From the NCBI GenBank assembly GCA_022712915.1, contig JAFLJQ010000007.1:1-43620 (forward strand): a stretch of 43,620 nucleotides of DNA, read 5' to 3'. The position numbers were made by a program, and so were the translations under genes. Positions 1 to 43,620 of this stretch are shown here, piece after piece (position 1 is the first letter of the stretch; each line of letters begins with the position of its first letter). This DNA is from Gammaproteobacteria bacterium (lineage in GTDB: Bacteria; Pseudomonadota; Gammaproteobacteria; UBA6429; Thiohalophilaceae). Under the pieces are notes generated by a model. It made no database searches, was not told the origin of the DNA, and saw nothing but the letters and a program-made list of their open reading frames with translations.

Positions 1-116
1 ATGGCGCAAAAATAGCAGGCTGTGATCAAGATCAAGGCTATTACCTATTATAGTCCTATGCCCTTTTCAGAAATGATTACTCTACTAATAAATAAACTAT
101 AGAAACGCATGTTCGG

Positions 117-467
117 TTATTCCTCACCAAACCAACCTATAAGTTTCTGTTTGGCCTTTTCCTTGACCTCATCATTGATGTACACCACAACAGTGGCAAC
201 AGTCGCCACCAAAACCCCTAGATCATCGGCATAACCAACAGCAGGGGTGGGATCCGCAATGGCGTCAAGAGGAAAAATAAAATAACCGAGCGCGCCATAA
301 ATCACACTCTTTGCCCAGGCAGGCGTCTCCGGACGTTGCGCCGCATAATAAAGCCATAGTGCCTTTTCAAGAACATCTTTTCCCGCAGCAATAGCATAAG
401 CCAAAACTTTTTCCCAGAAACGCTTATCGGAATATTCCTTCTCATATCCAGGTTTGTCGTCGCTCAT
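117..467 (-). CDS. DUF1232 (YkvA-type) small membrane protein
   Basis: 116-residue protein resembling the DUF1232/YkvA family. The diagnostic stretch is in the middle: a hydrophobic segment containing YFIFPLDAIADP, followed by GYADDLGVLVA, which matches the family pattern of Y-x-SPIDLIPD...G-Y-x-DD. The tail is lysine-rich and charged (VKEKAKQKLIGWFGEE). The family is found in many bacteria and its biochemical role is not established. The gene stands alone. The next gene, rnr, is on the same strand but more than 500 bases upstream, so it probably has its own promoter in the 468-1016 gap. A purine-rich AGGGGAGATGCT stretch just before the ATG supplies a ribosome binding site. Confidence 0.8.
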   Translation of the reverse strand: MSDDKPGYEKEYSDKRFWEKVLAYAIAAGKDVLEKALWLYYAAQRPETPAWAKSVIYGALGYFIFPLDAIADPTPAVGYADDLGVLVATVATVVVYINDEVKEKAKQKLIGWFGEE

Positions 468-1016
468 AGCATCTCCCCTTTTAACACAACATCGGGTATA
501 AAAATGGGTAAGGCAGGCATGTTATTTTTATTAATTTATCATCACACCAGGATTTCTCACCATCACCCGGTAGGTCTTTAGTTTATTTTCCTGATTTTTA
601 TTATAACGAACGGCCTGTTTTGAATATTTGCTTATCTTCATCGTAAAAATAGCTGTATCAATTTCATTAGTCTTAATCCACTTTTAATCCAAAACCTCTC
701 CCAACCGCCCCAAATAATAAGCATTTACTGAAGGGCTATCATCAAGTTGTGATGTGGTGAGATAATACCCGTATTTCCACCCTTATTAACCGAGATATGA
801 ATAAAATAACCCCATCATGTCCGTCAATAAAAAACTATCTAACTCCTTCGACAATCGATGATTTCAACAAATAAAAAGTCATAAGGTTATAGCGCAGCAT
901 TAACCAATTACACCTTTACAACATCCTTATTTAAAAAATTATAGATCACTATTTTACAACCACAACATGTGTTTCATTCATTGTAAACGTCTTAACCCTA
1001 TCGCCAAAATCTACCG
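468..1016. other. AT-rich intergenic region with no recognisable gene
   Basis: 549 bases between the end of rnr and the start of the DUF1232 gene. I found no open frame of convincing length with a ribosome binding site, no RNA gene and no strong hairpin followed by a T run on either strand. It presumably holds the rnr 3' end and the DUF1232 promoter. Confidence 0.5.
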
Positions 1017-3389
1017 TTATTTCTTTCCCCGTTTCTTCTTCATCGTCTTTTTCTTACTGGTCTTTTTCTTGCTAGAAGATTTTTTATCTCTCGGCGGCCT
1101 TTTCTTAGCTTTCTTATCCGATGATTTTTCCCTGTCACCCTTTTTATTTTTTTCCCTGGCCTTTTCGATGGCATTGTCGGCACTGGTTTGTTCTTGTTCA
1201 CTGGTGACGCTGGCCGGTTGCTCATCAGACAGTTCAAAGTCTATTTTTCGTTCATCCAGATCAACACGCGCAACTTTAACCTTGATGCGGTTACCTAAAC
1301 GATAAATCAGACGTGAGTGTTCACCAATCATACGATGATGAGAGGGATCGAAATGATAATAATCCTTACCAAGAGAAGTGACATGCACCAGACCTTCAAC
1401 GTAGATGTCATTCAGTTCAACGAACAGACCAAAGCCGGTAACACTACTGATCACACCCTCAAATTCTTCACCAACCTTATCAAGCATAAACTCACACTTC
1501 AGCCAGTCCACCGCATCGCGGGTTGCTTCATCGGCGCGACGTTCGGTCATGGAACAATGTTCACCATGACGTGCCATCTGGTCGAAGTTGCAATAAAATG
1601 TATCTGCCGTACCACCTTGTACCACATGACGAATCGCACGATGCACCAATAAATCAGGATAGCGACGAATCGGTGAGGTAAAGTGGGCATAGGCATCAAA
1701 GGCCAGTCCAAAGTGACCTGCGTTATCAGGGGTATAGACGGCCTGCCTCAGGCTGCGCAACATCACGGTCTGTATCAAATGCGCATCATGGCGCTCCTTG
1801 ATGCTGCTTAGCAATTTAGAATAATGTCTCGGTTCGGGTGAATCACCACCGCCGAGATCAAGACCCAGTTCTGATAAAAACTCACGCAGGCTGGTTATCT
1901 TTTCTTCATTTGGTTTTCCGTGAACACGAAATAATGCAGGTAGCTTATGTTTTTGCAGAAAATCAGCCGCCGAAGTATTGGCCAGTAACATACATTCTTC
2001 GATCAGTTTATGTGCATCATTGCGAATCACCGGCACGATGCTATCGATCTTACGATCTTCACCGAAGACAATGCGCGTTTCAGTCGTTTCAAAATCAATC
2101 GCACCACGCTGCTGGCGTGACTTCAACAGCACTTTATAAAGTGCATGGAGGTTTTCCAGATAAGGCACTTGTGGGGCATATTGCTCACGTAGCTCCTTAT
2201 CGCCATCAACCAGTATAGCGGCCACCTTGGTATAGGTTAGACGAGCATGAGAGCGCATCACCCCTTCGAAGAAGTGGTAATTCTCAACCCCACCGTCTTC
2301 ATCAAGGTTTAACTCGCACACCATACAGAGGCGATCCACATCAGGATTAATGGAACATAGGCCATTGGATAAAACCTCGGGCAACATGGGAATAACTCGT
2401 TCAGGAAAATAGACCGAAGTGCCGCGTTCAGCCGCATCACTGTCCAGCGCCATACCTGGTTTCACATATGATGAAACATCGGCAATAGCCACCAGCAAAC
2501 GCCAACCGCTACCCTGTTGCTCACAATAGACCGCATCATCAAAATCACGCGCATCTTCACCATCGATAGTCACTAGTGGCAAATTGCGAATATCTTCTCG
2601 CCCCTGCTTGGCCTCCTCTGGCACTTCTTCCGTAAAACGCGTGGCCTCCTGTTCGGCATCATGTGACCAACCTTCTGGAATATCATGACTGCGAATGGCG
2701 ACATCAATCTCCATACCCGGAGCCATATGCTCACCGAGGGTCTCAGCTATCATGCCGATGGCCTGCCGATATTTGCTGGGCTGCTCAATAAGCTCGACAC
2801 TAACAATCAGACCATGGGTGGCCCCATTGAGGTTTTCTTTCGGAACCAGAATTTCCTGAGTAAGGCGCTTATTATCTGGCACCACAAAACTAACCCCGCC
2901 TTCGATAAACAGGCGACCAACAACACGATGGGTATTGCGTTCCAGCACCTCAATTACACCGCCCTCACGACGACCGCGACGATCAATGCCTTTGACATGC
3001 ACCATCACCCGATCACCGTTCATCAGCGGCTTCATTTCACGGGCAGAGAGAAACAGGTCGTCACCACCCTCATCCGGGATCAAAAAACCAAATCCATCAG
3101 GGTGGCCTTGTACCCGGCCCTTGATGAGATCCATTTTACTGATCAGGCCATAACCACCCTTACGGGTGAATATAACCTGCCCGTCTCGTTCCATTGCACG
3201 CATACGACGACGCAAGGCCTCAATTCGCTCCTCACCACTGATATCCAGGGCGGCTGCGATTTGCTCACGGTTGATGGTTCCCTGCTGTTCCAACAGCTCC
3301 ATGATGAGTTCACGACTAGGAATCGGGTTATCGTACTTTTCCGACTCACGCTGAGCGTGAGGGTCTTTATCAAATTGTTTTTTGCTCAT
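1017..3389 (-). CDS. rnr: Ribonuclease R (3'-5' exoribonuclease)
   Basis: 790-residue RNase II-superfamily exonuclease that degrades structured RNA 3' to 5'. Domains in order: an N-terminal winged-helix segment (about residues 25-85, with REQIAAALDISGEERIEAL), cold-shock/OB domains (about 90-240, with GRVQGHPDGFGFLIPD), and the RNB catalytic domain starting near 260. The metal-binding aspartates are visible at about 276-285 (DGEDARDFDDAVY). A C-terminal S1 domain contains GVISSVTGFGLFVELNDIYVEGLVHV. The last 60 residues are an extremely lysine-rich tail, typical of RNase R and absent from RNase II. The length matches the family (about 800). The usual neighbour rlmB is not downstream. It diverges from the tRNA-Leu gene. 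Confidence 0.97.
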   Translation of the reverse strand: MSKKQFDKDPHAQRESEKYDNPIPSRELIMELLEQQGTINREQIAAALDISGEERIEALRRRMRAMERDGQVIFTRKGGYGLISKMDLIKGRVQGHPDGFGFLIPDEGGDDLFLSAREMKPLMNGDRVMVHVKGIDRRGRREGGVIEVLERNTHRVVGRLFIEGGVSFVVPDNKRLTQEILVPKENLNGATHGLIVSVELIEQPSKYRQAIGMIAETLGEHMAPGMEIDVAIRSHDIPEGWSHDAEQEATRFTEEVPEEAKQGREDIRNLPLVTIDGEDARDFDDAVYCEQQGSGWRLLVAIADVSSYVKPGMALDSDAAERGTSVYFPERVIPMLPEVLSNGLCSINPDVDRLCMVCELNLDEDGGVENYHFFEGVMRSHARLTYTKVAAILVDGDKELREQYAPQVPYLENLHALYKVLLKSRQQRGAIDFETTETRIVFGEDRKIDSIVPVIRNDAHKLIEECMLLANTSAADFLQKHKLPALFRVHGKPNEEKITSLREFLSELGLDLGGGDSPEPRHYSKLLSSIKERHDAHLIQTVMLRSLRQAVYTPDNAGHFGLAFDAYAHFTSPIRRYPDLLVHRAIRHVVQGGTADTFYCNFDQMARHGEHCSMTERRADEATRDAVDWLKCEFMLDKVGEEFEGVISSVTGFGLFVELNDIYVEGLVHVTSLGKDYYHFDPSHHRMIGEHSRLIYRLGNRIKVKVARVDLDERKIDFELSDEQPASVTSEQEQTSADNAIEKAREKNKKGDREKSSDKKAKKRPPRDKKSSSKKKTSKKKTMKKKRGKK

Positions 3390-3472
3390 ATTTTCTTTTC
3401 AGTTAGTTCATTATCTGGGTTGATCTGAAACATTCAGACCAATGGTTGTACAAAATTCTACTATAGGCGACA

Positions 3473-3501
3473 TTGACAAGACTCAGGACTCCCGGTAAAG
3501 T
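3473..3501 (+). promoter_or_regulatory. Sigma-70 promoter of tRNA-Leu
   Basis: A perfect -35 hexamer TTGACA (3473-3478) and a -10 TAAAGT (3496-3501) are separated by exactly 17 bases. A GC-rich discriminator (GCGCCGC) follows, as is typical of stringently controlled stable-RNA promoters. The tRNA begins 32 bases downstream. Confidence 0.8.
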
Positions 3502-3533
3502 GCGCCGCTCTCAGACAGCTTACGGTTGTCTTT

Positions 3534-3620
3534 GCCGTGGTGGCGGAATTGGTAGACGCGCTAGCTTCAGGTGCTAGTGGGGGCAACCCCGTGGAGGTTC
3601 AAGTCCTCTCCTCGGCACCA
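3534..3620 (+). tRNA. tRNA-Leu (anticodon CAG)
   Basis: 87-nt class II tRNA with a long variable arm (GGGG-CAA-CCCC), D loop AATTGGTAGAC, anticodon loop CTTCAGGTG reading CAG, T loop TTCAAGT and encoded 3' CCA. The anticodon arm is almost identical to Escherichia coli tRNA-Leu(CAG). By hand folding, the acceptor stem has one internal T-T mismatch at position 5:68, with the other six pairs standard. The gene lies between a strong promoter and a rho-independent terminator, so it appears to be functional and transcribed alone. Confidence 0.95.
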
Positions 3621-3652
3621 TCTTACCTATATGGTACGTCAGAGCAATAAAC

Positions 3653-3676
3653 CCGACGGTCTCCCGTCGGTTTTTT
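3653..3676 (+). terminator. Rho-independent terminator of tRNA-Leu
   Basis: A 7-bp perfect stem CCGACGG/CCGTCGG with a TCTC loop is followed by six T residues, 32 bases after the tRNA CCA end. It is oriented on the plus strand and separates the tRNA from convergent purA. Confidence 0.92.
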
Positions 3677-3841
3677 CTGCTCAGCTCATTTTCTTTTTAA
3701 GCACACCTAATAATAGTGTTTTTTCATGAGGGCAAGGAGGCTCTATGTCAAAGAACCACCATACATATGGCATACATGAGGATTCAAATACAGTACTGAC
3801 GCTGCTATCACGGAGAAATGTGCATGTGTTTAAAAACACCC

Positions 3842-5164
<1,323 letters not shown>

Positions 5165-5214
5165 TCAAACAATAATGAAATTATCCAAGGCTTTCATACA
5201 AAAGCCCCAATTAG

Positions 5215-6396
5215 CTATACAGGTTCAACCAGCCATTGCCGGTTTTTGCTTATCAACTGACGATTACACCCCATATCTCTGGCACCGCCCTGCTGACCCG
5301 GTAATGCGCACACTACCCGCTCACCTTGCTGACGCAATTCTGCAATGACCCGGATTAATGCCTGATCCTGCTGGGCCGGGGCAAATATACCCAAAACTGT
5401 GTCTGCCTGCGCCCTAAAAAGGGACAAAAGGCTCTTCAAATCTGTACTAAACCCCGTGGCAGGTCTGGCCTGGCCAAACACCCGACCGATGTCATCATAA
5501 CGTCCACCCTGAGCCACAGCACTACCCTGACCGGGTACAAAGGCAGCAAATACCGCCCCAGTGTGGTAGTTATAACCACGCAGTTCCGCTAGATCAAAAT
5601 GCACAACAACGCCATCAAGGCGTTGCACAATCATATCAGCCATGCGTTGTAAATAATCGAGAGCATCCAACACACTTTTATCACTGCCTTTGAGCAATTT
5701 TTTGGCTTCCGCTAAAACGCCAACATCACCATTCAAATCTGATAATCTCAAAAACATATCGGTAAATTTTTTATCTAACGACCATTTGGCAAACAACTCA
5801 CGCATATCGGGTGGTGACTTGCGTTGCAAGACATCAAATAATTCATCTTCCTGCGTATTATCAAGTCCAGCTTGTTTAACCAGTCCACGATAAATACCAA
5901 CGTGACCCAGATCAAAGAAACTTTGTTCTACACCGCACAGACGCAAGGTCTCAACCATCAGGGCAAAAATTTCAATATCACTCTCAACACCAGCATGGCC
6001 GTACAGCTCCGCCCCCACTTGCAAAGGGCTACGAGAGGCGGCAAAACCACTTGGTCGTGTATGTAACACCGTACCCATATAACACAGACGCGTTGGCGTG
6101 TTACTTTTCAAATGATGGGCATCGATACGCGCCGCCTGTGGCGTCATGTCGGCACGCACCCCCATCAAACGACCGGTCAGTTGATCGGTCAGCTTGAAGG
6201 TCTTAAGGTCGAGATCATGACCAGTGCCGGTCAACAGGGATTCCAGATATTCAATCAACGGCGGCATCACCAACTCGTAACCCCAGCGGTCGTACAAATC
6301 CAGTAGACTACGACGCAAGGCCTCCAGTTGACGAGCCTGCGGTGGTAGGACTTCTTCAATACCTTCAGGCAATAACCAGCGATCCAGTTCTTTCAT
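5215..6396 (-). CDS. hisZ: ATP phosphoribosyltransferase regulatory subunit
   Basis: 393-residue class II histidyl-tRNA synthetase paralogue. It lacks tRNA-charging function and serves as the allosteric regulatory subunit for short-form HisG in the first step of histidine synthesis. Recognised by the N-terminal WLLPEGIEEVLPPQA, the class II motif YELVMPPLIEYLESLL, RADMTPQAARI and the glycine-rich YNYHTGAVFAAF...GGRYDDIG. Its place between the hflKC/DUF2065 genes and purA is the usual one in gammaproteobacteria that use the HisZ/HisG-short system. No hisG is in this window. Confidence 0.95.
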   Translation of the reverse strand: MKELDRWLLPEGIEEVLPPQARQLEALRRSLLDLYDRWGYELVMPPLIEYLESLLTGTGHDLDLKTFKLTDQLTGRLMGVRADMTPQAARIDAHHLKSNTPTRLCYMGTVLHTRPSGFAASRSPLQVGAELYGHAGVESDIEIFALMVETLRLCGVEQSFFDLGHVGIYRGLVKQAGLDNTQEDELFDVLQRKSPPDMRELFAKWSLDKKFTDMFLRLSDLNGDVGVLAEAKKLLKGSDKSVLDALDYLQRMADMIVQRLDGVVVHFDLAELRGYNYHTGAVFAAFVPGQGSAVAQGGRYDDIGRVFGQARPATGFSTDLKSLLSLFRAQADTVLGIFAPAQQDQALIRVIAELRQQGERVVCALPGQQGGARDMGCNRQLISKNRQWLVEPV

Positions 6397-6432
6397 TAGC
6401 TTGGTTTAAATCCGGCGTTATGAATTTGGTTA

Positions 6433-6621
6433 TCAGGTCTTGGCAAAGTAAAGTAAGACCGCGCCGATGGTCATGATGATCAGGCCCCAGCTACGCAAAA
6501 AGCGATCATCCATTTCTGTCATCACCTGCATTGTGCGACGAAAGGCACGCGGATTGATTGAGGGCAACAAGCCCTCAATCACCATCACCAGCGCTACAGC
6601 AATTAATATTTCATGCCACAT
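6433..6621 (-). CDS. DUF2065 (YjeT-like) small inner-membrane protein
   Basis: 62-residue protein with two predicted membrane helices: about residues 5-20 (ILIAVALVMVIEGLLPSINP) and 45-60 (SWGLIIMTIGAVLLYF). A basic loop AFRRTMQVMTEMDDRFLRS joins them. This matches the DUF2065/YjeT family, normally encoded just after hflC, as here (26 bases). Its function is unknown; position suggests a link with the HflKC-FtsH complex, which is inference only. Confidence 0.88.
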   Translation of the reverse strand: MWHEILIAVALVMVIEGLLPSINPRAFRRTMQVMTEMDDRFLRSWGLIIMTIGAVLLYFAKT

Positions 6622-6647
6622 ACTAAATGTTTACCATCAACACTCGG

Positions 6648-7526
6648 TTACTTCTTCGAGGCCTGTTTGCCTTTAAAGTAATTAAAGAACTCCGAGTCTG
6701 GCTCAATGACCAAAACATCACCTTCATTGTTAAAGGCCGCGCGATAGGCATCCAGACTTCGATAGAACGCATAGAACTCTGGATTGCGGTTATAAGCATT
6801 AGCATAAATTTCCGATGCCTTGGCATCACCCTCACCACGAGTCTGTTGCGACGTACGATAGGCCTCTGCCTTAAGGATGGTTACCTGCCGATCTGCACCA
6901 GCACGAATTTTTTCAGCCGCCTCAGCACCTCGGGAACGAAAATCCTTAGCAACACGAGTACGTTCCGCCACCATACGATTATAGACCGACTCACTGATAT
7001 CTTCTGAGTAATCAATACGTTTAATACGCACATCGACTACTTCAATACCAAAACGTTTCACCTGCTCATTAGATACCGTGGTAGTGGTGCTCATAATTTC
7101 CTTACGCTCACCAGACAACAACTCTAGAATCGAACGCTTGCTGAACTCATCACGCAGACCATCGTTGATAATGGTGTAGATACGTTCCATCGCGGTACGC
7201 TCATTACCACCTGACATGGTTTTGTAATAGGTCGCTACGTTCTGGATACGCCACTTGACAAAGAAATCGACATTTACGTTCTTTTTCTCTTTGGTCAAAT
7301 ACAGCGCAGGCCGTGCATCCAGCGTCAGAACGCGCTTATCAAACTTACGTATATTATTGACGAAGGGCATTTTAAAGTGCAGACCAGGTGTATATTCAGT
7401 TTTAACAATTTCACCCAGACGGAACTTGATGGCTAGTTCCCGTTCATCCACAGTAAACATGATTGACAGCATTAGAAAACCTGTCAGTGCAAGCAGTACA
7501 AGGATGGATATCTTGGTTGCGTTCAT
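6648..7526 (-). CDS. hflC: HflC, SPFH-domain subunit of the FtsH-modulating complex
   Basis: 292-residue inner-membrane protein that forms large ring or cage assemblies with HflK around the FtsH protease and modulates it. One N-terminal transmembrane helix (about residues 7-25), then a band-7/SPFH domain beginning ERELAIKFRLGEIVKTEYTPGLHFKMPF. A long charged coiled-coil region contains RTRVAKDFRSRGAEAAEKIRAGADRQ, and the conserved GEGDAKASEIYANAY follows. Its start codon overlaps the hflK stop (shared base 7526), showing translational coupling. It lacks the glycine-rich N-terminus that marks HflK. Confidence 0.97.
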   Translation of the reverse strand: MNATKISILVLLALTGFLMLSIMFTVDERELAIKFRLGEIVKTEYTPGLHFKMPFVNNIRKFDKRVLTLDARPALYLTKEKKNVNVDFFVKWRIQNVATYYKTMSGGNERTAMERIYTIINDGLRDEFSKRSILELLSGERKEIMSTTTTVSNEQVKRFGIEVVDVRIKRIDYSEDISESVYNRMVAERTRVAKDFRSRGAEAAEKIRAGADRQVTILKAEAYRTSQQTRGEGDAKASEIYANAYNRNPEFYAFYRSLDAYRAAFNNEGDVLVIEPDSEFFNYFKGKQASKK

Positions 7527-8689
7527 TAACGTTGCTCCCTTTCGCGGAATCGCTCACGGCGGTTTTCACGTGAGTCGGTAGATGTTGTACTGCCAGCCAC
7601 ACCTTCCGCTGGCACGTTCTGTGACTCCGCCGGCGTCACCTGGCGTTTTTGCATCATCTTGTCGAGAGGTAAATAAAACATACTATTACCCTTCTTCACA
7701 TCCACCATCACCTTGTTGGTGTTAGACAACACTGTTTCCATTGTTTCCAGATAGAGACGTTCACGCGTCACTTTGGGGGCCTTACTGTATTCTGTCAGTA
7801 CCTTGATAAAGCGTTCTGACTCACCCATAGACCGAGACACCACCTGCTCACGATAACCCTCGGCCTCCTGGATCACTCGCGCGGCCTTACCACGGGCTCT
7901 GGGCAGGACATCATTAGAATAGGCTTCGGCTTCATTGATCTGACGTTGTTCATCTTCACGAGCCTTAATAGCATCATTAAAAGCATGCTGCACCTGCTGG
8001 GGTGGCTGGGCATCCTGTAGATTGAGGTTGGTCACTAGAATACCTGAATTATAGCCATCGAGAATGACCTGAATCAGCTGTCGGGTACGAACCCCGACCT
8101 CGGGGCGGCCATCCTTGATAACAAAATCCATCTTATTCTTACCAACAATTTCACGCATGGCACTTTCTGTTGCCTGGCGCAAAGTAGCATCCGGGTCACG
8201 AACATTAAATTGAAATTCGCGCGCATCCTTAATCTTGTATTGCACAGTAAATTTTACATCGACAATATTTTCATCCTGAGTCAACATCAAAGCCTCATCC
8301 TTGCGCAGTCCCAAATTGACACTACGTACCTGATCGACATCAACAACTTCCACATTCTGGATAAAACGAGGATACCAGTGCGGTCCCGGATTGGTGATCT
8401 CTTTAAAGGCACCAAACTGTAGAACAACGCCCTGACGACCTTCATTCACAATGTATATTCCGGACAAGGCCCATACGGCCAACACCAGGATCAGGATAAA
8501 ACTTGCACCGACACGACTGGCAGCGCCAAGACCACCACCGCCACCGCCACCACCTTTACCTCCAAACAGGCCGGATAATTTATTTTGCAAGTTTTTGATG
8601 ATCTCGTCCAGATCAGGCGGACCTTGTTGATCTTTACGTCCACCCCAAGGATCTTTATTGCCGGAACCACCAGGTTCATTCCAGGCCAT
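7526..8689 (-). CDS. hflK: HflK, SPFH-domain subunit of the FtsH-modulating complex
   Basis: Inner-membrane partner of HflC. The chosen start gives MAWNEPGGSGNKDPWGG, which aligns with known HflK N-termini. It has CGGAGAAACGT as ribosome binding site, whereas an in-frame ATG seven codons earlier would bury that site inside the gene. A cytoplasmic glycine-rich stretch (GGKGGGGGGGG) precedes a single membrane helix (LILVLAVWALSGIYIV), followed by the SPFH domain (EGRQGVVLQFGAFKEITNPGPHWYPRF) and a coiled coil with DVLPRARGKAARVIQEAEGYREQ. Total about 387 residues. It lies 78 bases after hflX and is coupled to hflC. Confidence 0.97.
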   Translation of the reverse strand: MAWNEPGGSGNKDPWGGRKDQQGPPDLDEIIKNLQNKLSGLFGGKGGGGGGGGLGAASRVGASFILILVLAVWALSGIYIVNEGRQGVVLQFGAFKEITNPGPHWYPRFIQNVEVVDVDQVRSVNLGLRKDEALMLTQDENIVDVKFTVQYKIKDAREFQFNVRDPDATLRQATESAMREIVGKNKMDFVIKDGRPEVGVRTRQLIQVILDGYNSGILVTNLNLQDAQPPQQVQHAFNDAIKAREDEQRQINEAEAYSNDVLPRARGKAARVIQEAEGYREQVVSRSMGESERFIKVLTEYSKAPKVTRERLYLETMETVLSNTNKVMVDVKKGNSMFYLPLDKMMQKRQVTPAESQNVPAEGVAGSTTSTDSRENRRERFREREQR

Positions 8690-8767
8690 ACGTTTCTCCG
8701 ATGTCGTCATTAATTATCTGTTAAAAAAAGGTACGGTGATTTGTTTCACCGACAAGAAGGATGCATT

Positions 8768-10096
8768 CTATTGGGCTTCGCCGCCAGCCGCAAGGCATGG
8801 GTCATGATCAGAGAGTAAAATATAATCAGCCAGAGCTTCATGTTTACAAAGGCCATCCCAGGTTTGTCGAGGCAGATCGAGATCCATGAGCCAGTAGCCA
8901 TCGGCCATTACCTTTTCATGCAGCACAGCTCCTAGGGCATAAAGTCGCGCATGCAGCCGTCCCTGCTGAGGAGACAAGCAAACTTGTTCTATTACCCTTT
9001 CGGCTTGTAGACGTTCAGCCACGGCTTCCAGTACCAACTCCATGCCTTCATCCCGCATGGCTGAGATCCAGACCCGTGCCGGACGACCATTTTCATCCCG
9101 TTCGATATGGGGCATCACACCCTCCATCAGATCGATTTTATTATAGATCTCAATCTGCGGACAATCATCGGCCTCGATCTCTTCGAGCACCTTATTAACC
9201 TGCTCAATATTAACCATGCGATCCTCACTAGAGGCATCGACCACATGAACAAGCAAGTCCGCCTCCTCTGTTTCCTGCAATGTCGAGCGAAAAGACTCAA
9301 CAAGATCATGAGGCAAATGGCGAATGAAGCCGACGGTATCGGCCAACACTATGGGCTGTTTGTCAGGTAAACTCAGTCGGCGCAGAGTAGGATCCAGTGT
9401 GGCAAATAACTGATCGGCCACGTAGACACTTGCCTTAGTCAATTGATTAAACAAGGTCGACTTGCCAGCATTGGTATAACCCACCAGGGATACTGTTGGC
9501 AGACCAGCCCGCTTGCGCCCCCGTCTACCCTGCTCGCGCTGTTTTCTAACTTTGTTTAAACGGGATTTGAGTTGCTTAATTCGGGCATTCAACAAACGAC
9601 GATCAGTTTCCAACTGGGTTTCACCCGGTCCACGCAATCCAATGCCACCCTTTTGTCGTTCAAGATGAGTCCAGCCGCGTACCAATCGGGTAGAAAGGTG
9701 TTGTAGCTGGGCCAGTTCAACCTGCAATTTACCCTCATGGGAACGAGCCCGCTGGGCAAAAATATCAAGGATTAGACCGGTACGATCCAACACCCGACAT
9801 TTTAAGAGGCCTTCGAGGTTACGTTCCTGAACTGGACTCAACTCATGATTAACCAACACCACATTGGCCTCTTCCCGCTCAACCATATCGCGGATCTCTT
9901 CGGCCTTACCTGTACCAACAAAATATCTAGAGTCAGGGGTACGACGAGCACCAGTGATCACAACTACTGGTTCAACGCCAGCCGATATCACCAGCTCCTT
10001 AAATTCGTTAAGTTCATCTTTTTCGGATACAGCATGAAGATCAAGGTGAACCAGTACTGCGCGTTCACCCGCTTCCGGACGGTCAAACAAAATCAC
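8768..10096 (-). CDS. hflX: Ribosome-associated GTPase HflX
   Basis: 442-residue GTPase of the Obg-HflX family that splits stalled ribosomes under stress. N-terminal HflX domain (residues 1-190), including GTGKAEEIRDMV and the HLERQKGGIGLRGPGETQLETDRR linker. The GTPase domain then carries the P-loop GYTNAGKST (206-214), DTVGFIRHLPHDLVESFRSTL (G3/switch II) and YNKIDLM (G4). Arginine-rich linker RRGRKR near 191-197. It lies 36 bases downstream of hfq in the standard hfq-hflX order. Confidence 0.98.
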   Translation of the reverse strand: MILFDRPEAGERAVLVHLDLHAVSEKDELNEFKELVISAGVEPVVVITGARRTPDSRYFVGTGKAEEIRDMVEREEANVVLVNHELSPVQERNLEGLLKCRVLDRTGLILDIFAQRARSHEGKLQVELAQLQHLSTRLVRGWTHLERQKGGIGLRGPGETQLETDRRLLNARIKQLKSRLNKVRKQREQGRRGRKRAGLPTVSLVGYTNAGKSTLFNQLTKASVYVADQLFATLDPTLRRLSLPDKQPIVLADTVGFIRHLPHDLVESFRSTLQETEEADLLVHVVDASSEDRMVNIEQVNKVLEEIEADDCPQIEIYNKIDLMEGVMPHIERDENGRPARVWISAMRDEGMELVLEAVAERLQAERVIEQVCLSPQQGRLHARLYALGAVLHEKVMADGYWLMDLDLPRQTWDGLCKHEALADYILLSDHDPCLAAGGEAQ

Positions 10097-10132
10097 TCAC
10101 CCCTAAAATGGCCTCAATAACGAGCCCTTAAA

Positions 10133-10393
10133 TTACGTATTACCAGGCTCACCCGGTGTAACATCATCAACGAGTCCGATTGGCATTTTCACATTGCGGG
10201 CAGGAACAATTGTTGAAATGGCATGTTTATACACCATCTGACTGACCGTATTGCGCAACAACACAACAAACTGATCAAAGGATTCAACCTGCCCCTGCAA
10301 CTTAATGCCATTAACTAAATAAATCGAGACCGGGATACGTTCCTTGCGCAAAGCATTCAAAAAAGGATCTTGTAAAGCTTGCCCTTTACTCAT
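10133..10393 (-). CDS. hfq: RNA chaperone Hfq
   Basis: Hexameric Sm-like RNA chaperone that pairs small RNAs with mRNAs. The start at 10393 gives the canonical N-terminus [20 protein letters not shown], with GGAGAAAG correctly spaced before it. An upstream in-frame ATG at 10408 would use part of that site as codons. The Sm1 motif ([27 protein letters not shown]) and Sm2 motif ([10 protein letters not shown]) are complete. The C-terminal tail is short, giving about 86 residues against 102 in E. coli. Between miaA (upstream, 132-base gap) and hflX. Confidence 0.98.
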
Positions 10394-10525
10394 TTTTTCT
10401 TTCTCCATTATTTTTGACAGGGCTTTCCTGTAAGGTACTTAATTGTTATTTAAAGTTATTTTATTAACGGCCAAACAAACATTTAATTTAACCAATCATC
10501 CTAGTCTAGCACACCCTGAGCAGTG

Positions 10526-11533
10526 TTAAATGGGTGCATTTTCGAGGGTTTTCAAGACCTGATCCGTCAAATTCTCGTCAAAAGGATCAAAAATAAAAGT
10601 CTTTTTTTCGGAGCGTAACCAAGTCAACTGACGTTTGGCCAGTTGGCGTGTCGCCACAATACCCTTGTCAATCATTTGCTCATAATTGTAGTTACCGCAT
10701 AGATATTCCCACACTTGCCTGTAACCTACCGCCCGCATAGAGGGCTTATCCTGATCCAAATCACCTCTTTCATAAAGGGCTTTGACCTCACCAAGCAGAT
10801 TTTGTTCCAGCATTAAATGAAAACGTTGTGCAATGCGTTCATGCAGCCTGGCCCGATCCTCTGGAATCAGCGCAATTTTAATGACCCGATACGGAAAGGC
10901 CGGCCTATTCTGCTTGCGCCGGAACCACTCACTCATACTAATGCCCGTCGCCTCATACACCTCAAGGGCTCGTTGGGTACGTTGTGAATCATTGGGGTGA
11001 ATCCGTGCCGCCACCTCGGAGTCAATTCTTACCAATCGCTCATGCATTGCGGCCAGTCCCTTTGTCGCCATATCCTCTTCCAGGCGCTGACGAATACCCT
11101 CATTTGCTGCCGGTAATTCTGACAAACCCTGTAACAAAGCGCGGAAATAGAGCATGGTACCGCCCACCAATAATGGGGTATGCCCATTCGCGATCACCTC
11201 ATCGATTTCCCGCAGGGCATCACTACAAAAACGTGCCGCAGAATAAGGCTCTGCCGGATCAAGAAAATTGACAAGTCGGTGAGGGGCCTTGTTTAGGGTG
11301 GCAACATCAGGCATGGCGGTGCCGATTTTCATGTCCTTATAAACCAGCGCAGAATCAACGCTAATAATCTCGGCTGATAAACGTGTTACCAGTTCCACAG
11401 CCAGATCGGTCTTACCCGCAGCAGTGGGCCCCATGATACAAATGACGGTTGCTGGAGATGTGTTTGAGTCAGGTGTTTTCATAAACGCGTATTCATTGCC
11501 CAGGAAAAGTATCGCAACATCTGAATCATTCAA
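10526..11533 (-). CDS. miaA: tRNA dimethylallyltransferase MiaA
   Basis: Transfers a dimethylallyl group to A37 of tRNAs reading UNN codons, allowing ms2i6A formation. P-loop GPTAAGKT at residues 35-42, DSALVYKDMKIGTAMP (the DSxQxY-like substrate motif), the H-x-L-V region PHRLVNFLDP, VGGTMLYFRALLQGL, and the C-terminal GYRQVWEYL and ATRQLAKRQLTWLR. The N-terminus is about 17 residues longer than usual. An internal ATG (MKTPDSNTSP, 11482) is an equally plausible start, and neither has a strong ribosome binding site. Lies between mutL and hfq. Confidence 0.97.
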   Translation of the reverse strand: MNDSDVAILFLGNEYAFMKTPDSNTSPATVICIMGPTAAGKTDLAVELVTRLSAEIISVDSALVYKDMKIGTAMPDVATLNKAPHRLVNFLDPAEPYSAARFCSDALREIDEVIANGHTPLLVGGTMLYFRALLQGLSELPAANEGIRQRLEEDMATKGLAAMHERLVRIDSEVAARIHPNDSQRTQRALEVYEATGISMSEWFRRKQNRPAFPYRVIKIALIPEDRARLHERIAQRFHLMLEQNLLGEVKALYERGDLDQDKPSMRAVGYRQVWEYLCGNYNYEQMIDKGIVATRQLAKRQLTWLRSEKKTFIFDPFDENLTDQVLKTLENAPI

Positions 11534-11645
11534 TAAGGCTGCATTGCCTCTATTTCTAACGTAAAGCAGAGAATAAATTGCTCCTCTGCGTTATCTTCTA
11601 ATGCAATTTAATATCCAGCTAAATAATAAGTTGAATAATTCAGCC

Positions 11646-13325
11646 TTAAACCGGATTAATAAGTGAGTACAGCTCTTGTGCAGTAAAACAACGCCACAGG
11701 CTGGGAGCATTCAAAGTCTCGATCTCTCGCAACAAGCGGTTCAGTTCATCAGGAGAATCTTGCTGACTTTGCGTCTCCGCTGCAATATTCGCAATAAATG
11801 GTAATAAATCACGAGGCTGTTGCTGCGTAATGTCTTTTTCAAGCAAACAATTTACCAGCTGCTCTACATCGGCCCCGGCTACGACCACCGGAATCATACG
11901 CAACATGACGGACTCTGGACCATTACAGCTCAGGTCAAAACCAAGTTGCTTGAGAATCGCTTGAGACTTCTCAACCATAATGGCCTGTTTCGCGGTCACT
12001 GAAATACTTTTGGGTATTAACAGAGGACGATTACGAATGCCTCCGGCATCCAATGCCTGATTAAGTTTTTGGAAAAGGAGCATTTTTTGTGCCCGTCTGA
12101 CATCGACCAAGACCAGTCCCTGTTTGCTCTCAGCCATGATAAAACCTTCGAGCAACAAAGCCTTGGCCTGCCCCAAAGGGTAATTAAAACCCTTCACCGC
12201 TTCCGACACCTTTGCTGGAGCATAGTTGGCCGGTGCATAAGCAGGCGATGCATATATTTGTGGTCGCCCACCCTGGTTCCAGCCTGTGTTTACAGGCGCC
12301 GTATTAGTTAAACTGCCCGATAGTGCCTCACACAAACTATGGTGAATAAAATCGTGCACCATACGCGCCTCACGAAAGCGCACTTCATGCTTGGTAGGAT
12401 GCACATTCACATCGACAACAGAGGCCGCAATCTCAAGCTGTAACAAATAAGCGGCATGTCTGCCAGGATAAAGCCGTTCCTGATAGACTTGGCGAATGGC
12501 ATGCGAAATAAGGCGATCACGGATGATGCGGCCATTGACATAAAAGTGTTGCAAATCATTCTGGCTACGTGAAAATTCTGGCCCGGTGATCCAGCCCCAA
12601 AGACGCAGGCCATGGGCACTAAAATCAATTTGCACAGCATGCTCCATAAAGGCCTTACCGCACAGCTTGGCAACACGTTGGTTTTGTGCCGTTTCTGTAT
12701 CTGCGGGGGCGAGTTGGTAAACAAGTCTGTCACTGTGTTTAAAGGTAAAACCAACATTGAAATGACTTAAAGCTATGCGCCGTACTACTTCATCGATATA
12801 ACGAAACTCGGTCTTTTCAGCACGCATAAACTTGCGTCTTGCAGGGGTGTTGTAAAACAGATCCCGTACAATAATCGATGTCCCTACTGGATGGGATGCT
12901 GCCTGAACCGATAGATCATCATTATTGCAATCGATTTGCCAGGCATCCGTCCTACCTTCACAGCAAGATAACAACTGCATACGCGAGACCGAACCAATAC
13001 TAGCCAAGGCCTCACCGCGAAACCCCAGGCTGTGGATATTTTCCAGTTCCTTAAGATTAGTGATTTTACTGGTAGCATGACGACTAATGGCCAGAGGCAG
13101 CTCTGCCTGTGGAATACCACGACCATCATCCCTGATAAGGATTTCCTGCAAACCACCTCGGCTAATACTGATTTCAATACGTGTCGCCCCGGCATCAAGG
13201 CTGTTTTCCAACAACTCCTTGACCACCGAAGCCGGACGCTCCACCACTTCACCGGCGGCAATCTGATTGGCCAGTTCAACAGGTAATTGGCGTATGGGTC
13301 TGGGCATGGTGAGAGTGGCCTTCAT
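11646..13325 (-). CDS. mutL: DNA mismatch repair protein MutL
   Basis: 559-residue GHKL ATPase that couples MutS mismatch recognition to strand incision. N-terminal ATPase motifs are intact: ELLENSLDAGATRIEI, DDGRGI, HATSKI, GFRGEALASI, and DVNVHPTKHEVRF at the end of the transducer domain. The C-terminal dimerisation domain lacks the endonuclease DQHAxxERxxYE motif (the corresponding place reads VLVDVRRAQKMLLF). This places it with MutH-type gammaproteobacterial MutL proteins, although MutH itself is not in the window. The linker is short. A second possible start (MPRPIRQLP) lies six codons in and resembles family N-termini. Confidence 0.97.
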   Translation of the reverse strand: MKATLTMPRPIRQLPVELANQIAAGEVVERPASVVKELLENSLDAGATRIEISISRGGLQEILIRDDGRGIPQAELPLAISRHATSKITNLKELENIHSLGFRGEALASIGSVSRMQLLSCCEGRTDAWQIDCNNDDLSVQAASHPVGTSIIVRDLFYNTPARRKFMRAEKTEFRYIDEVVRRIALSHFNVGFTFKHSDRLVYQLAPADTETAQNQRVAKLCGKAFMEHAVQIDFSAHGLRLWGWITGPEFSRSQNDLQHFYVNGRIIRDRLISHAIRQVYQERLYPGRHAAYLLQLEIAASVVDVNVHPTKHEVRFREARMVHDFIHHSLCEALSGSLTNTAPVNTGWNQGGRPQIYASPAYAPANYAPAKVSEAVKGFNYPLGQAKALLLEGFIMAESKQGLVLVDVRRAQKMLLFQKLNQALDAGGIRNRPLLIPKSISVTAKQAIMVEKSQAILKQLGFDLSCNGPESVMLRMIPVVVAGADVEQLVNCLLEKDITQQQPRDLLPFIANIAAETQSQQDSPDELNRLLREIETLNAPSLWRCFTAQELYSLINPV

Positions 13326-13370
13326 GGGCCTAGTGTAAGGTAAAGGCGAGAGGGATAAAATGCCAGACGC

Positions 13371-14687
13371 CTAAGATCCCGTGTAAGGAATTTGCAACAC
13401 TTGACCGATGCGCAGCATGTCGTTACGCAGGCCATTCATCTTTTTTAGTCTGGCGATGCTGACCCTATAACGCTCAGAAATATCGGTCAGGGTGTCCCCT
13501 GTAGAAATACGATGCTCACGATTGACTTGTGCCAGCAAGGTGCCCTTGGGAGCATGTTTGCGGAAATAGTGTCGAATACCCTTTAACATCGCGGTGGCCA
13601 GTGCATTTTGGTGCTTGGCACTGCGCAGCTTACGTTCTTCCGCAGGATTAGAGATAAAAGCTGTTTCAACCAGAATAGAAGGAATCTCCGGTGCTCTCAA
13701 GACACGAAAGCCAGCCTGTTCCACCCGATTTTTGTGCAACCGGGTAATGCCTCGCAAACCGGTCAAAACATTGCTGGCCAGGTTATGGCTATCTTCTATA
13801 GTCGCGTTTTGTAGCATATCAACCAACACCAGTTTGGTCAGTTCATCCTTATCATCCAGGCTAACACCCCCGATCAAGTCTGAATTATTTTCGCTCTCAG
13901 CCAGAAACCGGGCCGCATCACTACTGGCGTTGCCATCAGACAGGATATAAACCGAGGAACCATGGGCCTGAGGTTTATGAAAGGCATCGGCATGAATGGA
14001 AATAAACAGATCGGCACTATTTTTTCGTGCGACCTCGACCCGACGTTTAAGGGGCACAAAGTAGTCACCCCGCCGGATCATGAGAGATTTCATGCCATGT
14101 TCTTTGGCAATCAATTTCTCAAGTTTTTTGGCAATACTAAAGACTACATCTTTTTCCCGTGTACCATGTCGGCCAATCGCACCAGGGTCATCACCACCGT
14201 GACCGGCATCAATGGCGATCAATACATCCCGTAGCCGGGCAGAGGGTTGAATATGCTTAATGGCTGTCTTCGGTGCACTTGATGCGAACTCACTCTTGAC
14301 ATGCAGATCGATCACCAATCTGTGGCCATATTCACGCTGAGGTTTCAACAGAAAACTCTTGGGCTGGACATCGCCCGTCAGATCCAGTACGACTCGCGTA
14401 TCCGAGCCATTACGCCGAGCATGACGAATAACCTTAATATGACTATTGGTGTAATCCATATGGGCAAAATTGGTCTGCAAACGGGCGTTATTCAGATCAA
14501 TGACAATGCGCTCTGGCTTGTGTAACTTAAACAGGCTGTGCTCTACTGGGCCACTTAGATCAAATACCAGTCGGGTATTATCCGGCGCTGGCCACATGCG
14601 AATATTCTTCACGGCCACGGGCGCAGCCTGTGCGTAGCTTATCGATACACACGCTATAAAACACAACAACAGCCTTAATCGACCCAT
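13371..14687 (-). CDS. amiC: N-acetylmuramoyl-L-alanine amidase with AMIN and LysM domains
   Basis: 438-residue periplasmic amidase that splits septal peptidoglycan between daughter cells. Signal peptide at residues 1-21 (LLLCFIACVSISYAQA), AMIN domain (about 25-130, with RLVFDLSGPVEHSLFKL), and Amidase_3 catalytic domain starting near 155. Zinc ligands are visible as IDAGHGGDDPGA (H163), the glutamate of GTREKDVVF (about E178) and the histidine of FISIHADAFH. The catalytic glutamate lies in SILVETAFISN. A C-terminal LysM repeat (STGDTLTDISERYRVSIARLKKMN) binds glycan. The presence of LysM and location beside mutL fits AmiB/AmiC of the E. coli tsaE-amiB-mutL order; the amiB/amiC naming is interchangeable here. 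Confidence 0.95.
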   Translation of the reverse strand: MGRLRLLLCFIACVSISYAQAAPVAVKNIRMWPAPDNTRLVFDLSGPVEHSLFKLHKPERIVIDLNNARLQTNFAHMDYTNSHIKVIRHARRNGSDTRVVLDLTGDVQPKSFLLKPQREYGHRLVIDLHVKSEFASSAPKTAIKHIQPSARLRDVLIAIDAGHGGDDPGAIGRHGTREKDVVFSIAKKLEKLIAKEHGMKSLMIRRGDYFVPLKRRVEVARKNSADLFISIHADAFHKPQAHGSSVYILSDGNASSDAARFLAESENNSDLIGGVSLDDKDELTKLVLVDMLQNATIEDSHNLASNVLTGLRGITRLHKNRVEQAGFRVLRAPEIPSILVETAFISNPAEERKLRSAKHQNALATAMLKGIRHYFRKHAPKGTLLAQVNREHRISTGDTLTDISERYRVSIARLKKMNGLRNDMLRIGQVLQIPYTGS

Positions 14688-15009
14688 GATTCTCCTTTTC
14701 GCACCAATACCTCTGGTTCAGTCTATATATTGTGCAACACCCAGAGAATATTTCAAGAAGAAATTCCATAAATTTTATAGAGATAGCGTATAAAGCTCGA
14801 AAAGATCTAGATTTTGAGACAAATATCCATCTAGAACATATGCTTAGGGAAAACCAGCCTTTTATTGAACACGCAACAACGGTTAATTCATCGAGGTAAT
14901 GAGCGCAAAGTTTGCAAAAGCACAGAGGACGCAAAAAAAACCTAACCTAAAACCTGTGTGATCCCTGTGTTGTGCTGCCATACAGGGAAATATCAAGCCC
15001 TTTTAAATT
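14688..15009. other. Intergenic region between tsaE and amiC
   Basis: 322 bases separate amiC from tsaE, long for this superoperon, so amiC may have its own promoter. The part at 14901-14945 is rich in CGCAAAG-like words (GAGCGCAAAGTTTGCAAAAG and CAGAGGACGCAAA) that resemble the core of the small mobile element described at 24347 and 30039. I see no terminal repeats or target duplication here, so this is at most a relic. A weak CCCTGT/ACAGGG inverted repeat lies near 14966-14990. Confidence 0.4.
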
Positions 15010-15477
15010 CTATTCAGAATCTATCACTTCAATTACCCGCTGACCTTTTTCTGATCTGGCCTGCAACACCGCCGTGCGACCCACGTCCGCATATTCCAGG
15101 TGAAGCTGTAAATCGGCCTCGACCAGCCAGCCTTCACCCCGTTCTGGCCACTCCACCAGGCAGATCGAATCATCATTGAAATAGTCCCGTGCCCCGGCAT
15201 ACTCCAATTCTCCCGGATCAGCTAGTCGATAGAGATCAAAATGGAACACCTGCTGCTGACCGATCTCATAGGGTTCAACCAGGGTGTAGGTTGGACTTTT
15301 GACATTGCCTTTATAACCCAGGCCGCGCAAATAACCCCGCACCAACGTGGTTTTACCCGCCCCCAAGTTGCCATACAAATAAATCACAAAGCCATTGGGA
15401 ATCAACACCGCCAATTGCTGGCCCAGATCAAGAGTGGCGGCTTCATCTGTTAGTTGCATTTCAATTTTTAAGCTCAT
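15010..15477 (-). CDS. tsaE: tRNA threonylcarbamoyladenosine synthesis ATPase TsaE
   Basis: 155-residue P-loop ATPase that works with TsaB and TsaD to make t6A37 in ANN-reading tRNAs. Walker A GNLGAGKTTLVRG (about residues 36-48), conserved VKSPTYTLVEPYEI and HFDLYRLADPGELEYAG, and the C-terminal CLVEWPERG. The start overlaps the end of nnr by 4 bases, the usual nnr-tsaE coupling. The length is normal for YjeE/TsaE. Confidence 0.97.
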   Translation of the reverse strand: MSLKIEMQLTDEAATLDLGQQLAVLIPNGFVIYLYGNLGAGKTTLVRGYLRGLGYKGNVKSPTYTLVEPYEIGQQQVFHFDLYRLADPGELEYAGARDYFNDDSICLVEWPERGEGWLVEADLQLHLEYADVGRTAVLQARSEKGQRVIEVIDSE

Positions 15478-16955
15478 GGATTAACCAATCGTCTGATCCA
15501 GGGCATAAGGTCACTGGCCAATAGCCCCCTTTCACCATCGGCCACCACGGCCATATCAGCCGCTGCCCCATGCAGACATACACCCAGTTGCGCGGCCATA
15601 TCCTGCGACTGACCCTGCGCCCAGAGGCTGGCGATGATGCCCGTCAACACATCCCCCATGCCACCACTGGCCATGCCGGGATTGCCATCAGTACATACAG
15701 CCATAAGACCTTTGCTTGTACACATGAGACTGCCCGCACCTTTTAAAATTACCGTACCACCATATTGTTGATGAATTTGTTCTATGGCGGCAAAACGATC
15801 GGCATTGATCTGCTCTGCACTTATTTCTAAAAGACGCCCTGCCTCACCGGGATGGGGTGTGAGGATCCAGTTATCCTTCCGTTGTGGATTTTGAGCCAGC
15901 AGGTTCAGGCCATCAGCATCGACCACCAAAGGGCATTTGGTTTCCGTGGCACAAGCAAACAACTGTCGCGCCCAATCACTTTGTCCTAGACCGGGGCCTA
16001 TTGCTACAACATCAGCCTTTTCAATCAAGGCTCGTAATACCACAGGCTGTTCAACACCTCGCACCATTAACTCCGGCCGACCAACATTGATCACTGCCGC
16101 ATGTTCGATACGGGTAGCAAGGCACACCATACCGGCTCCGGCCCGCAAGGCCGCCTCCCCGGCCATGCGAATCGCCCCGCTGTAACCAAGCTCCCCACCG
16201 ATGATCAACACATACCCGTTATTGCCTTTATGAGAGATACGGGGACGAGGCGCTAAATTTGATTCCAGGCATTCAAAACGAATGGCCATGGCCGAGGGTT
16301 CAAAATGTTCTCCTACCTCGGCGGGCACATTCAGATCGGCAAAGTGTAACTCACCAACATAATCAGCCGCCGCCCCGGTATACAAACCCTGCTTCATGGC
16401 AATAAAACTGATGGTGTGACTTGCCTTAGTGGCCGCCCCCAGTACGGCACCAGTATCTGCGTGCAGGCCGGAAGGAATATCCACCGCCAGCACCGGTATA
16501 CCACTGATGTTGATGGCCTCAATGGCCTGTTGGTAGTGGCTACTCACCTCACCACTCAAACCAGTACCGAGCAAGGCATCAACAATGACATCACTTTCCA
16601 GGCTTGTGCCATCCAGCCAAACATCAATCTCGACATCGGTTTCGGCCAGACGCTGTGCCATGGTGAGGGCATCACCTTTCAGTTTATGGCCATCACCGAG
16701 CAGATAAAGACTAACAGCCAGGCCCTGCTCACGGGCTAGCCGGGCAATCACATAACCATCACCGCCATTATTCCCTGAGCCACAAAACACCGTAATGTGC
16801 TTTGCCGATGGCCACTGTTGCTGTAATAATCCAAATGCAGCGGCACCAGCCCGTTCCATGAGCGTGATCCCGGCAATATCGAACTCATGAATAGCCATGC
16901 TATCCATATCGCGTACCTGCTGAGCACGATAGAGGTTGGTGTTTATTTGTCGCAT
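15474..16955 (-). CDS. nnr: Bifunctional NAD(P)H-hydrate repair enzyme
   Basis: About 493 residues with two fused activities that repair hydrated NAD(P)H. The N-terminal YjeF_N epimerase has VFCGSGNNGGDGYVIARLA and PVLAVDIPSGLHADTGA. The C-terminal ADP-dependent dehydratase (YjeF_C, ribokinase-like) has VDADGLNLLAQNP, LTPHPGEAGRLL and GNPGMASGGMGDVLTGIIA. I chose the ATG at 16955 (MRQINTNLYRAQQVRDMD), where homology begins. An ATG nine codons upstream (16982) would run into divergent queG. Neither start has a clear ribosome binding site. Confidence 0.95.
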   Translation of the reverse strand: MRQINTNLYRAQQVRDMDSMAIHEFDIAGITLMERAGAAAFGLLQQQWPSAKHITVFCGSGNNGGDGYVIARLAREQGLAVSLYLLGDGHKLKGDALTMAQRLAETDVEIDVWLDGTSLESDVIVDALLGTGLSGEVSSHYQQAIEAINISGIPVLAVDIPSGLHADTGAVLGAATKASHTISFIAMKQGLYTGAAADYVGELHFADLNVPAEVGEHFEPSAMAIRFECLESNLAPRPRISHKGNNGYVLIIGGELGYSGAIRMAGEAALRAGAGMVCLATRIEHAAVINVGRPELMVRGVEQPVVLRALIEKADVVAIGPGLGQSDWARQLFACATETKCPLVVDADGLNLLAQNPQRKDNWILTPHPGEAGRLLEISAEQINADRFAAIEQIHQQYGGTVILKGAGSLMCTSKGLMAVCTDGNPGMASGGMGDVLTGIIASLWAQGQSQDMAAQLGVCLHGAAADMAVVADGERGLLASDLMPWIRRLVNP

Positions 16956-16973
16956 AGCGGTATCATAGCGGTT

Positions 16974-18059
16974 ATGTGTCATTCACCCAATGCAAGTCCA
17001 TCACTCTCTTCCCAAAGACTCGAACAACTGGCGCAAGAGATCAAACTATGGGGAATATCCCTGGGTTTTCAACAAGTCGGTATCACCGATACTGATTTGT
17101 CGCAGGCCGAGCAACACCTGCATGGCTGGCTTAAGGCCGGTTATCATGGTGAAATGGAATGGATGGCCCGTCACGGCAGCAAGCGCACCCGCCCGGCGGA
17201 ACTGCATGCGAATACCCTCCGTATCATCAGCGTCCGCATGGACTATCGCCCTGAGGAAACCTCTCCGCCCGAAGCCTTACTGGAAGAGCCTGAACAGGCC
17301 TTTATCTCACGCTATGCCCTGGGCCGGGATTATCACAAACTAATGCGCAATCGCTTGCAGAAACTCGCCCATCAAATCAGCGAGGCCATTGGCCCGTTCG
17401 GTTATCGGGTGTTTGTCGACAGTGCCCCGGTGATGGAAAAACCCATTGCACAAAAGGCTGGGCTTGGATGGGTCGGTAAACACACACTCTTATTAAATCA
17501 AACGGCCGGTTCGTGGTTTTTTCTGGGAGAAATTTATGTCGACCTGCCCCTACCCATTGACCTACAGAGTGAAAATCATTGTGGCACTTGCCAGAACTGT
17601 ATCAACATCTGCCCGACAAAGGCTATTATCGCCCCCTATCAACTGGATGCACGACGGTGCATTTCCTATATCACGATAGAGCTGAATGGCGCCATTCCTC
17701 TAGCGTTACGCCCGTTGATGGGCAATCGCATTTACGGTTGTGATGATTGTCAATTATGCTGCCCCTGGAATCGCTTTGCCCAATACAGCAAACTGGACGA
17801 TTTTTTACCCCGTCACAAACTCGATACCGCTACCTTGCTAGAGCTGTTTAGCTGGGATGAAACTACATTTCTGAAGAAAATGGAAGGCTCAGCCATTCGC
17901 AGAATCGGCCATGAAAAATGGCTGCGCAACATTGCCGTGGCCCTGGGCAATGGCCCCACGACAGATCAAGTTCAGCAAGCATTAAAAAACATACTGCCCC
18001 ATTCATCCGGACTGGTTAGCGAGCATGTACAGTGGGCCATTCAACAATTACAGAAATGA
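16974..18059 (+). CDS. queG: Epoxyqueuosine reductase QueG
   Basis: About 361-residue cobalamin-dependent iron-sulfur enzyme catalysing the last step of queuosine synthesis in tRNA. The homologous part begins LEQLAQEIKLWGISLGFQQVGITDTDL. Two [4Fe-4S] motifs are present: CGTCQNCINICPTKAI and CDDCQLCCPWNRFAQ. Other conserved stretches are FVDSAPVMEKPIAQKAGLGWVGKHT and the HEAT-like C-terminus RRIGHEKWLRNIAVALGNGP. The frame extends to 16887, but that extension would overlap nnr antisense and gives an unrelated N-terminus, so I use the ATG at 16974. Dependence on B12 links it functionally with the cobalamin genes at 30-35 kb. Confidence 0.95.
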   Translation: MCHSPNASPSLSSQRLEQLAQEIKLWGISLGFQQVGITDTDLSQAEQHLHGWLKAGYHGEMEWMARHGSKRTRPAELHANTLRIISVRMDYRPEETSPPEALLEEPEQAFISRYALGRDYHKLMRNRLQKLAHQISEAIGPFGYRVFVDSAPVMEKPIAQKAGLGWVGKHTLLLNQTAGSWFFLGEIYVDLPLPIDLQSENHCGTCQNCINICPTKAIIAPYQLDARRCISYITIELNGAIPLALRPLMGNRIYGCDDCQLCCPWNRFAQYSKLDDFLPRHKLDTATLLELFSWDETTFLKKMEGSAIRRIGHEKWLRNIAVALGNGPTTDQVQQALKNILPHSSGLVSEHVQWAIQQLQK

Positions 18060-18103
18060 ATATTGTGCTTGAGCACACAGATTATAATCATGGTTAATGA
18101 ACC

Positions 18104-18277
18104 TTAAGCCTCAGTATTAATATTGTTGCCAAGCGAGCCACTAGCCTCCTCAGAAGCCTTAATTTCCTCCGCCGCTTCCTTGGGACTAACCATAATCTCA
18201 CTGCCCACCCGTCTGGCCAGATCAACTTGCTTGTCCATATTCGCCATCGCCAATTGTAATTGTGCACCTATTTTCAT
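18104..18277 (-). CDS. Small hypothetical protein, 57 residues (possibly YjfB-like)
   Basis: A short frame on the minus strand between queG and mobA: it starts MKIGAQLQLAMANMDKQVDL and ends GSLGNNINTEA. GAGGATGG lies about 7 bases before the ATG, a good ribosome binding site. The protein is amphipathic and helical in character, with no membrane segment or signal peptide. Its layout (short helix, 'Q-V...' core, Gly/Asn-rich end) is reminiscent of the small YjfB/putative motility protein family, but this is an impression only. It is convergent with queG and divergent from mobA. Confidence 0.55.
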   Translation of the reverse strand: MKIGAQLQLAMANMDKQVDLARRVGSEIMVSPKEAAEEIKASEEASGSLGNNINTEA

Positions 18278-18326
18278 TTCCCATCCTCATTGCTGTTAAA
18301 CTTGTCAAAATCTTTGCCGAGAGACT

Positions 18327-18932
18327 ATGCAAGCAATGTTCCTGATTCCTGAGCCATCTCACATTACCGGGCTGATTCTAGCCGGTGGCAAGGCCCGTCG
18401 TCTGGATGGACAAGATAAGGGCCTGATTCCATTAGGAAACCATACACTTGTTGAATATGCCATCAAACGCCTGCGACCCCAATTAGGCGAAATTCTAATC
18501 AATGCCAATCGCAATCAGGACGAATATCAGCAATTTGCATACCCCATTATTGCCGACACCCCGCCCGATTTTGCCGGCCCCCTTGCCGGTTTACTCACCG
18601 GCTTGCAACATATGAAAAATGACTGGCTGGTCTCAGTCCCCTGCGACAACCCCTGGTTACCGGACAATCTGGTGCAAAAACTGGTTCAGGCAATACAGGA
18701 ACAACCCTGCCCCCTCGCCGTAGCCCGTTGCCAGGGGCGACTGCAATCCGTCTATTGTCTGGTACACCATTCATTACAAGCCTCATTAGCTGATTGCCTT
18801 GCCAATGGCCAACATAAAGTGCAGGCATGGATTCAGCAACAAAAACACTGTGTTGTAGATTTTGCCGATGCCCATGAGTTTGAGAACATCAATACCCCGC
18901 AACAACTGGCCGAGGCAAAGAAAAATTTATGA
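18327..18932 (+). CDS. mobA: Molybdenum cofactor guanylyltransferase MobA
   Basis: 201-residue cytosolic nucleotidyltransferase that adds GMP to Mo-molybdopterin, giving the MGD cofactor of DMSO-reductase-family enzymes. N-terminal signature LILAGGKARRLDGQDKGLIPL, then DTPPDFAGPLAGL and SVPCDNPWLPDNL (metal-binding aspartate). A second in-frame ATG at 18336 is possible. GAGAGACT before 18327 favours the longer form. The end overlaps mobB by 4 bases. Together with mobB and moeA it forms a three-gene cofactor operon. Confidence 0.95.
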   Translation: MQAMFLIPEPSHITGLILAGGKARRLDGQDKGLIPLGNHTLVEYAIKRLRPQLGEILINANRNQDEYQQFAYPIIADTPPDFAGPLAGLLTGLQHMKNDWLVSVPCDNPWLPDNLVQKLVQAIQEQPCPLAVARCQGRLQSVYCLVHHSLQASLADCLANGQHKVQAWIQQQKHCVVDFADAHEFENINTPQQLAEAKKNL

Positions 18933-19456
18933 TCGAAACAGACACGCCCATTCTTGGCTTTGCCGCCTTCAGTGGAACAGGTAAGACCACCTTACTGGTA
19001 AAATTGATCCCCTTATTAAAAGAAAAGGGCTTGCGCATTGGCATGATCAAACATGCCCATCATAATTTTGATATCGACAAATCCGGCAAAGACAGTTACG
19101 TGTTGCGCAAGGCTGGCGCTGAACAAATGTTAATCGCCTCACAAAGGCGTTGGGCCTTGATGGTGGAAACACCAGAACAGCAAGGGGACCCTGATCTAAA
19201 TGAATTATTGCAACAACTGAATCACAGCAAACTCGATCTAGTGCTGGTGGAAGGCTTCAAACATGTCACCTTTCCAAAGATCGAACTGCATCGCCCATCA
19301 TTGGGGAAACCACTATTATTCCCCGATGATGACAGTATTATGGCCATCGCCACAGAACAGGCCACGGCAGTCAGTACCAACATACCTAGACTCGACCTAA
19401 ATAATCCTGAGATGATCGCAGACTTTATGTTTAATTTTATCCAACAAACAGGATAA
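18929..19456 (+). CDS. mobB: Molybdopterin-guanine dinucleotide biosynthesis protein MobB
   Basis: 175-residue P-loop GTPase that assists MobA. The Walker A region reads GFAAFSGTGKTTLLVKLIP near the N-terminus, followed by GLRIGMIKHAHHNFDIDKSGKDSY, the family signature, and LVLVEGFKHVTFPKIELHR. The ATG overlaps the mobA stop (ATGA-type coupling), and moeA begins 33 bases downstream. The length is normal. Confidence 0.95.
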   Translation: MIETDTPILGFAAFSGTGKTTLLVKLIPLLKEKGLRIGMIKHAHHNFDIDKSGKDSYVLRKAGAEQMLIASQRRWALMVETPEQQGDPDLNELLQQLNHSKLDLVLVEGFKHVTFPKIELHRPSLGKPLLFPDDDSIMAIATEQATAVSTNIPRLDLNNPEMIADFMFNFIQQTG

Positions 19457-19488
19457 TTTCACCACTCTTACCAAGGCAGACAAATTCT

Positions 19489-20748
19489 ATGAGCAAAACC
19501 ACTCCCGCAAAAAACGATAGCGAAATAGATACCAACTGGCTTAGTGTCGAACAGGCCCGCGAAAGAATGTGTGACAGTGTTGCCATTATCCACGGCTTTG
19601 AGCGCGTCGCCATTCGTGATGGCCTGAATCGCATCCTGGCCGAAGATGTGATCTCACCCATCAACGTCCCGCCCTATGACAATTCTGCCATGGACGGTTA
19701 CGCCGTGCAGGCGACAGATTTACCCGACATCGGCGAAGTTTCATTAAAAGTAAGCGGCACCTCTTTTGCGGGCATACCCTTTAACGGCAAAGTGAATACC
19801 GGTGAGGCCATTCGTATTATGACCGGTGCCATGCTACCCAAAGGTACCGATACCGTCATCATGCAGGAACAAGTGCAACAAAAAGATGATCTCATCACCA
19901 TTTCGGCCGGTCACAAACAAGGCCAGAACGTGCGTTATATCGGCGAAGATATTAAACAGGATGGTGCAGCGCTACATACAGGTAAAAGGATCAGCCCGGC
20001 CGAACTGGGCTTACTGGCATCCCTTGGCGTGCCAGAAGTCACGGTCAAACGAAAATGTCGTGTTGCCTTCTTTTCTACCGGCGATGAATTACGCGCTGTA
20101 GGTGAACCGCTTGAAGAAGGTCAGATCTATGACAGCAACCGGTACACCTTGTATGGCATGCTAACCCGACTGGGTGTAGAGTTGATCGACATGGGTGTCA
20201 TTCCCGATGATCGCAGCAAAATTGAAAACGCCTTTACCACCGCCGCCTCCCTGGCCGATGCCGTCATCACCTCCGGCGGCGTTTCCGTGGGTGAAGCCGA
20301 CTATGTCAAAGAAACACTAATGAAACTTGGTGAAATCAACTTCTGGAAGATCAGCATGAAACCCGGCAAACCCCTGGCCTTTGGTAAAGTAAATAATGCT
20401 GTTTTTATTGGCTTGCCAGGTAATCCCGTCTCGGTCATGGCCACCTTTTATCAATTTGCCCTGCCTGCCCTACGCCGCATGATGGGACAGGAAGACATCA
20501 ACCCAACCATTTTTAAAGTACCGTGCAAATCCATACTCAAAAAACGTCCTGGCCGCACCGATTTTCAACGCGGTATTTTATCGATAGATAAAAGCGGTCA
20601 ACTAGAGGTTGATGGAACCGGTATGCAAGGTTCGCATATCCTCAGCGGTATGAGTAAAGCCAATTGTTTTATTATCCTACCGGCTGAATCCGGTAATGCG
20701 GAAGCGGGCACGCTGGTAAATGTGCAACCGTTTGAAGGATTGATTTAA
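19489..20748 (+). CDS. moeA: Molybdopterin molybdenumtransferase MoeA
   Basis: 419-residue enzyme inserting molybdate into adenylylated molybdopterin. Recognised by LSVEQARERM, NVPPYDNSAMDGYAV, GEAIRIMTGAMLPKGTDTVIMQE, the MPT-binding GDELRAVGEPLEEGQIYDSN, TSGGVSVGEADYVKE and GLPGNPVSVMATFYQFALPAL. Domain IV is complete. It is the last gene of mobA-mobB-moeA. No molybdoenzyme structural gene is present in the window, so the client enzymes are elsewhere. Confidence 0.97.
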   Translation: MSKTTPAKNDSEIDTNWLSVEQARERMCDSVAIIHGFERVAIRDGLNRILAEDVISPINVPPYDNSAMDGYAVQATDLPDIGEVSLKVSGTSFAGIPFNGKVNTGEAIRIMTGAMLPKGTDTVIMQEQVQQKDDLITISAGHKQGQNVRYIGEDIKQDGAALHTGKRISPAELGLLASLGVPEVTVKRKCRVAFFSTGDELRAVGEPLEEGQIYDSNRYTLYGMLTRLGVELIDMGVIPDDRSKIENAFTTAASLADAVITSGGVSVGEADYVKETLMKLGEINFWKISMKPGKPLAFGKVNNAVFIGLPGNPVSVMATFYQFALPALRRMMGQEDINPTIFKVPCKSILKKRPGRTDFQRGILSIDKSGQLEVDGTGMQGSHILSGMSKANCFIILPAESGNAEAGTLVNVQPFEGLI

Positions 20749-20891
20749 AATTACAGGTGTTTTTTTAAAAACAGCTTAGAAAACTCTTTTCTTAACATGG
20801 ACATCTGGTCAAACAGGCCGATCCGATTTAGACGACAATGAACAAAATAATAGAATCACTTAACTCTTAATTTCAAAAAGGAAAAAAAAAG

Positions 20892-21014
20892 ATGCTCCTG
20901 ATTGTTCTAATGATCCTAATTGCTCCACTTTTCTATTACTCCCCTATCCTTGCCAGTGTTGTAATCGCTCTTGCTGCCATTTATTATTTCATAAAATCGA
21001 AGAAAAAAAAATAA
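20892..21014 (+). CDS. Small single-pass membrane protein, 40 residues, hypothetical
   Basis: A short frame beginning MLLIVLMILIAPLFYYSPIL, continuing with ASVVIALAAIYYF and ending in IKSKKKK. It is hydrophobic throughout with a lysine-rich C-terminus, so a one- or two-helix inner-membrane peptide with its basic end in the cytoplasm. AAGGAAA lies 7-10 bases before the ATG. It sits alone between moeA and the cytochrome operon, on the same strand as both. Low-complexity hydrophobicity makes chance a real possibility, and I know no family for it. Confidence 0.45.
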   Translation: MLLIVLMILIAPLFYYSPILASVVIALAAIYYFIKSKKKK

Positions 21015-21343
21015 CAAACCCACCACTTTAATGTCAATGATAAAATGCCAAACAAGCCAACATAACTGACTGTTTTTTTATCATAACCATTGAACTAACG
21101 GGCATCATTCAAGATAAAACAGCTAACCCTGTTCAACATAAAGACAGACATTAATGACCCTGTTGGACTATATGGCCAGAGATACCCGGAATATACCTAC
21201 GTGGTTTTCCAGACATGGCAAACATCTTTTATCAGGTTAACTTAAAATTTTCCTTAACTTGAGTTAGGCATGCAAAAAAATAATTAACCGATCAAATGCA
21301 AATGAGTCGTATTTGACACTGCCCCCTTTTATTCAAACCCTTC

Positions 21344-21357
21344 TTGATCTGAATCAA
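21344..21357 (+). promoter_or_regulatory. FNR-type operator, class II position
   Basis: Perfect dyad TTGAT-CTGA-ATCAA, the consensus site of FNR/ANR. The hexamer TACTCT at 21380-21385 would serve as -10 if the box centre (21350.5) is at -41.5, the class II activator position. Transcription would then begin near 21392, giving a leader of about 180 bases before the cytochrome operon. No good -35 hexamer is needed in this arrangement, and none is seen. Confidence 0.7.
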
Positions 21358-21570
21358 CGAGAATTTAAAATATCTAATGTACTCTATCACTCTAAAGCAT
21401 GGATCTATTTACAGTACGATTTGAAGGCAAATGCCAATTTAAATTTTTGATGTTTTATCACCAATGGTGACCTCATAACATCTGAAATGGAGAACATGAT
21501 GAAAATAATAACAAACTCATCATAGCGTTGGTCGAGACATATACTCACCAGCGCAAATTAAGGAGACCGA

Positions 21571-22674
21571 GTGAAAGTACGTGCCACAGTTCTTCTCATT
21601 ATAGCAACAGTCATACCACTGTTACTTGCCCCCTCTGTTGGTCTGGCCGAAGTCGAAGGTAGCTGCACCATGTGTCATAAGTATCCGGGACTTGGCCGGA
21701 TGGAACAAACAGAGGGAGAACAAGCTAAGCCAATCAAACGGCGTTTTTATATCAATAACGACCTCTTTGAAACTACCTATCATGGCAAGATCAGTTGCAA
21801 GAGTTGTCATACCGGGGTCGATAAAATCCCACATACTGATGCACCCGCAGTCAATTGTGCTACTGACTGCCATATCATTAACCCGTCAAGCAATAAATCA
21901 TTTTCTCATAAAAAAATTGTAGACGATTTCAATGACAGTTCTCATGGTAAAAAAGGCTCACGCATAAAAGATAAGAGTGGCTTGCCCGTATGCAAAGACT
22001 GTCACAACAATAAGACATATCATGCTTCTACCGGAAAAGAGACAGACTCCATACACCAGATAACGGTTTGTCAGGAATGCCACCAGTCCGAGGAGTTTGT
22101 AAAACGTTTTTATGAACATATCATTTACCGTACGAGCAAACGACGTACATCAAAAGAAGTCGTTAAACTGTGTGGTAGTTGCCATGCCAATCAGGAATTA
22201 ATGAAAAAGGCCGATCTTGATACCGTGGTTGGCTTCACATCAACGTTTCATGCCAAGGCCATAAAATTTGGAAATGAAGACGTGGCGAATTGTTTGAATT
22301 GTCATGCGCCCTATCAATTGGGTTTTTCACCTCATCGAATTACCTCAGCCCGGGAAAAAAATTCTCCCGTTAATATCAATAACAAGATTGAGACCTGTCG
22401 CCAATCGGATTGTCATTCCGAAGCATCAAAAGACTTTGCTCTGGGCAGTCGAGTACATCCGTCCCCTGACAAAATCAAATTCCTCATTACAGAGAAGACA
22501 TCAAACTCAGGCGAGGTACGGCTCATTGATGACCCGGCTTTTCAGGCCAAGGTGATTGACTGGATTCAGCTTTTCTACAAAATTCTGATTCTTGCCGTTG
22601 TGGGTGGTCTAGGATCACATCGATTACTGGATTTGTACGGCTCGATCCGTCAGCACAGAAAGGGAGGGCACTAA
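21571..22674 (+). CDS. Octaheme c-type cytochrome, periplasmic, C-terminal membrane anchor
   Basis: 367 residues with a signal peptide (about residues 1-26, cleavage near GLAEV). Eight c-heme sites: C32TMCH, C76KSCH, C96ATDCH, C141KDCH, C167QECH, C201GSCH, C241LNCH and C276RQSDCH. The third is CX3CH and the eighth CX4CH; the others are standard CX2CH. A hydrophobic helix (about 333-350, IQLFYKILILAVVGGLG) and a basic tail follow, suggesting an anchor with the hemes in the periplasm. GTG start, supported by AAGGAGA six bases upstream. It is 3 bases from the cytochrome b gene. By analogy with cytochrome b-linked multiheme units, it should take electrons from the quinol pool; the acceptor is unknown. 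Confidence 0.85.
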   Translation: MKVRATVLLIIATVIPLLLAPSVGLAEVEGSCTMCHKYPGLGRMEQTEGEQAKPIKRRFYINNDLFETTYHGKISCKSCHTGVDKIPHTDAPAVNCATDCHIINPSSNKSFSHKKIVDDFNDSSHGKKGSRIKDKSGLPVCKDCHNNKTYHASTGKETDSIHQITVCQECHQSEEFVKRFYEHIIYRTSKRRTSKEVVKLCGSCHANQELMKKADLDTVVGFTSTFHAKAIKFGNEDVANCLNCHAPYQLGFSPHRITSAREKNSPVNINNKIETCRQSDCHSEASKDFALGSRVHPSPDKIKFLITEKTSNSGEVRLIDDPAFQAKVIDWIQLFYKILILAVVGGLGSHRLLDLYGSIRQHRKGGH

Positions 22675-22677
22675 AAC

Positions 22678-23388
22678 ATGAGCCATTCAGGAAAAACCAA
22701 AAAACAATTTGTTCGCCTGACCAAGAGTCAGCGGATACAACACATCATCCTGGTAATTTCGACCACCCTGCTCATTATTACCGGATTCATGTTACAGGCG
22801 GATCGCTGGTTTATCAGTATCTTTGGTAGTGCCAGTGAAACAATTTTCTGGTTGCGGGGTATTATCCACCGTATCGCCGGAGTAAGTGTAACGATCGTCT
22901 GCGTCTATCACCTAATCTATGTCACTGTAACCAAAGACGGCAGAAGCTGGGTCATCGATATGGTGCCCAAGCCAAAGGATGTTGTCGATGCCGTACAGAA
23001 TATGATGTACATGGTAGGATTCAAAAAAGAACGCCCGCGAATGGATCGTTTTATTTACATTGAAAAACTGGAGTACTGGTCGGTGTACTTTGGCATGTTT
23101 ATCGTCATAATTACGGGCTCAATGATGTGGTCCGAATACCTCTGGCCCAAGTTCTACATGGATGTCGCAGGCGCCTTTCACCTCGGAGAAGCCACTCTGG
23201 CTGCGCTGGCCATCATCATCGGACATATCTTTTCAGTGCACTACAATCCACATGTCTATCCCATGAACCGAGCCTTTCTCGATGGCATGATAGATGAAGA
23301 CCTAATGAAAGAAGAACACCAGCTTTGGTACGAACGAGAAATGAAAAAAATAGAAGATTCACAAGCTGGAGTAGATCGCAATGGCTAA
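22678..23388 (+). CDS. Cytochrome b (diheme b-type membrane subunit)
   Basis: 236-residue integral membrane protein with about four helices (near residues 22-40, 60-82, 133-151, 166-190). Histidines placed to ligate b hemes are H22, H64, H78, H168 and H183. This is the cytochrome b/b6 or FdnI-like fold used by formate dehydrogenase and thiosulfate reductase membrane subunits. The C-terminal HYNPHVYPMNRAFLDGMIDEDLMKEEH is typical of cytochrome b proteins paired with multiheme cytochromes. It lies between the octaheme gene (3-base gap) and the triheme gene (8-base overlap), so the three are surely one operon and probably one complex. Likely role: quinol oxidation or quinone reduction. Confidence 0.85.
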   Translation: MSHSGKTKKQFVRLTKSQRIQHIILVISTTLLIITGFMLQADRWFISIFGSASETIFWLRGIIHRIAGVSVTIVCVYHLIYVTVTKDGRSWVIDMVPKPKDVVDAVQNMMYMVGFKKERPRMDRFIYIEKLEYWSVYFGMFIVIITGSMMWSEYLWPKFYMDVAGAFHLGEATLAALAIIIGHIFSVHYNPHVYPMNRAFLDGMIDEDLMKEEHQLWYEREMKKIEDSQAGVDRNG

Positions 23389-24202
23389 TGGTGATATCAG
23401 GCTGATAGTAAAGCGATTAGCCGTTGATGTACTCATGACCGTGATCTTCCTGGCCCTGGCAGCCTTCGCTGTCTGGTTGATGTATATCTATTTTTTACGC
23501 GGCCCAATTGATATCGAAACACGTGGTTTTGTTTCACGCACGGTACATACTGATGATATACAGTCGGTTCAGACCGAAAAGTACAAGATAAGTCATTTTC
23601 ATAACATGGATGACGTTGTGTTGGCCGGGATTCAATCCAAATCACTTTGCGTAAAATGCCACGGTGACTATCCGCACGAAGAAGAGAAAAAAACACGCGC
23701 CTTCTTTAATGCCCATTCCTGGTTTATGGCCTGTGAAGTCTGTCATATGAAACCAGAGAAAAATGAACAGGTAAACTACCGCTGGCTGGAACCAGATACC
23801 GGTAAGGAACTAACCAGCCTTAATGGCTATGCCGGAGTGTATGGTGGACTCATCATCCCTCTGAAGGTTGTCAGCGGGATAGAACAACGCCTGGACATTC
23901 TTTCTGATAAAGATCAAGCATTCACTGAAGAGTTTATAAGCCAAAGCAAAAACGTTAAAGCAGATCAGAATTTCATACCCGTCAAATCTTCACAGGAAAG
24001 GATCCACAAGTCCCTTTCTAAAAAAGCAGCCTTCTGTGATGACTGCCATACCCGAAATGGTTTGCTGAATTTCAATCAGTTGTTGTATTTACCGAAAAGG
24101 GCATCACACCTTGAGTCACTGCACATGGCATCAATGGTTACAAAATATGAAAAATTCCATATGCCAAAACTTTTTGATAAAAAAATAGTTCATCCTGATT
24201 AA
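23381..24202 (+). CDS. Membrane-anchored triheme c-type cytochrome
   Basis: 273 residues. A single N-terminal helix (about residues 15-38, VLMTVIFLALAAFAVWLMYIYFL) acts as uncleaved anchor, with the rest periplasmic. Three CX2CH sites: C90VKCH, C118EVCHM and C219DDCH. The CEVCHM motif with methionine after the heme histidine resembles the NapC/NirT quinol dehydrogenase heme, but the protein has only three hemes, and a long heme-free segment (about 125-215) is not NapC-like. I do not recognise a named family. It overlaps the cytochrome b gene by 8 bases and ends the operon. Confidence 0.8.
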   Translation: MANGDIRLIVKRLAVDVLMTVIFLALAAFAVWLMYIYFLRGPIDIETRGFVSRTVHTDDIQSVQTEKYKISHFHNMDDVVLAGIQSKSLCVKCHGDYPHEEEKKTRAFFNAHSWFMACEVCHMKPEKNEQVNYRWLEPDTGKELTSLNGYAGVYGGLIIPLKVVSGIEQRLDILSDKDQAFTEEFISQSKNVKADQNFIPVKSSQERIHKSLSKKAAFCDDCHTRNGLLNFNQLLYLPKRASHLESLHMASMVTKYEKFHMPKLFDKKIVHPD

Positions 24203-24273
24203 AAAAATAAAAAAAGGAAACGCAATAGCGTCGCCCTCTAGTGGTTTATTCTGTATCTTTTTATCAGAGATGG

Positions 24274-24799
24274 TTAAGGGCACTTCTAAAAACCCACTGA
24301 AGCAGCGTTGGCTGCGCTAAAAACAAGCTCAAAATGCTCATTTACTCACTGCTGTCCAGTTATCAATCTAAAAAATCATATATCTACCGGGTACTTAACG
24401 GCTTGAGGAGATTGAAATGGGCATGAGATATGAAAATTGTTTATAAAATATACTTTACCGCAAAGGTCGCAAAGAGGCGCAAAGGAAAAACAAATTCGGT
24501 AATTCATAAAAAATAAGATTGAATACTTCGGATAACCTCTAGTTTCCCTCTAATATAAAACAACCTAACGTTGCGATCCTTTGTGCCCTTTGCGGTTTAA
24601 ATTTTTAAAATGGATTAAATACTTAACGGGACAGCAGTGTCATTTACTACGTGTAAACTGCGTTTTTTGCTCATCACATCCCTATGATGAGCCCCTTCGG
24701 GGCCATGCTATTGCATGTCCAAAATCATTCCCGATGATTTTATCGCTTGTTTTTTCCTTACCACCATCAGTTTGATTGAATTTTTAGAAGTGCCCTTAA
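24274..24799. mobile_element. MITE-like element (family 2), interrupted by a family 1 element
   Basis: Perfect 19-bp inverted ends TTAAGGGCACTTCTAAAAA at 24274-24292 and its complement at 24781-24799. If the outer TTAA is a target duplication, the terminal repeat proper is GGGCACTTCTAAAAA. After subtracting the nested family 1 element and one copy of its 9-bp duplication, the original length was about 224 bases. No transposase is encoded, so it is a non-autonomous element. The right end lies two bases from the phoA stop codon. A GCCCCTTCGGGGC hairpin lies inside at about 24690-24703. Divergent relatives are at 34916 and 31375. Confidence 0.85.
24347..24639. mobile_element. MITE-like element (family 1), copy A, with 9-bp target duplication
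   Basis: 293 bases with inverted ends: left CACTGCTGTCC (degenerate beyond), right CCGTTAA-type end in complement, ending ACAGCAGTG. It is flanked by a perfect 9-bp direct repeat TCATTTACT (24338-24346 and 24640-24648), so the boundaries are exact. The interior contains an inverted pair of CGCAAAG-rich words (about 24460-24484 and 24570-24600) able to form a hairpin. No coding capacity. About 85% similar by eye to copy B at 30039-30314. Confidence 0.9.
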
Positions 24800-24801
24800 T
24801 A

Positions 24802-26379
24802 TTACTTACTTCTTGAATCAGCTCTTTCACCCATACGTGTACTGGCACTCATTACATGGTAAATTATATTTTGCTCCTGTACACCATGCAGCAAATGAGC
24901 ACCAGGGCCACCTGAATAGATAGTCACATCTTCACCGGCATGTGTTTCTGAACCGAGAGGAACAAGTGCCTGCTGATGAAAACCTTCATCAGCGGTATCA
25001 ACATCAGACAGGTCATCCAGGCGACCCGTGTTAATGGGCTCACGATAAGACGTGTCACCACCGGTTTCCAATTGATGTGAGCCGTTACCATTAACATAAC
25101 CTACTGTGGTATAGGGCATACCATCAATAGCCCGTTGTACAACACCTGTGGAATTACCCGCACTATCATTTGATACAACCTTACCAAGAATATCATTACC
25201 CCGAGTTGGATAACCGGCAATGGTAAATGCACTACTATGATCGGCAGTAACGATAATCAATGTATTATTTGGATCGGTCTTTTCCATTGCCAGCTTAATG
25301 GCATTAGAAAACTCAATAGCATCTGTCAGGGCCCGAAAGGCATTACCGGCATGATGCGCATGATCAATACGGCCACTTTCTACATGCAAGAAAAAACCCT
25401 TTTTATTCTTCGACAAGAGATCAATCGCTTTACCCGTCATATCAGTCAAACTAGGCTCACCACCCATATCCGTCGGACGATCATGTTCATATTCCATGTG
25501 AGATGACTCAAACAAACCCAACAAATGATCCACTTTATTCACATCAAGGGCATTGAACTGTTGCTTGTTCCAGATGAATTCAGCATTACGATAGTGACTT
25601 TTCCACTCTGCAGTCAGGTCACGCCCATCCCTGCGTTTACCTTTCAGGCCTTCACCATCAACCATAGTATTAGGGATAAAATGCCGACGACCACCCCCCA
25701 TGGCCACTTCCAGTCCATTTCCAAAAGAAAATTCAACTAACTGACGAGCAATATCTTTACAACCATTAGCCCTGGCCTCTTGTGGCAACCTATCATCACT
25801 TTCCCAATCACGATCAGGTGCATGGGCATACGTTGACGCAGGTGTCGCATGTGTAATTCTGGCGGTGCTAACAATGCCCGTCGACATACCCGCCATTTCA
25901 GCCTCCTCCAGGAAAGTACGCAACTCATTGCCTTTGGAGCTAGCACAATTACCACGGATCACATTCTGATTAACAGAGACAACACCTGCCTTGGTCTTCA
26001 CACCCGTAATCATTGCCGTCATAGTACCTGCAGAATCGGGGGTTTGCTGGTTGGTGTTGTATGTCTTGGACATAGCAACATAAGGCAACTTTTCAAAACT
26101 TAATAAATTTTCTTCACCATTTTCACCGCGTAACTGACCTTCAAGAATGCGTGCAGCCGTTACCGTTGATACGCCCATACCATCTCCTACAAACAAAATC
26201 ACATTTTTGGCGCGACCGGTATTGGGATGTAATTTCATTGCTTCCTTAACTGTTTCATTGCCTTTTTTATACCATGATGCAGGCGTCTCAACAGCACTAG
26301 CAAAAACATTGCCAACAAATGCAATTCCGATGGCTACAGCAATAGTCTTCAACGAAAATTGTAAACAACTGGATGTCAT
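24802..26379 (-). CDS. phoA: Alkaline phosphatase (PhoA family), periplasmic
   Basis: 525 residues with a signal peptide (about 1-29, cleavage near VFASA). The protein carries the alkaline phosphatase metal and nucleophile motifs: FVGDGMGVSTV (D66), PDSAGTMTA with the phosphorylated serine at about 116, ARITHATPAS, and HVESGRIDHAHHAGN, TADHSS and SETHAGEDVTIYSGGP for zinc ligands. Releases phosphate from phosphomonoesters in the periplasm. No convincing Pho box was found upstream (26380-26460). The 3' end abuts the mobile element at 24274-24799. Transcribed divergently from the rhodanese gene. Confidence 0.93.
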   Translation of the reverse strand: MTSSCLQFSLKTIAVAIGIAFVGNVFASAVETPASWYKKGNETVKEAMKLHPNTGRAKNVILFVGDGMGVSTVTAARILEGQLRGENGEENLLSFEKLPYVAMSKTYNTNQQTPDSAGTMTAMITGVKTKAGVVSVNQNVIRGNCASSKGNELRTFLEEAEMAGMSTGIVSTARITHATPASTYAHAPDRDWESDDRLPQEARANGCKDIARQLVEFSFGNGLEVAMGGGRRHFIPNTMVDGEGLKGKRRDGRDLTAEWKSHYRNAEFIWNKQQFNALDVNKVDHLLGLFESSHMEYEHDRPTDMGGEPSLTDMTGKAIDLLSKNKKGFFLHVESGRIDHAHHAGNAFRALTDAIEFSNAIKLAMEKTDPNNTLIIVTADHSSAFTIAGYPTRGNDILGKVVSNDSAGNSTGVVQRAIDGMPYTTVGYVNGNGSHQLETGGDTSYREPINTGRLDDLSDVDTADEGFHQQALVPLGSETHAGEDVTIYSGGPGAHLLHGVQEQNIIYHVMSASTRMGERADSRSK

Positions 26380-26745
26380 AAAACCTCCCTATTTCGATTG
26401 TTATTTAACGGCCATATAGAATGGCCTCATGGGTTCAGCACTGCATACAAATATAGTATCGAATAAAAATTGAAGATAGGTGACAGAAAAATCAACAAAT
26501 TTTCTTTATTAAACAATAAAATACAATGTCATTTATCCGTAATAGTGAACTTAATGAGAATATATTCAGATCTAATTATATTTGGCTCATTGTTACTTCC
26601 CATAAAAACTCGATACAGTCACAAAACTACTACAAATATATTTACAATACCATATATTTATTACAACCATCTTGTCATTCAGTATATTATAATCTGCATG
26701 TGTAAAATTTTTGATACATTAATAAAAACTCCAAGGAGAATATCC
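26380..26745. other. AT-rich divergent intergenic region
   Basis: 366 bases between phoA (minus) and the rhodanese gene (plus). It must hold both promoters, but it is so AT-rich that I cannot single out hexamers with confidence. An open frame runs into it in phase with the rhodanese gene, but the ribosome binding site and signal peptide place the true start at 26746. No Pho box, FNR box or hairpin was recognised. Confidence 0.45.
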
Positions 26746-27336
26746 ATGAAACGGGTCGTCGCCATCTTATCTTTATTCGCTTTTTTGACCGTTAGCACAC
26801 TTTCCATTGCCTCTGATGACAGTTCATTAGCCAAGAAAAAACAAACAAAACTAGGCTTATACATGACATCACCTGAAGCCCTAAATCATGTAACCAACAA
26901 TATCAAGAAGACTCTATTCATCGATGTCCGTTCGCGTGCCGAGGTCAACTTTCTAGGTACACCAACCATTATAGATGCCAACATTCCTTATATGGAACTA
27001 AACGAATGGTATGCCTGGGATGAAAAGAAAAAAAGCTTCAAACTGGATGTCAATTCAGACTTCAGCAATGCCGTTGAACTCCGCCTGAAAAAGAAAGGTT
27101 TAAGTAAAAGTGACACCATTGTATTGATGTGCCGCTCCGGTAGTCGCAGTGCCAAGGCTGCTAACCTACTGGCCGACCTGGGTTATACACGGGTTATTAA
27201 CGTGACCGATGGCTACGAAGGTGACAAGGCCAAAAATGGCAAATTCAAGGGTCAGCGTGTCGTCAATGGCTGGAAGAACAATGACCTGCCCTGGAGCTAC
27301 AAGCTAGACAAGAAAAAAATGCTCGTGCAGAAATAA
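26746..27336 (+). CDS. Periplasmic rhodanese-like sulfurtransferase
   Basis: 196-residue exported single-domain rhodanese. Start chosen at 26746 because AAGGAGA lies eight bases upstream and the product then begins with a clean signal peptide (residues 1-22, MKRVVAILSLFAFLTVSTLS...IAS). The domain contains TLFIDVRSRAEVNFLGTP and the active-site loop CRSGSRSAKAANLLADLGY, whose cysteine would carry persulfide. It ends with INVTDGYEGDKA...VVNGWKNNDLPWS, typical of exported rhodanese proteins found in sulfur-metabolising proteobacteria. The gene is monocistronic, with a strong terminator 25 bases downstream. The substrate is not evident. Confidence 0.88.
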   Translation: MKRVVAILSLFAFLTVSTLSIASDDSSLAKKKQTKLGLYMTSPEALNHVTNNIKKTLFIDVRSRAEVNFLGTPTIIDANIPYMELNEWYAWDEKKKSFKLDVNSDFSNAVELRLKKKGLSKSDTIVLMCRSGSRSAKAANLLADLGYTRVINVTDGYEGDKAKNGKFKGQRVVNGWKNNDLPWSYKLDKKKMLVQK

Positions 27337-27361
27337 AATATAACGTTTATTTTGAAATAAA

Positions 27362-27397
27362 AGCCGCTATCTGTTTACTTACAGGTAGCGGCTTTTT
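27362..27397 (+). terminator. Rho-independent terminator of the rhodanese gene
   Basis: A 13-bp stem (AGCCGCTATCTGT with ACAGGTAGCGGCT, one G-T pair) encloses loop TTACTT and runs into a T5 tract. It begins 25 bases after the rhodanese stop codon. Confidence 0.95.
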
Positions 27398-27663
27398 AAA
27401 TGGCTGAGCCACCTTTAATACTAATTCTCAACAACTAGCTTCAAAGTTAAAACCCACAAGGTATTAAAAAAAGGTCTCTTAATTTATTATCAGACACCTA
27501 AGTCCAGATGAAATAAAATACAATCCAGATTACCCATAACGGTTTCCCTGAGTTTTATTGGCACTTCATCCCGGCATAAAATTAATTTATTAATGGTACA
27601 AAAAAATAAGCAACCTCATGGTAACCCTGTTTCATAAAGCAATAATTGAAGAAAGACTTAAAT

Positions 27664-29682
27664 CTATAATAAAGGCACTAACATAAGCGCCACAATATTC
27701 ATAATTTTAATCAATGGATTGATGGCCGGACCCGCAGTGTCTTTGTAGGGATCACCTACAGTATCACCCGTTACCGCTGCCTTATGAGCATCAGAACCCT
27801 TGCCACCGTAGTTACCATCTTCAATGTATTTCTTGGCATTATCCCAGGCACCACCACCCGTAGTCATTGAGATGGCAACAAACAAACCGGTAACGATAGC
27901 CCCAATCAATACACCACCCAGCGCCTCTTTACCCAAAGTCAAACCAACAACAACCGGGACTAACACAGGCAATAGTGAAGGAACAATCATTTCCCTGATG
28001 GCGGACTTGGTCAACATATCCACTGCTTTGGAATAATCAGGCTTCTGGGTATAGTCCATAATACCAGGCATTTCTTTGAACTGACGACGCACTTCAATAA
28101 CGATACTACCCGCCGCACGACCCACTGCTTCCATGGCCATAGCACCAAACAGATAAGGAATCAGACCGCCAATGAATAGACCAATGATGACCATGTGGTT
28201 GGACAAATCAAAATAAGTCACCTCACCACCAGCATGTTGTGACAAAGAGGTTGTATAGTCAGCAAACAGCACCAGCGTAGCCAGACCGGCTGAACCAATC
28301 GCATAACCTTTAGTGACAGCCTTGGTCGTATTACCGACAGCATCCAGAGCATCCGTAGTCTTGCGCACGTCTTCCGGCAAATTGGCCATTTCAGCAATAC
28401 CACCGGCGTTATCGGTAATCGGACCGTAGGCATCCAGAGCTACAATAATGCCCGTCATGGACAGCATAGACGTCGCGGCAATGGCGATACCATACAGGCC
28501 AGCCAGATAGTGTGACGTCCATATTGAGAGGCACACGGCCAGCACAGGCAATGCAGTCGATTTCATGGACACTCCCAGGCCAGCAATCACATTGGTACCG
28601 TCACCTGTCGTCGAGGCTTTGGCAATATGCCGCACTGGAGCATATTCTGTCGCAGTGTAATATTCGGTAATCACCACCATCACAACGGTCAGCACCAAAC
28701 CCACCAAAGCAGCTCCAAACAATTGCATGGTTGAATAAGTACCATTAGCACCCATCATGCTATCTGTAATGAAGTAAAAGGCCAGCGCAGAAATCAACGC
28801 AGAGACAATTGAACCACGATACAGGGCGTTCATGATCTTGCCGCCGTCCTTAATTGAAACAAAGAAAGTACCAATAATAGAGGAAATAATCGAGGCTCCA
28901 CCCAGCGCCAGCGGATAGATAATGGCTGTCTCACCCATCTCCTCCATCAACAGGCTACCCAATAACATGGTCGCAACGATGGTTACCGCATAGGTTTCAA
29001 ACAGGTCAGCAGCCATACCGGCACAGTCACCCACATTGTCACCCACATTGTCAGCAATAACAGCCGGGTTACGAATATCATCCTCTGGAATACCCGCTTC
29101 GACCTTACCCACGATGTCGGCACCCACATCGGCACCCTTGGTGAAAATACCGCCACCCAGTCGGGCAAAAATGGAGATCAGCGAACCACCGAAGGCCAGA
29201 CCGATCAACGCATGCAGGGGATCTGATGAACCCATTTTTTGCAAAATAATGTAATAACCGGCCACACCTAAAAGACCAAGACCCACCACCAACATACCGG
29301 TAATGGCACCACCCTTGAAGGCAACTTGCAGACCGGCGTTAAGACCATCGCGAGCCGCTTCAGCAGTACGGGCATTGGAACGAACCGAGACATTCATACC
29401 AATAAAACCGGCCAGACCGGAGAACACGGCACCGATAGTAAAACCAATGGCCGTTTCAATAGGCAAGAAAATTGCAATAAGAATCGCCAGCACAACACCG
29501 ACCAAACTGATCGCTATATACTGACGCTTCAGATAAGCAAATGCACCTTCCTGGATCGCCAGAGCAATCCGCTGCATTTCTTCATTACCCGGAGACCGTT
29601 TCATAAGGCTGAAGGTAGTCACAACGCCATAAACAATGGCAATTAACGACGCAATTAACGCAAACATCAAACCAGTGGACAT
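27664..29682 (-). CDS. hppA: Membrane-bound H+-translocating pyrophosphatase (K+-independent type)
   Basis: 672-residue integral membrane pump with about 15-16 helices that hydrolyses pyrophosphate and exports protons. Catalytic motifs are complete: [42 protein letters not shown], and the C-terminal [14 protein letters not shown] and [27 protein letters not shown]. In [12 protein letters not shown] the lysine and the threonine three residues later correspond to K460/T463, the signature of K+-independent H+-pumping enzymes (K+-dependent ones have alanine there). Stands alone on the minus strand with its own upstream region (29683-30038). Confidence 0.97.
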
Positions 29683-30038
29683 AAAGACGCCCTCCTTCGA
29701 GGTTGGTTATTTTAGAGCACTTAAGATGCTACCCTGTTTTACAAGACAAAGCTCATTGCGATACTTAATACAAGCATACTTATATTTAATATAGAAATTT
29801 TGCAGACCGCATTTTAAAATTAGTTCATATTGAGCTTAGTCAACAATAAATTTCTAATATACGTATTCATATTAAAAATACACATTTATAAGAATATTCA
29901 AGATAAATGAACCGATTATTGTTGTTGACATAGGTGAAAGGGGTCATGTGCTTAACCGGGAATTATTATGCATAGGTCATCCGCAGGATATAACAACAAA
30001 AAGTAAGCAAACCGGTCGGGGAATAGTCCAGTCGATAT
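29683..30038. other. AT-rich upstream region of hppA
   Basis: 356 bases with no open frame with a ribosome binding site, RNA gene or repeat that I can support. It presumably carries the hppA promoter on the minus strand. The family 1 mobile element begins at 30039. Confidence 0.4.
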
Positions 30039-30314
30039 CACTGCTGTCCCGTTAATAATCTAAAAAATCATGAATCTACCGAGTACTTAACGGCTTGATG
30101 AGGTTGAAATGAGCATGAAAATTGTTTATAAAACACATTTTACCGCAAAGGTCGCAAAGAGGCGCAAAGAAAAATAAATTCGGTAATGTATAAAAAATGA
30201 GCTTGAAGTCTTCGGATAACCTCTAATTTTCATCTAATATAAAACAAAATAACGTTGCGATCCTTTGCGGTTTAGATCTTTAAAATGGATTAAATACTTA
30301 ACGGGACAGCAGTG
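30039..30314. mobile_element. MITE-like element (family 1), copy B, with 9-bp target duplication
   Basis: 276 bases with 17-bp perfect terminal inverted repeats CACTGCTGTCCCGTTAA (30039-30055) and its complement (30298-30314). Flanked by a perfect 9-bp direct repeat AGTCGATAT (30030-30038 and 30315-30323). Interior as in copy A: a CGCAAAG-rich segment (30144-30169) faces its partial inverse (30253-30273). No coding capacity. It is slightly shorter than copy A. It lies between hppA and btuF, not inside a gene. Confidence 0.93.
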
Positions 30315-30379
30315 AGTCGATATAGAGAATAGCTTGCAGCCTTGGCAGAATAATAATCAGCAAACCATTCTCTTATAGA

Positions 30380-31309
30380 TCATTTGTTACCTGTCAGAAA
30401 TTTAGCACGGGGTTGGCCGAAATTTTTCCGAGCATCTTGTGCCTGATCACATAATTGCTCAGCGGCATCCAGAATTCGTGGTGCATGACGCTGAATAATG
30501 GCAGGCGGAATAAAAAACAGATTATCATACTGTACCGCCTGGATAGTTTTCCACTTACGCCAGTCATCCAACCATTCAGGTTTAGCTTCACCCATACCAC
30601 TGGCAATAATGATCTGCGGGTCTTTCTCAATCACAGATTCGATACTGATACGGGGGGCCAGTGAGTTCATATCAGCATACATATTGTCAACACCACAAAT
30701 ACGCATCACATCACTGATCAGGTGCTGGCCATTAATAGTGATCAGTGGTTTGTTCCAGACCTGATAAAAACCACGCAGTTTGGTTTGGCCAGAATACCTT
30801 TTTCTAATTTTTCGGTATCTGAGTCGAAAGTCTTGCGCCACTTTAATCGAGTCACGCATGTTGTCGATCATACGACCATAATTTTCAATGGCATCAGCAA
30901 TGTCTTGAACCTTTCTGGGATCATCAACATATACCGCCAAACCCAATTTTTTTAACTGTTCAATTTGCAGACTATCATTTCCCACACCCCAGGCCACGAC
31001 CAGATCCGGTTGCAACCCAACAACCGCCTCAATATCAATTTTTTTATAACTACCAATCTGTTTTATTTTTGTTGCCGCTGATGGGTAGTCACTGTAAGAC
31101 ACCACACCGACAATATATTCTCCGGCACCGGCAGCAAACAAGGATTCAGTAATATGTGGCGCCAGACTGACAATACGCCGGGCCGGTTTGTGCAAACTAA
31201 TGGTATCGCCATTATCATCAGTAAAAACAAGTTCGGCCCTAGCCGTTAAGGCAAAGAAAAATAAAGCAAAATAAAAAATAAAACGATATTTAAGGCACCA
31301 GGATTTCAT
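30380..31309 (-). CDS. btuF: Cobalamin-binding ABC transporter substrate-binding protein (BtuF-like)
   Basis: 309 residues with a signal peptide (about 1-25, ending LTARA) and a helical-backbone periplasmic binding fold. Motifs: RRIVSLAPHITESLFAAGAGEYIVGVVSYSDYP (family signature for B12 and haem/siderophore binders), LQPDLVVAWGVGN, and DPQIIIASGM with the following tryptophan-rich segment. No permease or ATPase gene is adjacent, so the substrate call rests on homology pattern and on the neighbouring cobalamin genes cobC, cbiB and cobQ. A degenerate mobile element separates it from cobC. Confidence 0.82.
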   Translation of the reverse strand: MKSWCLKYRFIFYFALFFFALTARAELVFTDDNGDTISLHKPARRIVSLAPHITESLFAAGAGEYIVGVVSYSDYPSAATKIKQIGSYKKIDIEAVVGLQPDLVVAWGVGNDSLQIEQLKKLGLAVYVDDPRKVQDIADAIENYGRMIDNMRDSIKVAQDFRLRYRKIRKRYSGQTKLRGFYQVWNKPLITINGQHLISDVMRICGVDNMYADMNSLAPRISIESVIEKDPQIIIASGMGEAKPEWLDDWRKWKTIQAVQYDNLFFIPPAIIQRHAPRILDAAEQLCDQAQDARKNFGQPRAKFLTGNK

Positions 31310-31374
31310 TCATTTTTTCTCATTGATTTAAATTGTTCATAACTTGAGACCTTTACATGAACTGAAGTTTATCT

Positions 31375-31450
31375 CAAGACAAGGCAAAAATTAGCGGGAA
31401 AACGCAGTTTACACGAAATAAATAGGCATTTTAAGCCTATTTTTACCTCC
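31375..31450. repeat. Degenerate fragment of family 2 MITE-like element
   Basis: Shares AAAACGCAGTTTACACG exactly with the complement of the family 2 element at 24649-24670. The match continues imperfectly through a GCATTTTAAGCCTATTTTTA stretch, equivalent to the element's GCATTTTGAGCTTGTTTTTA. Terminal repeats are not recognisable, so this is a relic or a divergent subfamily. Lies between cobC and btuF. Confidence 0.55.
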
Positions 31451-31469
31451 CTATTGAGAGAAAAAGTTC

Positions 31470-32459
31470 TCATGCAAAGATCTCAACCCGCTGCAAAGCC
31501 TGCTGTAAAACATGCCACTGCCCTTCCGTCCCAGGCAAACCAAAACGCAGACTTGCCGGGTATTCAAAATATCGAACCCAGATACCTTGTCTTGCCAGTG
31601 CATCACATATTACCCGCGCCTCAGAATGTTGCTGCCATTGAAAAAGGCTCGTGCCCCCATCCGGGCCTGAACTATAACAGCTTAGTAACTGCTTTAAACG
31701 TTCAGCCTGCACAATCAATTTTTGCCTTGTGCTCACCTGCCATGGCGCATCACTTAATGCCAAACGCGCCACCTCACGTGTCGGGCCACTCACGGCCCAG
31801 GGGCCAAGCACTTCTTTTAACCGCGCCCGCAAAACAGGTTCAGCCAGGACAAAACCACAACGCGCCCCGGCCAGACCAAAAAATTTACCTAGTGAACGTA
31901 ACACAATCAAGCCAGGACGATCCGTATAAGCCGCCAAACTCCATTGAGGCGTGCTATCCATAAAGGCCTCATCCACAATCAACCATCCACCACGTTTACT
32001 CAACTGTTGATGCCAGTCCAGTAAATGTTCAACACGGTATGTCTGCCCAGTGGGATTATTGGGATGAATCAGCAACAACACATCCAGCTCCGGCAAGTAT
32101 TGTTCAATGTTATCCACCGATAAAGATAATACCGTGTGACCCTGGCGTGACCAATTATACGCATGCTCGGCATAGGCCAGACTCAACATACCCACCGTTG
32201 TAGCGGGTCGCAACAAGGGCAGAGCCTGGATCGCCACCTGCGAACCCGCCACCGGCAAGACATGACTGGCCTGATAATAATCTCTGGCCGCCTCTTCCAG
32301 ACCATCATTTTCCTGTGGCAGATGTAACCAACTTGCCGGTGAAACCATCGGCACAGGCCAGCCATCCGGGTTAATACCAGTAGACAGATCCAGCCACTGG
32401 TCGAGTGGAATACCGTACTGCTCAGCGGCCTGTCGTAAGTTTCCACCGTGTTCAAGCAA
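31470..32459 (-). CDS. cobC: Threonine-phosphate decarboxylase (cobalamin side-chain synthesis)
   Basis: 329-residue PLP enzyme of the aminotransferase class I/II fold (CobC of Pseudomonas, CobD of Salmonella). It makes (R)-1-aminopropan-2-ol phosphate, the linker of the B12 nucleotide loop. N-terminal signature HGGNLRQAAEQYGIPLDQWLDLSTGINP, then LLIHPNNPTGQ, VDEAFMD, and the PLP lysine in LRSLGKFFGLAGARCGF. Overlaps cbiB by 8 bases, so the two steps that prepare and attach the linker are translationally coupled. Confidence 0.93.
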   Translation of the reverse strand: MLEHGGNLRQAAEQYGIPLDQWLDLSTGINPDGWPVPMVSPASWLHLPQENDGLEEAARDYYQASHVLPVAGSQVAIQALPLLRPATTVGMLSLAYAEHAYNWSRQGHTVLSLSVDNIEQYLPELDVLLLIHPNNPTGQTYRVEHLLDWHQQLSKRGGWLIVDEAFMDSTPQWSLAAYTDRPGLIVLRSLGKFFGLAGARCGFVLAEPVLRARLKEVLGPWAVSGPTREVARLALSDAPWQVSTRQKLIVQAERLKQLLSCYSSGPDGGTSLFQWQQHSEARVICDALARQGIWVRYFEYPASLRFGLPGTEGQWHVLQQALQRVEIFA

Positions 32460-33378
32460 ACGCCCAACTCCCTAAAAAAATAACCGCCAACCATAACCAC
32501 TGACCACGCTGAAGAAAGACCACACAGCGTTCGATATCATCGACTTGTGGCTCCGGCCCCATGCCCAGCAAAGGACGTTGCTTGATCGAACCATGATAAG
32601 GCGCAGGGCCACCCAATGTCAGGTTGAGCGCCCCGGCACCGGTGGCCATTACCACACCTGGATTAATACCATAGCCACTACCCGCCTGCTTCACCCAACA
32701 CTGCCAGGCCTGTTTTTTGCGCCCGACTATTATATAGGTCAACGCCGTCAGTCTAGCCGGGGCCCAATTAAAGAAATCATCGATCCGAGCTGCCGCCCAA
32801 CCAAAATAAAGATAACGATCATTCCGATACCCCCACATGGCATCCAGGGTATTTGCCAGACGATAGAGAACCACCCCCGGCGCACCCAGCACAACAAACC
32901 AAAACAGGGTTCCGAACACGGCATCACAGCCATTTTCCAATACCGATTCAATCGTGGCACGCGTCACCGCCGTTTCATCCAGCTCAGCCGTATCGCGACT
33001 AACCATCATGCTGACGCGCTGACGCGCAACAGGCAAACGCCCCTGCTTAAGGGCTTGGGCCACATGACGGGCGTGCTGCCCCAGACTCTGCGCCCCCAGG
33101 CCCAAATAGAGCAAAACCACCGCCAGCACATAATCCAACCAGAGAAAATGGCTCAACCACCAAATGAACAATGTCAGAGGGACAATCAGTATGAGCCAGG
33201 CGAGCAGCCCGGCAAAACGTAGATAGGCGGTGGATCGTGGCTTGACACCATACAACACACCTTCCACCAGCACGGCCAAACGGCCAAAGCCCGCCAGGGG
33301 ATGAAACCTTTTTGGTTCTCCCAACGAATAATCCAGAAAGACAGCAATAAGGACAATCAAGGCATGAATGAGCAACAT
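32452..33378 (-). CDS. cbiB: Adenosylcobinamide-phosphate synthase
   Basis: 308-residue inner-membrane protein (CbiB in Salmonella, CobD in Pseudomonas) joining adenosylcobyric acid to aminopropanol phosphate. N-terminal LLIHALIVLIAVFLDYSLGEPKRFHPLAGFGRL is diagnostic, as are DTAELDETAVTRATIESVLENGCDAVFGTLFWF and ANTLDAMWGYRNDRYLYFGWAAARIDD. Four to five hydrophobic segments. Divergent from cobQ with about 73 bases between the starts; no cobalamin riboswitch fits in that gap. Confidence 0.94.
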   Translation of the reverse strand: MLLIHALIVLIAVFLDYSLGEPKRFHPLAGFGRLAVLVEGVLYGVKPRSTAYLRFAGLLAWLILIVPLTLFIWWLSHFLWLDYVLAVVLLYLGLGAQSLGQHARHVAQALKQGRLPVARQRVSMMVSRDTAELDETAVTRATIESVLENGCDAVFGTLFWFVVLGAPGVVLYRLANTLDAMWGYRNDRYLYFGWAAARIDDFFNWAPARLTALTYIIVGRKKQAWQCWVKQAGSGYGINPGVVMATGAGALNLTLGGPAPYHGSIKQRPLLGMGPEPQVDDIERCVVFLQRGQWLWLAVIFLGSWAFA

Positions 33379-33451
33379 GTCGATAGTTTAGCCGATTTAA
33401 GACAACAGTTCCGATACCACTCACCGCCATGACATGCCAAAATCCCGTCCC

Positions 33452-34897
33452 ATGACAAAGACACTCATGATCCAGGGCACCACCTCCGATGCGGGCAAAA
33501 GCATCATGGTCACCGGCCTGTGCCGCATCCTCAAGCAAAGGGGCGAACGTGTCGTCCCCTTTAAACCCCAAAACATGGCCAACAACAGTGCCGTAACCGC
33601 CGATGGTGGCGAAATCGGCCGAGCTCAGGCCGTGCAGGCACAAGCCTGTGGCCTCGAACCCCATACCGACATGAACCCGGTGCTGCTCAAACCCACAACG
33701 GACAAGGGTGCCCAGGTGATCATTCACGGCAAAGCCCTCCGCACCATGGATGCCGTTCACTATCACGACTACAAAACCATCGCCATGCAGGCCGTACTCG
33801 AATCCCACCAACGTCTGGCAGCACAATATGACTGGGTGATCGTGGAAGGTGCAGGCAGCCCGGCGGAGATCAATCTTCGTCAAAATGACATTGCCAACAT
33901 GGGCTTTGCTGAAAAGGTCGATTGCCCCGTCATACTCGTCGCCGACATTGATCGTGGCGGTGTATTCGCCCATCTGGTGGGCACACTGGAACTGTTATCC
34001 GAATCAGAACGCCAACGGGTCAAGGGTTTCATCATCAACCGTTTTCGTGGTGACATCAGCCTGTTGCAATCAGGCCTCGACTGGCTGGAAGAAAAAACCA
34101 ACATCCCGGTCATCGGCGTCGTGCCCTACTTGCATGGCCTGCACATCGAAGCCGAAGACGTCATCAAGCTACATCCCATAAATGAAACAAAAGATCAAAA
34201 ATTCAAAATCATAACACCCGTCCTGCCCCGCATAAGCAACCACACTGACTTTGATCCCCTGCGCCACCACCCCCAGGTTGATTTTGAATTTATCGGCCCC
34301 GGACAAAACATACCTCATGCTGATTTAATCATCCTGCCCGGTAGTAAAAGTGTCGCAGATGATCTCAACTGGTTAAAACAACAAGGCTGGCAAACCGCCA
34401 TTAACAAACACCTGCGCTACGCTGGCAAACTGATTGGCGTCTGCGGTGGTTTTCAAATGCTCGGCAAGCACATCCATGATCCCCAGGGGCTGGAGAGCAA
34501 GATAAAAAGCATCGAAGGACTGGCCTTACTCGACATGCAAACCACGCTGCAAGAAAATAAACAACTCACTCGCATCAGCGGTAAGCTTGTCCTGGACAAT
34601 GCCCCAGTTGAAGGTTACGAAATTCACATGGGCATCAGCACCGGTCTCGCCCTCAACAACCCCGCCGCCATACTGGGCGATCATCAAGATGGTGTCCTGT
34701 CAGAAGACGGACAAATACTTGGCACCTATCTACATGGTCTGTTTGAAAACCAGCACGCCTGCGATGCCCTGTTGAAATGGGCAGGGTTAGAAGATGTGCT
34801 TACACCTGATTACCATGCCATGCGAGAGCGCGAGATGGATCGACTGGCGAGTGTGATGACTGAAAGTTTGGACATTGAGGCATTGTTTAGTATTTAG
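33452..34897 (+). CDS. cobQ: Adenosylcobyric acid synthase (glutamine-hydrolysing)
   Basis: About 481 residues. Amidates four carboxylates of the corrin ring using glutamine and ATP. N-terminal dethiobiotin-synthetase-like ATPase domain [17 protein letters not shown]...[11 protein letters not shown], with [12 protein letters not shown] and [19 protein letters not shown]-terminal class I glutaminase-like domain holds the nucleophile cysteine in [11 protein letters not shown] and the histidine in YLHGLFEN. Start chosen at 33452 because the product then matches family N-termini; an ATG six codons earlier (33434) is possible. A mobile-element relic begins 18 bases after the stop. Confidence 0.95.
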
Positions 34898-34915
34898 CGT
34901 GATGACTATTTTATC

Positions 34916-35098
34916 TTAAGGGTACCTCTAAAAATTCAATCAAGCAGATGATAGCAAGACAAAAATAAATGACAAAATCATCCGAAATGATTTTTGGCAT
35001 GCGGTAGCATGGCCCCGAAGAGGCTCACCATAGGGATGTGGCGCGCAAAAAACGCAGTTTTGTACATGAGTGTTCTTATTTTGCAAAGCCCGCACTGA
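34916..35098. repeat. Degenerate copy of family 2 MITE-like element
   Basis: Begins TTAAGGGTACCTCTAAAAA (two changes from the 24274 end) and follows the complement of that element for about 150 bases: TTCAATCAA, AAAATCATC, GCATGGCCCCGAAG, CATAGGGATGTG and CAAAAAACGCAGTTT are shared. After about 35065 similarity fades and no opposite terminal repeat is found, so the copy is one-ended. It occupies the gap between cobQ and the sugar cassette. Confidence 0.75.
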
Positions 35099-35124
35099 AT
35101 TCCCGTGCAGCACACGACTAGAAA

Positions 35125-35862
35125 TTAACTAAGTAATTTTTGCATCAATGTTTTTTTTGTCCTATCCCACTTAACAGGCGCAATTTTTAGACCAGGAAAA
35201 AAATGATCTTTATTTACAACAAGTAATGTCACAATCCTCTCAGCCATAAATGCAGGCATTCTCTTATTATAGGCATCCAGTTTACTTATCTCATCGGCAT
35301 ACGTATCGTATAGTGCAAAGACGATCTCAAACAAAACATGACAAAAACGATCATAGACATCCTTGTGTGCAATAAACATATTGCATGAATGCAGGTAATC
35401 AAGCGCAAATGTTTTATCCAGCATCTCTTTGGACAAAGGTATTTTTTTATCTTCAGACAAGCTTTCAATTGCACTTATCCCAAAATCACCATGGCATTGG
35501 ATATATTGCTCTTTTATAGTTTTACCTAGGCTTACAGGTTGCTGAACATATAATGTATTTTCGCAAAACTCAATATCACCCACACTATCGTCCCAAAACC
35601 GCCGATATTGACTCGTCCCCACAAAATCATATTTCGAATTTTTCCAGATCCAGTAAGTTGCAGTAAGATCTCCAAGTACCCAATTTAAATCAGAAATATT
35701 GTCGCCCACATCATCAAATACAAAGCCTTTTTTATCTAACTCAGCTCTGTATTCGCTAGAAATACTTACGGCATTGCACATAATGTCATGCTGATACCGC
35801 TGAGATTTTAACGGCTCATGATCTGGGAAACAAACACAATAAATCGCAAGTTTTTCATCCAT
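35125..35862 (-). CDS. DUF4422 protein, putative glycosyltransferase
   Basis: 245 residues matching the DUF4422 pattern: N-terminal beta strand (KLAIYCVCFPDHEP), then ISDLNWVLGDLTATYWIWKNSKYDFVGTSQYRRFW, where 'N..LGDLTA.YWIWKN..YD.VG..HYRR' is the family hallmark, and the C-terminal KRMPAFMAERIVTLLV, typical of the 'R..GF..ERL...' end. DUF4422 proteins are encoded in polysaccharide loci and are thought to be glycosyltransferases; donor and acceptor are unknown. Four bases downstream of the aminotransferase-like gene, so the same operon. AT-rich like its partners. Confidence 0.8.
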   Translation of the reverse strand: MDEKLAIYCVCFPDHEPLKSQRYQHDIMCNAVSISSEYRAELDKKGFVFDDVGDNISDLNWVLGDLTATYWIWKNSKYDFVGTSQYRRFWDDSVGDIEFCENTLYVQQPVSLGKTIKEQYIQCHGDFGISAIESLSEDKKIPLSKEMLDKTFALDYLHSCNMFIAHKDVYDRFCHVLFEIVFALYDTYADEISKLDAYNKRMPAFMAERIVTLLVVNKDHFFPGLKIAPVKWDRTKKTLMQKLLS

Positions 35863-35866
35863 GGAC

Positions 35867-37189
35867 TTAGTTCGACTTTCTACTAATGCTAATAAACTTA
35901 TCCACCACGAGCTCGATATAATTAATCATCTCATTTGTGATTGTTGGAGAACAACCCACAAAAAACACCCTATCCATGACCTCATTAGCCACCGGATATT
36001 GTTTATAATCATCTATTTCAATGTATGCGGGGTGCATAAGAATATTACCTGCAAAATAATTTCGGGTCTGAATTTTATTCTCTTCCAGATATTTAACCAG
36101 GCTTCTTTTATGTGCTTTATCTTTACACACCAATGGCACACCAAACCAGCTGGTTTCTGCCTGGGGTAACTCTTCAAGCAATCTAAGGCCACCAATTCTC
36201 TGAAAAATGGAATCCAGTCGTTCTTTATTGTTTCGACGCATCTCATGAACTTCATCAAACTTGGTAAGCTGTACTACACCAACCGCCCCCTGAAGATTAG
36301 TCGGCTTCAGGTTATAACCAATATTAGTGAATAAATATTTATGGTCTACCGTTTCATCGTAACCTTCAATCCATTTGTCAAACCTTTTTCCACAAACGCC
36401 GTTTGCGAGTAAATTTTGCTTGCCCACACAGTGGCAAGCTCGCCCCCACCAGGCAAAACTTCTTGCCAGATCAACGATCTCCTGAGTATTTGACGAAACC
36501 ATGCCACCCTCAATCGTGGTGATATGGTGCGCAGGGTAAAATGAGCAGGAAGATGCAACCGCATAGTCCGTCAGATACTTGCCCTCCCATTTACTACCCA
36601 GGCTGTCACAATTATCCGCTATCACTTCAATTTTTTTACTTTTGCATATATCAAGCAGCCTTTGATAATCATAGGCATTACCCAGCACAGGCGATGAAAA
36701 AACAGCGCGTGTTTTGGGGCCTATTTTTTTCTCAAGCTCATCCAGATTCCAGTTAAGGTCATCCCAATTAATATCAACAAAAACCGGTTTTAAATTATTT
36801 TGTAAAATAGGATTAATCGTTGTAGGAAAACCAACACATGAGACAATAATTTCATCTCCATCCTGCCAGCCAAAATATTTCTTTAAAGCCGCAATTAAAA
36901 CCAGGTTAGCCGAGCTACCCGAGTTAACCATTACCGAATGTTCAAAATTGAATTTTTTAGAAAACTTTTTTTCAAACCTGTTTACATCTTCACCTGCGGA
37001 AAGCCATTTACCTTTCAGGACACTATAAAATATTGCTTCAATTTCCTGATCGTCCCAATAAGGGCCAGAATAATAGATTGCATCGCGGTCTTGATTAAAC
37101 ATTTTTTTATTTGCAATAAAGGGAAACAAATTATCATCTTCTTCTCTTGCCTTCTCAATGAACTCGGAAATCAACTTATTTAATGACAT
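35867..37189 (-). CDS. rfbH: RfbH-like PLP/PMP, iron-sulfur sugar 3-dehydrase (DegT family)
   Basis: 440 residues. DegT/DnrJ/EryC1 fold in which the usual PLP lysine is replaced by histidine (SCSFYPAHHITTIEGG, H221/H222). This marks the PMP-dependent 3-dehydrase (E1, RfbH/AscC/DdhC) of 3,6-dideoxyhexose synthesis rather than a transaminase. Cysteines C194, C252, C254 and C266 reproduce the E1 [2Fe-2S] motif C-X57-C-X1-C, but the last spacing is 11 residues rather than the 7 of Yersinia E1. Overlaps the epimerase gene by 10 bases. The CDP-glucose cytidylyltransferase and 4,6-dehydratase normally beside rfbH are absent here, so the substrate is uncertain. Confidence 0.85.
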   Translation of the reverse strand: MSLNKLISEFIEKAREEDDNLFPFIANKKMFNQDRDAIYYSGPYWDDQEIEAIFYSVLKGKWLSAGEDVNRFEKKFSKKFNFEHSVMVNSGSSANLVLIAALKKYFGWQDGDEIIVSCVGFPTTINPILQNNLKPVFVDINWDDLNWNLDELEKKIGPKTRAVFSSPVLGNAYDYQRLLDICKSKKIEVIADNCDSLGSKWEGKYLTDYAVASSCSFYPAHHITTIEGGMVSSNTQEIVDLARSFAWWGRACHCVGKQNLLANGVCGKRFDKWIEGYDETVDHKYLFTNIGYNLKPTNLQGAVGVVQLTKFDEVHEMRRNNKERLDSIFQRIGGLRLLEELPQAETSWFGVPLVCKDKAHKRSLVKYLEENKIQTRNYFAGNILMHPAYIEIDDYKQYPVANEVMDRVFFVGCSPTITNEMINYIELVVDKFISISRKSN

Positions 37190-37998
37190 AACAATCTTAC
37201 CCCTTCTTCCAAAGATATTTTTTCGTCAAAACCTAGACTCTTTAATTTTTCAGCATTCAAAGAAAAATTTTTCGCTTGCACCAACTTGTAAAAGTCAGGC
37301 GCATCAATTGATGTTATATCACTACTACTTCCAAGATACTGTTTTGCTAGCATGATAATGTCATAAAATTTTCTTGGTTTACCACTCGCTATATTATAAA
37401 TACTATTTAACTCACCATGTTCCATAACAAATTTTATGGCATGACAAATATCTTCTACATGCAAATAATCACGCAAGACATCACCACCATCATAAAGGCT
37501 GATCTCTTTATTCTCTTTCAACATGCCAACCAAATGCCCAAGCGCATTTTTTTTTCCAGAACCTTCTCGATCCTCCGTCCCGTAAACATTTGCCAGACGC
37601 AGTATCCTGTATTTAACGTTAAATGTTTTACAAAATGAAATCAGGAGCATTTCAGCCGCCCTTTTTGTTATTGAGTAAAATCCGGTTGGTTCGCAGCAAT
37701 CCGTTTCTTTTGCATCGATAATGTCATTTCCATAAACAAATCCGGTGCTGATATAATTAAATACAATGTCTTTATCTTTACAGTTTTGCAGCACTTCCAA
37801 TAGTACTGACAAGTTAACATCGACATCAACGTTGAGACTTTCCAGGACATTGTAGTTACTTGTTGTGCTGATGAGATACAGGATATCCCTTGATTCCGAG
37901 CTCCTTGCTTGCCTGTTTATACTTATAATTTCATCTGGATATTGATCGCAAAAGACCCCACCGATAAAACCTGTTGAACCAAAGACTGATATCTTCAT
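37180..37998 (-). CDS. NAD-dependent sugar epimerase/dehydratase (extended SDR)
   Basis: 272 residues. The Rossmann glycine motif GSTGFIGG occupies positions 7-14, with the catalytic serine in YISTGFVYG (S84) and the YxxxK dyad Y108-SITK112. The C-terminal half contains GGDVLRDYLHVEDICHAIKFV and YNIASGKPRKFYDII, normal for nucleotide-sugar epimerases, ketoreductases or dehydratases. The particular reaction cannot be read from sequence. As first gene of the three-gene cassette with the RfbH-like enzyme and DUF4422, it most likely acts on a nucleotide-activated deoxysugar, perhaps reducing the 4-keto group. Confidence 0.85.
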   Translation of the reverse strand: MKISVFGSTGFIGGVFCDQYPDEIISINRQARSSESRDILYLISTTSNYNVLESLNVDVDVNLSVLLEVLQNCKDKDIVFNYISTGFVYGNDIIDAKETDCCEPTGFYSITKRAAEMLLISFCKTFNVKYRILRLANVYGTEDREGSGKKNALGHLVGMLKENKEISLYDGGDVLRDYLHVEDICHAIKFVMEHGELNSIYNIASGKPRKFYDIIMLAKQYLGSSSDITSIDAPDFYKLVQAKNFSLNAEKLKSLGFDEKISLEEGVRLLCH

Positions 37999-38080
37999 GC
38001 ATTATTCCATATTCATTGTTGTAAAATATGCCGTTCTGACAATACAAATACAGTAACACCTTCCAGAATTATGAATGAAA

Positions 38081-38109
38081 AGTATACACTATTTCCGCCG
38101 TCATTTGAC
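38081..38109 (-). promoter_or_regulatory. Putative promoter of the sugar cassette
   Basis: On the minus strand GTCAAA (38109-38104) and TATACT (38086-38081) are separated by 17 bases, about 85 bases upstream of the epimerase start. The -10 is good and the -35 moderate, so this is a prediction from pattern only. Confidence 0.45.
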
Positions 38110-38147
38110 CACGCGTCATCGGGATAGAACGACGTCAACTTAATGGC

Positions 38148-38738
38148 TCAGTCAGGAGAAACAAACCGCATAAGCGGCTCAATATCTCCTCCATCTGCTG
38201 CGCGAAGGGCCTGAAGATATTGTTTTCTACGCCCATTCATCGCTTGAAGGTTATAGCCACCCGCCCAATTAACAGGCTCTTGCTTTAATATTTTCATTAA
38301 GATTGCATCAGCCATAATCCGTGCATGACGTCCATTGCCATTGGCAAAGAGGTGGATATAAACTAACCGATGATGAAAACGGACGGCGGCTCCCAATGGT
38401 TCGTATGTGCCATTGCCAACCCAGAAACGGGTATCATCTAAGAGCAGACGCAGTTGCACACCAATCTGCATTGGGTCAATACCAATGTTTTTTTCTGTGT
38501 TCCTGAATGTTCCAGCCCAAACCCAAACATCGCCAAACAAGCGTTTGTGCAACTCCCGCACAAATCCTTCATTTAAGATGTCGGTACTTTTATAACGCCG
38601 GAGCCAAACCAGACCCTCCTGAATATTTGCTTGCTCCAGATGATCAAGCTGGCCCCGTGTTGTGACATGCTTGAACTTAAGCCCTTCCAACTCATCCGGA
38701 TCAAGCCGTGTTGCGCCTACCGGATACCCAATGTTCAT
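38148..38738 (-). CDS. Fic-family protein, mobile mystery protein B
   Basis: 196 residues with the Fic core HLFANGNGRHAR (H129 to R140), i.e. HxFxxGNGRxxR, the active site for AMP (or other nucleotide) transfer to target hydroxyls; the usual proline after the histidine is leucine. N-terminal MNIGYPVGATRLDPDELEGLKFKHVTTRGQL and LHKRLFGDVWVWAGTFRNTEKNIGIDP match the 'mobile mystery protein B' family. I see no clear inhibitory (S/T)xxxE(G/N) helix in the protein itself. Start overlaps the stop of the A gene (TAATG), so the two are coupled. Likely the toxin-like half of the pair. Confidence 0.9.
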   Translation of the reverse strand: MNIGYPVGATRLDPDELEGLKFKHVTTRGQLDHLEQANIQEGLVWLRRYKSTDILNEGFVRELHKRLFGDVWVWAGTFRNTEKNIGIDPMQIGVQLRLLLDDTRFWVGNGTYEPLGAAVRFHHRLVYIHLFANGNGRHARIMADAILMKILKQEPVNWAGGYNLQAMNGRRKQYLQALRAADGGDIEPLMRFVSPD

Positions 38739-39202
38739 TATTCATCATCCCAAAAATCCGCTGGCAGCTTATTAAGCATCTCCTTTTGCAAACGCTCAAG
38801 TTCAAACAGCATTTGCTGGTTTGATAAAGTTTGCCCTTCAAGTGCCATATGCCCATTCGTGCGTTCAACAATCGCTCTCGCTTTCTTTCTGGCACGGGCC
38901 TTAATAATATCGTCAACGGTCTTTTCAGGCACAATCGTATAGACAAAGCGGCAGCCCATCGCCTCAGCCATTTGCTGCATGGTTTTTACCGTGATGCTGC
39001 CCGACAGTTCTTTTTTTTCGGTTTTCGAGACTTGCGCACGAGAAACACCAAGGCGTCTCGCAAGCTGCGCGCCTGACATTTGCAGCGCCTTGCGGGCCGT
39101 GCATAACCAGCCCTCAGGTGGCATGCTGATCTCCTGCGCCTGATGAGCCGCACGGTCAATAATGTCCCGATACTGAACGAATACAATGTCTTTAATGCTC
39201 AC
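38738..39202 (-). CDS. XRE-type regulator, mobile mystery protein A
   Basis: 154 residues. Helix-turn-helix at about residues 40-62 (MSGAQLARRLGVSRAQVSKTEKKELSGSITVKTM), followed by MAEAMGCRFVYTIVPEKTVDDIIKARARKKARAIVERTNGHMALEGQ, which is diagnostic of 'mobile mystery protein A'. GTG start. Always found with the Fic protein B, often in integrons or on mobile DNA. Expected to bind the three palindromic sites immediately upstream and so autoregulate. The antitoxin role is inference. Confidence 0.9.
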   Translation of the reverse strand: MSIKDIVFVQYRDIIDRAAHQAQEISMPPEGWLCTARKALQMSGAQLARRLGVSRAQVSKTEKKELSGSITVKTMQQMAEAMGCRFVYTIVPEKTVDDIIKARARKKARAIVERTNGHMALEGQTLSNQQMLFELERLQKEMLNKLPADFWDDE

Positions 39203-39203
39203 T

Positions 39204-39287
39204 GTTAACCTATTGGTTGACGCAAAACTATAAAAAGTATACTAACAAGTTAACTTATTAACAGATAATGTCAACTTATTAGTTAAC
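39204..39287. promoter_or_regulatory. Three-copy operator array upstream of mobile mystery protein A
   Basis: Three related palindromes: GTTAACCTATTGGTTGAC (39204-39221, touching the GTG start), GTTAACTTATTAAC (39249-39262) and GTCAACTTATTAGTTAAC (39270-39287). Two fit GTYAAC-N6-GTTRAC, and the middle is a shorter half-compressed version. Their position across the promoter is what an XRE autorepressor would need. Binding by the A protein is inferred. Confidence 0.65.
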
Positions 39288-39524
39288 TTTTCTGAAAGAC
39301 CTCTGGCATGCCTTAAAAGACCCATACTGACACAAACACGCAAAAACTAATCTACTCAAGATACTCCACCAAAGAGGGAAAACTAACTTATTGTAAACAA
39401 TGAAATATTTTGTTTTCTTAAAGAGGACACCCGGAGAAAAACACGAATACCGGGATGTTAAATCTGCATAAAGAATCGTTAAGGAATGACTTTATTTTAC
39501 CGCTCTAACCTAATCGTTATTGCA

Positions 39525-39543
39525 AATGCGAATGATTTGCATT
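39525..39543 (+). promoter_or_regulatory. Fur-box-like palindrome
   Basis: AATGCGAATGATTTGCATT is a near-perfect dyad (AATGC-AAT-ATT-GCATT) similar to ferric uptake regulator boxes of gammaproteobacteria. It lies 44 bases before the ATG of the iron-related membrane protein and overlaps a possible -35 (TTGCAA, 39520-39525). Predicts iron-repressed expression of both downstream genes. Confidence 0.6.
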
Positions 39544-39587
39544 ACCGTATAGAGATGTTATCTGAAGAACTAAAACGGACACCCTCC

Positions 39588-41063
39588 ATGGCGAATAAGC
39601 CCCAGATTCTGCATCAATATGCCCCAGCCTCATCCAGCAATACACCATTAAAAACGATCCCCGTGCATATCAACAACCATCCCCACCCTGGCCGCAAACC
39701 CGGACTAGCCAGCCAAATCGAGGCCTTTTTTGTCCGCCATAGAAACCGGCTGATATGGGTACACACAGTCATGTTCCTGTTCTTCCTGACAGTGATTGTG
39801 CTGCCACTTTTCCTGGGGGAAGCACCCGAGGATGCTACCCCACTCAGCCATTTTACCCCCTTCGCCAACTATGCCATGTGGGGTCTCTGGTTTCCCCTTG
39901 TGCTGCTGTCGGTAATATTCACCGGCCGCAGCTGGTGCGGTCTGCTCTGCCCCATGGGAGCCGCCTCCGAATGGGCCAATAAGATCGGCTTGCAACGTGC
40001 CATTCCTGGCTGGATGCGATGGGAAGGCACCCCCATCGTAAGCTTTCTAGTCATCACTATCCTGGGACAGACAGTAGGAGTACGTGACCACCCCGAGGCC
40101 GTTGCAGAAGTCTTTGGTGGCACCATGCTGCTGGCCATTATTATTGGCTATATATATGGCCGCAATAATCGAGCCTGGTGTCGCCACATGTGTCCTATCG
40201 GCCTATTGCTCGGCATCTTTTCTCGCATTGGCGCGGTGCAGTTCGCCGCCCGCCGACCCCGTCCAGGCGGTGACCGATATACAGAAAAGACCGTCTGCCC
40301 CAACATGATCGACATCGCCCGCAAGGAAGAATCCCGGCACTGCATAGAATGCTTTCGCTGCGTCCATCCCGAGTCAAAGGGCGGGCTGCAACTGCGTCTG
40401 CGCCACCCCGGCGAAGAGGTCGAAAATATTCGCCAGCATAACCCCAATCCCTACGAGGTCGGATTTCTGTTCCTTGGCATCGGTGTTGCCCTGGGAGGAT
40501 TCCTATGGCTGGTGCTGCCGCAATACGGCCAGCTACGGCAGATCATCGGAGAATGGTTTATCGACAACGGGCACTACTGGATCGGCGAATCTGGCCCCTG
40601 GTGGCTGATGAGCGTACATCCAGAACGGCGCGAGGTTTTTAACTGGCTCGATTTCGGCACCATCGTCGGCTTTATGCTGGCCATCATGCTGCTTTTAGCC
40701 GTCCTGCTCGGACTCACCACCTGGTTATCGGCCTGGCTCTCCGGCCAACTAAAAGGGGACAAAACCCTCAGCGAACGCTTCACCGAACTGGGTTACCAGT
40801 ACGCACCGGTGGCCATGATGTCTCTAGTAATCGGCCTGGGCTCCGCCCTGTTCCAACCCCTGGAAAACTTGGGACAAACACTTCCCAGTCTGGCAAAGGG
40901 CGCACTTTTTACCGTGGGCCTGTTTTGGAGCCTATGGCTGGGTGATCGCATATTGATGCGTCAGGGCGTAGCGGCGGGTTATCGGTGGATTCCTATGCTG
41001 CCGGGCGGTCTGGGTAGCCTGGCCGTCGGTGCCGCCTGGTGGCCGGGGATCTTTGGAATATAA
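39588..41063 (+). CDS. Polyferredoxin-type membrane protein linked to P19 iron uptake
   Basis: About 491 residues, 8 or more membrane helices. Cysteine groups SWCGLLCPMG and AWCRHMCPIG are the twin CxxxCP motifs of NapH/CcoG/NosR-type membrane electron carriers. A further CPNMIDIARKEESRHCIECFRCVHP gives ferredoxin-like [4Fe-4S] ligands. I place the start at 39588 (MANKPQILHQY) because a Fur-box lies inside the upstream extension that begins at 39486. Followed 63 bases later by a P19/Tp34 protein, as FtrD-like proteins accompany FtrA. Probable role: supplying or removing electrons for periplasmic iron handling. No FTR1 permease is nearby. Confidence 0.82.
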   Translation: MANKPQILHQYAPASSSNTPLKTIPVHINNHPHPGRKPGLASQIEAFFVRHRNRLIWVHTVMFLFFLTVIVLPLFLGEAPEDATPLSHFTPFANYAMWGLWFPLVLLSVIFTGRSWCGLLCPMGAASEWANKIGLQRAIPGWMRWEGTPIVSFLVITILGQTVGVRDHPEAVAEVFGGTMLLAIIIGYIYGRNNRAWCRHMCPIGLLLGIFSRIGAVQFAARRPRPGGDRYTEKTVCPNMIDIARKEESRHCIECFRCVHPESKGGLQLRLRHPGEEVENIRQHNPNPYEVGFLFLGIGVALGGFLWLVLPQYGQLRQIIGEWFIDNGHYWIGESGPWWLMSVHPERREVFNWLDFGTIVGFMLAIMLLLAVLLGLTTWLSAWLSGQLKGDKTLSERFTELGYQYAPVAMMSLVIGLGSALFQPLENLGQTLPSLAKGALFTVGLFWSLWLGDRILMRQGVAAGYRWIPMLPGGLGSLAVGAAWWPGIFGI

Positions 41064-41126
41064 ATTTAAAACGTCACCTTTACGACTACAGATGCATCAC
41101 ACAACTTTTCAATCAGGAGATACTTA

Positions 41127-41666
41127 ATGTACAAAAAAATAAAACCAATCACTTTAACGACCAGTCTGGCACTGCTCATCGGAGCCGGAAACCTGTCCGC
41201 CGCAGATTTTCCCATAGGCAAACCTGTGGTCAAAAATGGATTAGAAATCGCCGCCGTTTACATCCAACCCACCAAGATGGAACCCATGCTACCCGGCATG
41301 ATGAAGCCCAGCGATATCCATCTGGAAGCTGACATCAGCGTAGCGAAAGGCAACAAGAATGGTTTTAGTGAAGGCAGTTGGATGCCTTACCTACAGATTA
41401 GTTACCATATTCAGAAAGTCGGTTCCGATTGGTCCACCCTCGGCGTTCTCATGCCCATGATTGCCTCCGATGGCCCCCACTACGCCGAAAACATCAAACT
41501 CAACGGCCCCGGAAAATACAAACTAACCTACCACATTGCACCACCGCCCGTTAATGGCTTCTACCGCCACACAGACAAAGAAACCGGCGTCGGCAAATGG
41601 TGGACACCCTTTGATCTAAACTGGGACTTCACCTACTTAGGCGCAGGTAAAAAGGGCGGCTACTAA
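41127..41666 (+). CDS. Periplasmic iron-transport protein, P19/Tp34 family
   Basis: 179 residues with a signal peptide (about 1-25, ending NLSA). The mature protein begins ADFPIGKPVVKNGLEIAAVY. Family features: KMEPMLPGMMKPSDIHLEADISVAKGNKNGF with the metal-ligand histidine and glutamate, LGVLMPMIASDGPHYAENIKL with methionine and histidine, and KLTYHIAPPP with a further histidine, then FYRHTDKETGVGKWW. These match the copper/iron site of Campylobacter P19. GGAG ribosome binding site upstream (CAGGAG). Acts in high-affinity ferrous iron uptake in known systems. Confidence 0.92.
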   Translation: MYKKIKPITLTTSLALLIGAGNLSAADFPIGKPVVKNGLEIAAVYIQPTKMEPMLPGMMKPSDIHLEADISVAKGNKNGFSEGSWMPYLQISYHIQKVGSDWSTLGVLMPMIASDGPHYAENIKLNGPGKYKLTYHIAPPPVNGFYRHTDKETGVGKWWTPFDLNWDFTYLGAGKKGGY

Positions 41667-41789
41667 CCTTAAATAATGATCAAACTGTTCAGAGTCTTAA
41701 ACGATAATTTGAACTACAAAAAACGGCTTCCAAGTCCTAAATCAGCTTGTTATTTTACCTGAATATATTTTATTACCATGAGTCACGAA

Positions 41790-41834
41790 GGTCTGACCGT
41801 GCATGTTCTTTGCAATAACTTGCGTGGTCAGACC
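41790..41834. repeat. Perfect 9-bp inverted repeat, REP-like
   Basis: GGTCTGACC (41790-41798) and GGTCAGACC (41826-41834) are exact complements separated by 27 bases. No T tract follows on either strand, so it is not a standard terminator. The GGTCTGACC word resembles extragenic palindromes seen in other bacteria, but no second copy exists in this window. Confidence 0.45.
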
Positions 41835-41938
41835 CAACTCGTCAACCTGTAGCAAATCCATGAATTGATGGCACTCAGTAATTTTCCCCAATGCCCTTCA
41901 TCGTATCCAAAATAATCACAACACGCGCCTGACTCGAC

Positions 41939-42574
41939 TCATCTGTTGGCATGTGATACGGCATCAACAAACTGACTATCGTTTAATAACCCCTGAAAAC
42001 GTTTTGATAGTTCATGAACAAGCATGGGTTCTGATCGTTTGATCTCCTCGACAATCTCACGCCGACCATCCAACACAGCAATGACATCTTCTATATCATG
42101 GCTCGTTAGGTAATCACCTTTGCCTCGACCATCGAAAGCATCTAATTTGCTTATCAAGAAATAAGGCGCGGATACCAAACGAATTTGCCTTTTATTCGGC
42201 AGCGGCATTACCACTGAATGGGCCATGGCAGGCGCAAACCACTTGTTGCCAAACCCCAATATCTACGAGTCTGTTGGGATGACATCGAGAATGACATTTT
42301 TCGCAACCCATCGACATATAGACGCATCTTCACGGGTATCCTCCCTGAAACCCCGTGCACGTAATTTTTCAGATAATCGATAATAATCAGTATGGGAAAC
42401 AACCTGTACGATCACATCAACATCTCGTGTAACACGGATCGGTGGTGCAGCAGGATCCGTTATCAACAAGCCTGTTGCACATCCACCCAAAAACACCATT
42501 TCATCCGCTAACTCTCCAAGTTGTTCAACGGCTAACATCAATATGTCCAGATTAGGGTTTTGTTCTCTAGCCAT
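41939..42574 (-). pseudogene. AbiEii-like nucleotidyltransferase interrupted by an in-frame amber codon
   Basis: Two consecutive segments in one reading frame, 103 residues (42574-42263) and at least 106 residues (42259-41939), separated only by TAG at 42263-42265. The first half has FLGGCATGLLITDPAAPPIRVTRDVDVIVQV, a nucleotidyltransferase G-G..D.D motif, and ends KNVILDVIPTDS. The second resumes at ILGFGNKWFAPAM, exactly where intact relatives continue (DVIPTDEKILGF...). It then has LVSAPYFLISKLDAFDGRGKGDYLTSHDIEDVIAVLDGR. So one nonsense mutation splits an otherwise full-length gene of about 210 sense codons. Overlaps the upstream regulator gene by 8 bases. Could be read by suppression; otherwise inactive. 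Confidence 0.82.
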
Positions 42575-43088
42575 AGCTTTGCAAACGCTTTTTTATTTCC
42601 TTTTTGGCCATCTCGCGTTCCCTGACACGCCCCCCTCGAATGGCATCCACGAGCGCTAATAATTGGTAGAGTTTTGGATCATTTTTCGCGGCAACCGGAG
42701 CAGATTTATATAAAGGTGAAAAACGTTCGCCGCGTACTTCACCTTCAGGATCCGGCCATACCGGTGGAGGATCGTTATCTTCAACAAACCAGGCATCCAG
42801 TGGTGCAACGGCATGAGCCGTTGGCATACCCCGGTTTAATTCACCCCGCTCGGGGATAAAAACATACTGAATGCCATGTAATAAGAAATCCTCCAGATTT
42901 CGGATATTGGGCCTAATGTTGTTACCATCCTTAATGGCCAATCTGGCAGCAAGTGCACGTTTGGAAGCCGCATGCACTTCTGAAGAACTCATACCCAGGT
43001 CAACCGATAACTCATTAAAAGACCAGGGTTGTTTACCCATGGCAACCAGTTTTAGCAAAAATAATACATCCTGAGGTTTAAGATTCAT
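42567..43088 (-). CDS. Winged-helix protein partnered with the nucleotidyltransferase (putative antitoxin)
   Basis: About 173 residues. I chose the ATG at 43088 because AGAGGA lies 7-12 bases upstream; a TTG at 43148 would add 20 residues without a binding site. The N-terminal 60 residues look like a winged helix (QDVLFLLKLVAMGKQPWSFNELSVDLGMSSSEVHAASKRALAARLA). The middle holds a proline-rich PPPVWPDPEGEVRGERFSPLY, and the C-terminus is basic (REREMAKKEIKKRLQSYG). This two-gene arrangement resembles AbiE-type toxin-antitoxin operons in which the upstream regulator neutralises a nucleotidyltransferase. The family name is not certain. Confidence 0.7.
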   Translation of the reverse strand: MNLKPQDVLFLLKLVAMGKQPWSFNELSVDLGMSSSEVHAASKRALAARLAIKDGNNIRPNIRNLEDFLLHGIQYVFIPERGELNRGMPTAHAVAPLDAWFVEDNDPPPVWPDPEGEVRGERFSPLYKSAPVAAKNDPKLYQLLALVDAIRGGRVREREMAKKEIKKRLQSYG

Positions 43089-43148
43089 GCCAGCATCCTC
43101 TGTTCGCGATTCGCGAATAAAGAATAACAACTCATCAATTAAAGTCAA

Positions 43149-43468
43149 GCAAGTCTATAAATAGGGGCGATAGTAGTCCAGATGAAACAAAGTGGAATCC
43201 GAAGTTTATCACATACGCTAACTTAAACCTAAAATGTAGAGGTAAATTAGCGTTTTTTGCGTAACCCACCAAACCTTGCAGAGCAACTCAAACTGTTTTT
43301 TATAATGAATACCTGTAGATATATTGGATAGGTCACGGCGAAAAAAACGCGCCTAACTCACCCTCATACGTAGGATCTTTAAACTCATTGAAAAATAAGG
43401 GAACTTATTGAACCCCATCGGATCAGATCACACAATTTGACAAAAAACCGAGTGATCAGGGGTATCCG
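43149..43468. other. Region between the AbiE-like pair and an IS4-type transposase; probable IS left end
   Basis: 320 bases with no open frame. At 43175-43200 a 26-base stretch starting AGTCCAGATGAAA matches 27501-27526 at 22 of 26 positions and might be the end of the insertion sequence or of a related element. At 43415-43472 a long hairpin covers the transposase start. The boundary of the insertion sequence is not determined. Confidence 0.4.
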
Positions 43469-43620
43469 ATGGAGAAAAAACAAGCTACCAAATTAGCGAG
43501 GCAATTGAAACACGTATTTTCAGAACAAGCGCTCAATGCATTAGGCAAACACGTTGGTTTTTGTAAGCGCGAACGTGAGATCACCCCTTACCGGCTGGGT
43601 CTTGGGCTAGTCGAGGTGAT
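43469..43620 (+). CDS. IS4-family transposase, N-terminal part (runs off the window)
   Basis: The first 50 codons, beginning MEKKQATKLARQLKHVFSEQ and continuing ALNALGKHVGFCKREREITPYRLGLGLVEV. The LN-x-L-G-x-x-x-GF...R-R-ITPYRL block is the N-terminal domain of IS4-family DDE transposases. AGGGG lies 6-10 bases upstream of the ATG. The remainder, including the DDE triad, lies beyond the window, so integrity cannot be judged. Confidence 0.8.
   Translation, partial: MEKKQATKLARQLKHVFSEQALNALGKHVGFCKREREITPYRLGLGLVEV

Follow-up and report, generated by a model that had tools for sequence, protein, structure and literature searches.

Three adjacent genes in the window (the whole 43.6-kb stretch of DNA that was analysed) code for an octaheme cytochrome c, a cytochrome b and a triheme cytochrome c. 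Judged from sequence comparison, their order is conserved beyond chance and the trio is a true unit. The products probably form one inner-membrane complex, a quinol:multiheme-cytochrome c oxidoreductase that would connect the quinone pool with the periplasm and be switched by FNR. This one-complex reading draws on the gene order conserved at 30 of 32 loci, on matching gene trees, on natural fusions, on conserved histidines and on FNR boxes.

Gene organization of the trio in the window

The features of the trio region are the following.

21344..21357, + strand: perfect FNR/ANR-type operator TTGATctgaATCAA, 213 bases 5' of the octaheme start codon
21560..21565, + strand: ribosome-binding site AAGGAG, ahead of the octaheme GTG
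21571..22674, + strand: octaheme cytochrome c gene, GTG start, 367 aa; signal peptide and C-terminal helix
22678..23388, + strand: cytochrome b gene, FdnI/b561-type, probable quinone-reactive subunit, 236 aa
23381..24202, + strand: triheme cytochrome c gene, 273 aa; N-terminal membrane anchor

The coupling of the three genes noticed in the initial annotation is confirmed by a gap of 3 bases between the octaheme and cytochrome b genes and an overlap of 8 bases between the cytochrome b and triheme genes. The count of 11 c-type hemes is likewise correct (eight motifs in the octaheme, three in the triheme), and helices predicted in each subunit make the proposed membrane attachment of all three plausible. 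The c-type genes of the trio are the sole window ORFs of at least 90 aa with a CX2-4CH motif. No porin was found by Pfam among the 29 window ORFs scanned, and no Fe-S domain in the trio proteins.

The left part of the window carries core genes (RNase R, purA, HisS-like, hflC, hflK, hflX, miaA, mutL, amidase, YjeF, queG). This run is followed by mobA, mobB and moeA, and then by the trio. The initial annotation pointed to the molybdenum-cofactor neighbours. The genes flanking the window trio have no relatives beside the other trios of its type (type I, see below). The link was therefore rejected, and the adjoining Mo-cofactor genes look incidental to the trio. Promoter-like sites (13 vs 9.7 in shuffles) and terminator-like sites (3 vs 3.1) are near chance. 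Between moeA and the trio, in an AT-rich gap, lies a 40-codon ORF (20892-21014) whose small product is hydrophobic and has a basic tail. Further downstream, 39483-41663 codes for a Fer4_5 membrane protein and then a PF10634 Fe2+-transport protein, which probably act as a pair in iron uptake.

Conservation of the trio and its paralogue types

Six-frame profile mapping placed 32 octaheme genes, a set from which fused, type IV, hybrid and 11-heme relatives were left out. At 30 of them octaheme, cytochrome b and triheme follow each other in this order on the same strand, two of these octahemes being cut by contig ends. The exceptions are L084, which runs off its contig inside cytochrome b, and L090, a lone fragment. 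Note that loci were picked via octaheme or cytochrome b matches, so that 30/32 measures coupling once either gene is present, and that the loci with flanks are a part of the cytochrome b matches. The earlier expectation of a unit recurring without a fixed reductase is borne out, since the order is kept and no reductase recurs beside type I; relatives with the genes apart were looked for, and the L090 fragment is the one case found.

The octaheme profile matched 29 of 369 genomes of the class at E<=1e-20. Split octahemes of the trio kind occur in 11 of the 369, namely ten clear cases including the window's own genome, and G135, cut by a contig end. The remaining 18 matched genomes hold mainly type IV and nine-heme fused forms (see below). 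In a cytochrome b tree of 49 rows the trios form type I (8 rows, 100/100), type II (9 rows with L091, 100/99) and type III (13 rows, 100/100), all apart from 16 fused proteins. The split cytochrome b of L075, on a very long branch, falls among the latter, so that the fused proteins are not cleanly one clade in this tree. In the octaheme and triheme trees, too, each of the three types is a single clade, with L091, a long branch, ungrouped in both. The cytochrome b tree is without L084 (cut at the contig end) and the octaheme tree without L090, L092 and L101; L098, L099 and L104 are copies of L080, L079 and L089. The same clades in all three trees imply that the three genes remained linked across two ancient duplications; no mixing was observed. 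At least two types are found in 7 of the 10 genomes with clear split octahemes: all three in G000, G081 and G161 (three families, the window's genome among them), and types II and III in G247, G347, G130 and G103.

The window trio is of type I. Seven public MAG contigs carry this type; the titles of six name Gammaproteobacteria and that of one Pseudomonadota. Three of the seven are L080, L079 and L089. Nine loci came from a contig search with an alignment of four type I proteins; an earlier contig search with the cytochrome b alone as query gave no match. The window's order was searched in 40 genomes, and a type I cytochrome b at E<=1e-30 occurs in the own genome alone, so the distribution is patchy. 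Over 398 genomes of the phylum there are, besides the own one, six matches at E<=1e-30, with open frames of 687-732 aa that correspond in size to the fused form. A set of 72,556 plasmids gave no tblastn match to the octaheme or to one fused relative.

Type I trios are often solitary. In five of eight loci (the window, L079, L089, L100, L103) no other ORF with at least two heme motifs was found in the stretch examined. The L080 trio adjoins genes for a six-heme hybrid and for a protein with eight hemes. In L102 a type II trio immediately precedes that of type I, with an 18-heme gene on the downstream side; the L101 stretch spans only 3.2 kb. The frequent lack of an adjoining porin or outer cytochrome would suit a trio that feeds one dedicated soluble periplasmic reductase encoded elsewhere, in the manner of NapC/NrfH, instead of an extracellular route. 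Such a role is improbable, as no reductase recurs beside type I loci and the paralogues II and III sit with porin-like and giant multiheme proteins.

Properties of the three subunits

The cytochrome b belongs to PF01292 (50.9 bits, cut-off 30.1) and stays below the cut-off of TIGR01583, formate dehydrogenase gamma (54 of 115.85 bits). Its H22, H64, H168 and H183 align with H18, H57, H155 and H169 of FdnI, which we take to be the FdnI heme ligands. Together with the further histidines H78 and H188 they justify the earlier description of a cytochrome b with well-placed histidines. H64, H78, H168 and H183 are invariant in 23 cytochrome b relatives, H22 and H188 in 22 of the 23. Three hydrophobic stretches exceed the threshold, where four helices are expected from FdnI. 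The protein thus resembles the FdnI/Ni-Fe-hydrogenase cytochrome b group in family score and aligned ligand histidines, and differs from that group in that it pairs with multiheme cytochromes c and not with formate dehydrogenase or hydrogenase. A cytochrome b of this kind beside the octaheme and triheme agrees with the quinone-linked cytochrome b/c unit first suggested.

The octaheme carries six CXXCH motifs, one CX3CH (aa 96) and one CX4CH (aa 276), and its C-terminal helix spans aa 326-350. It scores 35.8 bits against Pfam Cytochrome_C7, above the cut-off of 24.8. Exactly 16 histidines are invariant in 23 aligned octahemes, eight in the motifs and eight outside. As the eight invariant non-motif histidines match the eight hemes in number, all hemes can be bis-His, without an open site, and by this sequence criterion the octaheme looks like a wire and not a reductase. 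No NCBIfam family matched the octaheme, and its profile has no match in the PDB with E<=0.01. The AlphaFold model is poor (pLDDT 63, pTM 0.49), too weak for tracing hemes, and Foldseek with this weak model (pLDDT 63) found nothing in the PDB at E<=0.001. A paralogue octaheme gave an NrfH match below the cut-off.

The N-terminal helix of the triheme covers aa 5-43. Seven of its histidines are invariant in 22 of 22 relatives, three from the motifs and four others. It reaches no Pfam cut-off, and its AlphaFold model (pLDDT 68) is too weak for heme tracing. A local match to TIGR04315, the octaheme tetrathionate reductase family, remains below the cut-off (32.2 of 375 bits), and there is a weak match to PDB 1sp3 (E 6e-5). 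These two matches, and a number of hemes equal to that of the enzymes concerned, could be read as signs that the octaheme is a terminal reductase of the tetrathionate, nitrite or hydroxylamine kind, fed by cytochrome b and triheme. The count of eight non-motif invariant histidines leaves no open heme site for this, and the octaheme itself has neither an NCBIfam family nor a PDB match for its profile at E<=0.01, which makes a catalytic octaheme very improbable. TIGR04315 was rejected as an assignment, the octaheme giving no match and the triheme one below cut-off. That NCBIfam cut-offs are reached by none of the three proteins is in keeping with the lack of a designation for this unit.

FNR boxes upstream of the trios

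By the FNR consensus, a perfect box lies within 500 nt 5' of 9 of 27 trios; the corresponding stretches of 229 other ORFs contain none (Fisher P 4e-10, indicative only, the loci being related). The count used 27 of the 32 loci (L077, L084, L090, L092 and L101 are out), and the remaining 332,904 bases of the same loci hold no perfect site. By type, the perfect box is found in 1/7 type I trios (the window alone), 6/9 of type II and 2/11 of type III. When one mismatch is allowed the numbers are 11/27 trios vs 16/229 other ORFs, with type I at 3/7. A wider scan of 29 upstreams of 600 nt, including two loci outside Proteobacteria, also gave 9 perfect boxes; all loci of that scan, overlapping and partly duplicated, contain 24 in 859,454 bases. 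The own genome encodes a protein (L117:1012-1785) with C16, C19 and C25 (CX2CX5C), C118 and ETVSR, which presumably mark it as FNR-like. The boxes and the FNR-like gene point to use of the trio under anoxia, and the best reading is that it is FNR-controlled through the predicted operator.

Fusions, substitutions and larger clusters

Sixteen gammaproteobacterial proteins (L054-L066, L068-L070) join a nine-heme relative of the octaheme to cytochrome b in the order of the trio. As in the trio, the octaheme profile matches the first part and the cytochrome b profile the second; unlike the trio, these proteins are single chains with nine motifs and are separate in the cytochrome b tree. These 16 fusions argue that octaheme and cytochrome b act together. 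In the type IV layout, found on own contig C261 (L028:5529-13731), a NapH-like 4Fe-4S membrane protein is joined to the front of the octaheme. Genes for a triheme and a 12-heme protein come next, the latter with a front that appears NHL-like by eye. Four further loci (L093-L096) agree with this layout, as judged from protein size, helices and number of hemes, with the fusion split in two in L095. Additional 6-, 8- and 7-heme proteins are present in L028, L095 and L096. Type IV suggests, at the sequence level, that a NapH-like part can replace cytochrome b as the quinol-oxidising part.

Other arrangements were also encountered. Six-heme hybrids of an octaheme first part and a triheme are coded by L029:6939-7892 (own C39) and L080:9947-10876, while the copy on C223 (L030:5611-6291) has lost heme motifs and looks degenerate. 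L105:2631-6274 (Poribacteria) and L106:5191-8735 (Abyssobacteria) carry two successive 11-heme octaheme relatives and a cytochrome b of 39% identity, and have no triheme. An exported protein of 241-252 aa adjoins several type II trios (L073:9304-10029, L081:16723-17481, L078:4874-5605) and has no match in Pfam (one searched) or NCBIfam (two searched). L075:7441-10152, from a genome of the same family, has genes for proteins with eight and with three hemes and for a divergent cytochrome b, arranged in another order, and is possibly a distant cousin of the trio.

The own assembly (4.24 Mb, 274 contigs) has two further trios, of types II and III, in tandem and in the same gene order on contig C30. 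The cluster there (L027 1684-16215) also codes for two cytochromes, one with 18 hemes and one with 8, for a pair of NHL proteins and for a porin-like protein of 720 aa. Trios of types II and III often border on, or form part of, clusters that also code for NHL propellers, for cytochromes with 8, 12 and 18/24 hemes, and for a porin-like protein. The latter, of 672-720 aa, lies upstream in four type III clusters and has Phe as its C-terminal residue; outer-membrane barrels end in Phe. No match for porin-like proteins was obtained in Pfam (three searched) or NCBIfam (four searched). The C30 cluster is a candidate trans-envelope electron conduit, with similar clusters in other genomes.

Proposed mechanism

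Complex formation, quinone activity, heme order, outward direction and final acceptor are what we infer. The natural path would run from quinone by way of cytochrome b and octaheme to the triheme. The diheme cytochrome b would oxidise quinol and pass electrons to the anchored octaheme and from there to the anchored triheme, which may deliver them to periplasmic multiheme carriers. In the own genome further transfer would probably be to the NHL/porin-like/8- and 18-heme cluster on C30. FNR would turn the complex on without oxygen.

Several points go against this reading. The perfect FNR box is found in just 1/7 type I and 2/11 type III trios, five of eight type I loci have no nearby outer-membrane partner or other multiheme gene, and the order of genes differs in L075. 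Furthermore, a quinone site of the FdnI type on the cytoplasmic side would make quinol oxidation toward the periplasm cost proton-motive force and would favour quinone reduction. FdnI, which the cytochrome b resembles, reduces quinone with gain of proton-motive force. Electrons could accordingly flow in reverse and reach quinone from donors in the periplasm or outside the cell (Fe(II), reduced sulfur, a cathode or a partner cell), with energy conserved as in FdnI. The literature contains proposals of this kind, for CbcBA in syntrophic sulfate reducers (PMC10553843) and for NHL-bearing porin-multiheme clusters such as Uet in electron uptake (PMC10734462). The FNR boxes indicate anoxic use and not aerobic iron oxidation, although nitrate-coupled uptake would still be compatible with them. 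Reverse flow is rather unlikely, and outward quinol oxidation is retained as the preferred reading.

It is possible, if doubtful, that types I-III are three parallel quinone gates, intact since two old duplications and set at different redox potentials, which share a porin/NHL/multiheme conduit and FNR control while each has its own anchored triheme. They would then be the gammaproteobacterial counterpart, separately assembled, of Geobacter ImcH/CbcL/CbcBA. The protein by which quinol electrons enter a periplasmic heme network affects the energy yield of respiration with metals, electrodes or partner cells. The trio is a small conserved unit recognisable by sequence, with three paralogues in one genome, often with an oxygen-response operator, and in natural versions cytochrome b is part of a fusion or has apparently given way to a NapH-like protein. 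With these features, whether different potentials are served by different quinone gates becomes testable outside Geobacter. In uncultured Gammaproteobacteria the trio might serve as a marker for extracellular electron transfer.

Comparison with known systems

None of the trio proteins matched NapC/NrfH at E<=0.01. The Ohc/Nhc complexes of sulfate reducers consist of an octa- or nonaheme cytochrome c, an FeS protein and a membrane subunit. A prior description of an octaheme-cytochrome b-triheme unit was not found in the accessible portions of the open-access literature. The Uet system (PMC10734462) has NHL, porin-like and large multiheme parts in common with type III trio clusters; no octaheme-cytochrome b-triheme trio appears in the available portions of the Uet and PCC3 descriptions. 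The inner-membrane protein of PCC3, described as having five helices and about 300 aa (PMC5566968), is unlike the trio. PCC3 and PCC4 were rejected for the window, as its 29 ORFs scanned with Pfam include no porin and it has no other multiheme gene.

The analogy to Geobacter Cbc complexes drawn in the initial annotation fits both layout and presumed function, the comparison being one of descriptions. CbcL is described as an inner-membrane protein with nine c-hemes, a diheme b membrane domain and the triheme partner PpcA (PMC9129911). By that description, CbcL/PpcA and the trio have in common, in part presumed for the trio, a quinone oxidoreductase role, diheme b and bis-His multiheme c parts, the same order and delivery to a triheme. 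CbcL, as described there, combines nine c-hemes and six helices in a single chain, whereas the trio has a separate octaheme with eight motifs and a 236-aa cytochrome b. Also unlike CbcL, the octaheme of the trio has its own anchor, and the operon itself supplies the triheme, an anchored protein of 273 aa. The best reading by analogy is that CbcL is the nearest worked example and that the trio would work like CbcL, but split and with its own anchored triheme.
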